Below, piece after piece: positions 1 to 56,877 of a stretch of 56,877 nucleotides of DNA (position 1 is its first letter; the number at the start of each line of letters is the position of its first letter). A program made the position numbers and the translations under genes. The notes beneath the pieces are model-generated. The model did not search any database and was not told the DNA's origin. It saw only the letters and a program-made list of their open reading frames with translations. Origin of the DNA: Prochlorococcus sp. AG-321-E21 (GTDB lineage: Bacteria; Cyanobacteriota; Cyanobacteriia; PCC-6307; Cyanobiaceae); contig QBXH01000008.1 in the NCBI GenBank assembly GCA_003283415.1, positions 1 to 56,877 of the forward strand, written 5' to 3'.

Positions 1-1
1 T

Positions 2-490
2 GAACTGATTTGCAAAAAATATAGAGTTAAATCTTTTTTACTTGGAGAAGAGGATCAATTATCAAATGGAATCTCTGAGGTCGTTTGGAATCATACAACC
101 CTTCACATGAGAGCAAAGGACAAAAATTGGACATATTTACAGATGCTTTTACCTTTAAATAAGGAATTGGAATTAATTAACGCTTTGAAAGAAAAATGGG
201 GTTCAAATGTTCTTTGGCATATTGAAGCAGTCTCTCAACAAGGGGTTCCTAGATTAGCTGCATTGCCAGTATTAAAGTGGCATAGTGAAGAGCGGTTAAA
301 TCAAATAATTGATAATTGTAAAAAACTTGGAGCAATTATTTTTAATCCTCATGTATTAACTGTTGAGGGGGGTGGCTTAGGAGTTATTGATTCTGATCAA
401 GTAAAAGCAAAAATAAAATTCGATCCTAAAGGTTTATTAAATCCTGGAAAATTGGAAGGCTGGGAAATAAAAGATGAATTTAAAAATTAA
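2..490 (+). CDS. FAD-linked oxidase, C-terminal part (5' end outside window)
   Basis: This is the C-terminal ~162 residues of an FAD/FMN-containing dehydrogenase of the glycolate/lactate oxidase type. The frame is open from the first bases of the window, so the gene begins upstream; the first internal ATG (107) is not the start. The tail reads FDPKGLLNPGKLEGWEI, which matches the 'K..FDP.G.LNPGK' C-terminal signature of the FAD-linked oxidase family. The N-terminal FAD-binding domain is not visible, so the substrate (glycolate, lactate or another) cannot be decided. The stop overlaps the convergent folC gene by 4 bases. Confidence 0.7.
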   Translation, partial: ELICKKYRVKSFLLGEEDQLSNGISEVVWNHTTLHMRAKDKNWTYLQMLLPLNKELELINALKEKWGSNVLWHIEAVSQQGVPRLAALPVLKWHSEERLNQIIDNCKKLGAIIFNPHVLTVEGGGLGVIDSDQVKAKIKFDPKGLLNPGKLEGWEIKDEFKN

Positions 491-1719
491 TACTTTTGAT
501 TATTTGCTAACTTAATGAACTCTGCGACTAAAAAAATTGAGCCAGTTAGCACAGGATGGCAATTTGGCCATTTTTTAAGCTCTAGAAGATAATTAAAAGC
601 AAGATAAATATTCTTAAATTCAATAATATTTAAATAATCAAATTCGGGATTATTTGAAAGATCTTTTAATCTCCAACTGGTTTGATTAGGAATTGGAACT
701 AATAATATGTGGTCATTTTTTTTTATAAGAAATTTCATCATTGATGCAATATCCTTGCTTCTTTGGACTCCTAAAATCCAGTAAACCCCTTCTTCATGAT
801 TTTTCCAAGTTTTTCTTTCCTCTGAAAGGGCCTTTGCGGCAGAACAATTATGCGCGGAATCAACAAGTACTTTTTTATCATAAAAATTAATTATTTCTAA
901 CCTCCCCTTCCATTTTGTATTCTTCAGCCCTTCCCTTATGGAGCGTTCTTTAATATTAGATCCTAAATTATTAAGTGCTTCAATTACTCCAATAGCAACA
1001 GCTGCATTTTGTTTCTGAAAATTTCCTTTTAAACCAAGCACGAACTCATCAGATAATGAATCTTTCCATATGATTTTTGCACCTACTTCTTTAGCTCTTG
1101 CCTTAATAATTTCCTCAACTTCAGCTTTTTGACGAAAAGAAATAACAAATGCATTTTTTTCAATTACTGCTACTTTTTCTTTGGCAATTTTTTCAATTGA
1201 GTCTCCAAGATACTCAATGTGATCTAAACCTATATTTCCAATGGCAATTATTGGTCTTAGATTATGAGCTGTAGTTGCGTCTAATCTTCCACCTAAACCA
1301 GCTTCAAAAATTAATAAATCTACTTTTTTAAAATCAAAATAAACTAGTGCGCAGCAAAGAATCAGTTCAAAAGGGGATAATTTATGGGTTGAAAGATCAT
1401 TTTCTATTTTCTTAAATAGTCCTTCAAAGTTTTTTTTGCTAATACTCTCTTTGTTCACTCTAATCCTTTCACAGATATCTAAAAGGTGAGGAGAAGTAGT
1501 TACTCCAATATTTTTTTTCTCGGTGTAAAGAATATTTTCTATGAAAGCAGTAATCGAACCTTTTCCATTTGTTCCAATAATTTGAATCGCGGGGATATTT
1601 TTGCAAGGATCATTTAATTCCTCAAGAGCTTTTTTTACTCTTGATAATCCTAATTGAATATTTTCCCTTTCAAATTTGGGCGAAAGTAAATCAAAGTTCT
1701 TAAAGTTTTCTTTTTTCAA
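487..1719 (-). CDS. folC: Bifunctional folylpolyglutamate synthase / dihydrofolate synthase
   Basis: Cytosolic Mur-ligase-fold ATPase that joins glutamate to dihydropteroate and extends the polyglutamate tail of folates. The P-loop GTNGKGS is at residues 49-55, followed by the family block FEAGLGGRLDATT and by the C-terminal-domain motif DSAHN (usually D-G/S-AHNP, near residue 285). The 410 aa length is normal for cyanobacterial FolC. The ATG start places the P-loop at the expected distance. It lies 12 bases downstream of argD on the same strand, so the two are probably cotranscribed, and it converges on the FAD oxidase gene. Confidence 0.92.
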   Translation of the reverse strand: MKKENFKNFDLLSPKFERENIQLGLSRVKKALEELNDPCKNIPAIQIIGTNGKGSITAFIENILYTEKKNIGVTTSPHLLDICERIRVNKESISKKNFEGLFKKIENDLSTHKLSPFELILCCALVYFDFKKVDLLIFEAGLGGRLDATTAHNLRPIIAIGNIGLDHIEYLGDSIEKIAKEKVAVIEKNAFVISFRQKAEVEEIIKARAKEVGAKIIWKDSLSDEFVLGLKGNFQKQNAAVAIGVIEALNNLGSNIKERSIREGLKNTKWKGRLEIINFYDKKVLVDSAHNCSAAKALSEERKTWKNHEEGVYWILGVQRSKDIASMMKFLIKKNDHILLVPIPNQTSWRLKDLSNNPEFDYLNIIEFKNIYLAFNYLLELKKWPNCHPVLTGSIFLVAEFIKLANNQKY

Positions 1720-1731
1720 AACTTTAAGGAT

Positions 1732-2907
1732 TTATAGTTCTTCAAAAATTAAATCTAACTTCTTTAAGAGTATATTTATTTCATTTCGCGAAATTATTAA
1801 TGGTGGGACAAACCTAACCACATTGCCTCCTGCGGGTACAAGAAGTAAACCTTTATCAAAAGCTTTTAATGTGATTGTTTTTGCATCTGTATATAAATCA
1901 TTTATAACAAGACCTTGTATTAATCCAATTCCTCTTATGCCATTGATAATATGGGGAAATTTATTTGAAAGTTTTACAAAACCTTCTCCCAATTGATTAC
2001 CTCTTAAAAATACATTATTAAGAATTTTACGTCGTTTAATTTCTTCCAAGACTGTCAAAGCAGCCCTACAAGCAAAGGGATTTCCACCAAAGGTGCTTGC
2101 ATGGTCTCCCGGTGTGAAAATATTAGCTTTTTCTTGTACCAATAAAGCACCAATAGCATGACCCCCTCCTAATCCTTTAGCTAATGTGAATCCATCAGGT
2201 TCGATTCCCAGGTTCTCATACCCCCACATTTTTCCAGTTCTACCTACCCCACTCTGAACTTCATCAAAAATTAAAAGAGAATTGTTTTGATTGCAAATTT
2301 CTCTTAATTCTTGGAAAAAATTTTTATCTCCAGGAATTACTCCTCCTTCTCCTTGAATAGGCTCAATTAAAACTCCGGAAACTTTTTGACCGTTTTTTTG
2401 ACATTCATCAAATAACTTTTTTACTGAAGCTATATCGTTATATTTAAAAAACTTAAATCCTTTAACCATTGGCTCAAAACCTTTTTGATACTTGGGCTGA
2501 CCAGTTGCACTTAAAGTTGCGATTGTTCTCCCATGAAAACTTGACTCAGCGGCAAGAATAAAAGAATCTTTACCTGCATGTTTTGTGTTCCCATATTTTT
2601 TTATTAATTTAATCGCTGACTCATTCGCCTCAGCACCACTATTGCAGAAGAAAACACTTTCTGCGCAACTCTGTCTGGTTAAATATTTACTTAATTCTTC
2701 TTGTTCTTCAATTTTATAGAGATTAGAAATATGTTGAACTTTTTTTAATTGAGTTAATAACTTATTTCTAAGAATTCTATCGCTATGGCCTAAACTACAT
2801 GTTGCTATTCCAGCAACTGCGTCAAGATATTTCTTTCCTCCTCTGTCCCAAAGCCAACAGCCCTTACCTTTTTTAAAAGATATATCAAACCTAGTATAAG
2901 TATTCAT
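1732..2907 (-). CDS. argD: Acetylornithine aminotransferase
   Basis: PLP-dependent class III aminotransferase of arginine biosynthesis (N-acetylglutamate semialdehyde to N-acetylornithine), about 391 aa. Visible are NSGAEAN (89-95), the DEVQSGVGRTG block (215-225) and the PLP-binding lysine in LAKGLGGG (K244). The reading frame stays open for another 33 codons upstream, but those codons are the tRNA-Leu gene read through. The real start is the ATG at 2905-2907 giving MNTYTRF, which aligns with the usual ArgD N-terminus. The start lies only five bases after the tRNA 3' end, so the mRNA leader after tRNA processing would be about 5 nt. Confidence 0.93.
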   Translation of the reverse strand: MNTYTRFDISFKKGKGCWLWDRGGKKYLDAVAGIATCSLGHSDRILRNKLLTQLKKVQHISNLYKIEEQEELSKYLTRQSCAESVFFCNSGAEANESAIKLIKKYGNTKHAGKDSFILAAESSFHGRTIATLSATGQPKYQKGFEPMVKGFKFFKYNDIASVKKLFDECQKNGQKVSGVLIEPIQGEGGVIPGDKNFFQELREICNQNNSLLIFDEVQSGVGRTGKMWGYENLGIEPDGFTLAKGLGGGHAIGALLVQEKANIFTPGDHASTFGGNPFACRAALTVLEEIKRRKILNNVFLRGNQLGEGFVKLSNKFPHIINGIRGIGLIQGLVINDLYTDAKTITLKAFDKGLLLVPAGGNVVRFVPPLIISRNEINILLKKLDLIFEEL

Positions 2908-2912
2908 CAAAG

Positions 2913-2994
2913 TGGGAGCGGTCGGACTTGAACCGACATACCCGAAGGTGCCGCATTTTGAGTGCGGTGCGTCTACCAATTCCACCACGCTCCC
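2913..2994 (-). tRNA. tRNA-Leu (anticodon CAA)
   Basis: On the minus strand the acceptor GGGAGCG pairs with CGCTCCC followed by discriminator A. The anticodon stem CCGCA/TGCGG carries the loop CTCAAAA, giving anticodon CAA (decodes UUG). A short variable arm and the T-arm GGTTCAAGTCC follow, as expected for a class II leucine tRNA. No CCA is encoded. It sits directly in front of argD on the same strand. Confidence 0.93.
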
Positions 2995-3037
2995 AAGGCT
3001 TTTCAAGAATAAACAACTTTTTTATTATAACAAGAAT

Positions 3038-3139
3038 TTATTTATTGACTACTCTCTCCCTTCTATAAACATCAACTTGTTCAGGCATCCTCTGAAAGAA
3101 ATTAATAACTTTATTCAATTGAGATCTTAAATCAAACAC
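3038..3139 (-). CDS. Small conserved-looking protein, 33 aa
   Basis: Unrecognised small gene upstream of tRNA-Leu. A GTG at 3137-3139 (two codons after an in-frame TGA) opens a 33-codon frame that begins MFDLRSQLNKV and ends EQVDVYRRERVVNK. The composition (charged, R/V/Q-rich, no AT-driven K/N/I runs) looks coding in a genome where random frames are dominated by K, N, I and F. It has no membrane segment. An internal ATG would give a 16 aa product instead. Function unknown. Confidence 0.45.
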   Translation of the reverse strand: MFDLRSQLNKVINFFQRMPEQVDVYRRERVVNK

Positions 3140-3288
3140 ATTTCAAGAGGAATTTCTTAAAAAGATAAAGATTCTTCACACCTTTGCGACAATATCGTCA
3201 CTGTTTTAGATTTTTTAGGTTCATTTAACGAATTAGGCTTCACAGATAGTAATACTATGTTATATTAATTATTATTAGCGATAAATCA

Positions 3289-3408
3289 ATGACAAGTATC
3301 AAAACTAAAAACAAAACTCAGAAATTATCATTTAAACTTGCTCCTTATCTTTTTATAGCAGTTACAATTTTTACAGCTTTTGGCTCAAGCAACGGTACTT
3401 GGATATGA
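3289..3408 (+). CDS. Small single-membrane-span protein, 39 aa
   Basis: The tiny frame starts at an ATG and reads MTSIKTKNKTQKLSFKLAPY..., with a basic N-terminus followed by one hydrophobic segment (about residues 18-32, LAPYLFIAVTIFTAF). The basic-then-hydrophobic layout resembles small thylakoid or inner-membrane subunits, but it matches no photosystem or cytochrome small subunit I know. Its stop overlaps the start of the next small gene as ATGA, indicating translational coupling. A TATATT-like -10 lies about 30 bases upstream. Function not recognised. Confidence 0.5.
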   Translation: MTSIKTKNKTQKLSFKLAPYLFIAVTIFTAFGSSNGTWI

Positions 3409-3515
3409 AGAATTTGAATATAAATGGTTTAAATAATTATTGGTCAGTTCGTTTTTTAGTTCTGTCAGTTATTTTTTTAGGTTGTATTTCGTTAGTCAAT
3501 ATTGCCTACGTATAA
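3405..3515 (+). CDS. Small single-membrane-span protein, 36 aa, coupled to the previous one
   Basis: The ATG overlaps the TGA of the preceding frame (ATGA at 3405-3408). The product begins MKNLNINGLNNYWSVRF and continues into a single hydrophobic helix (about residues 17-34) that ends at the C-terminus. It converges on murA with two bases between the stops. With its partner it forms a bicistronic pair of single-span peptides. Alternatively the two frames are one two-span protein of about 75 aa split by a -1 shift. Not recognised. Confidence 0.48.
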   Translation: MKNLNINGLNNYWSVRFLVLSVIFLGCISLVNIAYV

Positions 3516-3517
3516 AT

Positions 3518-4882
3518 TTAAGCGGCTTCAATATTTACTTCTAATTCATTTTCTAAAGAATCTTTTTTATTATTGAATAATCCATTCTTAAATTCCCTTT
3601 TTATATTTACTCCTAATTTAGATAACTTATATTCAAATTCTTCATATCCCCTGTCTAAATGCTCAAGTCCATAAACATTACTAACATTTTCCGAAACTAA
3701 AGCTGCGATTACTAAAGCGGCTGAGGATCTTAAATCAGTACCAATTAAATCCGTTCCTTTTAATTTTTTAACTCCATTAATATGTGCGATATTGTTATTT
3801 ACTACTATGGAAGCACCCATTTTATTTAATAGGGCAACGTGATTCATTCTGTTTTCAAAGATTTTTTCAGAGATCATTGATCTCCCTTTAGCGATAGTCA
3901 TTAGAGCCATAAATGGAGCCTGTAAGTCTGTAGGGAATCCAGGAAAAGGAGCAGTTTTAATTTTTACAGCGTTGATACTTTTGCCATTTATTGAAATCGA
4001 ATTTCCTTTTATAAATACTTTACTTCCACTCTCTTCTAACTTCTTTAAAACTGCCTCTAAGTGAATTGGTATTACTGGAGAAATTGTAATTGAAGATGAA
4101 GTTGCAGCAGCAGCTATTAAAAAAGTTCCAGCTTCTATTCTATCCGGAATTACTTTGTGAGAACAGCCATGAAGGTTTTGCACTCCATCAATAATTATTT
4201 TTTCTTTACCTGCGTCATAAATTTTTGCGCCCATTTTATTTAACATCTGACACAAATCTTGAATTTCAGGCTCCCTTGCCGCATTTTCTATTACAGTTCT
4301 TCCTTCTGCTAAGGATGCTGCCATTATTAGAGTTTCAGTTGCTCCAACACTTGGACAATTTAATCTGATATTTGCACCAAATAGTTTACTTTTCTTCTCA
4401 ACTAGTGTTGCCTTTACGACCTCTCTTTCAATAATAATTTCTGCACCTAGTGCTCTTAACCCATTTATGTGCTCATTGATAGGTCTTTCACCAATATTAC
4501 AACCACCTGGTAAAGGTATTGAAGCCTCCCCAAATCTTGCTAATAATGCACCAATACAAAAGAAACTAGCTCTTAATCCATTTACAAGTTCAAATGGAAG
4601 TTCTTGTATGGATAGATTCTTGGAATCAATTATTACTTGATGGTCTTTTTTCTGTAACTTAACTCCTAAATTTTTAAGGATATTTCCCATTTTCTCAATA
4701 TCAGTAAGAAGAGGAACATTATCTAATATGATTTTTTCTTTAGTTAGTAATGATGCTGCAAGTAATACTAATGCGGAATTTTTTGCACCACTTATTTTTA
4801 CTTTCCCTCTTAAAGTATTTTGGCCAATAATCTTTAAATTTTGGGATTTAAGATATGACTTATTATTTCTTCCGCAAACCAT
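3518..4882 (-). CDS. murA: UDP-N-acetylglucosamine 1-carboxyvinyltransferase
   Basis: First committed step of peptidoglycan synthesis: transfers enolpyruvate from PEP to UDP-GlcNAc in the cytoplasm. The EPSP-synthase-like fold is recognisable from SGAKNSAL (catalytic K34-N35 pair) and from the active-site loop PLPGGCNIGERPINEHI with the fosfomycin-sensitive cysteine at C128. The 454 aa length includes a short N-terminal extension (about 14 aa) and a charged C-terminal tail compared with E. coli MurA (about 419 aa). It is transcribed divergently from the downstream methyltransferase. Confidence 0.95.
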   Translation of the reverse strand: MVCGRNNKSYLKSQNLKIIGQNTLRGKVKISGAKNSALVLLAASLLTKEKIILDNVPLLTDIEKMGNILKNLGVKLQKKDHQVIIDSKNLSIQELPFELVNGLRASFFCIGALLARFGEASIPLPGGCNIGERPINEHINGLRALGAEIIIEREVVKATLVEKKSKLFGANIRLNCPSVGATETLIMAASLAEGRTVIENAAREPEIQDLCQMLNKMGAKIYDAGKEKIIIDGVQNLHGCSHKVIPDRIEAGTFLIAAAATSSSITISPVIPIHLEAVLKKLEESGSKVFIKGNSISINGKSINAVKIKTAPFPGFPTDLQAPFMALMTIAKGRSMISEKIFENRMNHVALLNKMGASIVVNNNIAHINGVKKLKGTDLIGTDLRSSAALVIAALVSENVSNVYGLEHLDRGYEEFEYKLSKLGVNIKREFKNGLFNNKKDSLENELEVNIEAA

Positions 4883-5070
4883 TAAGAATTTTTTTATTAA
4901 TTTTATAATGACAAACTAAATATAGTAAGTCCACCCTGCGTAACGTGATGAATGTTAATTAATAGTAAAGGGTGTAAATTTTAATGGCTAAGAATTAAGA
5001 TTAAAAAAAATTGATCAAAATATTTAAGTAACTAGAATGTGTTTAACATTAAAATTATCCCAAAATTACT
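4883..5070. other. Intergenic region between divergent murA and the SpoU methyltransferase
   Basis: AT-rich spacer. The only structure noted is a weak split inverted repeat (CACCCT at 4932-4937, AGGGTG at 4969-4974, 31-base loop). A short ATG frame starting at 5037 encodes 21 codons and may be relevant to the start of the next gene. No RNA gene was recognised. Confidence 0.3.
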
Positions 5071-5091
5071 ATAGAAAATATTTTTCCAAAA

Positions 5092-5928
5092 ATTACCAGT
5101 AAAAGTAATGCTTTAGTTAAAAGATTTAGATCGTTTAAAAAAGGATCTAATACAAAAGATAAAGATTATTTTTGTATTGAAGGAACTCATTTGATAGAAG
5201 AAATGCTGAAGTCTGGTAATTGTCCTTCAAAAGTTTTAACTACTGAAAAATGGCTTGATAAAAATGAGGAACTTTATCAAAAGATTGATCAATCATTAAT
5301 AATTGTCGTTTCAGAAGAAGTTTTAGCTTCAGCCGTATCTACAAAAAATCCTGATGGTGTAGCAGCTTTGGTAGAGATTTCGTCAATACTTAATTTTGAC
5401 TTTAATAATCAAGATGACTTTATTCTTGTCCTTGATAGGATTCAAGACCCTGGGAATATGGGGAACCTTTTTAGAACAGCTTTAGCTGCGGGTGTTAATA
5501 AGATATTATTAGCTGGAGGTGCGAACCCTTTAGGCCAAAAGACATTAAGAGCATCTAGTGGATCTGTTTTTCATCTCCCATTTAAAAGATTTGATGGAGG
5601 TGAAGAAGAAATAATTAATTCTTTATTGAAATCATTAAATCAATTATCAAAGAATGGATTTCAAATAATTTCTACAAGTAGCCATAATAAAAATCTTAAT
5701 AATTCTCAAAAACTATATTGGGAAATTGATTGGTCTAAACCAACTGCACTTATATTGGGTAATGAAGGTAATGGTATTCATAAAAGAATTCAAGAAGCTT
5801 TTAATGAAACAATTACTATTCCGCATAATGAGCTTGTAGAATCATTGAATGTGGCTTGTGTTGCAGTTCCATTATTACTTGAACGAAAAAGAGTCGCATA
5901 TACTTCTACTTCCAGAATACAAAAGTGA
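5092..5928 (+). CDS. SpoU/TrmH-family RNA 2'-O-methyltransferase
   Basis: SAM-dependent ribose methyltransferase with the knotted SPOUT fold. The motifs are present in order: LDRIQDPGNMGNLFRTALAAG, ILGNEGNGI and the C-terminal IPHNELVESLNVACVAVPLL. A TTG at 5191 opens a 245 aa frame. However, the codons upstream (5092-5190) encode ITSKSNALVKRFRSF... and IEGTH, which match the conserved N-terminal substrate-binding domain of the family, so the protein must start further upstream. No ATG/GTG/TTG lies in that frame back to the stop at 5050-5052; only ATA (5071) and ATT (5080, 5092) codons do. The stop overlaps lpd (GTGA). The target (23S rRNA or tRNA) is unknown. Confidence 0.82.
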   Translation: MTSKSNALVKRFRSFKKGSNTKDKDYFCIEGTHLIEEMLKSGNCPSKVLTTEKWLDKNEELYQKIDQSLIIVVSEEVLASAVSTKNPDGVAALVEISSILNFDFNNQDDFILVLDRIQDPGNMGNLFRTALAAGVNKILLAGGANPLGQKTLRASSGSVFHLPFKRFDGGEEEIINSLLKSLNQLSKNGFQIISTSSHNKNLNNSQKLYWEIDWSKPTALILGNEGNGIHKRIQEAFNETITIPHNELVESLNVACVAVPLLLERKRVAYTSTSRIQK

Positions 5929-7364
5929 CTGATCCAAATTTTGACTTTGATTTAATAGTAATTGGCGCAGGATATGGAGGATTTGATGCCGCCAAACATG
6001 CTGCAGGTAAAGGTCTTAAAGTTGCCATCATAGAGTCTGGAGATATGGGAGGGACTTGTGTTAATAAGGGATGCGTACCTTCCAAAGCTCTTTTGGCAGC
6101 AAGTGGAAAAGTTAGAGAAATAGCCAACTATGAACATTTAGCAAAGTTTGGTATTCATGCTTCCCCTGTTAGATTCGAAAGATCAAAAATTGCTAATCAT
6201 GCTAATAATTTAGTTTCAAATGTTAGAGAAAATTTAACAAAAACCCTCAAAAGAATTGGAGTTGAAATTATTTTAGGATTTGGAAGGCTTGAAGGTGATC
6301 AAAAAGTAGGAGTAAGAGATAATAATGGAATTGATAAGATCTTTACATGTAAAAATACAGTTCTAGCGACAGGCTCCTCTCCTTTTGTACCCCCTGGAAT
6401 AACTTTAGATAATAGAACAGTTTTTACAAGTGATGATGCAGTAAAACTTGAATGGCTCCCAAGATGGATAGCTATTATTGGAAGTGGATATATAGGTTTG
6501 GAATTCGCCGATGTATATACTGCTCTAGGTTGTGAAGTTACCATGATCGAGGCTTTGGAAAATATAATGCCAACCTTTGATCCCGATATCACAAAAATAG
6601 CTAAGAAAAATCTAATTCAATCAAGAGATATTGATACAAAATCTAATGTATTTGCGACTAAGATCACACCTGGATGCCCTGTAAAGATAGAACTGACGGA
6701 TGCAAAATCAAAGGAAATTGTAGAAAACTTAGAAGTTGATGGTGTTCTTGTAGCAACTGGTAGGAGTCCTAATAGTAAAAATCTCAATCTTGATTCCGTT
6801 GGCATCGAAACTGTAAAAGGTTATATTCCTATCGATGATCAAATGAGAGTTATAAATGGTGAAAAAATAATACCTAATATTTGGGCCGTTGGTGATGTTA
6901 CTGGTAAGCTTATGCTTGCCCATGCAGCAGCAGCTCAAGGAACAATTGCTGTTGATAATATATGTGGTGAGCACAAAGAAATAAATTATAGAAGTATTCC
7001 AGCCGCAACATTTACTCACCCTGAGATTAGTTCAGTAGGCTTATCTGAAAATGATGCTAAAGAAATAGCTATCAAAGAAAGTTTTACTTTAGGAGTTGTG
7101 AAAAGTTATTTTAAAGCTAATTCTAAGGCATTAGCAGAATTGGAAAGTGATGGAATTCTTAAGTTGCTTTTCAATAAAAATAATGGAAAAGTATTAGGTG
7201 CTCATATCTTTGGCATGCATGCAGCTGATTTGATTCAAGAAATTGCAAATGCGATCTCTAGAAACCAAGATGTAATTCAGCTAGCTACTGAAGTACATAC
7301 TCATCCTACTCTTAGTGAAGTAGTTGAGGTTGCTTATAAACAGGCTGCTTCTCAAGTAAAGTAA
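5925..7364 (+). CDS. lpd: Dihydrolipoamide dehydrogenase (E3)
   Basis: FAD-dependent disulfide oxidoreductase that reoxidises lipoamide in the pyruvate dehydrogenase complex, and in the glycine cleavage system where present. It has the FAD-binding GAGYGG (14-19), the redox-active disulfide CVNKGC (45-50), a second nucleotide-binding GSGYIGLEFAD, the FAD motif WAVGDV, and the C-terminal HTHPTLSE with the catalytic His. The 479 aa length is typical. The GTG start at 5925 overlaps the upstream methyltransferase stop as GTGA, suggesting coupling. Another subunit of the same complex, pdhA, lies at 15924-16961. Confidence 0.95.
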   Translation: MTDPNFDFDLIVIGAGYGGFDAAKHAAGKGLKVAIIESGDMGGTCVNKGCVPSKALLAASGKVREIANYEHLAKFGIHASPVRFERSKIANHANNLVSNVRENLTKTLKRIGVEIILGFGRLEGDQKVGVRDNNGIDKIFTCKNTVLATGSSPFVPPGITLDNRTVFTSDDAVKLEWLPRWIAIIGSGYIGLEFADVYTALGCEVTMIEALENIMPTFDPDITKIAKKNLIQSRDIDTKSNVFATKITPGCPVKIELTDAKSKEIVENLEVDGVLVATGRSPNSKNLNLDSVGIETVKGYIPIDDQMRVINGEKIIPNIWAVGDVTGKLMLAHAAAAQGTIAVDNICGEHKEINYRSIPAATFTHPEISSVGLSENDAKEIAIKESFTLGVVKSYFKANSKALAELESDGILKLLFNKNNGKVLGAHIFGMHAADLIQEIANAISRNQDVIQLATEVHTHPTLSEVVEVAYKQAASQVK

Positions 7365-7376
7365 ATTGATTTTTAA

Positions 7377-8258
7377 ATGGAAATAAGACGTAGGCCTCCT
7401 AATCCAACAGTAAGGGTGGAAAATTTAGAATATGCCGTTCCTCATAGAGAGGCGAAAGCAAAAAATATTCTTGAAGAAATTGTTTGGCACAAAGATACTG
7501 AAATCAAAAATTTTAAGAAAATAGTTTCTCTTGAAGATCTAATAAAAAAGCTTGATAAACTTCCTCTTCCTAAAGACTTTTGTAAAAGTATATTGCAATC
7601 CAAAATCAAACCGGGAGTTATTGCTGAGATTAAAAAAGCTAGTCCTAGTAAAGGGGTGATTAGGGAAGATTTTAAACCAGAAGAAATTGCTTCTAGTTAT
7701 GAAAGATCTGGTGCCTCATGTATCTCGGTACTAACTGATAAAAGATTTTTTCAAGGGAGTTATGAAATTCTTCAGGAAGTCAGAGGAGCGACTAATTTGC
7801 CTTTGCTATGCAAAGATTTTATTATTTCTGCTTATCAAATATATAAAGCAAGAGTATCAGGTGCTGATGCAATATTATTAATTGCTGCAATTTTAAGTGA
7901 TGATGATTTAGTTTATTTGAAGAAAATTGCTGATAATTTAAAGATGAGTGTATTAGTTGAAGTTCATGATGACCAAGAACTTGAAAGGATATTGAGTTTT
8001 AAATCATTTGATTTAATTGGAATAAATAATAGAGATTTGAAGACTTTTAAAACTGATCTAAAAACATCAATAGAAATAATGAGCAAATATAACGATATAT
8101 TTTTAAAAAATAATATTCTTTCAATTAGTGAATCTGGAATTAATAACTCCGAAGATTTAAAAACTCTCGATTCAATTGGAATTAGGGGTGTTTTAATTGG
8201 CGAAAGGTTTATGAGGGAGAGAGATATTGAAAATAGTTTCAAAAAATTGTTTAATTAG
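7377..8258 (+). CDS. trpC: Indole-3-glycerol-phosphate synthase
   Basis: TIM-barrel enzyme of tryptophan synthesis that closes the indole ring from CdRP. The phosphate/active-site block [35 protein letters not shown] and the C-terminal SESGI...GVLIGERFM are all present. At 293 aa it carries an extra N-terminal stretch of about 30 residues ([12 protein letters not shown]...), as is usual for cyanobacterial TrpC. It follows lpd by 12 bases on the same strand. Confidence 0.94.
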
Positions 8259-8349
8259 TATAAATTTTTCTTTTGTATTAAATTAAATATAAGTGACTCT
8301 TTATGAAAGAGAAAAAGTTTTAGGATATTAAAATTCGAAAAAATTTTTT

Positions 8350-9021
8350 ATGCAAGTGGTAATACTTACAGGATTAATTGCAGGATTTATTCATGTAGTT
8401 AGCGGTGCAGATCATCTTATCGCAATGGCCCCCTCATCAATAACTGGACCAAAGCAGGCCCTCAGAAATAGCTACTCTTGGAGTTTGGGACACTCCTCAG
8501 GGATTGTAATTTTAGCTGTTTTAGCGATTTTCATAAAAGATATTGCTTCAATAAATAAATTTTCTCATTTTGCTGAATTTTTAGTAGGGATTTCTTTATT
8601 AGTGGTAGGCGTTTATGCAATTAAAAATTATTTTAATTTGAGGATTCATTCTCATTCTCATGAACATAAAAATGGAATTGCTCATGAACATATGCATTTC
8701 CATAGTAAAAATTTAAAAAGATATAATAATAATTCTCATGCCCTAACAGGTTTAGGACTCTTGCATGGTTTTGCGGGGGGGGCTCATATTTTAGCAATTC
8801 TTCCTGCTTTAGCTCTACCTCTACCAAATGCCTTGGCTTATTTAATTGCATATTTAATAGGCTCTTTCATAAGTATGAATCTATTTACTTGTTTGATATC
8901 TTTTACAACATTAAATGCAAGTCAAAACTTTGTAAAAAGGTTAATAGCTTTTGCTGGAGGTTTATCTTTTTCCATGGGATTATTTTGGATTCAGAAGAGT
9001 GCTTCTTTATTCATTAGTTAG
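8350..9021 (+). CDS. Nickel permease associated with Ni-SOD (NicO/HupE-like)
   Basis: Multi-pass inner-membrane protein (about six hydrophobic segments) of the nickel/cobalt transporter group. The metal signature HVVSGADHLIAMAP (residues 15-28) resembles the HX4-5DH motif of NicO/NiCoT permeases. It is followed by SWSLGHSSG, a histidine-rich loop (HSHSHEH ... HEHMHFH, about residues 99-117) and LGLLHGFAGGAHILA. It converges with sodX/sodN and very probably supplies nickel for that superoxide dismutase. The name sodT is used for this neighbourhood in cyanobacteria. Substrate specificity is inferred from motif and context. Confidence 0.82.
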   Translation: MQVVILTGLIAGFIHVVSGADHLIAMAPSSITGPKQALRNSYSWSLGHSSGIVILAVLAIFIKDIASINKFSHFAEFLVGISLLVVGVYAIKNYFNLRIHSHSHEHKNGIAHEHMHFHSKNLKRYNNNSHALTGLGLLHGFAGGAHILAILPALALPLPNALAYLIAYLIGSFISMNLFTCLISFTTLNASQNFVKRLIAFAGGLSFSMGLFWIQKSASLFIS

Positions 9022-9027
9022 AAGAGT

Positions 9028-9372
9028 TTAAGATTTTACATTAAAGATCTTAGAAGTAACTATTCCAATTACTTTTTCCTTATTAATTAATCCCAATTTA
9101 TTGCTGTCTTCACTATATTCAATATTATCCCCTAAAACTTCGATACTATTTTTACTCACATTTTTGATCCTTTTAATTAACCTAATATTTTTAAAAGGAT
9201 GATGGAAAATTACTATTTGACCAACATTTAAAAGTGATTTGTTCTTAGTATATTTTTTAAAAAAAACTATGTCACTTTCTTTTAAAGTAGGAAGCATAGA
9301 TTTACCTCGAACAATTGCGGTTTTTCTTAGGCCAAATAAAAAAGCAATTAAATCGGAAAAATTTTTTAAAAT
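9028..9372 (-). CDS. sodX: Ni-SOD maturation protease (signal peptidase-like)
   Basis: Small S24/S26-type serine protease that trims the SodN propeptide so the N-terminal His can bind nickel. The catalytic-serine motif RGKSMLPTL spans codons just upstream of the only ATG (9295-9297). An ATG start would therefore remove the nucleophile, so translation must begin earlier. The general-base region IRLIKRIKNV and the family block LGDN are present. The frame is open back to the stop at 9391-9393 but contains no ATG, GTG or TTG. ATT at 9370-9372 is chosen only as a plausible start (114 aa). The gene begins right at the sodN stop and is probably coupled to it. Confidence 0.8.
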   Translation of the reverse strand: MLKNFSDLIAFLFGLRKTAIVRGKSMLPTLKESDIVFFKKYTKNKSLLNVGQIVIFHHPFKNIRLIKRIKNVSKNSIEVLGDNIEYSEDSNKLGLINKEKVIGIVTSKIFNVKS

Positions 9373-9379
9373 AATTAAA

Positions 9380-9853
9380 TTAGCTAGTTTTTACAAAAGC
9401 ATCACTTCTTCCTTTTGATTCCCAAAATATGTTATGAATTTTTTCTACAGAATTCATTAATTCTTCTGCTTGAGCTAAATCGATATTTACTTTGCAAGCA
9501 CTACATAATTTTGCTGCTTTCCAGATTGTTTCATGTAGATCTGGATAGGTTTCTAGGTGAACTGGCTTAAAATAGTCTGTCCATAAAATAAGAATTTCCT
9601 TCTTAGTTTCTTTAGCTTGTTCCTCTTTAACTGCCACGAATCTAGAAAATGTATTGCTGTAAGAAGCCCAATCTGCAGAATCAGTACTTGAAGGAGGAGT
9701 AAGCGCAATAAGCTTCTTTGTCATTGCTAATACTGCTTCAGCCGCAACTCTTGTAGAAGCAGGATCATAAACTCCACATGGACCGTCGCAGTGAGCATGA
9801 ACTTCCATTATGGAATTTTTATTTAAAAGAGAATTGATGAATTTAGTTAACAT
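9380..9853 (-). CDS. sodN: Nickel-containing superoxide dismutase
   Basis: Cytoplasmic homohexameric superoxide dismutase. The nickel hook HCDGPCGVYDP follows a leader of 20 residues (MLTKFINSLL...VHA). After SodX cleavage His1, Cys2 and Cys6 would coordinate Ni. The 157 aa precursor gives a mature enzyme of about 137 aa, as expected. It precedes sodX on the same strand and faces the nickel permease. Ni-SOD in place of Fe/Mn-SOD is characteristic of marine picocyanobacteria and spares iron. Confidence 0.96.
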   Translation of the reverse strand: MLTKFINSLLNKNSIMEVHAHCDGPCGVYDPASTRVAAEAVLAMTKKLIALTPPSSTDSADWASYSNTFSRFVAVKEEQAKETKKEILILWTDYFKPVHLETYPDLHETIWKAAKLCSACKVNIDLAQAEELMNSVEKIHNIFWESKGRSDAFVKTS

Positions 9854-9926
9854 TCGTTTTTTATATCTAAATATATATTACTTGTACATTAACTAAATTG
9901 AAAAGTTTTAGATGTTTTTTCTTACT

Positions 9927-10499
9927 TTAATTGACTTTTAATAATTCGACCTCAAAAATCAAAGTTGCATTTGCAGGTATCACATTTCCTGCTCCTCTTG
10001 ATCCGTAACCTAATTCAGGAGGGATTGTTAATTTTCTTTTTCCTCCAACTTTCATTCCGGCTACTCCTTCATCCCAACCCTTAATTACTCTTCCAGCACC
10101 TAACGGGAAACTGAATGGAGCTCTACCAATACTGGTATCAAATTGGGTTCCATCTTCAAGTGTTCCTGTATAGTTTACAGAAACTGTTTGTCCAGAGCTG
10201 GCTTCATCTCCCTCTCCATTAACTATATCTATAATAATTAAACCACTATCTGTAGTTCTAGAGTTGCTTTCTTCTTGCATTTCTTCTGCCATAGCGAAAA
10301 GTATTGGGTTTGGATCTGATGGATCTAGTTCAAATATATTGGTATTTGAAACATTAGATGATTTTGTAATAGGTGTTTTATTTACGATTTCAGCTTTTGA
10401 TTCAGCTGCATTAACAACCTGAGGAGAATTAAATTGACTAAACAGAGTTAATGAAAGGCAAAATACAAAAATCGTAAAACTAATTAAAACTTCTTTCAC
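9927..10499 (-). CDS. FKBP-type peptidyl-prolyl cis-trans isomerase, exported
   Basis: An N-terminal signal sequence (hydrophobic [11 protein letters not shown], then a small-residue region) is followed by a low-complexity linker. A full FKBP domain occupies about residues 85-190, including [32 protein letters not shown] and [24 protein letters not shown]. Proline-isomerase chaperone acting in the periplasm or thylakoid lumen. It is transcribed divergently from lnt. Substrates are unknown. Confidence 0.9.
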
Positions 10500-10586
10500 T
10501 TAATTTTAAAAGTTACTACATTTTATACTACAGAAAAAGGTACGATAAATATATATTTTTAGAATAATTAATTTAGAAATTTTATA

Positions 10587-12080
10587 TTGTTGATCAACAC
10601 TCAAAATAAAAAGTTCAACAAATATTTTTATCCATGCTTGGGAGGCATCTTTGGAGGAATTGCTACATCAACTCATTGGTGGTTATTTTTTATGCCAATC
10701 TCTTTATTTATTTTATGGAGTAGAAGTGACAAAAAAACGGCAAACTTTCTTTGGGGGTTTTTCTTTATTTTAGTTAGTCATTCTTGGCTTTTTGAACTTC
10801 ACCCATTGACATGGTTGGGTTTCTCATGGATATCAAGTTTAATTATCTCCATTTCAATCTTGTTAGTTTGCTCTTTGATAGGAGGGATATTAGTTTATTT
10901 ATGGGGTCTTTTGAGTAAAAGAATCCTATTCAAAAAAGATATTTCTGAAATTAATTTTTTACCATTAATTACAAAAGTTTTATTATTATCTTTTGCCTGG
11001 GCTATAGGTGAATTTATTCTTTCCCAAACGCCTCTTTTTTGGATAGGTTTAGGGGAAGGAATAGTTCCTGGAGATATGTATCTTGCGGGTTTAGCAAAAT
11101 GGATTGGTGCAAGTGGATTATGTGTAGTGCAATTAATTATAGGTTTTTGGATATATCTGATTTATGAAAAATGGAAAAGAAAATATCATTTAAAAAGAAC
11201 CTTCCTTTTTGGGCTTCTAATAATCGTAATTTTACATTTTTTTGGAGGTTTAACAAACCCAATGAAAAGAGATAATGGCTACCCCGTAGCTTTATGGCAA
11301 TCTAATATGCCCACAAGAGAAAAAACGAACTTTAATAATCAATATATAAATGAAAAGTTGATTTCTGCTCAAAAAATTTCTGTTTTAAATAATGCGAAAC
11401 TCCTTATTACACCTGAAGGAACTTTGAACAATAATTTTGATTTAGCTTTCAAAAGTAAGATAAGGATGCTCGCAGGAGGTTTTAGAAACTCTACAAATGG
11501 CCTTAGAAGTTCTTTTCTTGGATATCAAATTGGGGATAAAACTTATACATCCTTTATTGATAAATATAGACTTGTACCGTTGGGGGAGAAAATTCCAGGA
11601 TTTTTTAATATCTTTTCAAGAGGACTTTCGGCTGTTGGAGGTATTCAACCAGGATCAAATTCAAGGTTTTTTAAATGGAAATCTACTCCACCACTTGCGA
11701 TAGCAATTTGTTATGAAATTAGTGATGGATTTAAAATAAGAAAGGCCATTAATAGAGGTGGAGAATTAATAATTTCAGCAGCCAACTTAGATCCTTATCC
11801 AATTAAGCTTCATAATCAATTCCTATCTTTGGCCAGAGTAAGAAGTATAGAAAATAAAAGAGATAATATATTAGTTTCAAATACTGGTCCATCAGGATTA
11901 GTGAGTGAAGACGGAAGAATAATTAAACTATTTGATCCTAATACTGAACAAAATGAAGTTGTAAATCCTAATTTTTCTACTGAAAAAACTTTCTACACAA
12001 AATATGGTGAACGACCTTTGATCTTATTATTTCTTTTTTTAGTAGGCTTGAATTTATATTTAGGTAAATTCACTAATTAA
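10587..12080 (+). CDS. lnt: Apolipoprotein N-acyltransferase
   Basis: Inner-membrane enzyme that adds the third acyl chain to lipoproteins. An N-terminal half of about six transmembrane segments is followed by a nitrilase-like domain. The catalytic triad is visible: E277 in ITPEGTL, K335 in PLGEKIP and C375 in AICYEIS. It begins at tandem TTG codons (10587, 10590); either could initiate. The 497 aa length is normal. The last 21 bases overlap the convergent mnmA gene. Confidence 0.9.
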
Positions 12081-13226
12081 ACCGCCACCTAATAAGATTT
12101 CATCTTTATAAAAAACCGCTGCTTGACCAGGAGTGACTGAGCTTTGGTTATCTTCGAAAATTAATTTAAATGTTTTATCCATATTATCTTCATGTTTTAA
12201 AGGAACTAAAATTCCTTTAACTGGATCACTCCTATATCTTATTTGTGCTTCTATTTCTATATCTTTTAATGGCTCTTCAATTGAAACCCAGTTAACTTTT
12301 TTTATAATTGCTTCTCTTTTAAATAGGTCATTTTTATTAGCGACATAAACTATATTTTTTTGTTTATCTAAACTTTCCACGTATAGAGGCTCTGGCCAGG
12401 CAATACCCAAACCTTTTCTTTGTCCAATGGTGAAATGTTGAATACCATTATGAGTGCCAAGAATTTCTCCATTAATATGCTTAATTTCTCCCTTTTTAGG
12501 TTCAATATGATTATCAATAAATTTTTGCATAGATCCATAATGTTCAACTAAACATAGATCTTGACTTTCTGGTTTTTTTGCAGTTCTAAGTCCTAATCTC
12601 AAGGCCTCTTTTCTTGTCTCTTCTTTTTGAAGATTTCCGAGCGGCAGTATTAGTCTACTTAATACTTCTTGAGAAAGACTGTAAAGAAAGTAACTCTGAT
12701 CTTTATTTCTATCAGCCCCCCTTAGGAGTATGAAATCTTTGAATTGGAAATTTTCAGATTTTTTAATGTTTTCATAAGAACTTTTTTGAACCCTTGCATA
12801 GTGACCAGTAGCGATATAAGTAAACTCTTTTTGTTTAATAACAAAATTAAGCATCTCTTCAAATTTTACATTTTTATTACACATTGAGCACGGAAGTGGC
12901 GTGAAGCCTGATTTGTATCCTTCAGTAGTCTTTTTAATTACTTCCCTTTCAAAAATTACTCTTGAATCCAATATATTATGATTTATTCCTAAATCTTCAC
13001 ATAGACCTGCTGCATCAACTAATCCTTCAGAACAACAGGAGCCCTCTCCTTTCATTAACCAAAGAGTTAGGCCTTCAACATTCCATCCATCTTCCATAAG
13101 AAGAGCTGCTGATAGAGAACTATCCACTCCGCCTGAAAGACCAACAACAATATGTTTTTGATTTTTAGATTTATTATTAATAGAGGAACAGTTCTCTAAC
13201 TTTTTATCCTTTAAAGTCTCTAACAT
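12060..13226 (-). CDS. mnmA: tRNA-specific 2-thiouridylase
   Basis: Introduces the 2-thio group at U34 of tRNA-Lys/Glu/Gln. The PP-loop GLSGGVDSS (ATP adenylation) is near the N-terminus. The catalytic cysteines are in [13 protein letters not shown] and [10 protein letters not shown]. The tRNA-binding region [16 protein letters not shown] and the C-terminal barrel [10 protein letters not shown] follow. An extra cysteine-rich insert (GSCCSEG...LCEDL) is typical of the cyanobacterial form. Length is 388 aa. It converges on lnt with a 21-base overlap. Confidence 0.94.
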
Positions 13227-13271
13227 GGGATTTTAAAAATTTGAACAGTTTGCAATAGCTTTGAACTAATT

Positions 13272-14840
13272 ATGAAAGAAATTTTATGGCCAGAACATGA
13301 CTCTAAACATCTAGTTGTTTATTCAAAGCAAATGTTAGATTTAGAACATGAAATTTTTTCTCAAGGAATGCCTCAAGAGGCACTGATGGAAAAGGTTGGA
13401 ATTCAGATATCTAAATGGCTTTTGAAAAGAAAATCTCTTTTAAAGGAGGGAATAATAGTTTTTTTAGGTCCTGGTCATAATGGTGGGGATGGGGCTGTAA
13501 TTGCTAAAGAGCTTTTTTTAAAGGGATATATAGTTAAATTATGGTGTCCATTTCCTTTAAAAAAAACATTAACAATTAATTATGTAAATTATCTTACATC
13601 TCTTGGAGTGGAAAAATTAATAAAGCCTCCTAATCCTGAAGGAAAGCACTTATGGATTGATGCTATTTTTGGAAATAATCAAAAAAGAAAAGTTGATGAG
13701 GAATTAATTGAATTATTTAATCAAAAATCTAAAAAAAAATCCGGCGATATTGTAAGCATAGACGTTCCAACTGGCTTATGTCCTAATTCTGGGAAACCCT
13801 TCTTAAAAAAAGCTGTAAGAGCCAACTATAATTTAGTTGTTGGACTTAATAAAGTTGGATTATTACAAGACACCGCATTATCTTATGTTGGCGAATTACA
13901 TCATATTGAAATAGGTATATCTAGAAGTCAATTATGTAAATTAGAAAATAAGATTTTAAAAGTTACTTATCAAGATTTAAAAACAATTAATCTTCCTTTA
14001 TTACCAAAAAATACAAGTAAATATAATAGAGGTAGAACATTATTAATTGCGGGAAGTGAAAGATATCCTGGGGCTGCACATTTAGCAATTAAGGGTGCTA
14101 TGGCAAGTGGGGCAGGATTTGTATCGGCAATTCTCCCTGATTTAGTAGCGAAATCTATTTGGCAAGTTGAACCAGAAGTAGTAGTTAGAGGAAGGATGAA
14201 AAGTGACAATAATGGGAATTCAATTTTATTCGATGCCATAAAGCATATTGATCTTTCTTCTTATGATTCAATAGTTATTGGCCCGGGAATTGGCTTAAAT
14301 AAGGACGATTGGGAAAAATCAACACAGCACTTATTAGATTTAAAAGGTTTATTGATTCTTGATGCGGATGCACTTAATAGAATTTCTAATTCGAATTTAG
14401 GATCTAAATTCTTTTTAAAAAGAAAGTCTGAAACTTGGATCACTCCTCATCATAAAGAATTTAGGAGGTTATTTCCTGAGATTGATTGTTTTAACAAAGT
14501 TGAACTAGCTATAAAAGCTGCTAACGAATTTGATATCAGTATTTTGTTAAAGGGAGCAAATAGTATTATTGCCAATAATGAAAAGGCATGGCAACTTTTT
14601 GGAACTGATGCTGAGACTGCAAGAGCGGGTTTAGGAGATCTTTTAACTGGATTTATTGGTGGATGTTCAGCAATAGATTTGTCGTATTTTGGAGATTATA
14701 TTAAGACTGAATCTTTATCAAAATACGTTTTTTTACACTCTTATGCTGCATCAAAGTCTAAAAAAGGGTCAAATGCTTCTTTAGTTGGAGATCAGTTATC
14801 CAAGTTAATGAGAAAAATAAAAACGAGGCTAATGTCATGA
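13272..14840 (+). CDS. nnr: Bifunctional NAD(P)H-hydrate epimerase / ADP-dependent dehydratase
   Basis: Repairs hydrated NAD(P)H. The N-terminal YjeF_N epimerase domain (about residues 1-215) contains VFLGPGHNGGDGAV and SIDVPTGL. The C-terminal ribokinase-like dehydratase domain (about 230-520) contains the AGSERYPGAAHLA, VIGPGIG, LDADAL and ITPHHKEF blocks. The usual GTGD anion hole reads AGLGDLLTGFIGG, a Thr-to-Leu change at a position that is normally conserved. The 522 aa length matches the fused form. Confidence 0.9.
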   Translation: MKEILWPEHDSKHLVVYSKQMLDLEHEIFSQGMPQEALMEKVGIQISKWLLKRKSLLKEGIIVFLGPGHNGGDGAVIAKELFLKGYIVKLWCPFPLKKTLTINYVNYLTSLGVEKLIKPPNPEGKHLWIDAIFGNNQKRKVDEELIELFNQKSKKKSGDIVSIDVPTGLCPNSGKPFLKKAVRANYNLVVGLNKVGLLQDTALSYVGELHHIEIGISRSQLCKLENKILKVTYQDLKTINLPLLPKNTSKYNRGRTLLIAGSERYPGAAHLAIKGAMASGAGFVSAILPDLVAKSIWQVEPEVVVRGRMKSDNNGNSILFDAIKHIDLSSYDSIVIGPGIGLNKDDWEKSTQHLLDLKGLLILDADALNRISNSNLGSKFFLKRKSETWITPHHKEFRRLFPEIDCFNKVELAIKAANEFDISILLKGANSIIANNEKAWQLFGTDAETARAGLGDLLTGFIGGCSAIDLSYFGDYIKTESLSKYVFLHSYAASKSKKGSNASLVGDQLSKLMRKIKTRLMS

Positions 14841-14892
14841 AAGAAACAATTATCAACAGTTTTTTATAGTTTTAAACACATAACTACACAAT

Positions 14893-14955
14893 TTATACCT
14901 GAAATCTGAAGCAGGTATTAAGTAATCGTGTATTTCCTAAAAAGTATAGGAAAGT
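14893..14955 (+). promoter_or_regulatory. Two tandem hairpins in the leader of the sigma factor gene
   Basis: The first stem is ATACCTG (14895-14901) with CAGGTAT (14912-14918). The second is TTTCCTA (14933-14939) with TAGGAAA (14947-14953) and a 7-base loop. Neither is followed by a clear U-tract. They may be a terminator relic of nnr or an mRNA leader structure controlling the sigma factor; the role is not established. Confidence 0.35.
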
Positions 14956-14980
14956 TTTAATACCTCGATTTAGGTAAAAA

Positions 14981-15922
14981 ATGGCATCATCAGTATCAAC
15001 ATCAACTGAACCCCAAAAAAGAAGAGGTAACGATCCTATTAGTTGGTATCTTTCTAATATTGGTCGAGTTCCTTTATTAACTCCTGCTGAGGAAATTGAA
15101 TTGGGAAACCAAGTTCAAAAAATGATGGTTCTCACTGAAGACGGCCAATTAAATGAAAAAACAAAAGAATTTACTCCGCAAGAAAAAAGGACAATAAAAA
15201 TTGGAAGAAGATCAAAAGAGAGAATGATGAAGGCTAATCTAAGGTTAGTTGTGAGTGTTGCAAAAAAATATCAAGGGAAAGGATTAGAACTTTTAGATCT
15301 TGTTCAAGAAGGTTCTTTGGGTTTAGAAAGAGCGGTCGAGAAATTTGATCCTACAAGAGGATATAAGTTTTCTACATATGCCTTTTGGTGGATTCGCCAA
15401 AGTATGACGAGAGCTATTGCGTGTCAATCTAGAACTATTCGTTTACCAGTTCATTTAAGTGAGAGACTTGCGACTATTAGAAAAATAAGTAGGGAATTAG
15501 CTCATAAACTTGGAGCAATGCCAAATAGAATTGAAATTGCAGAAGCAATGGAAATAGATGTAGAGGAACTTGATTCTGTATTAAGACAAGCTTTATCTAC
15601 AAGTAGTTTGGACGCACCTGTTAATGGTGATGATGGGAGGAGTTTCTTAGGTGATCTTATCGCTGATAGTAATAATGAAGAGCCCCTAGACCAAGTTGAG
15701 CAGAAAATGCATCAAGAGCAGTTAGGTAAGTGGCTTAGTCATTTAAGTGAACAAGAACAGCATGTTTTGAAGTTAAGATTCGGTTTAGATGGAAACGAGA
15801 GGCATACCTTAGCAGAAATAGGAAGATTATTAGAAGTTTCCAGAGAAAGAGTAAGACAAGTTGAACTAAAGGCCCTTAGAAAACTACGAAATTTAACCAG
15901 AAAATTACCAAGTGGGATCTGA
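14981..15922 (+). CDS. RNA polymerase sigma factor, sigma-70 group 2 type
   Basis: A 313 aa sigma factor without region 1.1. Region 1.2 begins DPISWYLSNIGRVPLLTPAEE. Region 2 (about residues 84-155) has LRLVVSVAKKYQGKGLELLDL and the -10 recognition helix YKFSTYAFWWIRQSMTRAI. Region 3 follows, and region 4 ends with TLAEIGRLLEVSRERVRQVE. The length and missing region 1.1 point to a non-essential group 2 factor (SigB/C/D-like) rather than the housekeeping SigA. Its short upstream region carries two hairpins. It converges on pdhA with one base between stops. Confidence 0.9.
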   Translation: MASSVSTSTEPQKRRGNDPISWYLSNIGRVPLLTPAEEIELGNQVQKMMVLTEDGQLNEKTKEFTPQEKRTIKIGRRSKERMMKANLRLVVSVAKKYQGKGLELLDLVQEGSLGLERAVEKFDPTRGYKFSTYAFWWIRQSMTRAIACQSRTIRLPVHLSERLATIRKISRELAHKLGAMPNRIEIAEAMEIDVEELDSVLRQALSTSSLDAPVNGDDGRSFLGDLIADSNNEEPLDQVEQKMHQEQLGKWLSHLSEQEQHVLKLRFGLDGNERHTLAEIGRLLEVSRERVRQVELKALRKLRNLTRKLPSGI

Positions 15923-15923
15923 T

Positions 15924-16961
15924 TTAATCTTCTGCCCAAATATATTTTGTTAATTCGTTAGTGGGAGGTTCTGGTGCATCTAGAGCATTTTTAACGGATT
16001 CAGAGATTTCTAAATCTATTTTGTTTTCTATCCTTTTTAATTCCTCTTCTTTAGCAAAATTTCCTTCAATCATCTCATAAGCTAACTTTTTAACAGGATC
16101 CCTTTTTGCCCAGAATTCTTTTTCTTCTTCAGCTCTTAATTCATCTGGATCAGCTAAAGAATGGCCTCTAAATCTGTAAGTTAAACATTCAAGTAAAGTG
16201 GGACCCTCTCCAGCTCTTGCTCTTTCAACAGCTCTTTGAGCGGCTCCCCTCACAGCTAATACATCCATTCCATCAACTTCTTCGCCATGCATACCGAAAG
16301 CTGATGCTTTTCTCCATATTTCTGGGTTGCTTGTTGCTCTGTCATGAGCCATTCCAATAGCCCATTTATTATTTTCAACTACAAAAATTATTGGTAATTT
16401 CCATAATTGAGCCATATTCAAACATTCAAAGAATTGCCCATTATTACAAGTCCCATCTCCAAAGAAAGCAGCTGTTACAGAGTCACTTTTATTGTCACCT
16501 GCGACTTCTTTTTTGTACTTACTTGAAAAAGCTGATCCCAAAGCAACCGGAATACCTTCTCCAATAAAAGCATATCCTCCTAATAGATGATGCTCTTTTG
16601 AGAACAAATGCATAGAACCACCTCTACCTTTACTGCATCCTGTTGCTTTACCAAATAATTCGCTCATCACTTCAAAAGATGGAACACCTGCACTAAGTGC
16701 ATGAACATGATCGCGATAGGTACTACAAAACCAGTCATGCTTCCTTTTCATTGCACCTATCACACCAGTGCTGATTGCTTCTTGGCCGTTATAAAGGTGT
16801 ACGAATCCAAACATCTTACCTCTGTAGTACATTTCAGCACATTTATCTTCAAATCTTCTACCAAGCGTCATATCTTCGTAGAGAAATAATCCTGTTTCAC
16901 GATCTAACTTTGCTTTCTCAAAGTCCTGAAGATTTGAAATTCTCTCTACGTGTGTTTCCAA
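15924..16961 (-). CDS. pdhA: Pyruvate dehydrogenase E1 component, alpha subunit
   Basis: Thiamine-diphosphate subunit that decarboxylates pyruvate for acetyl-CoA synthesis. Visible are [17 protein letters not shown], the TPP-binding [17 protein letters not shown] ... NNKWAIG, and the regulatory-loop region [15 protein letters not shown]. The 345 aa length is standard for cyanobacterial or plastid-type E1-alpha. The E3 subunit lpd is in the same window at 5925-7364; pdhB and E2 are not. Confidence 0.95.
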
Positions 16962-17110
16962 GAAAATACCTTAATGAAGTTTTGATTTGTTAACATTCTA
17001 AGCTTCAATGGACGATTTTCATGTTTTTTTTTAATAACTCTCCAAGACCTTATGAAAAAAAAATATAAATTGATAAAATTCATCTAGAGGATTTTCAATA
17101 GGATATTTGT

Positions 17111-19219
17111 TTGGAACTTCCATTAGACCACTTTCGATTAATAGGTGTAAGCCCCTCAGCAACATCTGAGGAAATATTAAGAGCTTTCCAATTGCGTTTG
17201 GATAAAACTCCTGATGAAGGATTCACATACGAAGTTTTAACTCAAAGATCTGAATTGCTTCGTCTTACTGCAGATTTGCTCACAGATCCAGAAAGTAGAA
17301 GAGATTACGAAAATTTATTACTAAATGGAGCTTCAGCTTTAGATTTGTCTTCCAACAGAGAGGTTGCAGGCTTAATTCTCCTTTGGGAATCGGGTTCTCC
17401 TAAAGAAGCCTTCAAAACAGTAAGAAAAGCATTGCAACCCCCTCAAACCCCTGCTTTGGGTAGCAACAGGGAGGCTGATCTTACTTTATTAGCTGCTTTG
17501 ACATCTAGAGATGCTGCTATTCAAGAGCAAGATCAAAGATCTTATTCAAATGCTGCAGATTTTTTACAAGAAGGTATACAGCTTCTTCAAAGAATGGGAA
17601 AGCTAGGGGAATTACGGAAAACCCTTGAGGAAGACTTGATGTCTCTTCTCCCCTATAGAATTCTTGATTTGTTAAGTAGAGATTTAAATGAAGATGAGTC
17701 GCATAAAAAAGGTTTAAGTATGCTGGAGAATTTAATAATCAAAAGAGGCGGCCTAGAAGGGAAAAATAAATCTGAATATAGTGATTATCTGAATCAGCAA
17801 GAATTTGAATCTTTCTTTCAACAAATAAAGCCATTCTTGACTGTTCAGGATCAGATAGATTTATTTTTAGAATTACAAAAAAGAGGTTCAAGTGAAGCAG
17901 GATTCTTAGCTTTTTTATCTTTAACAGCAATTGGTTTTGCAAGAAGAAAACCTTCAAAATTATTCGAAGCCCGAAAAATTTTAACAAAACTGAATTTATC
18001 AGGACTCGATTCAATGCCATTAATAGGTTGTCTTGATTTGCTTTTGGCAGATGTTGAGCAATCCTCAGCAAGGTTTTTAAGTAGTTCCGATGAAAAGTTA
18101 AGAGATTGGTTAAGTACTTATCCTGGGGAAAAATTAGAGGCTATTTGTATTTTTTGTAAAAATTGGTTAGAAAATGATGTTTTGGTTGGTTATAGGGATA
18201 TTAATTTAAAAGAAATAGATTTGGATTCTTGGTTTGAAGATAGAGAAATTCAAGAATTTATTGAGCAAATAGAAAAGAAATCAAATAAAACTGTATTAAA
18301 GCCTGGAATACAAAATCAACAAAATTTTAAAGCTCAAGAATCTCTAAAAGATATAAGTAAGGATTCTAATTTTAATCCTGATGATATTGAAGAAGGACGT
18401 TTACCTTTGCCTGGAGGAGTAAAAGAAGATGATCAAAAAGTTTTTGAAGAAAATATTTATACTGATGAGATTATTAAAAATAAATCAATAGAGTTTTATA
18501 AGTATTTAATAGAAAAAATTGCTGAATTAAAATATTTATTTGGAGAAGCCTTAAAGAATAATAAATTATTTAATAAATCTCCCTATCTAACATATCTTTA
18601 TGCTTTTTTGATTTTATTTATCTTTGGTCTAGGTGTAGGAATAGTCAGAAATAATTTTAAAAAACCTTTGAAGGAAAAGGAAATAATTGATAACTCGTTA
18701 TTGATAAATGAAAATAAGAATGTCCTTAATGAAGGCTTAAATCAAGATGATAAAAAAATAGATCTCGATAAATCAAAAATTATTCTCTCAGAAAATCAAG
18801 AAATAATTTCTTTTTTAGTAGAAGAAATAACAACTGCTTCCCCCTCCTTAGTACAAATTAAATATTTGATAAATACTTGGCTAAGTAATAAGAGTGATTT
18901 TTTATCAGGGAAAAGTGAAATTAATTTATCAAAAATAGTTCAAAATGATTTAATTAATAGATTAACAAAGGAAAGACAACTTGATATTAAAAAAGGAATT
19001 TACAGAAGTATAAATACTAATATTGAAAATATTGTACTTTTAACTCAAACAGCATCCAGAATAGCAGTATCAGTTGACTTGAAATATACAGAAAAAATAT
19101 TAAAAACAGATGGAGAATTGATAAATGAAACAACTTTTACCCCCTTTTTAAAAGTAAAATATATTTTAGGTTTCTCTAATAATTCTTGGAAATTAGTTGA
19201 TTACATAAGCGGTGTTTAG
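17111..19219 (+). CDS. ftn2: Cell division protein Ftn2 (ZipN/ARC6 family)
   Basis: Cyanobacterial FtsZ-tethering division protein. The N-terminal J-domain-like region LPLDHFRLIGVSPSATSEEILRAFQLRL (split here at residues 3-30) lacks the HPD of true DnaJ. A long helical cytoplasmic part follows. One transmembrane helix lies at about residues 491-512 (YLTYLYAFLILFIFGLGVGI). The C-terminal domain corresponds to the ARC6/IMS domain and ends in SWKLVDYI. TTG start; 702 aa. Its position beside ffh is cyanobacterial synteny known to me only generally. Confidence 0.86.
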   Translation: MELPLDHFRLIGVSPSATSEEILRAFQLRLDKTPDEGFTYEVLTQRSELLRLTADLLTDPESRRDYENLLLNGASALDLSSNREVAGLILLWESGSPKEAFKTVRKALQPPQTPALGSNREADLTLLAALTSRDAAIQEQDQRSYSNAADFLQEGIQLLQRMGKLGELRKTLEEDLMSLLPYRILDLLSRDLNEDESHKKGLSMLENLIIKRGGLEGKNKSEYSDYLNQQEFESFFQQIKPFLTVQDQIDLFLELQKRGSSEAGFLAFLSLTAIGFARRKPSKLFEARKILTKLNLSGLDSMPLIGCLDLLLADVEQSSARFLSSSDEKLRDWLSTYPGEKLEAICIFCKNWLENDVLVGYRDINLKEIDLDSWFEDREIQEFIEQIEKKSNKTVLKPGIQNQQNFKAQESLKDISKDSNFNPDDIEEGRLPLPGGVKEDDQKVFEENIYTDEIIKNKSIEFYKYLIEKIAELKYLFGEALKNNKLFNKSPYLTYLYAFLILFIFGLGVGIVRNNFKKPLKEKEIIDNSLLINENKNVLNEGLNQDDKKIDLDKSKIILSENQEIISFLVEEITTASPSLVQIKYLINTWLSNKSDFLSGKSEINLSKIVQNDLINRLTKERQLDIKKGIYRSINTNIENIVLLTQTASRIAVSVDLKYTEKILKTDGELINETTFTPFLKVKYILGFSNNSWKLVDYISGV

Positions 19220-19235
19220 GGTCGGTTTTTAGTAT

Positions 19236-19250
19236 CATTTATAATAACTA
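19236..19250 (+). promoter_or_regulatory. Candidate -10 element of the ffh promoter
   Basis: TATAAT at 19240-19245 lies 24 bases before the ffh ATG, in the 49-base gap after ftn2. No convincing -35 hexamer is seen, which is common in Prochlorococcus. Position and sequence are the only support. Confidence 0.3.
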
Positions 19251-19268
19251 AATATATAAATATAAATA

Positions 19269-20693
19269 ATGTTTGATGAACTTTCTTCACGCTTCGAGGA
19301 TGCTGTAAAGGGTTTAAGAGGTGAAGCAAAAATTAGCGAAAATAATATTGATGATGCTTTAAAACAAGTTAAAAAAGCATTATTAGAAGCTGATGTTAGT
19401 TTATCGGTGGTTAAAGAATTTGTTTCAGATGTAAAAGATAAAGCTATTGGGGAAGAAGTCGTAAGAGGTGTTAATCCAGGACAGAAATTTATAGAGGTAG
19501 TTAACACAGAATTAATAAATATTATGGGAAATGAGAATTCCCCATTAAAAGAAAAAGAAAATCCACCTAATGTTATTTTGATGGCAGGTTTGCAAGGTGC
19601 TGGAAAAACCACAGCAACAGGAAAGTTAGGCCTTTATTTGAAGGAAAAAGAGAAAAAGGTTTTATTAGTGGCTGCTGATATTTATAGACCTGCAGCTGTT
19701 GAACAACTTAAGACAATAGGTAATCAATATGATTTAGAAGTTTTCTCTGCGAAAGAAAAAAATAGCAAGCCTGAAGAAATAGCAAAGGATGCTTTGAGCT
19801 ATGCCAATGAAAATAATGTAGACACCCTAATTGTTGATACTGCTGGAAGATTGCAAATAGATGAATCAATGATGGGCGAGATGGTTCGAATAAAAGAGGT
19901 TACAAATCCTGATGAAGTTTTACTGGTTGTAGATTCTATGATTGGTCAAGAAGCAGCTGATTTGACGAAGTCATTTCATGAAAAAGTTGGTATAACGGGA
20001 GCAATACTAACAAAGTTGGATGGTGATTCAAGAGGTGGAGCTGCTCTTTCAATAAGAAAAATAAGTGGAAAACCAATAAAATTTATAGGTACTGGTGAAA
20101 AGATAGAAGCATTACAGCCATTCCATCCAGAGAGAATGGCTAGCAGAATTCTGGGAATGGGAGACGTCTTAACACTTGTTGAAAAGGCACAAAAAGAAGT
20201 TGAGCTTGCTGATGCGGAAGTAATGCAAAAGAAACTTCAAGAGGCAACCTTTGACTTCAATGATTTTGTTAAACAAATGAGGTTAATGAAGAGAATGGGA
20301 TCTCTTGGAGGCTTAATCAAATTAATACCAGGGATGAATAAGATTGATGATGGAATGATAAAAAATGGGGAAGAACAATTAAAAAAAATCGAATCAATGA
20401 TCTCTTCTATGACTTTAGAAGAGAAGCAAAAGCCAGAGGTTCTTGCGGCTCAACCATCTAGAAGACAAAGGATTGCTCAAGGTAGTGGATATCAAGCAAA
20501 AGATGTTGATAAAGTACTTGCTGATTTTCAAAGAATGAGAGGTTTTATGAAACAAATGTCAAATGGTGGAATGCCAGGAATGGGTGGAATGCCAGGAATG
20601 GGTGGAATGCCAGGAATGGGTGGAGGGAATGGTAATAAATCAATTAAAAAACAAAAATCAAATAAAAAGAAAAAAGGTTTTGGGGATTTGTAG
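19269..20693 (+). CDS. ffh: Signal recognition particle GTPase
   Basis: SRP54 homologue that binds 4.5S RNA and nascent membrane proteins. The N domain is followed by the G domain with LMAGLQGAGKTTATGKLG (G1), DTAGRLQ (G3) and TKLDGDSRGGAAL (G4). The methionine-rich M domain starts around residue 325. The C-terminus carries three perfect copies of an 18-bp repeat encoding GMPGMG, then a lysine-rich tail. The 474 aa length is normal. rpsP follows 54 bases later. Confidence 0.96.
   Translation: MFDELSSRFEDAVKGLRGEAKISENNIDDALKQVKKALLEADVSLSVVKEFVSDVKDKAIGEEVVRGVNPGQKFIEVVNTELINIMGNENSPLKEKENPPNVILMAGLQGAGKTTATGKLGLYLKEKEKKVLLVAADIYRPAAVEQLKTIGNQYDLEVFSAKEKNSKPEEIAKDALSYANENNVDTLIVDTAGRLQIDESMMGEMVRIKEVTNPDEVLLVVDSMIGQEAADLTKSFHEKVGITGAILTKLDGDSRGGAALSIRKISGKPIKFIGTGEKIEALQPFHPERMASRILGMGDVLTLVEKAQKEVELADAEVMQKKLQEATFDFNDFVKQMRLMKRMGSLGGLIKLIPGMNKIDDGMIKNGEEQLKKIESMISSMTLEEKQKPEVLAAQPSRRQRIAQGSGYQAKDVDKVLADFQRMRGFMKQMSNGGMPGMGGMPGMGGMPGMGGGNGNKSIKKQKSNKKKKGFGDL
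20568..20621 (+). repeat. Three tandem copies of an 18-bp repeat inside ffh
   Basis: Perfect copies of GGAATGCCAGGAATGGGT at 20568-20585, 20586-20603 and 20604-20621. They are in frame and encode a Gly-Met-Pro-rich segment of the M-domain tail. Such copies can expand or contract by slippage without shifting the frame. Confidence 0.95.
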
Positions 20694-20747
20694 TTTATAA
20701 ATAGCTACCTTTAAATGATATTATTAATTAATCTGTACTAATTTAAA

Positions 20748-21092
20748 ATGATTAAATTGCGCCTTAAGCGCTTTGGAAAGAAAAAAGAAGCAAGTTTCAG
20801 GATCGTTGCATGCAATAGTACTTCCAGAAGAGATGGAAGACCTCTTCAAGAATTAGGTTTTTACAATCCAAGAACTAAAGAAACTAGGCTTGACACAGAA
20901 GCATTAAGAATCAGGCTTACTCAGGGAGCACAACCCACAGATGTTGTAAGAACTTTATTAGAAAAGGGTGGATTATTAGAAAAGAAAGTTAGACCTTCTA
21001 TTGCTATTGGTAAGGCTAAATTAGAAAAAGAAAAGATTGAAAAAGCCAAGAGCAAAGAAGTTGAAAGCGACAGTAAAGAAGCTGAAAAATAA
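20748..21092 (+). CDS. rpsP: 30S ribosomal protein S16
   Basis: Begins [20 protein letters not shown], the S16 signature, followed by [14 protein letters not shown]. At 114 aa it is longer than E. coli S16 (82 aa) because of a charged Lys/Glu/Ala-rich C-terminal tail (from about residue 88). It lies between ffh and phoH on the same strand. Confidence 0.96.
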
Positions 21093-21124
21093 AAATTGTT
21101 GAGTTTCTTTTACATATTAACTAA

Positions 21125-22081
21125 ATGAAAGAAGTTTCCAAAAATGGTCACTTCACTATAGATTTACCAAGTTCGGATGCTGCCACTGCATTGTCTGGTC
21201 CTGGAAATTCTTTTCTAAAAAAATTTGAATCTCTTACGGGTGTCTCCTTAACTATTAGAGGTCTACAACTTGAAATGAATGGTGTAATTCCTAAGCTTGA
21301 AAGGGCATCTGCATTGGTAGAGCTAACAAGACCAATTTGGGAACAAGGATTAGAAGTCCCAGAGGTGGATCTTAAGGCTGCTCTAAGTTCCTTAAATATG
21401 GGAGAATCTTCTTCTCATGCTGAGCTAGGGAAAAAGATTCTAGCTCGTTCAAAAGAAGGGAGATATTTAAGGCCTAGAACTATACGACAAAAAGAATATG
21501 TTGAATCTATAGAGAACTTTGATTTGACTTTCGCTATTGGTCCAGCAGGTACGGGTAAAACATTTTTAGCAACTGTTTGTGCCGCCAGATTATTAAATGA
21601 GAAAAAAATCGAAAAAATTGTTTTAACAAGACCAGCCGTAGAAGCTGGTGAAAATTTAGGATTTCTTCCTGGAGATTTGCAGCAAAAAGTTGATCCATAC
21701 TTACGCCCTTTGTTTGATTCTTTACATAGTATTTTTGGAACCGATAAAACAAATTCATTAATAGATAAAGGCATTATTGAAGTCGCACCTTTAGCATTTA
21801 TGAGAGGAAGAACATTAGATAATTCTTTGGTTATTTTAGATGAAGCTCAGAATACCACCACTTCTCAAATGAGAATGTTTTTAACTAGATTAGGTGAGAG
21901 ATCAAAGATGGTTGTTAATGGAGATATTACCCAAATTGATTTAAAAAATGAGCAGTTAAGTGGTTTAGTGGAAGCATCAAAAATATTTTCTAATACTGAA
22001 GGAATAAAGTTTTGTTATTTAACTGTTGAAGATGTGGTTCGACACCCTCTAGTTCAGAAAATTATTGAGGCTTACAGATAA
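21125..22081 (+). CDS. phoH: PhoH-like ATPase
   Basis: P-loop NTPase of the PhoH family, 318 aa. Walker A is GPAGTGKTFLA (about residues 139-149), Walker B is VILDEAQNTT, and a C-terminal NGDITQIDL block follows. An N-terminal KH-like region (LTGVSLTIRGLQLEM) precedes the ATPase domain. The family is linked to RNA metabolism; in cyanobacteria the regulatory connection to phosphate is not settled. It lies 32 bases downstream of rpsP. Confidence 0.9.
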   Translation: MKEVSKNGHFTIDLPSSDAATALSGPGNSFLKKFESLTGVSLTIRGLQLEMNGVIPKLERASALVELTRPIWEQGLEVPEVDLKAALSSLNMGESSSHAELGKKILARSKEGRYLRPRTIRQKEYVESIENFDLTFAIGPAGTGKTFLATVCAARLLNEKKIEKIVLTRPAVEAGENLGFLPGDLQQKVDPYLRPLFDSLHSIFGTDKTNSLIDKGIIEVAPLAFMRGRTLDNSLVILDEAQNTTTSQMRMFLTRLGERSKMVVNGDITQIDLKNEQLSGLVEASKIFSNTEGIKFCYLTVEDVVRHPLVQKIIEAYR

Positions 22082-22154
22082 AATATTACTTGGGTGAACC
22101 GTACACTGAAATATAAAAAATTAGGTAGAATATATGTAATTAATAGGTATAAAA

Positions 22155-22892
22155 ATGCCAGCAAGTAGTAATTTTAATCAAGCTATTCGCGATGCGCAAA
22201 CTAGTTCAATCGTTGGACCTAATGTAGTTCAGAAAGCTCTCCCTTACGTAGGAGGGGGAATGGTTTTAACTTCTTTAGGAGTATTAGCAGGTGTCTCACT
22301 TATAGCAACAAATCCTTCAATCTTTCAACCTCTTTCTATAGTTGCTTTAATAGCTGAATTGGTTTTATTTTTTGTTGCAACAAGTGCTGCCAATAACGCA
22401 AATAATGCAAAAGCTCTTCCTTTGTTAACTGGATTTAGTTTATTAACAGGGTTTACGTTAAGTGGAATAGTAGCTTTGGCAATAGGAACAATTGGCATAG
22501 GATCTGTTGGTACAGCGGCACTGGCTACAGGAATTACTTTCGTAATAGCTTCTTACACTGGCCAAAGAATGAGTGATAGTGTTGGACAAGCTCTTAGTGG
22601 AGTTGTTGGACTTGGCTTAATTGGTTTGTTGATAGCAATGTTTGTTCAACTAATCGGTGGATTCTTTGCTCCAGGAGTTTTTGGAGGTTCAGGTCTTGAA
22701 CTAATGATTGCAGGATTTGGAACGGTTTTATTTGTTGCAATGTCTTTTTTAGACTTTTACACAATGCCAAGAAGATATAGTGATGATCAATATCTAGCTG
22801 GAGCTTTAGGTATGTATTTAACCTACATTAATTTATTTGTATTTATCTTAAGATTGATGATTGCACTTCAAGGCGGTGGAAGAAGGAATTAA
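22155..22892 (+). CDS. Bax inhibitor-1 / YccA family membrane protein
   Basis: A 245 aa integral membrane protein with about seven hydrophobic helices after a polar N-terminus of about 30 residues. The C-terminal helices contain AMSFLDFYTMPRRYSDDQYLAGALGMYL and the family-like 'YLTYINLFVFILRLM' ending. Homologues act as calcium-leak channels or modulators of membrane proteases (YccA with FtsH); the role here is unknown. A strong bidirectional terminator lies just after it. Confidence 0.82.
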   Translation: MPASSNFNQAIRDAQTSSIVGPNVVQKALPYVGGGMVLTSLGVLAGVSLIATNPSIFQPLSIVALIAELVLFFVATSAANNANNAKALPLLTGFSLLTGFTLSGIVALAIGTIGIGSVGTAALATGITFVIASYTGQRMSDSVGQALSGVVGLGLIGLLIAMFVQLIGGFFAPGVFGGSGLELMIAGFGTVLFVAMSFLDFYTMPRRYSDDQYLAGALGMYLTYINLFVFILRLMIALQGGGRRN

Positions 22893-22922
22893 GAAATAAT
22901 TTTAACTTTACTTATATACTTT

Positions 22923-22950
22923 AAAGCGTAGAGATATCTACGCTTTTTTA
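22923..22950. terminator. Rho-independent bidirectional terminator
   Basis: The 10-bp stem AAAGCGTAGA (22923-22932) pairs with TCTACGCTTT (22937-22946) across a GATA loop, with a T-run on the plus strand and an A-run on the other. It sits between the Bax-inhibitor gene and the convergent gene at 22948 and serves both. Confidence 0.85.
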
Positions 22951-23475
22951 TTCTGCAATATCGAGAATTTGATGCTTTATAAATTCCTTTTGCTTGTCAT
23001 TGTATTTTTTTGAATTATCGAAGCTATTTCCAAGATTGTCTAAATCATTCATTATTTTATTAATATTTTTTGTAACAGACTTCGTTTCCAAAACTCGCAA
23101 AATACTTTTACATCTCTCTGATATATTTTCCGAATTAGATTTATATTCAAGATTATTGTCACTTTCATGAGCTATTACTTGGGCAGAACTCATAATTAGA
23201 TTTTTAATTATTATTTCAACTACATCATTTCCAGCCTCTTGAAGTTTATAAACAAATGAGAACGGAAGCTTATCTAATAGATAACAATTTTGATCTGACA
23301 ATGCATACGCAAAAAAACCTCTCAAACCATTTTTTGTTTTGATTAGCTCTGCGACTCTATCTGCCAAAACTTCCTCACTTAAAAGATCTTCTCCCCATTC
23401 TTTACACCATTGAGCAGATATATTTATTGCCTGAGTAAAAGAAGTTTCTTTTAAGTTTATAGCTTTTTTTATCAT
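22948..23475 (-). CDS. Conserved hypothetical protein, 175 aa
   Basis: Soluble, largely helical protein with no signal or membrane segment. The N-terminal part contains AQWCKEWGEDLLSEEVLADRV and LRGFFAYALSD, with an acidic, asparagine-rich C-terminal third. I recognise it only as a picocyanobacterial/cyanobacterial hypothetical that commonly neighbours era. It is divergent from era with a 39-base gap and converges on the terminator above. No function can be given. Confidence 0.75.
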   Translation of the reverse strand: MIKKAINLKETSFTQAINISAQWCKEWGEDLLSEEVLADRVAELIKTKNGLRGFFAYALSDQNCYLLDKLPFSFVYKLQEAGNDVVEIIIKNLIMSSAQVIAHESDNNLEYKSNSENISERCKSILRVLETKSVTKNINKIMNDLDNLGNSFDNSKKYNDKQKEFIKHQILDIAE

Positions 23476-23514
23476 TTTTGATCAGAATTTTATTATGGAT
23501 ATTTTAAAAGACTT

Positions 23515-24426
23515 TTGACTAATTATAAATCTGGTTTCGTAACTTTACTAGGAAGGCCAAATGTAGGGAAATCTACTTTAATAAACAAGTTAATTGGAGA
23601 GAAAATAACAATTACGTCTCCCGTGGCTCAGACTACTAGAAATAAATTAAAAGGAATACTTACTACAGAATTTGGGCAAATAATTTTTGTAGATACTCCT
23701 GGAGTTCATAAACCTCATCATCTTCTTGGCGAAATACTTGTGAAAAATGCTAAATCAGCAATAATTGGCGTAGATATGGTTGTTTTAGTTCTCGATTCAA
23801 GTGTTGAACCTGGGAGAGGTGATGAATACATAAAAGATTTTTTAGTCGCAAATAACACTGAATTTATTGTTGTATTGAATAAATGGGATTTAGTGAATAA
23901 GGAATTCAAGAATCTAAGATTAGATCAATATAGAAAAGTTTTTGGAACTAGTAAAAATCTTCAAATTGTAAGTGCATCTGAAGGAGATGGGTGCTCTGAA
24001 TTGATTGATATAATTTTAAATTTCCTTCCAATAGGACCAATGCTTTACGAGGAAGATACAATATGCGATCAACCTCTAGATAATTTATTAGCAGATTTAG
24101 TAAGAGAGCAAGTATTAATCAATACAAGGGAAGAAGTTCCCCATAGTGTTGCAGTAAACATAGAGAAAATTAAGGAAATTAAAAGAGATAAGGGTAAAGA
24201 TTTTACAGCTATTTTGGCTACAATTATTGTTGAGAGAACAAGTCAAAAGGGAATTCTTATTGGTAAAAAAGGATCGATGTTAAAGACTATTGGTCAGACT
24301 GCAAGATCAAATATGAAGAAGTTAATTAATGGTCCAGTTCACTTGGAGTTGTTTGTGAAAGTTGTTCCAAATTGGAGAAAAAAAGAATCAAAATTAATGG
24401 AGCTAGGTTATGAGGTGGATTATTAA
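23515..24426 (+). CDS. era: GTPase Era
   Basis: Ribosome-assembly GTPase for 16S rRNA maturation. G1 GRPNVGKST, G3 DTPGVHKP and G4 NKWD are followed by a C-terminal KH domain (ERTSQKGILIGKKGSMLKTIG). The 303 aa length is normal. The TTG start at 23515 is the only candidate: an upstream ATG (23496) runs into a stop at this same TTG. The stop directly abuts the trmD ATG, placing it first in the operon to larB. Confidence 0.95.
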   Translation: MTNYKSGFVTLLGRPNVGKSTLINKLIGEKITITSPVAQTTRNKLKGILTTEFGQIIFVDTPGVHKPHHLLGEILVKNAKSAIIGVDMVVLVLDSSVEPGRGDEYIKDFLVANNTEFIVVLNKWDLVNKEFKNLRLDQYRKVFGTSKNLQIVSASEGDGCSELIDIILNFLPIGPMLYEEDTICDQPLDNLLADLVREQVLINTREEVPHSVAVNIEKIKEIKRDKGKDFTAILATIIVERTSQKGILIGKKGSMLKTIGQTARSNMKKLINGPVHLELFVKVVPNWRKKESKLMELGYEVDY

Positions 24427-25650
24427 ATGACTCGTTTCAATTTTGACGTAATTACTTTGTTTCCCAAAGCTTTTGAATTAATCAATAATTTAGGAGTCAT
24501 AACAAGAGCTTTAGAGAAAAATCTGATTAATGTCAACTTGCATGATTTAAGAGAATACGGAGAAGGTAATTATAGGCAAGTAGATGATAAGCCTTACGGG
24601 GGAGGTTCAGGGATGGTCTTGAAACCAGAACCGATCTACAAGGCTCATGATTCAATAGACAAATTACCGAACAGTAAAACACTATTAATGACTCCACAAG
24701 GTAAAGTCTTGAAGCAGCAGGATCTTTTAAGATGGTCTTCTTTGGATCAATTGATAATTATCTGTGGGCAATATGAAGGTTTTGATGAAAGAGTGAGATG
24801 CTTGGCTGATGAAGAGGTTTCTATAGGTGATTATGTACTTTCAGGTGGCGAGATTCCCTCTATATCAATAATAAATGGTTTAACAAGATTATTACCAGGA
24901 ACTCTTGGAGATCCAGGATCTTTAATAGACGAGAGTCATAATTCATCTTTATTAGAATATCCTCATTACACTAGACCTCTGATTTTTAAAGAAATGAGGG
25001 TACCAGATATTCTGGTTAGCGGTAATCATGAAGAGATTAAATTGTGGCGGAAACAAAAAATGTTAGAAAGGACCTTGGATAGACGAAATGACTTGATTTC
25101 TAAGGAAGACTATAAAAAAATACCAAAAAGTAAGAGAATAAATAGAGACTCAAATGAAATAATGAAATTTCGTATAGGCAATGGATATGATATTCATAGA
25201 TTAGTGGAGGGTAGGGACTTAATAATTGGAGGAGTTAAATTGCAGCATCCTGATAATTTAGGCCTTGATGGTCATAGTGATGCTGACGTTCTTAGTCATT
25301 CAATAATGGATGCATTATTAGGAGCTCTATCTCTTGGAGATATTGGAAAATACTTCCCTCCATCTGATCAGAAATGGAAAAATGCTGATAGTTTATTTTT
25401 ATTGTCTAAAGTTATTGAATTAATAAGAAAGGAAGGTTGGGAAGTGAATAATATTGATAGTGTTATCGTAGCTGAAAGACCAAAAATTAAACCCCATGTG
25501 CAACTAATGAAGAATAATATTTCTAATACCTTGCAAATCGATGGTAGTTTTATAGGAATAAAGGCGACTACAAATGAAACATTGGGACCTGAAGGCAGAG
25601 AGGAAGGAATAAGTTGTCATTCTGTGGTATTACTTGAGAAAAAAGAATGA
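24427..25650 (+). CDS. trmD-ispF: Fused TrmD (tRNA m1G37 methyltransferase) - IspF (MEcPP synthase)
   Basis: One uninterrupted 407-codon frame holds two full enzymes. Residues 1-245 are Trm[15 protein letters not shown], the SPOUT-knot [30 protein letters not shown] and DYVLSGGE. Residues 246-407 are Isp[13 protein letters not shown] with zinc ligands Asp/His, [22 protein letters not shown] and the [17 protein letters not shown] loop. The joint is at ATG 25162-25164, which could still serve as an internal start. A TAA overlaps that ATG in another frame (TAATG), suggesting an ancestral coupled pair joined by a small indel, or a sequencing error. Its stop overlaps the next gene (ATGA). Confidence 0.88.
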
Positions 25651-26093
25651 AAATAAATTTTAAAATTAGAGAGAAAATAAAAAACCTTTCTTTATTATTT
25701 ATTTGTCTACTCTTTTTTCTTTTTCAAATCAATTCTCCCATTCTTAACGCTCTCCCCATGGATAATGATCGAAGTGGACTTATCACAGAAGAATTGAGAC
25801 TTAAAATTCCTTCTAAGTTTAAAAAAATATGGCTTCAGGCTGAAAAAGAAGTTTGGGAGCCTTGGTTATCTATTCAAGATGGTTTCTTGGGGAGACAAAT
25901 ATTTTGGGATAAAGAAAAAGAAGAAGCTTTAATATTGGTAAATTGGGAAAATAAAAATCTATGGAAAAGTATATCAATGAATGAAGTAAATGAGATACAA
26001 GAAAAATTCGAAGAAAAGGTTAAAACATCTTTGAATATAAATATTAATCCTTTTGAATTAATTTATGAAGGAGAGTTAGTTAAACAAGGATGA
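25647..26093 (+). CDS. TIGR03792-family exported protein (monooxygenase-like fold)
   Basis: 148 aa with an N-terminal hydrophobic segment (residues 14-32, [15 protein letters not shown]), likely a signal peptide or anchor. It continues into a small ferredoxin-like alpha/beta domain resembling the antibiotic-biosynthesis-monooxygenase fold ([20 protein letters not shown]). Matches my recollection of the cyanobacterial family TIGR03792, whose function is unknown. It is coupled by ATGA overlaps to ispF upstream and larB downstream. Confidence 0.65.
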
Positions 26094-26746
26094 ATTTAGA
26101 TATTAGGTTTGACTTCCAGAGAAGAGAAAGAATTGGTCTTATTGAGGCGATTTGGGGTGCAGATAAAAGTATAGATCAATTAAAGAGAGTTTCTGAAGAA
26201 GTCTTAGAGAAAAAAGAAGTAGTTTTTATTACGCGTATTGATAAAGAAAAAGCCACACATTTATTGGAAATATATAAGGAGGGAAGATTTATTGAAGAAG
26301 CAAATTGCTTCATAATTGGTGAAAATTTTAAAAAATTCTCGACAAATAAAAAAGTAGCAATAATATCAGGAGGGTCTAGTGATTTAGCGGTAACACTTGA
26401 AGCCAAATTATCTCTAGAAATTTATGGAGTAAGATGTCAATCTTTTATTGATGTAGGAGTCGCAGGTCTACATCGTTTATTTAGTGAAATAGAGGAAATT
26501 AATAAATTTGATGTTCTTATAGTTTGTGCGGGCATGGAAGGAGCTCTAGCAACTGTCATTGGAGGCTTATTACCTCAACCTATAATAGCTGTGCCGGTTT
26601 CAGTAGGTTATGGAGTTAGTAAAAATGGAGAAACTGCTTTAAATAGTATGTTGTCAAGTTGCGCTCCTGGGATTTCGGTTATGAATATAGATAATGGTTA
26701 TGGAGCGGCAATGGCTGCGCTAAGAATTATAAAAAGGATTTCCTAA
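26090..26746 (+). CDS. larB: LarB-like protein (PurE-related carboxylase domain)
   Basis: 218 aa. The C-terminal half is an AIR-carboxylase-like domain: VAIISGGSSDLAVTLEA, DVGVAGLHRL, CAGMEGALATVIGGL and PIIAVPVSVGYG. The N-terminal DFQRRERIGLIEAIWGADKS is typical of LarB, which carboxylates nicotinic acid adenine dinucleotide in nickel-pincer cofactor synthesis. No larC, larE or lactate racemase is in the window, so the pathway assignment rests on homology only. It is the last gene of the era operon, overlapping the previous one by ATGA. Confidence 0.78.
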   Translation: MNLDIRFDFQRRERIGLIEAIWGADKSIDQLKRVSEEVLEKKEVVFITRIDKEKATHLLEIYKEGRFIEEANCFIIGENFKKFSTNKKVAIISGGSSDLAVTLEAKLSLEIYGVRCQSFIDVGVAGLHRLFSEIEEINKFDVLIVCAGMEGALATVIGGLLPQPIIAVPVSVGYGVSKNGETALNSMLSSCAPGISVMNIDNGYGAAMAALRIIKRIS

Positions 26747-26753
26747 AGGTTAA

Positions 26754-26885
26754 TTAATTTTTTTCGATTTCTAATAAATTCTCTATCCATAAATTTAATT
26801 GTTTAGAAAGTATTCCTTCCTCCCTCATTTTTATAGCCTTCACCACAACACTCGTGTTAATCCACTCTGGATATCTTTTGGTCAT
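26754..26885 (-). CDS. Small hypothetical protein, 43 aa
   Basis: The frame starts at ATG 26883-26885 and gives MTKRYPEWINTSVVVKAIKM then REEGILSKQLNLW..., ending EIEKN. The charge-balanced helical sequence with Trp and a clean start looks coding, and it occupies the otherwise empty region downstream of larB, convergent with it. No membrane segment. Not recognised. Confidence 0.45.
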   Translation of the reverse strand: MTKRYPEWINTSVVVKAIKMREEGILSKQLNLWIENLLEIEKN

Positions 26886-27232
26886 TTATTTAATCTACGG
26901 TAATTATAATTTGATATAAATTTCTCTAAAAACAAGCTCTAAGTAACAAAATTAATTTATTATGTTCGATTTGGTACCTAATCTTGATAATTCTGAAGAA
27001 GTATCATCACCTTCTACATTTTTTAATCTTTCGATTAATTCGGATAAATCTTTTTAAACTAATTCACCATTCAACTCCCATTTTAAAAATCTTAAATTTT
27101 AATTTAAATTTTCTTTCATTTTCTATCTAAAATAATAAGAATATAAAATGAAAAAATTAAAAATTGGGTTATTGTTTCAAGTTTAAAGTTAAAAAAGTAT
27201 GAAGATTTCTAAATTTCCTCTATATTATTAAA
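26886..27232. other. Intergenic region between larB area and thiS
   Basis: About 350 AT-rich bases. The only frame worth noting is a 31-codon plus-strand ORF at 26962-27057 starting MFDLVPNLDNSEEVSS, which could be a peptide but has little support. No tRNA, riboswitch or terminator was recognised. Confidence 0.3.
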
Positions 27233-27442
27233 TTATCCGCCTCCAACTATAGATACAATTTCTAATTTATCTCCTTCTTTAAGTATTTCACTCTCCCATT
27301 TTTTTGAGTTAATAATTAAGTCATTTACTTCAACCACCACAGTATTTTGCTTATATCCTAGGAATTCTAAAGTGCTTGAAAGTAAAGCCTTTTCATTTTC
27401 TAATTCTATTTTTTTTTCTTTACCGTTAACACTAATTTTCAT
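27233..27442 (-). CDS. thiS: Sulfur carrier protein ThiS
   Basis: 69 aa ubiquitin-like protein (MKISVNGKEKKIELEN...) ending in ...IVSIVGGG. The C-terminal Gly-Gly is the site of adenylation and thiocarboxylation for thiazole synthesis. It overlaps the end of thiE by 11 bases on the same strand, so the two are cotranscribed. Confidence 0.9.
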   Translation of the reverse strand: MKISVNGKEKKIELENEKALLSSTLEFLGYKQNTVVVEVNDLIINSKKWESEILKEGDKLEIVSIVGGG

Positions 27443-28487
27443 GGGATAATTCTTTTATAATAATTATAGCTTCTTCTTTTGGATCTTCTGAATTTAGTAG
27501 TCCAGAAACTATTGCAACCTTTCTAATCCCATGATTTTTTAGAGAAGAGATATTTAATTTATTAATTCCTCCTATGGCAAAACAGGGTATATTTATATCT
27601 TTTGTTAAGGCCTTAATTTTCTCTACACCGAGAGGTTCTTTATTCTTCTTTGTTAAGGTTGGGAAAACTGGCCCGACTCCAATGTAATCGCATTCATCTT
27701 TAACAGCCTTATTGATATCAGTTGAATTGTTGGCTGAAACTCCAATGATTTTTGAGGCACCAAGTAATTTTCTTGCTGTTTTTATATCGAGGTCGTCTTG
27801 ACCAAGATGAACACCATCCGCATTTGATGCCAGTGCTATATCTAATCTGTCATTAACGATAAACAAAGAATTATATTTCTTGCATAAGTTATTTATTTCA
27901 ATTGCCTCTTTGAGATGGTCTTTATCATTACCTTCTTTAAATCTATGCTGAATTATTTTTACCCCTCCTAACAATATTTTTTCAATTATTTCTAATAAGT
28001 TTTCTCTTTGGTCTGTTATCGAATATAAATTATTTTTACTAATTATTGATTGTGCTCTCTTAAGAGTATTGAAATTCAATAGTTCAATTTCTAAAGTGTA
28101 AATTTCATATCTAATCTCGGAAGCTATTTTAGAAAGTTTACTATTATGAATCCTTGAAAATTCTTCAATAACTCTTAGAGCTTCTTGAACCCTTGCAGAA
28201 TTAGAACTTATTATTTTAGAGGAACTATTCCTGTTGATTTGTTCAACATGAGATAACCCTTTGCATTGATCTTCAATATGGTTTCTTGATAATTTATAAA
28301 TTTCTAAATGATTTTTACCTAATACTTGTCGGTAGTTTTTTATTTTTATAACATAATCTTCATTGCCCAAGCCAAATCTGGCCCAGTCCTCCAAAACCCT
28401 AAGACCTTCTCTTGCTCTATCTAAATTAGCGTCAATAATTTGAGATATTCGTAAATCTTCAGGTTGAATTATGTTTGGGTTTTTCAT
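27432..28487 (-). CDS. thiE: Thiamine-phosphate synthase, long cyanobacterial form
   Basis: 351 aa. Residues 1-140 form the N-terminal helical domain seen only in cyanobacterial-type ThiE (IIDANLDRAREGLRVLEDWARF...). Residues 145-350 are the TIM-barrel ThiE that joins HMP-PP with thiazole phosphate: ITDQRE, IQHRFKEG, NDRLDIALASNADGVHLGQDDL, IGVSANN and YIGVGPVFPTLTKK. No THI-box riboswitch was seen upstream. ribF lies 8 bases upstream on the same strand. Confidence 0.93.
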   Translation of the reverse strand: MKNPNIIQPEDLRISQIIDANLDRAREGLRVLEDWARFGLGNEDYVIKIKNYRQVLGKNHLEIYKLSRNHIEDQCKGLSHVEQINRNSSSKIISSNSARVQEALRVIEEFSRIHNSKLSKIASEIRYEIYTLEIELLNFNTLKRAQSIISKNNLYSITDQRENLLEIIEKILLGGVKIIQHRFKEGNDKDHLKEAIEINNLCKKYNSLFIVNDRLDIALASNADGVHLGQDDLDIKTARKLLGASKIIGVSANNSTDINKAVKDECDYIGVGPVFPTLTKKNKEPLGVEKIKALTKDINIPCFAIGGINKLNISSLKNHGIRKVAIVSGLLNSEDPKEEAIIIIKELSHEN

Positions 28488-28495
28488 ATAGAAAT

Positions 28496-29419
28496 TTATT
28501 TATTATGCTTACAAAGAATTTTTAATGCATTTTCTCTGTCTTTTGTAATTTGATTAGAGAGTTGATCAATATTTTGAAACTTGATTTGAGATCTTAGCTT
28601 CTCAATAGGTTCTACTGATAAATTCAGCCCATATAGATTGATATCTTTATTAATTAAATGAACTTCAACAGCAGATGGCAAGAGAGGATCAATAGTTGGT
28701 TGAGAACCAAGATTCATAACAGAGGCAATTTTATTGGAAGAATTATTTATCGTAGACCATGCTGCATAGACTCCTTCACCAGGTAAAAATTTTCTTCCAT
28801 CTATTTCAAGATTTGCTGTAGGAAATCCTAGGCTCTTTCCAATACCTTTTCCTTCAACTACTTTCCCTTTAAAACTGTAAGGCCTATTAAGTATTTTAAA
28901 AGCATTCTTTAAATCACTTTTTTGTAATAAATCTCTTACTCTGCTGCTGCTAATTCTTCCTTCCTTATCCTCTAAAATTGAAATGATTTTTAGTTTTATA
29001 TCCAAATCTTTAGTGGCAAGTTTAATTGTATTAATATCTCCACTTCTTTTAAAGCCAAATCTAAAATTAGCCCCTACTGAAATACTTTTTGCTTGTAATT
29101 GATTGATCAAAATATTTTTAATAAAGTTCTCAGCACTTAATTTAGAAAGATTCTTATCAAAGGGAATTAGAACCAATTGTTCTATGCCAAGATCTTCAAG
29201 GATAGGGAGCTTTTCCTCAGGTAGATCAAGTCTAAGACGAGTTTCTTTATAGAGCACTTCTCTTGGATGTGGCCAAAAGCTTGCGATTGTAGGTGTGTAA
29301 TCATTTTCTTTAACAACACTTTCTATTAATTTTCTATGACCCGCGTGCAGACCATCAAAACTACCAATAGCGATTGAGGTAGGCTTCTTAACTTCAGATG
29401 GTGATATTAAAGAGATCAC
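28496..29419 (-). CDS. ribF: Bifunctional riboflavin kinase / FAD synthetase
   Basis: Makes FMN and FAD. The N-terminal nucleotidyltransferase has AIGSFDGLHAGHRKLI and VGANFRFGFKRSGD. The C-terminal kinase has GKGIGKSLGFPTANLEID and GVYAAW. 307 aa, standard. It lies first in the ribF-thiE-thiS gene string and is divergent from the DUF3611 gene. Confidence 0.93.
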   Translation of the reverse strand: MISLISPSEVKKPTSIAIGSFDGLHAGHRKLIESVVKENDYTPTIASFWPHPREVLYKETRLRLDLPEEKLPILEDLGIEQLVLIPFDKNLSKLSAENFIKNILINQLQAKSISVGANFRFGFKRSGDINTIKLATKDLDIKLKIISILEDKEGRISSSRVRDLLQKSDLKNAFKILNRPYSFKGKVVEGKGIGKSLGFPTANLEIDGRKFLPGEGVYAAWSTINNSSNKIASVMNLGSQPTIDPLLPSAVEVHLINKDINLYGLNLSVEPIEKLRSQIKFQNIDQLSNQITKDRENALKILCKHNK

Positions 29420-29486
29420 AAGATAACGTGCAATTTTATGATTTTGATGGCAAATTTGAATAGATCATAGTTATTCAATCAAATGA

Positions 29487-30020
29487 ATGCCTGACAAAAT
29501 TGATTTTCAGTCGCTTTCATTTGGAATGCGGCGCATTGGGTGGATACGCTTTTGGATTCAATCCATTTTAGGTGTTGTAGTAACAGCTGTTTTGCTTTTT
29601 TCAAATGTTGTAAATAAAAGCGAAGGACAACTGAGTTTGACTCCAGGTCTATCACTAACAACAATTTCTTTGATTTTACTACTTTTTAGTTTGTGGCAAG
29701 GTTGGTTAATAGTCAGAACTGGCAGAGCAATTGCAAGTAATGCTAGACCCTCTAGAGGGCAAACAAGCAAATTAATAAAAAGAGGCTTAATAAATGATTT
29801 GTTAGGAATTTTGTTTGGCTTAATTGGATATCAAGCACTTATGGGCGCACTTTTTATACAGGCTTCCTCTCAAACAACTGGTCAACTTATTACGGCGTCA
29901 TCTGATATTCCTATTACTGGTCTTGAGATTTTATCAGTACTAAGTAATACACAAGTTATCGCCGCTCATTTCTTTGGACTTTGCTTCTCTTTATGGTTGT
30001 TAAGAAGCATTTATAAATGA
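29487..30020 (+). CDS. DUF3611 membrane protein (Tic21/PIC1-like)
   Basis: 177 aa with four predicted transmembrane helices. The conserved N-terminal [20 protein letters not shown] and [20 protein letters not shown]-type loop are typical of the cyanobacterial/plastid DUF3611 family. Its plant member (Tic21/PIC1) is proposed to act in protein import or iron transport at the inner envelope. Function here is unproven. The last 21 bases overlap the convergent surE. Confidence 0.78.
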
Positions 30021-30809
30021 AGTATTGATTTTTGGCAACACGTCTAAACTTCCTCTCCAAAACAAGTCTGGTTCTACTGGTGTAAGAGAAATTTTATTTT
30101 CTTGTATTTGAGAGACATCACTAGGCCAATTCTTGGGGCCATCACCTTTTGATTTGAGATCTAAAACAGCCTCGCCTGCTAACCAATAATAATCATCGCC
30201 TCTTGGATCTTCCCTTTTAGAAAATTGGTTTTTATATTTTCGGATTGATAATCTTGTCCAGGATAATTCCTTTATTTTATTTCTTTCACAAGGGGGTATG
30301 TTCAAGTTCAAAAGAAGAGACTTAGGCCAACTATCCTTTATTGCTTGTTCAGCAATATTCATTGCAATTTCACTAGCAAATTCAAAATTTTTCCATTTAA
30401 AACTCGCAACACTTATTGCCATTGATGGAACATTTTCTAAAGTACCTTCCATAGCTGCAGCTACTGTTCCAGAACAAAAAATGTCTGTTCCTAAATTTGG
30501 ACCATGATTTATTCCAGAAAGAACTAAGTCAGGTTTTTTATCTAATAATTCTGATAGTGCTAGTTTAACGCAATCAGCAGGGGTCCCTGAACAACCCCAA
30601 GCTTTAATACCTTTATCAAATAATTCATCTGCTCTTTCAACTCTCAAAGGTGACTGCAAAGTAAGGCCATGACCAGTCGCCGATCTTTCTTGGTCCGGAC
30701 ATACTACTGTTACTTTATGCCCTTTTTTTAATGCAGATTTGGCTAGAGCTCTTATTCCCTCAGCAAAAACCCCATCGTCATTACTTATTAAAATATTTAA
30801 TGATTCCAT
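30000..30809 (-). CDS. surE: 5'/3'-nucleotidase SurE
   Basis: Survival-protein phosphatase acting on nucleoside monophosphates. The metal-binding [13 protein letters not shown] near the N-terminus, [13 protein letters not shown], and [22 protein letters not shown] are all intact. 269 aa, normal. It is convergent with the DUF3611 gene and divergent from pheS. Confidence 0.94.
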
Positions 30810-30876
30810 TAATCAATACATTTTATTATGGACAATATTTAAGTAAGATAAAACTATATCTATTTTTACTATATCA

Positions 30877-31884
30877 GTGAGTCAAATTGAATCATTAAGC
30901 CAAATTGAGGGCAAATTAAATAATCTCTCTCTCCTAGCGAATGAAAATATAAACAATGCGAAAAGTGATTCTGAATTGGACCAATTAAGAGTCTCTTTGT
31001 TAGGAAAAAAAGGAGAATTATCAATAATATTGAAGACTATGGGCAAATTATCTTCTGTTGATAGACCAATTATTGGACAGAAGGCAAACTTGATAAAGAT
31101 AAACTTGCAAGATTTAATAACTGAAAGAAAAAATCAACTTATTAGTGAAGCCATTGATAAACAGATCGAAGAAGAAAAAATTGATGTTACAATTCCTTCC
31201 ACAGGAACCCTCCCTGGGAATAAGCACCCCTTAATTTCAACTCAAGATGAGATCATTGATATTTTTTGCGGATTAGGTTACTCAGTAGAGAATGGTCCAG
31301 AGATAGAGAGTGATTTTTATAATTTTGAGTCACTTAACATACCCAAAAATCATCCAGCTCGAGATATGCAGGATACTTTTTATTTAGATGAAAATCGTCT
31401 ACTTAGAACTCACACATCACCTGTTCAGATTAGATATCTTAAAAATAATCCACCTCCAGTAAGAATTATTGCTCCAGGAAGAGTTTACAGAAGAGATGCT
31501 GTAGACGCTACTCACTCTCCTGTTTTTAATCAAGTGGAGGTTTTATGTATCGATCAAGATATAAACTTTAGTCATTTAAGAGGAACTGTGCTGACTTTTT
31601 TAAAAACTTTTTTTGGAGATATTCCTGTAAGATTTAGAGCTAGTTATTTTCCTTTTACTGAACCATCTGCAGAAGTTGACGTTCAATGGAAAGGTAAATG
31701 GTTAGAAGTAATGGGTTGTGGAATGGTAGATCCAAAGGTTCTAGAAAAATTAGGAATTGATTCTGAGAAATGGACTGGATTTGCAGCTGGATTAGGTGTG
31801 GAGAGATTCTGTATGGTGAGACATCAGATTGATGATATAAGAAGGTTCTATACTAGTGATCTCAGATTCTTAAAGCAGTTTTAA
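30877..31884 (+). CDS. pheS: Phenylalanyl-tRNA synthetase alpha subunit
   Basis: Class II synthetase catalytic subunit. An N-terminal coiled-coil region (about 1-95) precedes the catalytic domain with [44 protein letters not shown] (motif 2) and [14 protein letters not shown] (motif 3). GTG start; 335 aa. pheT is not in the window. Confidence 0.95.
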
Positions 31885-31890
31885 TATGAT

Positions 31891-31936
31891 TAGTATTTTA
31901 AATTAGGTTTCTTTATCAAATTAGTTTAAAATACTA
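31891..31936. repeat. 12-bp perfect inverted repeat between pheS and nadK
   Basis: TAGTATTTTAAA (31891-31902) and its reverse complement TTTAAAATACTA (31925-31936) are separated by 22 bases. The stem is AT-only apart from one GC pair and lacks a U-tract. It could be a weak terminator, an mRNA-stabilising hairpin or an operator. Confidence 0.5.
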
Positions 31937-31955
31937 TTAGTTTTAAATTTATCGA

Positions 31956-32864
31956 TTGGTACGTAAAGCTGGACTAATCGTCAATGATGGTAAAGAACTG
32001 GCTGTTCAAACTGCAATTTCTGTTCAAAAAAAATTGGAAAAATCCAATTATGAAGTTGTAAGAGTAAGTAGTTCTGGAGGTATGGTTGGCTTTGCCAATC
32101 CTGATCAACACATGCGTCCATTAGGATATTCGAATTGTGTGCCAGAAGGGTTCGATTCCTCTATGGAGTTTGCGATTGTTCTTGGTGGAGATGGAACAGT
32201 ACTTTCTGCTGCTCGACAGACGGCTCCTGCAAAAATTCCAATCCTTACAATAAATACTGGGCATTTAGGTTTTCTTGCGGAAGCATATCTTTCAAATCTA
32301 GAGGAAGCAATCGATAAACTTATTATCGGTAAATGGGATATAGAAGAAAGAAAAAGTTTAATTATTAGCGTAATGAGAAATGAGCAAAGAAGATGGGAAT
32401 CTCTTTGTTTGAATGAAATGGCCCTTCATAGAGAACCTCTGACGAGTATGTGTCATTTTGAAATTTCCATAGGAAGACATGCTCCAGTCGATATATCTGC
32501 AGATGGGGTCATCCTTTCTACTCCAACTGGCTCAACAGCTTATTCTTTAAGCGCCGGGGGCCCTGTTATTACACCCGATTGCCCAGTAGTGCAATTAACT
32601 CCAATTGCTCCCCATTCATTAGCTTCAAGGGCTTTGGTTTTTAATGATTCGGAACCAGTTACTGTTTTCCCTGCTACTCCTGAAAGGTTAGTTATGGTGG
32701 TTGATGGAAATGCAGGTTGTTACGTTTGGCCTGAAGATAGGGTTCTAATTAGAAAAAGTAAACATTCGGTTAAGTTTATAAGGCTTGAGGATCATGAGTT
32801 TTTTCAGGTATTAAGAAATAAATTAGGTTGGGGTTTACCTCATGTTGGTAAACCTAATAAGTAA
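31956..32864 (+). CDS. nadK: NAD kinase
   Basis: Phosphorylates NAD to NADP. The signature GGDGT is at residues 77-81, followed by [10 protein letters not shown] and [25 protein letters not shown]-type segments (split at about residue 180). TTG start; 302 aa. Cyanobacteria usually have two NAD kinases; which one this is cannot be decided here. It converges on cobL with 8 bases between stops. Confidence 0.93.
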
Positions 32865-32872
32865 TTTTAAAG

Positions 32873-34153
32873 TTAAGATAGTTTTCTTCCTCTAAGCAAA
32901 AATACAGGATTATTTGGATCCATTCTTATTCCTTCTGAAATACTTAAGCTTTTATAAGTCTGAATAAGATTTAAATTCACTTCGAAATTATTTTCTTTTA
33001 AGGTATCTCTTAGATCTTTAATGGTTTGGATATCGATTAAAGGAATAACCACAATATCTCCACAGTTCATATGTTTAGACAATTCATTAATAATTCGAAG
33101 CTTAGTCTTTTTATCACAGCCACCAATAATTATTCTCTTAGCCTCTCTCAAAGAATTAATACTATTGGAATTAAATAAATTATTTATATCTTCTTCAAAA
33201 ATATCTTTAGGGGCAACTCCTAATCTTCTTGCATTTTCTAAGATTAACTCTTTTGAGCCAATTCTTTTATCAATACAAAATAATTTTAAATTAGGCCTTA
33301 ATTTTAATGCTTCTAAACCAATGGAGCCGCAACCTGCTCCAATATCACAAATTGTGCCATTTTCTGGTAACTCTAAATCAGCCAAAATTTGAATTCTAAC
33401 CTCCCTTTTTGTTAATAAATTGGGTCTGTCTTCAAAAGTTTTAAAAGTATCATCTTTAAATCCAAATAAATGATTTGCTTTTCCTTGAAGATCTTTTTCT
33501 CTTTTCAATAAAATAGCAATATTCAAGTTAGAAATATCCGATGGTAATTTTTCTTTTGGGTTAAATTTTCTAATCTTTTCATTTGCAAAACCTATTTCCT
33601 CACAAATCCAAAGGTCGTAAAGATTATTTAGATTTAACTCTAATAAATTATTTTGAATTATTTCTAAACCGTTGTTATTTGAATCTGTAATTATCACTAA
33701 ATTAGGTGGTTTTGATTTTAGGGCCTCAATCAATTTAGTTGAATCTCTTCCATGAATACTTACATATATAGCTTCTTGCCAAGGTATTTTTAGTTTGCTA
33801 AATGCAAGTTGGGCACATGTATTTGATGGATAAAAACTTAATTCTTCTTTTGAAAAGTTTTCTAGAAGTATTCTTCCAATACCAAACCAAAGAGGATCAC
33901 CCCTAGAAAATAAAATTATGTCGGTTTTTTGAGATTTAAGCCAATTAATCAGTTTATTATCACTTTTACTAACGAAAAATAATTTTTCTTTGTTTGTGTT
34001 ATTTTTGGCCCATACTTTAATATTGGCAGAATATAGATCTGGAATTGCAATATTTTCTGTTTTTATAAATAATTTTTGTAATTTCAAAGGTAGCTCTCTG
34101 AATTCAAAAGAATTAATTCCTATCACATGAATTTTTCTTTTTATTTGAGTCAT
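32873..34153 (-). CDS. cobL: Precorrin-6Y C5,15-methyltransferase (decarboxylating), CbiE-CbiT fusion
   Basis: Corrin-ring methylase of (pseudo)cobalamin synthesis. The N-terminal CbiE-type tetrapyrrole methylase domain (about 1-215) has IHVIGIN, LFSRGDPLWFGIG and IYVSIHGRD. The C-terminal CbiT domain (about 235-425) has the SAM site ICDIGAGCGSIGLEAL followed by CIDKRIGSKELILENARRLG. 426 aa. Divergent from the small gene at 34236. No cobalamin riboswitch was seen upstream. Confidence 0.87.
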   Translation of the reverse strand: MTQIKRKIHVIGINSFEFRELPLKLQKLFIKTENIAIPDLYSANIKVWAKNNTNKEKLFFVSKSDNKLINWLKSQKTDIILFSRGDPLWFGIGRILLENFSKEELSFYPSNTCAQLAFSKLKIPWQEAIYVSIHGRDSTKLIEALKSKPPNLVIITDSNNNGLEIIQNNLLELNLNNLYDLWICEEIGFANEKIRKFNPKEKLPSDISNLNIAILLKREKDLQGKANHLFGFKDDTFKTFEDRPNLLTKREVRIQILADLELPENGTICDIGAGCGSIGLEALKLRPNLKLFCIDKRIGSKELILENARRLGVAPKDIFEEDINNLFNSNSINSLREAKRIIIGGCDKKTKLRIINELSKHMNCGDIVVIPLIDIQTIKDLRDTLKENNFEVNLNLIQTYKSLSISEGIRMDPNNPVFLLRGRKLS

Positions 34154-34235
34154 AAACTTTTAAGAGGAATAATATGATTTATTTGTATGTTTAATTAATC
34201 TATTCTATTATTTAAAATTAATAATAATAAATTAC

Positions 34236-34487
34236 TTGTCAGACAGGAGAAAGCGATTACACGAAATATTGTTAACTCTAGTTAACAAAGAAATTAATTT
34301 CGAGTTAATAGAGGAAGACTCTGGTGATTTAACAACGAATTTTTCAGATAAAGATACTGCGAATTTATCTCGATTTATAGAAAAAAATCGTAAAATATTA
34401 AAAAGATATCAAGCTCTTGTTAGAACAGCAGTTACTTTAGACGCCCTTATGGATTCTGAGAATGATGAAAATTTCAAAATTAAATAA
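34236..34487 (+). CDS. Small conserved hypothetical protein, 83 aa
   Basis: TTG-started soluble protein beginning MSDRRKRLHEILLTLVNKEI, charged and helical with no membrane segment. It overlaps the following DUF3122 gene by 26 bases, so the pair is probably translated together. Family and function not recognised. Confidence 0.65.
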   Translation: MSDRRKRLHEILLTLVNKEINFELIEEDSGDLTTNFSDKDTANLSRFIEKNRKILKRYQALVRTAVTLDALMDSENDENFKIK

Positions 34488-34962
34488 AAATATCTTTTTT
34501 AAGGGATTACTCCCTCTTGCCATATTAATTTCTCTGGTTTTTGCCCCCCCCAAGGCTTTTGCAGAAATAGCAGAAACAGAAATTAATGGAGACTTAATGA
34601 ATGCTAGTAGTGAGTTTCTAAGAGATCTAGATTTTGAAACATGGCAACTAGTAGCCTATAAGTCACCATTTTATGAAGATAAATTGATCTTAAGGGTAAT
34701 TGGATATCCTGGTAATCTTAGGATTGATCATCCAACAAGTTTGCAAGTTGATTCTGGAAGAAAACAGTGGTTGTTAGATGATACAACATTATTAAATGTA
34801 GAATTAGCTAACGATGGGAGACAAGCTGCTGCGGAATTTGATTTGAATGAACTTATCAATAACATTGATAAAAATAGACCACTAAGATTGTCATTGTTAG
34901 GTGTTTTTTCAGAGTTGCCTGTTCCTCCTTTCGTAGTTAAAGAATGGAGATCATTAAATTAA
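34462..34962 (+). CDS. DUF3122-family exported protein
   Basis: 166 aa. A clear signal peptide (basic MMKISKLNKN, hydrophobic ILISLVFAPPK, cleavage near AFA-EIA at about residues 33-35) is followed by a small beta-rich domain with FETWQLVAYKSPFYEDKLILR and LRLSLLGVFSELPVPPFVVKEW. Resembles the cyanobacterial DUF3122 family; function unknown, likely lumenal or periplasmic. Second codon ATG could also start. 15 bases before ribD. Confidence 0.72.
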   Translation: MMKISKLNKNIFFKGLLPLAILISLVFAPPKAFAEIAETEINGDLMNASSEFLRDLDFETWQLVAYKSPFYEDKLILRVIGYPGNLRIDHPTSLQVDSGRKQWLLDDTTLLNVELANDGRQAAAEFDLNELINNIDKNRPLRLSLLGVFSELPVPPFVVKEWRSLN

Positions 34963-34977
34963 TAATTTATAAGATAG

Positions 34978-36066
34978 ATGATTGATAGCCATATAAGTGA
35001 CATCAAATGGATGAAAAGAGCTATTTATTTGGCTTCTTTAGGTAAAGGAAGAACAAGTCCTAATCCGATGGTTGGAGCCGTAATTTTAGATAAAAATGGC
35101 AATCTTATTTCAGAAGGATTCCATTCAAAATCAGGAATGCCACACGCAGAGGCAATGGCTTTCAATAATGTAAAAAAAGATGCAAGAAATGGGACAATAT
35201 ATGTGAATTTAGAACCTTGTTGTCATCAAGGTAAAACCCCTCCATGTGTTGATAAAATAATTTCTTTTGGAATAAAGAAAGTATTTATTTCTATTGAAGA
35301 TCCCGATAAAAGAGTTTCAGGGAAAGGTATTAAATTACTTAAAGATGCTGGGATTAAAGTTCATCTAGGATTATGTGAGAAAGAATCTCGAGAACTAAAT
35401 AAGTCTTTTATTCATAGGAATATTACCGATAATGCATTTGGGGTAATGAAATGGGCAATGAGTATGGATGGAAGGGTTGGCCTGACAAATGGTAAAAGTA
35501 AATGGATTACAAATAAAGATTCAAGATCATTAGTTCACTCTTTCAGAGCTTGCTTTGACGCAATTGTTATTGGTGGTAACACATTAAGAAAAGATGATCC
35601 TCTTCTAACTTCTCGAGGTATAAGAAAGCCTGAACCTTTAAGAGTAGTGTTCACAAAAACTTTAGATCTGCCAGAAAAATCTAATTTGTGGGATTGTAAA
35701 TTAGCCAAGACCCTTCTTGTCTATGATGCTTCTACTGCAAATAAAAAATTTCTTAAGAGAATTCCAGGGGGTGTGGAGATTGAAGAATTACCCTCTGATA
35801 ATCCTATATTGATTTCAAATTTATTAGCAAAAAAAGGCTGTAATAATGTTTTCTGGGAATGTGGGCCTAAGTTGGCAACTTCAGCTATGAAAGCAGGTTG
35901 TATTCAAGAACTAATGACTTTTATTGCACCTAAGATATTAGGAGGTGCAAATAGCATGAATCCTTTCTCTGATTTTCAATTTACAGATATGGATGAAGTT
36001 TTTAATTTAAACGAACCTGAAATTAGTTTTATCGGTGATGATATTTTTGTGAGGAGTACTATCTAA
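34978..36066 (+). CDS. ribD: Bifunctional riboflavin biosynthesis deaminase/reductase
   Basis: N-terminal pyrimidine deaminase with zinc site (HAEAMAF ... EPCCHQGKTPPCVDKI, about residues 50-90). C-terminal reductase (about 150-362) contains KWAMSMDGRVG, DAIVIGGNTLRKDDPLLT and CGPKLATSAM. 362 aa, standard. It supplies the pathway whose product RibF (28496-29419) converts to FMN/FAD. Confidence 0.94.
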   Translation: MIDSHISDIKWMKRAIYLASLGKGRTSPNPMVGAVILDKNGNLISEGFHSKSGMPHAEAMAFNNVKKDARNGTIYVNLEPCCHQGKTPPCVDKIISFGIKKVFISIEDPDKRVSGKGIKLLKDAGIKVHLGLCEKESRELNKSFIHRNITDNAFGVMKWAMSMDGRVGLTNGKSKWITNKDSRSLVHSFRACFDAIVIGGNTLRKDDPLLTSRGIRKPEPLRVVFTKTLDLPEKSNLWDCKLAKTLLVYDASTANKKFLKRIPGGVEIEELPSDNPILISNLLAKKGCNNVFWECGPKLATSAMKAGCIQELMTFIAPKILGGANSMNPFSDFQFTDMDEVFNLNEPEISFIGDDIFVRSTI

Positions 36067-36129
36067 TTAATTTGGAAGTGATTTTTGATTAAAATATCGT
36101 TCGGTTCTTACCCAAAAAAAGTTATACAG

Positions 36130-36160
36130 GTCCGGAACTAGTTCGTTTAGTTTATAATAA
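36130..36160 (+). promoter_or_regulatory. Candidate ftsH promoter with palindrome
   Basis: A TATAAT -10 hexamer lies at 36153-36158, 22 bases before the ftsH ATG. Just upstream is the perfect 10-bp palindrome GAACTAGTTC (36135-36144), in the -35 to -10 spacer, a position suited to a repressor. No -35 consensus. The regulator is unknown. Confidence 0.4.
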
Positions 36161-36180
36161 ATCCACAAACGACAATTATT

Positions 36181-38043
36181 ATGCCAATAAGACAAGACGA
36201 TAATCAACCTAATAGAAGATTTGGAATAGTAAATATCATTTTAATTGGCGTAGGAGCATTACTTTTATTCAGCAGTTTGTTCCCTAATCAAAATATGCAA
36301 ATACCAAGAGTTCCTTACTCTTTATTTATTGATCAGGTTAATGATGGTGAAGTTAAGAGAGCTTATATTACACAAGAACAAATTAGATATGAATTAAATG
36401 GAGCAGAAGAAGGAGCTCCTTCAGTGTTAGCAACAACTCCAATTTTTGATATGGATCTCCCTCAAAGGTTAGAAAGTAAGGGGGTAGAATTCGCGGCAGC
36501 TCCACCAAAAAAACCAAATTTCTTCTCAACTGTTCTTAGCTGGGTAGTTCCACCCTTGATTTTTATTTTAGTTCTGCAATTTTTTGCTAGAAGAAGTATG
36601 GGTGGAGGCGGTGCTCAAGGAGCATTGAGTTTTACTAAAAGTAAGGCCAAAGTTTATGTTCCTGATGATGAATCAAAAGTAACATTCGATGATGTCGCTG
36701 GTGTAGATGAGGCCAAAGATGAATTAACAGAAATAGTTGACTTTTTAAAGAAACCAGAAAGATATACCGATATTGGAGCAAGAATTCCTAAGGGTGTTCT
36801 CTTAGTTGGACCTCCTGGAACAGGTAAAACTCTTCTTTCTAAAGCTGTCGCAGGAGAAGCTGAAGTTCCTTTCTTTATTATTTCAGGTTCTGAATTTGTT
36901 GAGCTTTTTGTAGGGGCTGGTGCCGCTAGGGTAAGAGATTTGTTTGAACAAGCTAAGAAGAAAGCTCCATGCATCATCTTTATAGATGAACTAGATGCTA
37001 TTGGTAAGAGTCGTTCCGGATCAATGGGAGTTGTTGGTGGTAATGATGAAAGAGAGCAAACACTAAATCAATTACTTACTGAAATGGATGGATTTGCTTC
37101 AGCTGATAAACCTGTAATAGTTCTTGCTGCTACAAACCAGCCAGAAGTACTTGATGCGGCATTGTTAAGGCCTGGTAGATTTGATAGACAAGTTTTAGTT
37201 GATAGACCCGATTTATCTGGCAGAAAAACAATTCTTGAAATCTATACAAAAAAAGTAAAATTAGCAGAATCTATAGATTTAGACTCTATTGCTCAAGCTA
37301 CAAGTGGTTTTGCTGGGGCAGACTTGGCAAATATGGTTAATGAAGCGGCTTTGTTAGCTGCAAGAGCAAAAAGAAAAAGTGTTGAGCAACAAGATTTAAG
37401 TGAAGCCATCGAAAGAGTTGTAGCTGGTTTAGAGAAGAAAAGTAGAGTTCTTCAGGATGATGAGAAGAAAGTTGTTGCTTATCACGAAGTAGGGCATGCA
37501 ATTGTTGGACATCTTATGCCAGGAGGATCAAAAGTAGCAAAAATCTCAATAGTACCAAGAGGTATGAGTGCACTAGGATATACACTTCAACTTCCTACTG
37601 AGGAAAGATTTCTTAATTCTAAAGATGAATTAAAAGGTCAAATAGCAACACTTCTAGGTGGCAGATCTGCTGAAGAGGTTGTTTTTGGAAAGATCACTAC
37701 AGGAGCATCAAACGATCTTCAAAGGGCAACAGATATAGCTGAACAAATGGTAGGTACTTTTGGAATGAGCGATATCCTTGGCCCACTTGCTTATGACAAA
37801 CAAGGTGGCGGACAATTTTTAGGGAATGGTAATAATCCTAGAAGATCTGTTAGTGATGCTACAGCCCAAGCTATAGATAAAGAAGTCAGAGACTTAGTAG
37901 ATGATGCTCATGAAACAGCATTAAATATCTTAAGAAATAATTTGACCTTACTTGAATCTATTTCTCAAAAAATTCTTCAAGAAGAAGTTATAGAAGGTGA
38001 AGATCTTAAAAATCTGCTTGCAGAAACTAAAATGCCTGCATAG
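36181..38043 (+). CDS. ftsH: ATP-dependent zinc metalloprotease FtsH
   Basis: Membrane-anchored AAA protease. Two N-terminal transmembrane helices (about 15-36 and 112-132) flank a lumen/periplasm domain. The AAA module has Walker A GPPGTGKT (210-217), [11 protein letters not shown] and the arginine-finger region RPGRFDRQV. The protease HEVGH zinc site is at 435-439. 620 aa. In cyanobacteria FtsH complexes degrade photodamaged D1; which of the paralogues this is cannot be told. argF follows 28 bases on. Confidence 0.96.
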
Positions 38044-38071
38044 TAGAATCTAGAAATAACAAGAAATATTC

Positions 38072-38998
38072 ATGCTAAAACCAAATAAGCTTGCTAAAAA
38101 TAACTTTTTATCAAGCTTGGATTTATCTACAAATGAAATTATTCATATTTTAGAGCTTTCAAAAAATTTCAAGAATAAAAAATTAAATATTGATCTAAAC
38201 AACAAAGCTTTAGGATTAATATTTGATAAGTCATCAACACGCACAAGAGTTAGTTTTCAAGTTGCGATGTCAAGGCTTGGTGGGATAACTATCGACCTCA
38301 ATCCCACAACCTCACAAATTGGAAGAGGAGAACCAATAAAAGATACCGCAAGAGTTCTAAGTAGATATTGTGATGTGATTGCAATTAGAACCTTTAATCA
38401 TTCAGATTTGGAAGAATACGCAAAGTGGTCTACGAAACCAGTTATTAATGCTCTTACAGATTTAGAACATCCATGTCAGGCTTTAGCTGATTTTTTATCA
38501 ATTCAAGAGGAATTTAACGACTTTAAAGATGTAGTTTTGACATTTATAGGGGATGGAAATAATGTCGCAAATTCTCTTATTTTATGTGGCGCATTATTAG
38601 GAGTAGAAGTTAGAATTGCATGCCCTAAAGGTTACGAACCTAACACTTCGGTGATCAATAAAGCATATGAAATATATAAAAATAAGAATTTATTGAAAAT
38701 CAGTAATGATCCCTCTAAGGCTGTTTTAGGAGCAAATGTTCTTTATACAGATGTTTGGTCATCCATGGGGGAAGAAAATCAAAAGGCTGAAAAAGATAAA
38801 GCTTTTGAGGGATTTACTATTGATAGTGATTTAGTAAACAAAGCTGATAAGGATGCAATTATTCTTCATTGCCTTCCTGCGTATAGATCTAAAGAGATAA
38901 CTGATGAAGTATTTGAAAGTAAAAAAAATAGAATTTTTGATCAAGCAGAAAATAGATTGCACGCTCAACAAGCTCTTTTATCTTGCCTTCTTTCTTAA
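38072..38998 (+). CDS. argF: Ornithine carbamoyltransferase
   Basis: Converts ornithine and carbamoyl phosphate to citrulline. The carbamoyl-phosphate loop STRTRVSF, the HPCQALAD block, the ornithine-binding DVWSSMGEE and HCLPAYR near the C-terminus are present. 308 aa. Arginine-pathway partner argD is at 1732-2907. Confidence 0.95.
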   Translation: MLKPNKLAKNNFLSSLDLSTNEIIHILELSKNFKNKKLNIDLNNKALGLIFDKSSTRTRVSFQVAMSRLGGITIDLNPTTSQIGRGEPIKDTARVLSRYCDVIAIRTFNHSDLEEYAKWSTKPVINALTDLEHPCQALADFLSIQEEFNDFKDVVLTFIGDGNNVANSLILCGALLGVEVRIACPKGYEPNTSVINKAYEIYKNKNLLKISNDPSKAVLGANVLYTDVWSSMGEENQKAEKDKAFEGFTIDSDLVNKADKDAIILHCLPAYRSKEITDEVFESKKNRIFDQAENRLHAQQALLSCLLS

Positions 38999-39023
38999 CA
39001 ACTTGCGGGAATGGAGGATTATA

Positions 39024-39053
39024 GGTACAAATGTATTAGAGTACATTTGTTTT
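39024..39053 (+). promoter_or_regulatory. LexA operator-like palindrome in front of lexA
   Basis: The perfect 9-bp arms ACAAATGTA (39027-39035) and TACATTTGT (39042-39050) end three bases before the lexA ATG. Within it are two copies, in tandem, of a near-match to the cyanobacterial SOS box as I recall it (RGTACNNNDGTWCB): GGTACAAATGTATT and AGTACATTTGTTTT, each with one mismatch. Suggests LexA autorepression. Confidence 0.6.
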
Positions 39054-39671
39054 ATGGAATCTTCTTCAGGAGATAATCTTACACAGGCTCAAAATGAGCT
39101 TTATGGATGGATAAAAGATTATATGAAAAACTTTCAACATAGCCCATCCATTAGGCAGATGATGCAAGCTATGGGGCTAAAATCTCCTGCTCCAATTCAA
39201 AGTCGCTTAAAGCATTTGCAAGAAAAGGGATACATCTCATGGCAAGAAGGCAAAGCAAGAACAATGCAAATAGTTGATGAAATTATTGAAGGAGTACCAA
39301 TTATGGGTTCGGTAGCAGCAGGAGGTTTAATTGAAACTTATTCTGATGTTCAAGAAAATTTAGATATTTCTGATGTTTTAAAAAAGAAAAATGTTTTTGC
39401 ACTTTCTGTTAATGGAGATTCAATGATAGATGCATGTATTGCAGATGGAGATATGGTTTTAATGGAGCCCATTAAAGATATTTTCCCTATAAGAAACGGG
39501 ACAATTGTAAGTGCCTTAGTTCCTGGTTTGGGTACCACTTTAAAATACTTTGTTAAGAGAAATAATAAAATTTTTTTAGAAGCAGCTAATCCAAATTACG
39601 AACCTATTGAATTAAATTTGGAGGATGTTGTTATACAAGGTAAGCTTCTTGCCGTTTGGAGAAAAGTTTGA
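39054..39671 (+). CDS. lexA: LexA repressor
   Basis: SOS regulator, 205 aa. The N-terminal winged helix (SIRQMMQAMGLKSPAPIQSRL) is followed by the S24 latent protease. The Ala-Gly self-cleavage site is A89-G90 in GSVAAGG, the catalytic Ser123 is in GDSMIDACI and Lys164 is in GTTLKYF. All residues needed for RecA-stimulated autocleavage are present, unlike some cyanobacterial LexA proteins that have lost them. The frame is open upstream into argF, but ATG 39054 gives the standard N-terminus. Confidence 0.93.
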   Translation: MESSSGDNLTQAQNELYGWIKDYMKNFQHSPSIRQMMQAMGLKSPAPIQSRLKHLQEKGYISWQEGKARTMQIVDEIIEGVPIMGSVAAGGLIETYSDVQENLDISDVLKKKNVFALSVNGDSMIDACIADGDMVLMEPIKDIFPIRNGTIVSALVPGLGTTLKYFVKRNNKIFLEAANPNYEPIELNLEDVVIQGKLLAVWRKV

Positions 39672-39705
39672 TTTGAATGTATAGTATGAGAATAAATATT
39701 GATTA

Positions 39706-40749
39706 ATGCCTTCAAAAATAATTTCTTTAATATTTATCTTCTATCAGTTGTTTTTGCAAGTAACACTGGCTAGAAATCAATTTAAGAAAGGAGATATTAC
39801 ACAATCTAATTTAAATTGGGTTGAAAATGAAGCTGGTTTTAAAAAAGAAAAGTTAATATGGGAAGAAATTGATTTTAAATACGAAAGACAGATAATTGAA
39901 AACTCATTAACACAAAAGAAAAATTTAAGGAATCTAGAGATTAAAGCTCTTGATAGATCAGTTACCGTAAATTATTTACCATATCCCGAAATCTCTCATT
40001 ATGTTCCAAATGGATATGTGGAAGATGATAATAAATTTTTAACGGCGAGTTTGAGAACTATTAGTAAGTTGAGATTTTGTGATAGTGCAAACTTTGAGAC
40101 TAAATGTGCAGATGGATTATTAAATTTAGATTTTAATTTACTAAATGGAGATACTTATAGCTTTAATACGAAATTTAGTCTCCAGAGTATTTCTAACAGA
40201 GGGACTCCTTTTGGTGAAGAATCAAGTCTTGGTTTTAAGTTGGCCAAGGAAATCTCACCTAAATGGTCAGTAGCTATAGGAGGAGAAAATCTAATACATT
40301 TTGATGACTCAATAGATTTAGGTAGAAATTTCTACTTTGTAGCTAGTACGTACCAGAAGTTAAATAATAATAGAAAAGAAAATCCTACATTGCTTTTTAT
40401 AAACGTAGGCGTTGGCTCCGATTTTTATGGTTATAAAGGTAATGGTTTTTTAGCAAGAACTTCATGTTTTGGGCAACCAAATCTTACAGGGAATGGTACT
40501 AATACTTGTTCTTGGGGACCTATTGGATCAGTAGCTTTAGCTTTTAATGATAGGATTTCATTTGTTAATGAATGGTTTGGATACGGATATGGTACGGGAA
40601 TTTCTTTCAAACCTATAGTGGAAAAACCCTTAATATTTTCAATTTATGCGACAGATTTCATAAAAGGATTTCCAGTATATGTTGAAGAACATTGCCCTAA
40701 TAACAAATGCACTCCAAGATTTTATGGTAATATTAGCCTAAGTTTTTAA
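39706..40749 (+). CDS. Predicted exported outer-membrane beta-barrel protein, 347 aa
   Basis: Unrecognised. An N-terminal signal peptide (IISLIFIFYQLFLQVTLA, cleavage near residue 22) precedes a charged helical stretch. From about residue 110 there are many alternating aromatic/polar strands (FNTKFSLQSIS, WSVAIGGENLIHF, FYFVASTYQKL, LLFINVGVGSDFYGY). The protein ends YGNISLSF, and a C-terminal Phe after a beta strand is the classical outer-membrane-protein signature. Four cysteines lie in loops. It is followed 10 bases later by another exported protein, at the edge of the tRNA-Ala island. Confidence 0.6.
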   Translation: MPSKIISLIFIFYQLFLQVTLARNQFKKGDITQSNLNWVENEAGFKKEKLIWEEIDFKYERQIIENSLTQKKNLRNLEIKALDRSVTVNYLPYPEISHYVPNGYVEDDNKFLTASLRTISKLRFCDSANFETKCADGLLNLDFNLLNGDTYSFNTKFSLQSISNRGTPFGEESSLGFKLAKEISPKWSVAIGGENLIHFDDSIDLGRNFYFVASTYQKLNNNRKENPTLLFINVGVGSDFYGYKGNGFLARTSCFGQPNLTGNGTNTCSWGPIGSVALAFNDRISFVNEWFGYGYGTGISFKPIVEKPLIFSIYATDFIKGFPVYVEEHCPNNKCTPRFYGNISLSF

Positions 40750-40759
40750 TATAATAAAA

Positions 40760-41392
40760 GTGAAACTTACAAAACTAAAGAGAATATTTTTGTCAACATT
40801 ATTCTTGACTTTACCTTTTAACTCAGGTGCTATTCTTGCGAATGAACTTATAAATAGCAATAAAAATACAATATTAATAGCAGAAGCTAAAGGTTACAGG
40901 GAGCATGAAGATAAAAGTGAAAATCAAGATGATTATCATTCAATTAATCATGATTGGGATAATCATTATCACACAATTAGATCTATTAGATTAAAGAAAA
41001 ATGGAAATCTAAAAATTCGGTTTTGCGAAAAAGTTGAATTATTAGAAGGTCAAGTTTATGCAGATAATATGAAATATGATGTAAAAGATGCTTATAAAAT
41101 CAAAAAAAGAAGCATTACATGGCGTCTTAATAAAAAACGAACTTTTAAATTAGGAGATACAATTTTTGTAAATACAAAAGATTTCCGAGGTAGACCTATT
41201 GAGAAAAGTCCTAATAAAAATGAAATAAGATCGCTTAATCGAGGGTGTGGATTACCTTTCCTATATTTGCCACCTGGAGTAGAAGTATCAGATGGTGGAC
41301 CATCTCTTGGCATTATTGCTATAATTATAGGAGTTGGTGCGGCTATTGGAGGAGGCTCGTCAGGTGGAACAGGAGGCGCTTCTCATAATTAA
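40760..41392 (+). CDS. Hypothetical exported protein with glycine-rich C-terminus, 210 aa
   Basis: GTG start. The signal peptide (FLSTLFLTLPFNSGAILA) is followed by a His/Asp-rich stretch (YREHEDKSENQDDYHSINHD, residues about 46-65), a beta-rich domain (LKKNGNLKIRFCEKVELLEGQ) and a hydrophobic glycine-rich tail (LGIIAIIIGVGAAIGGGSSGGTGG) that could insert in a membrane. The His/Asp stretch could bind metal; that is inference. Likely cotranscribed with the barrel-like gene upstream. Not recognised. Confidence 0.6.
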   Translation: MKLTKLKRIFLSTLFLTLPFNSGAILANELINSNKNTILIAEAKGYREHEDKSENQDDYHSINHDWDNHYHTIRSIRLKKNGNLKIRFCEKVELLEGQVYADNMKYDVKDAYKIKKRSITWRLNKKRTFKLGDTIFVNTKDFRGRPIEKSPNKNEIRSLNRGCGLPFLYLPPGVEVSDGGPSLGIIAIIIGVGAAIGGGSSGGTGGASHN

Positions 41393-41684
41393 GTATATAA
41401 AATCAATAGCTATGCTTATATTTAAATAAACTTTACTAATTTTATATTTTTTCAGATAATTTAATAATAAAAAATTGTAAGCTGCACCCATGAAGAACTT
41501 GACTCTTTAATTAGGTGAGGAATTGCTTTAGAACAGTACCAGAAATTATGCTACAACTTGTAAATCACTAGGTGTATTTTAAGATGCAGAATCCATTAAT
41601 CAAACGCTATAAAGTACTATAGGAATTACGGAAGTTACGAAATAAATCTTTAGATTGATTGATATAACTGTCGTTTCAGGATAT
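41393..41684. other. Intergenic region before tRNA-Ala
   Basis: About 290 bases without a convincing gene. One plus-strand frame (about 41511-41644) reads protein-like between three in-frame stops (RNYATTCKSLGVF * DAESINQTL *), possibly a decayed gene but too short to assign. Confidence 0.3.
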
Positions 41685-41757
41685 GGGGCCATAGCTCAGC
41701 TGGTAGAGCACCTGCATGGCATGCAGGGGGTCAGCGGTTCGAGTCCGCTTGGCTCCA
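41685..41757 (+). tRNA. tRNA-Ala (anticodon GGC)
   Basis: Complete 73-nt cloverleaf. Acceptor GGGGCCA pairs with TGGCTCC including the G3-U70 pair that defines alanine identity, discriminator A, D-arm with AGCTCAGCTGGTAGAGC, anticodon stem CCTGC/GCAGG with loop ATGGCAT (GGC), T-arm GGTTCGAGTCC. No encoded CCA. It is the boundary of the accessory island: its 3' part recurs three times downstream. Confidence 0.96.
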
Positions 41758-41805
41758 TCAGGATTTTCGCTAGTTATACCAATTATTTTGACTAATTTAA
41801 GATAA

Positions 41806-41884
41806 CAAAACGATACGTTTTGATAAGTTAAAATATGGCAAAAATATGACCCCTCAGCGACCAACTCTGCTACGAGATACTCGT
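41806..41884. repeat. Two ATA-centred inverted repeats downstream of tRNA-Ala
   Basis: CAAAACG-ATA-CGTTTTG (41806-41822) and ACGAG-ATA-CTCGT (41872-41884), both with a three-base ATA centre. The second begins in AACTCTGCTACGAG, which resembles the CTCTGCGAGC elements beside the tRNA relics. Possible protein-binding sites of an integration system or small hairpins. Confidence 0.45.
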
Positions 41885-41923
41885 TATGAATTAAGGTTAT
41901 CTAAATTTATAAAAAATATTATT

Positions 41924-42646
41924 CTAAATTTTCCTTTTAATTATTTTTTGTCTTAAATCCAATAAAAGAAGTTGATAATAAAATAATTCTATAAATTCAC
42001 CATCTAATAAATATCTATATTCTAAAATTCCGAAAATTTTTCTCATAGCAAATGAAAAAATTATATTAAAAATATAAATCAAACCAAATAATAAAAATCT
42101 TTTCTCAAAAAAAATAAAACTAAACTTTTTAAGATAAGGAAGAAATCCTCCAAAACTAAATACTATAAATATTAAAGAATAAATAACTAGTCCTAAGGTA
42201 ATATCATCAGGCCAGAAATTATCGCCATATTGATTATTATTAAATAATTTCAAAGAAAAAAGGAATGAATTATGAATATTAAATTCTGTCTGGCCATTCC
42301 AAATTTCTAAAAAAGATTTGTTAAAGAAATCTTTAAAAAAGAAACTGGTTTCTTCAAAAATAAGAAAAATTGGGATAAAAATTCTTATAGCAAAAGCTAT
42401 TAAATTATTGGAATATTTTATTAGAAGTTTTCTATTTTTAAAAATTAAAAATATATTCAAAAATAATAAAACTAATTGTATAAACTCTATTAAACTGAAT
42501 AATCCATGAGTTTCATGAATTCTATTTTCCCTTAAAAACCAAAGACCTTCTTGACTAAAGCTGTTTAATGAAGCAACTATAAGAACAGTAAGGATTGAAA
42601 TTAAATAGAAATCAATCTTATCAAATAGATGTTTTTTAAAAAGCAT
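41924..42646 (-). CDS. Polytopic membrane protein, 240 aa
   Basis: About six hydrophobic segments. The central stretch FEETSFFFKDF ... IWNGQTEFNIHN resembles the 'EEISWGQ ... N.Q.E.NLHN' motif of a family of bacterial membrane proteins of unknown function. Here the Trp-Gly-Gln part is replaced by FFF, so it is a divergent member at best. It is first after the tRNA-Ala attachment region and lies on the minus strand like the sulfotransferase module. Function unknown. Confidence 0.6.
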   Translation of the reverse strand: MLFKKHLFDKIDFYLISILTVLIVASLNSFSQEGLWFLRENRIHETHGLFSLIEFIQLVLLFLNIFLIFKNRKLLIKYSNNLIAFAIRIFIPIFLIFEETSFFFKDFFNKSFLEIWNGQTEFNIHNSFLFSLKLFNNNQYGDNFWPDDITLGLVIYSLIFIVFSFGGFLPYLKKFSFIFFEKRFLLFGLIYIFNIIFSFAMRKIFGILEYRYLLDGEFIELFYYQLLLLDLRQKIIKRKI

Positions 42647-43114
42647 AAATTTTTAAAAATATATTATTAAACTTATAAAAATGTACTAAAAATTTTTTTA
42701 ATCAAAAGTACAAATAAGCTTTTTATCCATAAATACTCTATACTCGCACCATTTATTACAATAAATAGAAAAATTTTCACTTTGTAATTAGTTGTCAAAA
42801 AAAGAGATATTTAAAATCAATAATTAAAGATAAAAAAGAGTAATTTTATCTTGTATTGTTAATATTGTTATCTGTGCGAGCAGCCCTGCGAGCAAAATGC
42901 CGAAAACACCTGCAAAACCTAGTTATAGCTTAGTTGGTGATCTGCATGGCATGCAGGGGGTCAGCGGTTAGAGTCCGCTCGGCTTGTTTTGAATCACTAA
43001 GAATAAAAAAATAAATGATTATGAATATTAAATTAATTATTTATTTAAATTACTTAAAAAAACAAGTTTGTTATTGTAAATAGAAAAATTAAGATTTAAA
43101 AATTGATATAAGAT
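42647..43114. other. Intergenic region holding tRNA relic copy 2
   Basis: About 470 AT-rich bases between the membrane protein and the small gene at 43115. Apart from the repeat block at 42872-42986, nothing coding or structured was recognised. Confidence 0.4.
42872..42986 (+). repeat. Direct repeat A with tRNA-Ala relic (copy 2)
   Basis: Degenerate tRNA-Ala at 42921-42986: ATAGCTTAGTTGGTGA (broken D-arm), the intact anticodon arm CTGCATGGCATGCAG, and GGTCAGCGGTTAGAGTCCGC, with the acceptor lost. Upstream from 42872 is non-tRNA sequence with two CTG(T)GCGAGC elements. The whole block recurs at 46708-46825. Interpreted as an old integration site, not a functional tRNA. Confidence 0.85.
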
Positions 43115-43369
43115 ATGAAACTCAAAAAAGAAACAAAAAATTTTTTCATTTTTTTACTTGCTATGTTTTCTTCATCTATTTCACCAGCTTATGCATATGG
43201 TGGACCAGGAGCCGCTATTGGAGCGATTATAGTTTTAATAACTATAATTATTGCATTTTTCTCATCTTTAATAATTAAAATTTTCAATTTAATTAAAGTT
43301 TCCTTTTCTAAATTAAGAAAATACTTAAAATCAAATCAAAAAAATGATACAAAGAATAAAAATAAATAA
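43115..43369 (+). CDS. Small exported membrane protein, 84 aa
   Basis: Signal-like N-terminus (FFIFLLAMFSSSISPAYA, cleavage near residue 27), then YGGPGAAIGAIIVLITIIIAFF forming one transmembrane helix, then a lysine-rich cytoplasmic tail. Glycine-rich GPGAAIGA before the helix is a pattern seen in small cyanobacterial membrane proteins. It lies just inside the module bracketed by the tRNA-derived repeats. Not recognised. Confidence 0.6.
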   Translation: MKLKKETKNFFIFLLAMFSSSISPAYAYGGPGAAIGAIIVLITIIIAFFSSLIIKIFNLIKVSFSKLRKYLKSNQKNDTKNKNK

Positions 43370-43495
43370 TTCAGAGAGTTCTAATTTATAAAGATTAATT
43401 TAAAAAAAAATACTAATCTTTTTTATTGAATTAATTCAATAAAAATATTTTTCTGATCTTTTGGAAAAAATAATTAATTTAATATCATTAATCAA

Positions 43496-44938
43496 TTATT
43501 TTTCAGAGATTAATTTTTCTATAGTGAAACTTGGAATATCATTTAATCTTCTGGACCAAGCCATCATATAATACTTCTCATCATTGTCTTTGTTGATATA
43601 TTCCCATAATAGTTTTTTCTCTTTAAAATCTATTTCGAGTAATCTGCCATAATTAGTTTCCTCAACAAAAATAGAATTATTTTTTTCAATTTTGTCTGAT
43701 AACCCTTCAGTAACTGTTCTTGGAATAAGTTTTTTATCAAGAAAATTAAAATCAATATAACTCAATTCCAGATTTTTTTCCTCATTATGATTAGATGCTT
43801 TATTATATATTTTCGTTTCGTATTTCTCTTTGGAGTTTAGTGAAGGCAAATTATTTATTGTTCTATAAATATTGTGTTTTACTTTATTTCCAGGCTCAAA
43901 ATGTGTACTAGGGAAAAGACGATTATTATCAAAAATTGAGATATGACTACCATTTTTATCTATGAAATCCGCATCATGTTGTTTAGTCCCATATCCTTTT
44001 AAAACCCATACTACTTTTCTTTTTTTTAAATCATAAGCAAGAATACTCGATTGATGAGCTAAACTAAGAAGTACAAATTCTGTCTCTTTATTATTTCTTA
44101 GTGGTTCTACATCATTTATATGAAAAGGATCATTAGTAGCACCCTCAGAATAAAGAAAGTAATCTAAGCCTGCTGATTTAAAAATATCAAGAAGAAAGTG
44201 TGTTTCTAATATATTTAAATCTTTATCTAATATTGCAAATCCATCGGTATGTAGTTTGCCTTTCTCTCTAATAGGAGCATAAATTTTTTCTTGATAATCT
44301 TTTTCTAATGAATGATGGAATTCATAAAAAGAGTTAAATTTTAAAACTTCTCCATCTTTTGAAAATTTTGTAATTGGGCCTGTGCCAACTGAACTATTCA
44401 AAATTAAACTTCCATCAGATAATAATAATGGGTGTGTAAACGTGACTGAATTTTTATTTAGTTTTACCCCGGTTATGGATAAAAATTTTCTCATTTTAAA
44501 TTGCCATTTATGAATTAGTTTCTGATTATTCATATCCCAAAGCTCTACAAATGGAATACCGTCTTTATAAGGATCCGCTGCTGATAAAAGCAAGAATCCA
44601 GCATTTTTTCGGGACCCTTGCTCATAATAAAAATTGAAGCCTTTTTTTAATGAATTAAATCTATTAGATGTATCTTCGATATTTTTTACTATTCTGCCTG
44701 ATGTAGATAGCTCATTTTTGACAACAGTATTTAATTCGCTTAAATTTTTTATTACAAATTTACTTGGTATGTTAATTCTTGATTTTTTAATTAAATTACA
44801 CTTCAAAGTAGATACTTTGCCCTCATGACAATATTTTTGATCATATATACCAATTGCTTGAAAAAATATTATGGATGAAATAATTAAAAAGTAGTTTTGA
44901 AGAGGTACTAAATAAGATTTTATTTTTTTTATTTTCAT
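43496..44938 (-). CDS. Arylsulfotransferase-like protein (ASST family)
   Basis: 480 aa with an N-terminal signal/anchor (residues 14-30). The beta-propeller-like body contains DPFHINDVEPL, LLSLAHQSSILAYDLKKRKVVWVLKG, QHDADFIDKNGSHISIFDNN, NYGRLLEIDFKEKKLLWEYIN and a final YYMMAWSRRL. These resemble the 'D.FH.N', 'HD..L..G..L.FDNG' and 'A.R' blocks of PF05935/PF14269 arylsulfotransferases, which move sulfate between phenolic or sugar esters outside the cytoplasm without PAPS. Substrate unknown. Same strand as the PAPS-type sulfotransferase 73 bases upstream. Confidence 0.65.
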   Translation of the reverse strand: MKIKKIKSYLVPLQNYFLIISSIIFFQAIGIYDQKYCHEGKVSTLKCNLIKKSRINIPSKFVIKNLSELNTVVKNELSTSGRIVKNIEDTSNRFNSLKKGFNFYYEQGSRKNAGFLLLSAADPYKDGIPFVELWDMNNQKLIHKWQFKMRKFLSITGVKLNKNSVTFTHPLLLSDGSLILNSSVGTGPITKFSKDGEVLKFNSFYEFHHSLEKDYQEKIYAPIREKGKLHTDGFAILDKDLNILETHFLLDIFKSAGLDYFLYSEGATNDPFHINDVEPLRNNKETEFVLLSLAHQSSILAYDLKKRKVVWVLKGYGTKQHDADFIDKNGSHISIFDNNRLFPSTHFEPGNKVKHNIYRTINNLPSLNSKEKYETKIYNKASNHNEEKNLELSYIDFNFLDKKLIPRTVTEGLSDKIEKNNSIFVEETNYGRLLEIDFKEKKLLWEYINKDNDEKYYMMAWSRRLNDIPSFTIEKLISEK

Positions 44939-45011
44939 CTGAGATATAATTTTTTTATTATTTTAAAACTATAAATAATTTTATAAATTATTATTACTTT
45001 ATAATAAAAAA

Positions 45012-46052
45012 TTAATTTAGATCATAAAGTTTTGAATAAATTAATTTCGATAAATCAAAAAGATTTTGATCAACTTTGAGATTAAGTTTAATGTTATTTT
45101 TATTTTTAAGTATAATTCTAAAATCTTTCTTTAATTGAGTTAATGTAAATATATTTTCTAGTTTGGTGCTATTAGTTTTACAGAGTTCCTCATAAGAAGT
45201 TAAAAATAAATTGTTAGGTTTTTTTGAAGTTACATATTCAAGAAGCCAAGAATATAAATTTATCCAAGACTTCAACCAAAAATCAAGTTTTTCTTTGGTA
45301 TTAATAATTGATTCTTTTTGATCATCTTTTATTTCATAAAAAAAAGGCTTTTGATTTAAACCAAATTCCCTATGTCCTATTAGATTCATATATTCTAAAA
45401 TAAAAGGATCATTTTTTTGAGCTTCACATATCCTTTGGTGAGTTTTATCTAAAGATAAGGCATGAGATATAGGATCTCTAAATAAAACGATAAATAAATC
45501 ATCTTTAAAATATTTACAAAGCTGGGGTAAACGTAAAAGATTATTATTGTTTTTGATCAAAATTTTTTTCTTTTTTTGAAAAATAGCATGCCTACTTAAA
45601 AAATTATCATAATCAATTAAAGTTTTATTTTTATATTTTCTTTTGACAGAAAGGGGTTGGGAAAAATATAAAGGATTTTCTTTAATCCAAAAAGGTTCAT
45701 CAAGACATTCAGGAGATTCAATAGATATTTTGATACCATCTTTATGCAGTCTTTCAATTGATTCTAACTTTTTTTTATTTATAAATTTTGAATATATATT
45801 TGCTAGCCTTGGATTAAGAATGAAAGGCATATGAGAATACTTTAGTGAAGCAAACTGATTAGATAAATAAAGCTGATTTAGAAGAGCTGTTGTTCCAGCT
45901 CTTGCAAGACCACATATAAAGATCTTTTGTACGTTATCTTTTGGTTTTTTATATTTTTTAATTCTTTCATATAAAAAATTAGAGATCTCACTATTGCCAA
46001 GAAATTGCTTATGTAAATGCTGATCTAAGCTAGAATAATTAGAAAAGGTCAT
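45012..46052 (-). CDS. Sulfotransferase, PAPS-dependent type
   Basis: 346 aa soluble protein. The 5'-phosphosulfate loop KIFICGLARAGTTALLNQL (about residues 43-61) and the 3'-phosphate motif LFIVLFRDPISHALSL (about 188-203) are the two PAPS-binding signatures. Its ATG overlaps the stop of the small membrane gene upstream (ATGA), so the two are coupled. Together with the ASST-like gene it suggests a sulfation function for an exported or surface molecule; the acceptor is unknown. Confidence 0.82.
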   Translation of the reverse strand: MTFSNYSSLDQHLHKQFLGNSEISNFLYERIKKYKKPKDNVQKIFICGLARAGTTALLNQLYLSNQFASLKYSHMPFILNPRLANIYSKFINKKKLESIERLHKDGIKISIESPECLDEPFWIKENPLYFSQPLSVKRKYKNKTLIDYDNFLSRHAIFQKKKKILIKNNNNLLRLPQLCKYFKDDLFIVLFRDPISHALSLDKTHQRICEAQKNDPFILEYMNLIGHREFGLNQKPFFYEIKDDQKESIINTKEKLDFWLKSWINLYSWLLEYVTSKKPNNLFLTSYEELCKTNSTKLENIFTLTQLKKDFRIILKNKNNIKLNLKVDQNLFDLSKLIYSKLYDLN

Positions 46053-46369
46053 TTTTTATAAAATAGTAGTGAAGTAAAAGTAAAAGATGAAATTAATAAA
46101 GAAAAATTATAATTTCCAATGACTTTAAAAATTAATAAACAAGTTATTAAATAAGGAATAATACATAATAATAATGAGCCTATTAATATAATCCCGCTGT
46201 AAGACAATTTATCAAGATCTTTGCTTTTTAAACTATTAATTGAATTCTTGACCTTTATAAGATCTTTTTTATAAATATAAAAATTTTTATTTAAATTAGC
46301 TTTCCCAAAAGTGAATTTAAAGGTATAAAAGCCAATCATTAAAATAAAAATTAAAAGAATAAATTTCAT
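46049..46369 (-). CDS. Small membrane protein coupled to sulfotransferase, 106 aa
   Basis: An N-terminal transmembrane helix (ILLIFILMIGFYTFKFTF), a charged helical loop (about 22-58), and two C-terminal helices (IILIGSLLLCIIPYLITCLLIF; split at about residue 70) ending in YKK. No family recognised. It starts the minus-strand operon that runs into the sulfotransferase and ASST-like genes. Confidence 0.55.
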   Translation of the reverse strand: MKFILLIFILMIGFYTFKFTFGKANLNKNFYIYKKDLIKVKNSINSLKSKDLDKLSYSGIILIGSLLLCIIPYLITCLLIFKVIGNYNFSLLISSFTFTSLLFYKK

Positions 46370-46707
46370 TATTTAGTTTTTTTATCTTTTTATAAATGAA
46401 CATAATAAATAATATTAAAATACAAATCTATTTATTTTTGTGTTTTTATTATATAAAGTAAAATTTCATATTCTGCTACCTCAACATTTTTTTCATTAAA
46501 TCAATAATATCTAGCTTGTTTATGTTGATATATTCTAAAATATCGAGAAGTTTAATATTAACAGAAATAGATTTTTTTAATTTTTTTTCTTAATAGAATG
46601 AAGTTTTATCTTCAAGTATGTTTATCGTTTTCTCTTCATTTTGAATAAAGACCAAATTCATTACAACTTATATTTTTGTTTTATTTAAATCTGTCTTTAA
46701 TTATGGT

Positions 46708-46825
46708 AACTCTGCGAGCTATTCTGCGAGCTAATCAATGAAAACAGTTGTAAAACCTAGTTATAGCTTGATTGGTGATCTGCATGGCATGCAGGGGGTC
46801 AGCGGTTCAAATCCGCTTGGCTCCA
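46708..46825 (+). repeat. Direct repeat A with tRNA-Ala relic (copy 3)
   Basis: Second copy of the block at 42872-42986. It starts with CTCTGCGAGC twice (46710-46735 region), continues AAAACCTAGTTATAGCTTG, then the relic 46759-46825 with intact anticodon arm, T-arm GGTTCAAATCC and perfect 3' end CTTGGCTCCA. The 5' acceptor strand is absent, so no cloverleaf can form. Confidence 0.87.
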
Positions 46826-46907
46826 CTTGATTCTTAGGTTATGAGATATAGTAATGGTGTGTTTTAGAGGTGTGTTCTTAAATTAGACATTATTTGCAGA
46901 TTATTTA

Positions 46908-46950
46908 CATGGCATGCAGGGGGTCAGTGGTTCGAGTCCGCTTGGATCCA
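46908..46950 (+). repeat. tRNA-Ala 3' relic (copy 4)
   Basis: CATGGCATGCAGGGGGTCAG through GGTTCGAGTCCGCTTGGATCCA, i.e. from the anticodon loop to the 3' end of tRNA-Ala with two changes. No D-arm homology. Same orientation as the intact tRNA. Confidence 0.87.
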
Positions 46951-47224
46951 TTTATTAATTTTTTTAAGAATTTTTAATATAATCTTTGCAATATAACTTA
47001 ATCAATGTGTCAAGAACATTCCTTTTCTTAAAGTTGGAATAAGTTAGGAATTTAAAAATCGAAAAATACTTTACAACTTATAAATTATAAAATTACTTTT
47101 AATATTGTAGAATTGAGATATAATAACCAGGTTTTAAAAATTATCTTAAAAATAATTAAAAAATATAAACTATATTTAAACAAAAATAGTATGGTTAGTA
47201 ATTGATTTAAACCAATACATCAAT

Positions 47225-48313
47225 ATGAATTTTAATATAAGTAATCCTGTAGTTTCTGAGGATTTAAATTACATTAAAGAAAATACTTTAGATTGTGATT
47301 TAAATAATTCAACTATTCTCATAACGGGTTGTGCTGGGTTCCTTGGATTTTATATTACACAGTACTTAACCATTAACTATAAAAGTTTAGGAATTAAATC
47401 AATAATTGCTTTAGATTCTTTCTTGTTAGGAGACTGTCCATTATGGCTTACAGAACTAGAAAAACATTTTTCTGAAGTGATTAAGATTAATAAATTTATT
47501 TTAGGGAAGCAAGAAATAAGTACAATTAAAGGCTTTAGTGATGTATCTCATATCCTTCATATGGCTTCTATTGCTTCACCAACTTTCTATAGAAAATATC
47601 CAATTGAAACTATCGATGCAAATGTTTGGGGTCTTCGCGATCTATTAGATACATATAAAAATAGCAATTCGTTACGAGGATTTGTGTTTTTTTCAAGTAG
47701 TGAAATTTATGGTGATCCGGATCAGAAAAATATTCCAACAAAAGAAACTTATAGAGGATTAGTTTCATGTACTGGTCCAAGAGCCTGCTATGACGAAGCA
47801 AAGAGATTTGGAGAAACTCTGTGCGTTATTTACCGAGAAAAATTTAATATACCAGTTTCAGTGGTTAGACCATTTAATAATTATGGACCTGGTATGAAAA
47901 TATCTGATAAAAGATTACCTGCTGATTTGGCTAATTGCATCAAAGAAAATAAAGACATAATATTGTTTTCAGATGGTTCCCCCACTAGAACATTTTGTTA
48001 TGTTGCTGATGCTGTTATTGGATATTTGAAGGTTTTATCTAGTTCACATTTCAGCGAATTTAATATTGGATTTGATGGAAATGAAATAAGTGTTTTTGAA
48101 CTGGCTAAATACTATAAAAAAATAGGAATCGAAAAATTTAATTTTAAAGGAAATATAATTAAAGAAGAAAGTGAAGATCCTCAATATTTAGAAGATAATC
48201 CTAATAGGAGGCAACCTAATATTCAGAAAGCAAGAAAGTTCTTGAATTATGAACCTAAGATTGGAATATATCAAGGAATAGAAAAATATCTAGATTTTAT
48301 TTTCTATAAATAA
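47225..48313 (+). CDS. UDP-glucuronate decarboxylase-like SDR (UDP-xylose synthase)
   Basis: 362 aa extended SDR. NAD-binding ITGCAGFLG (33-41), SSSEIYGD, the catalytic YxxxK within GPRACYDEAKRFGETL, and RPFNNYGPGM. ASPTFYRKYPIETIDANVWG and GPRACYDE are the hallmarks that separate UDP-glucuronate decarboxylases from dTDP-glucose dehydratases. The neighbouring ugd, two bases downstream, makes its expected substrate, so UDP-glucose to UDP-glucuronate to UDP-xylose is likely. An N-terminal extension of about 28 residues precedes the Rossmann strand. Confidence 0.8.
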   Translation: MNFNISNPVVSEDLNYIKENTLDCDLNNSTILITGCAGFLGFYITQYLTINYKSLGIKSIIALDSFLLGDCPLWLTELEKHFSEVIKINKFILGKQEISTIKGFSDVSHILHMASIASPTFYRKYPIETIDANVWGLRDLLDTYKNSNSLRGFVFFSSSEIYGDPDQKNIPTKETYRGLVSCTGPRACYDEAKRFGETLCVIYREKFNIPVSVVRPFNNYGPGMKISDKRLPADLANCIKENKDIILFSDGSPTRTFCYVADAVIGYLKVLSSSHFSEFNIGFDGNEISVFELAKYYKKIGIEKFNFKGNIIKEESEDPQYLEDNPNRRQPNIQKARKFLNYEPKIGIYQGIEKYLDFIFYK

Positions 48314-48315
48314 TT

Positions 48316-49653
48316 ATGAAAATAATAGTAATTGGGACAGGATATGTAGGACTTATAACAGGCCTTGGTTTTAGCTCATTGAATCATCAGGTTACATGTG
48401 TGGACATAAATGAAAAAGTTGTTGAAAAACTAAACAAAGGCATTCCAACATTTTTTGAAAAAGGTTTAGAAGATTTATTAAAAAAAGAACTATCTTCAGG
48501 AAGATTTAAAGCTAACACTAATTTAAAAGAAGATATTCAAGAGGTAGATTTAATTTTCATAGCTGTTGGAACCCCATCTTTAAACAATGGAAAGATTGAT
48601 CTGAGTTTTATTAAAACAGTATCTGAAACTATAGGCAAAGAAATTAAAAATATTGATAGGTTTATCTCAATTATTGTTAAAAGTACAGTGCTCCCAAAAA
48701 CTACGGATACATTAGTAAGAGAAATAATAGAAGATTTTAGTGAAAAAGAACTTGGAGAATTTGGATTGGGAATGAATCCTGAATTTCTTAGGGAAGGTTC
48801 TGCTTTGGAAGATTTCATGAATCCGGATAGAATTATAATTGGTTTTGAAGATATAAAAACTAAAAAGTCTCTAGCTAATTTGTATGAATCTTGGGATTGC
48901 GAAAAAATATTTGTAAATACAAGGACAGCGGAACTAATCAAATATACCAATAATGGCTTTCTTGCTTTATTGATCTCAGCTACAAATGAAATAGCAAAAA
49001 TTTCTAGTTCAATAGGGAATATTGATATTAAAGAAGTAATGCACGGTGTCCATTTAGATAAAAGATGGAATCCAAAAGTTAATAATAAAAGAGTTTACCC
49101 AAAAATTATTGATTATCTTGAAGCAGGATGTGGATTTGGAGGCTCTTGTTTCCCAAAGGATGTTAAAGCTTTAATTAAGTATGGCGAAGAGAATGGAAAT
49201 GATATGAAGATATTCAGAAATATAATTGAAATTAATAATGATCAACCCAAAACAATAATTAGAGATTTATCTAAAGTAACTTCCTTTGAGGACAAAAATA
49301 TACTTATTTTAGGGCTAGCTTTTAAACCCGGTACTGATGATGTAAGAGAATCTCCTGCAATAGCAGTTGTGAAAGAATTACTTAAAAAAGATATAAAGAT
49401 ATTTCTTCATGACCCAATTGCAATTATTAATTTCAAAAAAGAAATAGGTGCCAATAGTAAAATTAAATTTATTAATAATTGGTTAGATCAAGTTTCTAAA
49501 TCAGCAATAATTATTATCCTCACAAAATGGGAAGAATATGAAAAACTTAATTATTCTAATTTAAGTGGAAAAATTATTTATGATGCAAGGAGAGTTTTAA
49601 GTAAAGAAAAACTTTATTGTAGAAAGTATATGAGTATAGGTTTACAAAATTGA
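48316..49653 (+). CDS. ugd: UDP-glucose 6-dehydrogenase
   Basis: Oxidises UDP-glucose to UDP-glucuronate. NAD site VIGTGYVGLITGLGFS at the N-terminus, IAVGTPS, NPEFLREGSAL, the catalytic Cys278 in GFGGSCFPKD, and the C-terminal UDP-binding domain with LGLAFKPGTDDVRESPA. 445 aa, standard. Starts two bases after the decarboxylase stop; one operon. Confidence 0.95.
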   Translation: MKIIVIGTGYVGLITGLGFSSLNHQVTCVDINEKVVEKLNKGIPTFFEKGLEDLLKKELSSGRFKANTNLKEDIQEVDLIFIAVGTPSLNNGKIDLSFIKTVSETIGKEIKNIDRFISIIVKSTVLPKTTDTLVREIIEDFSEKELGEFGLGMNPEFLREGSALEDFMNPDRIIIGFEDIKTKKSLANLYESWDCEKIFVNTRTAELIKYTNNGFLALLISATNEIAKISSSIGNIDIKEVMHGVHLDKRWNPKVNNKRVYPKIIDYLEAGCGFGGSCFPKDVKALIKYGEENGNDMKIFRNIIEINNDQPKTIIRDLSKVTSFEDKNILILGLAFKPGTDDVRESPAIAVVKELLKKDIKIFLHDPIAIINFKKEIGANSKIKFINNWLDQVSKSAIIIILTKWEEYEKLNYSNLSGKIIYDARRVLSKEKLYCRKYMSIGLQN

Positions 49654-50061
49654 ATTAATTTATTTTAATCATTTATTATTTATTCACTAGATAAATATAT
49701 TTAGGAAAGTCACTATATATGAATAAAATTTATTTCTTTAGCCACCTTTGTAAAGCTGTAAAGACTAAAAAAATTATAATTTATTATGAAATTGCAGTTT
49801 TACACTTAATTTAAAAAAATTACTCAGATTATTATTTTTGTTAATTATAGATTTTTTCAAAAAGTTTTTGATTTAATATACAAATTTCAACTTTGCAATT
49901 ATTTTAAATTTGATATTTAGAGTTTTAATAAATGATTATATAGCTTTTGCTTAATCTGATTTAGAAGAAATATTAATATAGATAGTTTGTAAAATCTTCT
50001 ATTAATATGAAATATTTTTTGCTAAGCAATGATATTATTTTGAAATATTAGGATCTAAATT
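49654..50061. other. Intergenic region after ugd
   Basis: About 400 very AT-rich bases. A 31-codon frame at 49719-49814 (MNKIYFFSHLCKAVK...) is the only one with a start and is weakly supported. No structured RNA or repeat recognised. Confidence 0.3.
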
Positions 50062-50952
50062 TTGAAGAAAACTGTACGAAATCTCCTCATATTCATCATT
50101 GCCCTTTTAAGTGGTTCTCTAATATTTGTTTTATTAGATGGTTTCTATGTAAAAAAAAATGATGATGGTAGTTTTCAAGTTAAAGCCCTTTTTACTGAAC
50201 GTTTAATTAACGAAACAAAAAGTGATGGAAAGACTAAATCTGATGAGAAATGGGCAAAAGAGTTAGTTAAAGGAGGATATATCTTACATATTAGACATGC
50301 TATGAGGGAGAAATTTACTGGATCAGTCACGACTTATGATGCTATTGAATTATTAAATAAAGATAATGCAAGAGATACAGATTATCATAGAGCTGTATGT
50401 CTAACTGAAAGAGGTGTACTTGATTCTAAAGCAGTAGGTAAAACATTTGATTTGGCTGGCATCAATGTTTCATATGTAGTATCAAGTCCAAGTTGCAGAG
50501 CAAGAGAAACAGCTATATTCGCCTTTAATAGAATTGATCAAATTGAACCGGCAATATTGCACCGTACAGCCCAAATGAATTCACAGCATAAAATTTATGG
50601 CGATAAACTCAGAAGTATTGTTGATGCCATTCCAATTAAAGAAAATACTAATATAGTTATTTCTGGACATGGCGGAACATTATCCTACGATATTAAGAAT
50701 AAAACTGGAATCGTAGATATTGACGAAACAGATGAAATTGATAATCGTAACGAAACAGGTATTGTTGTAATTGAAAGAAAGGATGGCAAATATATTGCAA
50801 GACATAAATTCTATTCAATTAATAGTATCGCTAAATCACTTCTTGAATTACCCGTAAATAACGAGGGGCTAGAAAAATTTGTTTTTAAACCTGGTGATAA
50901 ATATGAACCAAAAAATATTAATAGAGGTTTTATTTTTATACCTAATTATTAA
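50062..50952 (+). CDS. Histidine phosphatase superfamily protein, membrane-anchored
   Basis: 296 aa, TTG start. One N-terminal transmembrane helix (LLIFIIALLSGSLIFVLL). The phosphoglycerate-mutase-like domain has the catalytic His in ILHIRHAMREK (RHG variant RHA), SSPSCRARETA and ISGHGGTLS, so the phospho-His and both arginine pocket motifs are kept. Resembles exported histidine phosphatases; the substrate could be a sugar phosphate or surface phosphoester. Monocistronic, between the xylose and fucose gene groups. Confidence 0.75.
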   Translation: MKKTVRNLLIFIIALLSGSLIFVLLDGFYVKKNDDGSFQVKALFTERLINETKSDGKTKSDEKWAKELVKGGYILHIRHAMREKFTGSVTTYDAIELLNKDNARDTDYHRAVCLTERGVLDSKAVGKTFDLAGINVSYVVSSPSCRARETAIFAFNRIDQIEPAILHRTAQMNSQHKIYGDKLRSIVDAIPIKENTNIVISGHGGTLSYDIKNKTGIVDIDETDEIDNRNETGIVVIERKDGKYIARHKFYSINSIAKSLLELPVNNEGLEKFVFKPGDKYEPKNINRGFIFIPNY

Positions 50953-51424
50953 TTTTTAATTGAAAAAAAAATAAATACAAATTTAAATAAATAATTTATT
51001 TTAAATAATCCTTACTTTTAACTAATAAAGTTATTCTTATTTAGATAAAGGTTTTTGGTTCAGTTGGCAAATCAAATACATAATATGCAAATCTTAAAAG
51101 ACTTTAATCCGATTTTAGATAAGGGTTTTTATCAAAAATGTTAAATTTATTTTTTAATAGCTGGGTGAATTTATTCTTAGACAAATTCAAACAAAAATAA
51201 ATCTTTTTATAACTTATTAGTTTAGGACTTTTAAATTTATAAAAAATAAATAAAGATATTACTGAAAATAACCTTTATACAATATAAAAATAATTACGCA
51301 TAGTTGTTATGCTAGAAAAAAAAATAGAATTGAATTTTATTATTACTTTTAACAATATAAAATTAAAACCACTTATTGGTTCGATTAAAACTATTGAAAT
51401 CTTTTCCTAAAAGTCTAAGTATTT
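50953..51424. other. Intergenic region between histidine phosphatase and GT10 gene
   Basis: About 470 AT-rich bases between convergent genes. I see no gene, tRNA relic or clear hairpin in it. Confidence 0.3.
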
Positions 51425-52498
51425 TTATTTATTTTCCAACAAAGTATTTATTACAAAATCCACATAAGTTGAAAATCTATATTTATCTGCTTCTTTTGAT
51501 ATTAAAAATTTATATATCCTTTTGCGATAATTTTCTTTATCCTTGTCACTTAAAGAATGCAATATTTCTTTAAGCAATGATTTTGCGGTAATGTTTTTAT
51601 TAATAGCTATATAACAATTACTTGGGATATTTTTTAAATCCTTAGGACCTAAATAAATTGGAATTACACCATAAATCATGGGATCAAATAACTTTTCAAA
51701 AATTGTGAATGGCCGCCCCACTGTTGGTTCGAATGCTAAATTAAAATCAAATTTTTTAAGAGTAGAATATTTATAATTTAAAGTTTGAATATTTTCGATA
51801 GGCTTAAAAAAAATAGTAGTTAAAAAAGTTAAAGCTTTTTTAATTAATTGAATTCTATTTATAATAGCTATAAAAGGGATGTCAAAAGGTATTTGTCTTT
51901 TATTCCAGCCATAACCATAGACCGCAAAATTATTTGGGTAATTTAATATAGATTTCATTAATTTATATCTTTTAATGTAAGTTGAATTCCTGGATAGTGC
52001 AATTTTAAAAGAGTTTAAATAAAAAATTTTATTTATCCTTTTTTTACTGAGGATATCTTTTTTAGAATTTTTAATCTGACTAGCATCAGGTAAGGCTGGA
52101 TAACTAAAAACTTTTGTTTTATAAAATAAAAATTTATAATTATTTTCTTCCGTATTAATACAAACTAAATCAAAAAGTAAAGGGATATTGAGTAAAAATC
52201 TATTTCTCGCTAAATTCGATTCATGAATGATTAAAATCGTTCTTAATTTCTTTTTATAAAAATTATTTTTTAGAATTTTAAAAAGTTCTAATATCCTAGG
52301 AATATCTATCACAATTATCTGATCAAAATCCGTATGATTTTTATGATTATATTTTTCAAAATAAATAGATTTTCCTTCTCCGACCTTAATTAATTGTTCC
52401 CAAGCTTCGTAAGTTGTACTATGGAACAATTCTTTCATATTTAACCCTTTTTTTATTTGATCGAAACAAGGGTAGTAACCTAAAACTCCTACTAACAT
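51425..52498 (-). CDS. Glycosyltransferase family 10 (alpha-1,3-fucosyltransferase-like)
   Basis: 357 aa. The C-terminal half carries the GT10 donor-binding block: FDFNLAFEPTVGRPFTIFEK then LFDPMIYGVIPIYLGPKDLKNIP, with the conserved Glu-Lys and 'P.Y.G' residues that bind GDP-fucose. The N-terminal half (acceptor domain) is divergent. gmd and fcl, which make GDP-L-fucose, are 2-4 kb away on the same strand, supporting fucose as donor. Acceptor unknown, presumably a surface glycan. Confidence 0.75.
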   Translation of the reverse strand: MLVGVLGYYPCFDQIKKGLNMKELFHSTTYEAWEQLIKVGEGKSIYFEKYNHKNHTDFDQIIVIDIPRILELFKILKNNFYKKKLRTILIIHESNLARNRFLLNIPLLFDLVCINTEENNYKFLFYKTKVFSYPALPDASQIKNSKKDILSKKRINKIFYLNSFKIALSRNSTYIKRYKLMKSILNYPNNFAVYGYGWNKRQIPFDIPFIAIINRIQLIKKALTFLTTIFFKPIENIQTLNYKYSTLKKFDFNLAFEPTVGRPFTIFEKLFDPMIYGVIPIYLGPKDLKNIPSNCYIAINKNITAKSLLKEILHSLSDKDKENYRKRIYKFLISKEADKYRFSTYVDFVINTLLENK

Positions 52499-52666
52499 AA
52501 AAACTTCTTGTTTTTAGAATAATTATATATTCATTTGAATATTTATTGCAATTATTTGAGCTAAAGATTTTTTCCTTTTGGGTAGTTTAATTTTAAATAT
52601 TTTTTCTTTCCGTCAGTTCATAAATAATTATTTAAAACTACTTTTTCTATAATCCGATTAGCTCCA

Positions 52667-53518
52667 TTAAATTTTTTTTTCATATAAATTAAATGTATCA
52701 GCCACATATGAATTTGGCTCGTTTACCCTCATTGGAATAGATCCATTTAATATTTTTCCTTTGGCATTGAATCTTTTCCATTCTTTTTTTGCAAAATCTA
52801 ATAATGATATTGGAGACCCACTACCAATATTAAAAACTAGAGGGATACCTTTAACCACATCACCTCTAAAACAACAATTTAATAAATGTTCTGCTACTTC
52901 TTCAACAGGTATGAAATCTCTAATTTGTGAACCTTTTGTCATTTTGAAATCTGAGCCATTTAATGCAGCATTTCTTAGTGATGACCAGAAATTTATATCA
53001 TTTTGTCCTAATCCATAAGCTAGAAAAATCCTAGGATAAATTAATTCTGTTTTATAAGTTTTACACAATGCCTCTAACATATAAAAACTAGCAACTTTAC
53101 TTCGGGCGTAATTATTTGTTGGCATCAATGGAGCATTGCTAGGTATCATTTTATATCTATCGGAGCTCAACCCATACTCGTGACAAGTGCCAATAAAAAC
53201 ACATCTTTTTACATTAGCTTTTATAGCCTCCTCCATTAATTTTATTGGACCGATTACATTTGTTTTTGTTAATTCTTTGATAGATGCTTTTCTTGGGCTT
53301 ACACCTGCAGAAGCTAAATTAATTAAGACATCTACTTTCTCAAGATCATACATATCTATTTCTGATAGATCTTTTTTAATCCAATATATATTTTTGTCTA
53401 AATTATCATTATCAATATCACCTCTTTTTAATGCAATTATTTCATATCCTTTTTTATTTGCCAATTTTGTTAGGTACGATCCAATAAATCCAGAAGCACC
53501 AGTTATGAATATTTTCAT
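52667..53518 (-). CDS. NAD-dependent epimerase/dehydratase (nucleotide-sugar SDR)
   Basis: 283 aa extended SDR. FITGASGFIGSYL at the N-terminus, GTCHEYG active-site strand and YARSK (YxxxK). It lies next to the glucose-1-phosphate cytidylyltransferase, so the substrate may be a CDP-4-keto-6-deoxy sugar (reductase or epimerase of the CDP-abequose/paratose type) rather than the CDP-glucose 4,6-dehydratase itself. The frame ends in a run of nine A on the coding strand; a one-base-shorter run would add about 17 codons (...FNGANRIIEKVV...), so the C-terminus may be frameshifted. Confidence 0.78.
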   Translation of the reverse strand: MKIFITGASGFIGSYLTKLANKKGYEIIALKRGDIDNDNLDKNIYWIKKDLSEIDMYDLEKVDVLINLASAGVSPRKASIKELTKTNVIGPIKLMEEAIKANVKRCVFIGTCHEYGLSSDRYKMIPSNAPLMPTNNYARSKVASFYMLEALCKTYKTELIYPRIFLAYGLGQNDINFWSSLRNAALNGSDFKMTKGSQIRDFIPVEEVAEHLLNCCFRGDVVKGIPLVFNIGSGSPISLLDFAKKEWKRFNAKGKILNGSIPMRVNEPNSYVADTFNLYEKKI

Positions 53519-53604
53519 TATTTAAAGATTTCGAAAATTTTAAGATTTTAAAAAGTGTTCAAGATCGTCTTGAAAATACCTACTTTATATTAGGTTAATT
53601 TTAT

Positions 53605-54381
53605 CTAATCCCACAACTTCCAAGGAGCATTTTCATTTTGCCACATTTCATTTAATTTGTTTTTATCCCTTAGATTATCCATTGGCTGCCAGAAACCATC
53701 ATGTTTATAGGCAGATAATTGTTCTTTTTTTGATAATTGTTCCAGAGGCCCTTTTTCCCAAGTTGAATTGTCACCGTTAATTATATTTATAACTTCGGGA
53801 TTTATTACAAAAAATCCACCATTAATCCAAGCTTTATCTCCATCTGCTTTTTCTTGAAATTTTAAAACCTTATTACCCTCTAAACTTATAGCTCCGAATC
53901 TTCCTGGTGGCTTAACTGCTGTGAGCGTAGCACTTCTTCCTTCTTCATAATGATGTTGCAATAATTTATTTAAATTAATATTTGCTAAACCATCACCATA
54001 AGTAAAGAAAAATGGCTCATCATTATTTAAATAGTCCTTCACTCTTGCCAACCTTCCTCCTGTCATTGTTTTCTCTCCAGTATCAATTAAAGTTATTTTC
54101 CATGGCTCAGTTTTTTTTGTATGAACCTCTATTTTATTACTTGATAAACTGATGGTTATATCACTATTATGAAGAGAATAATTGGCAAAATATTCTTTTA
54201 TCAAATAACCTTTATAACCGCAACATATTATGAAATCATTAAAGTTGTAGTGACTATAGATTTTCATAATATGCCATAAAATTGGCATACCTCCTATTTC
54301 TACCATGGGTTTAGGTTTGAGATGAGTCTCTTCACTCAACCTTGTTCCTAATCCACCGGCAAGAATTACAGTCTTAATCAT
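53605..54381 (-). CDS. rfbF: Glucose-1-phosphate cytidylyltransferase
   Basis: Makes CDP-glucose. ILAGGLGTRLSEETHLKPKPMVEIGGMPILWHIM-type N-terminus (split at residue 22), FFFTYGDGLANI metal/nucleotide site, NGGFFVINPEV and WQPMDNLRDKNKL near the C-terminus are characteristic of RfbF rather than dTDP-glucose synthases. 258 aa, standard. CDP-glucose 4,6-dehydratase (rfbG) is not seen within the window. Confidence 0.92.
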   Translation of the reverse strand: MIKTVILAGGLGTRLSEETHLKPKPMVEIGGMPILWHIMKIYSHYNFNDFIICCGYKGYLIKEYFANYSLHNSDITISLSSNKIEVHTKKTEPWKITLIDTGEKTMTGGRLARVKDYLNNDEPFFFTYGDGLANINLNKLLQHHYEEGRSATLTAVKPPGRFGAISLEGNKVLKFQEKADGDKAWINGGFFVINPEVINIINGDNSTWEKGPLEQLSKKEQLSAYKHDGFWQPMDNLRDKNKLNEMWQNENAPWKLWD

Positions 54382-54616
54382 TTTGACCTGCTGTCAAAAA
54401 TTACTAAAATACAATACAAACAATAATAGCCTATAACTTCATTACTAAAATATTCTGTTAACTATAAGGGCAAAATTAATTTAAGATAGTTTATTTAGTT
54501 GAGAAAATAAAGGAGATAAAACTTCGTAAGGATAACTGAAATTTAGAATTAAAAAAAAAGAAAAAAAGGATTTAGATTTTTAAGATATTTATAATTTTAA
54601 TTTTAAAAAAAACCAT

Positions 54617-55579
54617 TCAGGCAAAAATCGAATTTTTATCTAAATGGTTTTTAATATAAAAATCATATGTTTTTTTTATACCCTCTTCTAGGGTTGTTTT
54701 TGCTTCCCATCCTAATAGATTAATATTTTTTGAATTTACAATTTTTCTTTTCATACCTTGAGGTTTGTCTTTATCAAATTTGAATGCGCCTGTATAATTC
54801 AGTATCTTTGCAGCAATTTGATAAAATTCCAAGATGCTGTAATCTCTACCGCATCCAACATTTAAACAATCAGGCAACTTTTTTATATTATGTAAACAAA
54901 ACCATATAGCTTCTGCTAAATCAGAAGAATACATAAATTCTCTTCGAACTGAACCATCTCCCCAAATTTCTACTTCATTTATATTATTTGTAATAGCAGT
55001 ATGTAATTTTACAATAATACTTGGAATTAGATGGGATCTTTGAGTAGAAAAAGAGTCATATCTTCCGTATAAATTGCAGGGAATTAATGTCTTGTAAAAG
55101 ATACTTTTATCTTCAACGGAAAGATATTCGCATAATTTAGCAGCGCAAATCTTTGCTAGAGCATAGCCTTCATTTGTTGGCTCTAAATCACTTGTTAATA
55201 TTGAATTTTCTTTTAAGGGATTTTCTGCATTTCGAGGGTACATACATGAACTTCCAAGATTTAGAAAGTATTTAATTTTTGATTCATAAGAGGCTTCGAT
55301 AACGTTATTATTTATTTTTATATTTGTAAGTAAGAATGAAGTTGGTTCTGCAATATTTGCATGAATACCTCCTACTTTGGCAGCGCTATGAATCACTATA
55401 TCTGGCTTATTAATTGCGAGCCATTCTTTTATTCTTTTGATTTTAGTTAGATCTAGCTCAGCTCTATTTGGACAAAGTAATTTAAAAGATTTGTTGTTGT
55501 TTTTTTCAATTAAATTTCTTCCAACCATTCCACTGCCCCCAGTTATCCAAACCTTTGTCTGTGTATCTTTTTTAGTCAT
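54617..55579 (-). CDS. fcl: GDP-L-fucose synthase
   Basis: Epimerase-reductase that converts GDP-4-keto-6-deoxymannose to GDP-L-fucose. [33 protein letters not shown] and the catalytic YALAK, plus NLYGRYD and [16 protein letters not shown]. 320 aa. Start overlaps the gmd stop by four bases (coupled). Confidence 0.95.
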
Positions 55580-56679
55580 AATTTATTTAGCTGATTTTGA
55601 AGAATTAGTAATTTTTCTGCCTCCCTTTTATCATGAGAGATCATTTCACTTACAAGATCCTCTAAGGACTTCTTTGGCGCCCATCCCAGCATTTTTTTTG
55701 CTAGAGATGAGTCACCTAGAAGTGTCTCTACTTCTGAAGGCCTAAAATATCTCTTATCTATCCTCACAACTATTTCTTTATTATCAGATCTTCTGCCTAT
55801 TTCATCTAGTCCCTTACCTTTCCAAATTATACCCCCCCATCCTAGTTGCTTAGCGCTAAGTTCTATAAAGTTTCTTACTGAATCTTGCCTTCCTGTGGAT
55901 ATTACATAGTCTTCAGGAACTTCTTGTTGAAGCATTAACCACATCATTTCAATATAGTCTTGGGCATGGCCCCAATCTCTTAATGCATCAAGATTGCCAA
56001 GATATATACAGCTTTGAAGTCCTGCATTTATTTTTGTTAGCCCTTGGGTAATTTTTCTTGTGACAAATGTTTCACCACGTCTTGGAGATTCATGATTAAA
56101 AAGAATTCCATTACAGGCATACATTCCATATGATTCCCTATAATTCACTGTTATCCAATAAGCATATAATTTTGAGACTGCATATGGACTTCTAGGGTAA
56201 AAAGGTGTTGTTTCTTTTTGAGGCGTTTCTTGAACTAAACCATATAATTCGCTAGTGCTAGCTTGATATATTTTAGTTTTTTTAGATAAATTTAATAACC
56301 TTACAGCCTCAAGAATCCTTAATGTTCCTAATGCATCGCAGTTAGCTGTATATTCAGGTGATTCAAAACTAACTGCTACATGACTTTGTGCTCCTAAGTT
56401 ATAAATTTCATCTGGTTGGACTTCCTGTATAAGATTGATAATATTTGTGCTGTCTGTTAAGTCTCCATAATGGAGACTTAAATTTGATTCAGGTTGATGA
56501 GGATCTTTAAATAGATGATCAATTCTAGGAGTGTTTAAAGAACTAGAGCGCCTTTTTATTCCATGCACTAAGTATCCTTTTTTTAATAAAAATTCTGCTA
56601 AATAACTTCCATCTTGTCCTGTTATGCCTGTTATTAAAGCAACTTTAACTTTGTTTTCATTATTCAAGGAATTTCCCAT
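55576..56679 (-). CDS. gmd: GDP-mannose 4,6-dehydratase
   Basis: First step from GDP-mannose to GDP-fucose. NADP site [35 protein letters not shown], the catalytic [10 protein letters not shown], and [17 protein letters not shown]. 367 aa. First gene of the gmd-fcl pair; leader region extends to the window edge. Confidence 0.96.
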
Positions 56680-56779
56680 TTTAAATATATATTAATTCTG
56701 TTGATTTGTATTATATACAATGATGACTTTATAAATTTACTTTATTTTATTTCTATTAATATTATTTCTTATAAGAACC

Positions 56780-56803
56780 AATGACTTAATGACTTAATGA
56801 CTT
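56780..56803. repeat. Three tandem copies of AATGACTT upstream of gmd
   Basis: Perfect 8-bp repeats at 56780-56787, 56788-56795 and 56796-56803, about 100 bases upstream of the gmd start. Could be a regulator-binding cluster or a simple slippage repeat. Confidence 0.6.
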
Positions 56804-56877
56804 AAATTAATTATTTATTGAGAAAAAAATTATTAATCAGCAAATCATAATTCTATTCCTTTTCTGAAAGTATATAA

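Follow-up and report, generated by a model that had tools for sequence, protein, structure and literature searches.

A tRNA-Ala(GGC) gene of Prochlorococcus as a probable serial integration array with element ends on both of its sides

An intact tRNA-Ala gene followed by partial copies of itself raises the question of what the copies are and how the DNA between them came to be there. In the window, the 56,877-nucleotide stretch of Prochlorococcus DNA analysed here, which is an entire contig ending at 56877, ARAGORN placed an intact tRNA-Ala(ggc) at 41684-41759 on the + strand (Rfam score 65.5 bits). Three partial copies (relics c2, c3 and c4) start downstream on the same strand at 42942, 46780 and 46905, sharing with the gene the 46 nt that run from its anticodon arm through its 3′ end, at 89% (42942-42987), 96% (46780-46825) and 91% identity (46905-46950), all +. 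The core pattern, with up to 3 mismatches, had exactly four matches in the 1.31-Mb assembly (73% complete), every one at this locus, with 0 matches for the reversed pattern used as a control. An earlier note on this DNA had described an intact gene followed by three degenerate copies in the same orientation, as is borne out by ARAGORN, the 46-nt comparison and the core-pattern scan. It had also found copies 2 and 3 alike including flanking sequence, which holds (79% across 137 nt, including non-tRNA sequence on the left). The left part of these two copies, in which a D-arm-like stretch is kept, is a conserved element arm and not a product of random decay. The relics are more than decayed tRNAs: they are right attachment sites, in which an element arm runs into the anticodon-loop core and this into the 3′ end of an earlier tRNA version, and the locus is very probably a serial, site-specific tRNA-Ala integration array.

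The evidence for such an array comes largely from the rest of the genus. The 121 loci compared, of which the window is one and the other 120 were fetched, some genomes giving more than one, contained 57 units between consecutive tRNA copies, counts that are not frequencies because multi-copy genomes were preferred in fetching. Both ends could be classed in 44 units and were of the same class in 42 (A 26, C 11, B 5), with arm HMMs seeded from the same loci as were tested and class labels given after pairing. Shuffling the end classes gave a mean of 19.8 and a maximum of 32 matched units, with 0 of 100,000 shuffles reaching 42. All 8 classed units running from relic to relic were matched, the two mixed-end units being those of L047 and L122. 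The first count, by 46-nt mismatch scan, comprised 112 intact tRNAs and 52 relics, to which 14 relics were added from 35 new matches in a profile search; 14 others overlapped intact tRNAs and were set aside, and 7 were left out by judgement as short, weak or coreless (L052 6591, L055 3064, L074 5601, L121 6380, L130 on the other strand, L172 12067 and L196 3300). Had the weak class C matches L074 5601 and L121 6380 been counted, there would have been more mismatched ends; among the added relics, those of L059, L140, L151, L156, L162, L172 and L196 have poor cores (7-10 edits) and that of L194 has none. Without the 14 profile-found relics, 31/33 units were matched (shuffle maximum 26; 0/100,000 reaching 31). 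In 46 of the 266 genomes the core pattern, again with 3 mismatches allowed, matched at least twice, in some cases on different contigs.

Class A is marked by paired arm repeats, CTGCGASC, 12 nt apart, lying in both arms at fixed distances. The arm pair CTGCGASC-N4-CTGCGASC had 24 matches in 16/266 genomes (control 0), all on the same strand as their tRNA-Ala, with 23 adjoining a tRNA-Ala core copy and the 24th lying by a coreless class A arm at a distance of 1.3 kb downstream of tRNA-Ala. Cultured MIT 9302 is among the carriers of a class A right end. Allowing one mismatch per motif, the pair was found in 20/40 P'_A flanks and 17/35 P_A flanks. Between strains, conservation of the arms extends for roughly 140 and 90 bp, and the arm repeats are family-specific, which is a new point.

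Within the window, the tRNA is preceded on the + strand by a 5′ flank of type U2 (41530..41683; HMM class U2, 105 bits), like the right end of a 5′-side element, with a decayed arm pair, GGTGTATT at 41571 and GATGCAG at 41583, the intact counterpart of which, GGTGCATTTTAAGGTGCAG, occurs in L127, L158 and L190. The element-end type of this flank had been overlooked in the earlier reading. The tRNA itself (ARAGORN, Rfam and conservation profile) has its anticodon loop ATGGCAT as attB/attL core. Unit 1 (1230 bp) begins with a class A P′ arm at 41758..41890 (+; class A right-flank HMM, 94 bits) holding the arm motif CAGCGACC at 41855-41862 and a decayed second site at 41867-41874, carries a single ORF of 240 aa at 41924..42646 (-; no Pfam match at E<=0.01) and ends in a class A P arm at 42874..42941 (+; geometry and the class A left-arm HMM, of which this copy is a seed) with the pair GTGCGAGC at 42874 and CTGCGAGC at 42886. 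Relic c2 follows at 42942..42987, joining the core to an older tRNA-Ala 3′ end and placed, as are c3 and c4, by the 46-nt comparison. With class A at both ends and a lone ORF without a Pfam match, unit 1 has the make-up of a cis-mobilizable element (CIME), which retains attL and attR but has no genes for recombination or transfer, and the gene at 42.0-42.6 kb was rightly proposed as a cargo unit.

Unit 2 (3838 bp) contains four ORFs on mixed strands at 43115..46369 (ORF list; Pfam PF14269 and PF13469), one of 84 aa on the + strand and three on the - strand, an arylsulfotransferase-like protein of 480 aa, the closest relative of which is 41% identical, a sulfotransferase of 346 aa and an ORF of 106 aa. 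Its right end is a class A P arm at 46712..46779 (+; arm-pair pattern match and HMM) with an intact pair, CTGCGAGC twice at 46712-46731, followed by relic c3 (46780..46825, +; core and older tRNA 3′ end). The 43.1-46.4 kb 'sulfation module' proposed as cargo lies in a unit with a class A right end, but support falls short at the left arm, for which the arm HMMs recognised no class. Unit 3 (125 bp) is an empty, cargo-free solo with a class E left end at 46826..46904 (+; class E right-flank HMM, 102 bits, this copy being one of 4 seeds), a repeat pair GGTGTGTT at 46856 and 46869, 13 nt apart, and a right arm, left of c4, that was assigned to class E by eye. The outermost copy is relic c4 (46905..46950, +; core and older tRNA 3′ end). 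The sugar cluster (47.2-56.7 kb) had been counted as a further cargo unit, which is not supported, there being no core copy between 46950 and the contig end at 56877. None of the fetched loci continues from the outer flank of the window at a tRNA copy.

The relics indicate where such elements would be joined to the tRNA. The 52 3′-relics mostly keep tRNA positions 28-73, class-specific at 30, and the 8 5′-relics keep positions 1-39, the stretch common to both (31-39) being the anticodon loop and one base either side. The standard CGG/CCG T arm is present in 36/38 P'_A copies, T-arm type going with the right flank, and P_A relics have several T-arm types, with the sources of left and right sequence switching at the anticodon loop. 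The crossover region would be the loop ATGGCAT, between the CTGC and GCAG strands of the anticodon stem. A 3′-side element would deliver a P′ arm together with a 3′ half of the tRNA, each insertion rebuilding the whole tRNA, pushing older units downstream and leaving at its far end a P arm, the core and the 3′ half of the previous tRNA. For the window this would mean at least three insertions, unit 1 (class A), unit 2 (class A right end) and unit 3 (class E).

As the stack of the window has no close relative among the genomes compared, presence and absence were seen in other strains. L124 and L173 are 93% identical across 1416 bp from the core onward, with 5.8 kb missing in L173, a filled and empty pair with its break at the core. 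A single-gene unit common to L062, L138 and L157 is 92-94% identical, the core DNA being 72-85% identical, and cassette homology between two genomes stops at the tRNA and the relic. Together with the 42/44 matched ends, the filled and empty pair and these cassette limits back the earlier claim of at least three insertions stacked in one orientation. Cargo-free solo units also exist, a new point, with lengths predicted from the modal geometry (A 68+142=210, B 79+141=220) close to those found at L063 (208) and L053 (220); those of L121 (181) and L058/L059 (144/145) are off the predicted length. They may arise when the repeat pair of one arm recombines with that of the other and the cargo is lost.

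Other elements insert with the opposite polarity, on the 5′ side of the tRNA, and supply it with a fresh 5′ half together with the flank before it. This new point holds for U2 and U3 elements, with 8 relics examined, and by analogy U4 elements probably behave in the same way. Two 5′ halves occur in 10/266 genomes, 8 of which were examined, and in all 8 the 5′-relic and the intact tRNA of the genome share flank class and arm motif. At some loci an integrase lies beside the 5′-side (U) end, and in L127 and L128 the flank homologous to the window's U2 flank lies next to a divergent integrase. An upstream integrase as a fixed integron-type platform was dropped as the main reading: 5′-half relics with matching arms show, in the 8 cases examined, that an integrase next to another tRNA-Ala gene is part of an insertable unit of its own. 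Packages plug into both sides of the tRNA gene, as related strains show, making this a known kind of hotspot in a new form.

The units of the 3′ side pose the question of what moves them. A PF00589 profile search of the window's contig gave no match at E<=1, in agreement with the earlier statement that the window holds no recombinase, and the genome has 4 PF00589 matches (contigs C14, C1, C27 and C2), two over the cut-off. A tyrosine recombinase was found in 5/11 C-C units, two of them as fragments, the class C unit of L043 carrying integrase, excisionase-like and AAA/primase-like genes. The commonest family, A, is without an intact integrase and mostly single-gene, also a new point, its 26 A-A units having a median of 1.2 kb and exactly one ORF of at least 60 aa in 20/26. 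These 26 units gave no match to five integrases, and a class A integrase fragment as query had one 20-residue match among them (L170). In G124, G246 and G256 a P'_A-like arm is directly followed by an N-terminal integrase fragment or pseudogene; no full-length class A integrase was found beside P'_A, and the loci fetched for its full-length relatives (G113, G059) showed neither a core nor an arm pair. Class A units would be non-autonomous and most likely moved in trans by a tyrosine recombinase, the class A integrase being known as fragments only. Neither circular forms nor their junctions were seen. Their cargo, such as FkbM methyltransferases and sulfotransferases, may alter surface glycans. 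We offer tentatively, as a possible reading, that tRNA-Ala could be an integron-like slot, in which integrase-less single-gene class A cassettes would be moved in trans by arm-repeat-recognising integrases and plugged in and out to give surface-glycan switching, with 5′-side elements replacing the tRNA 5′ half and upstream flank and the tRNA being rebuilt from both sides by competing families.

Class A units could instead be dead remnants of autonomous tycheposon-like elements, their integrase lost after insertion and the units now immobile, which is plausible if short of probable. The integrase fragments behind P'_A-like arms in three genomes, the 20-residue remnant at the same place in L170, the intact integrases that class C units of like layout can carry and the decay of many A arms, the left arm of unit 1 among them, would all fit, but the A-A units, with their 1.2-kb median and usually single ORF, are rather alike for products of random decay, and an FkbM cassette is 92% identical between genomes with core DNA at 72-73%, so that at least one has moved without its own integrase, or by recombination. 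It is rather unlikely that cargo is swapped by homologous recombination between conserved arms or tRNA copies without an integrase, the slot staying and the gene changing. Double-crossover replacement islands are described in the available text of PMC7771536, and the arms are conserved across strains, with solo units resembling recombination between arm repeats; yet the change of left and right sequence sources at the anticodon loop speaks against it, and the stacked units with nested matching ends (8/8) and the filled and empty site breaking at the core need insertion. That the copies arose without a mobile element, as tandem duplications of the tRNA gene, as its decayed pseudogenes or as structured RNAs, is highly improbable, since the D-arm-like stretch that might suggest it is a class-specific arm across strains, paired with one kind of left end, the relics are under the Rfam tRNA threshold, and 3′ and 5′ relics are cut at one loop from opposite sides. 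Rfam matches on the relics, including HPnc0260, were all below the gathering score, and two HPnc0260 matches are antisense to T arms.

Set beside known systems, the integration array has partial counterparts. Integrons have the attC hairpin and IntI as hallmarks, whereas the tRNA-Ala units have arm-repeat att sites built on the tRNA at both ends, and no IntI-type integrase lies beside the array, there being no integrase on the window's contig. Tycheposons of Prochlorococcus, reportedly the subject of work by Hackl and colleagues in 2023, are resembled in the tRNA border at the window, in having cargo and in the tyrosine recombinase of some C-C units and beside some U ends. CcrB, with which the integrase of the Dehalococcoides islands below has been compared, is a serine recombinase. 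The window's units do not fit the tycheposon class, being without a tyrosine recombinase and 1.2, 3.8 and 0.1 kb in size, all under 4 kb, with class A mostly single-gene, against 4-200 kb in the available text on tycheposons (PMC10872708). CALIN and integron cassettes resemble class A units: in the available text they lack an integrase, carry recombination sites and may rely on an integrase located elsewhere (PMC11389934). Additive flexible islands with tRNA-targeted gene cassettes are known, such as fGI1 of Ca. Actinomarinales, in section 9 of the account of which no element arms, families, matched ends, 5′-side insertion or cargo-free solos are described (PMC7771536). The tandem ssrA islands of Dehalococcoides share stacking and bounding repeats of the RNA gene 3′ end with the tRNA-Ala array, 15 of them lacking an integration module and being proposed as cis-mobilizable and moved by accretion; they differ in a T-loop site and a DsiB integrase likened to CcrB, with arm-repeat classes and a second polarity not described in the available text (PMC3146451).

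Arm class, core, T-arm type and polarity form a readable grammar by which insertions in a Prochlorococcus genome could be ordered, and the predicted integrase arm sites become available for in vitro testing. A small unit of defined layout, with arms that add up to roughly 240 bp and a single gene, could serve as a gene carrier, and the array is a possible route for swapping single surface-modifying genes, which bears on phage escape of streamlined phytoplankton. Class A elements in viruses were considered and rejected, the P_A-core pattern having 0 matches in viral contigs, where an 82-aa class A integrase fragment and the 240-aa cargo of unit 1 had no relative either; 60 residues of the fragment had none in phages. 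The c2 region matched 10 phage records through its tRNA-like part, with 25-36% of the query covered in each.

The intact tRNA-Ala(GGC) gene of the window lies at 41684-41759 on the plus strand, the strand common to all copies, and its 3′ portion is repeated three times, at 42942, 46780 and 46905, bearing out the arrangement described in the earlier note. No further copy of the 3′ portion was found elsewhere in the 1.31-Mb assembly of the source genome (73% complete); the window is a complete contig, with the sequence on the far side of the island outside the data. The core pattern is present in 184 of the 266 genomes of the genus, the top count of four being that of the window's genome. From the left the order is lexA, two ORFs without Pfam match, a tRNA 5′ flank of class U2 with a decayed arm pair, the tRNA, three units (intervals between consecutive tRNA copies) and the outermost relic, from which sugar-nucleotide genes extend to the contig end. 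Unit 1, ending in the relic at 42942, is of class A at both ends with one ORF; unit 2, ending at 46780, has an unrecognised left arm, a class A right end and four ORFs, and encodes an arylsulfotransferase-like protein and a sulfotransferase; unit 3 (125 bp, ending at 46905) is empty and of class E, its right arm being assigned to that class by eye. None of the fetched loci was found to share this stack, and the arylsulfotransferase-like protein has relatives in 18 other genomes of the 266 (best identity 41%).

All tRNA-Ala copies were compared across the window and 120 further stretches around such copies. Left of the core, a handful of conserved classes (A, B and C, plus small ones) accounts for the relics, and right of it they carry the tRNA 3′ half followed by a flank that in many also belongs to few classes. 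With left-flank and right-flank profiles built separately and then run on every copy, relics from the simple scan delimited 43 units, of which 33 had both ends classed and 31 of these matched. The addition of 14 profile-found relics, some with poor cores and with seven weak profile matches excluded by judgement, raised the number of units to 57, spread over 48 of 121 loci; 44 units were classed at both ends. The classes agreed in 42 of the 44 (26 A-A, 11 C-C, 5 B-B), the profile seeds having come from the same loci as those tested, with mismatches in L047 and L122; 100,000 shuffles of end classes gave a mean of 19.8 matches and a maximum of 32. Units between two relics, deep in a stack, matched in all eight cases. 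From this agreement of end classes we conclude that each interval is a coherent element whose two ends match, and that the elements went in serially, one behind another; this supports the stacked insertions proposed earlier for the window.

Comparisons between loci show a filled and an empty site, and a shared cassette. Sequence right of the outer relic in L124 is 93% identical over 1416 bp, starting at the core, to that right of the single intact tRNA of L173, and the 5.8 kb of L124 missing from L173 corresponds by profile to two units. A stretch of 1079 bp, from the 5′ end of the tRNA to within the relic, is common to L062 and L138, whose sequences on either side of it are unrelated. Within this FkbM cassette the gene portion shows 94% identity between the two and 92% identity to a third genome, L157, in which the cassette sits behind a relic, and two core DNA segments are 85% identical in the L062/L138 pair and 72-73% in L157, the L157 case needing care as its contig contains an inverted repeat of the kind seen in amplification chimeras. 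The L149 and L157 contigs carry inverted copies of the locus and are probably amplification chimeras of single-cell genomes.

The 52 3′-relics mostly retain tRNA positions 28-73 and have mostly lost earlier ones, with position 30 class-specific and T-arm types varying, and the eight 5′-relics retain positions 1-39 and have lost later ones. Retained in both are positions 31-39 (C-ATGGCAT-G), the anticodon loop plus one base on either side, enclosed by the inverted repeat that forms the anticodon stem. The standard CGG/CCG T arm occurs in 36 of 38 copies with a class A right flank, and T arms of several types stand after class A relics. Since T-arm type tracks the right flank, every 3′-side insertion overwrites the 3′ half of the tRNA.

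Class A arms both bear a pair of CTGCGASC motifs 12 nt apart, detected in 20 of 40 right and 17 of 35 left flanks with one mismatch per motif allowed, the modal pair start being 142 nt right (12 of 20 pairs) and 68 nt left (12 of 17) of the anticodon-arm register; classes B and C have different motifs, likewise at fixed places. There are 24 exact class A pairs, in 16 of the 266 genomes (none in the control), all on the strand of the neighbouring tRNA-Ala. Of these, 21 adjoin copies already known from core-pattern scans, two overlapping ones adjoin the second relic of L052, found by profile, and the last, in L194, stands beside a coreless class A arm 1.3 kb downstream of tRNA-Ala. The repeats are predicted to be arm-type sites of an integrase. 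Solo units, which carry no cargo, have a single repeat pair common to both arms; the lengths of two fit the summed modal arm distances (L063, 208 for a sum of 210; L053, 220 for 220), and others fall below prediction (L121, 181; B-variant solos L058 and L059, 144 and 145). We infer that cargo can be lost between arm repeat pairs.

Class A units have no intact integrase, and their median size is 1.2 kb, against 6.0 kb in class C. Five integrase proteins from this locus matched none of the 26 A-A units, five of 11 C-C units (two being fragments) and one of five B-B units; with a class A integrase fragment as query, a 20-residue remnant was found in the A-A unit of L170. Likely class A integrase fragments lie behind a class-A-like left arm in G124, G246 and G256 (the arm identified by eye in two), and because of them class A probably descends from ordinary autonomous elements similar to class C; in that class, the unit of L043 carries integrase, excisionase-like and AAA/primase-like genes. 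Mechanical calling of ORFs of at least 60 aa gave one in 20 A-A units, two in one, three in three and none in two. A Pfam scan covered 20 cargo proteins of A-type units (in multi-gene units, part of the ORFs); seven match the FkbM methyltransferase family (one weakly; those of L062 and L138 come from one shared cassette), two match other methyltransferase domains, one each matches GDSL hydrolase, acyltransferase-SGNH and DegT aminotransferase, and eight have no Pfam match at 1e-4. This content, with the two sulfotransferase-type proteins of the window's unit 2, suggests a possible role for class A cargo in surface-glycan modification. Common to class B and C units is a small conserved gene (ATKQETELRVAHAAELV...) adjoining the P arm at the right end (for example L043, oriented 8179-8574; L051, oriented 15439-15708), about 90% identical in DNA over some 360 bp in most units and 74% in L043, whose copy had no match in Pfam or PHROG; it may perhaps be a family-wide regulator or packaging factor.

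Insertions also appear on the 5′ side. An intact, divergent integrase gene lies directly 5′ of tRNA-Ala in several genomes, and near-perfect tRNA 5′ halves can occur upstream of such a gene. Two 5′ halves are present in ten of 266 genomes, of which eight were examined, covering flank classes U2 and U3 and none of U4. In all eight the right side of the 5′-relic is of conserved class U2 or U3, the intact tRNA of that genome has a 5′ flank of this class too (seven by HMM, G111 by eye), and the flank bears the arm motif that goes with the class (GGTGCA or GGCGCA), with one base changed in G111. In G129 the 5′-relic lies some 70 bp behind lexA, a place occupied in eight other cases by an intact tRNA-Ala gene. 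These units therefore bring a new tRNA 5′ half and flank and shift the intact tRNA to their far end. Among 111 tRNA-Ala genes, flanks of class U2, U3 or U4 occur at 74, the lexA-adjacent flank at eight and neither at 29; 15 have divergent integrase homology at most 400 bp upstream. At the window tRNA both an integrase and a 5′-relic were searched for and neither was found, in agreement with the earlier note on the absence of a recombinase.

The two ORFs between lexA and the window tRNA (39706-41392) have 5′-side relatives in L117 (50 and 67% identity), and the first also has 3′-side relatives in L059 (52%) and L076 (47%), so similar cargo can occupy either side of the tRNA. tRNA-Ala directly follows lexA, in the same direction, in L044, L066, L072, L121, L151, L160, L193 and L195, and convergent to it at 0.2 to 16 kb in L059, L060, L065, L188 and others; the two layouts imply inversion or movement of the island or the tRNA.

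Tycheposons are reportedly already in print in the original tycheposon paper, which lay outside the literature search and may contain parts of the present findings. In the portions of the literature covered by that search there was no account of two polarities at one tRNA, an arm-class grammar or solo units in Prochlorococcus. Already in print are tRNA-targeted cassettes in marine bacterial islands (PMC7771536, PMC4119200), tandem integrase-less islands at an RNA gene (PMC3146451) and tycheposons (PMC10872708).

The tRNA-Ala core is also carried by 21 viral contigs from IMG/VR (L263-L283). None has the whole tRNA 5′ half within 75 nt left of the core; a few retain the final 10-17 nt of it. Many resemble attP sites with other arms, among them contigs of 57.9 and 63.5 kb. 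Judging by these sequences, viruses or satellites of marine cyanobacteria seem to target tRNA-Ala as well.
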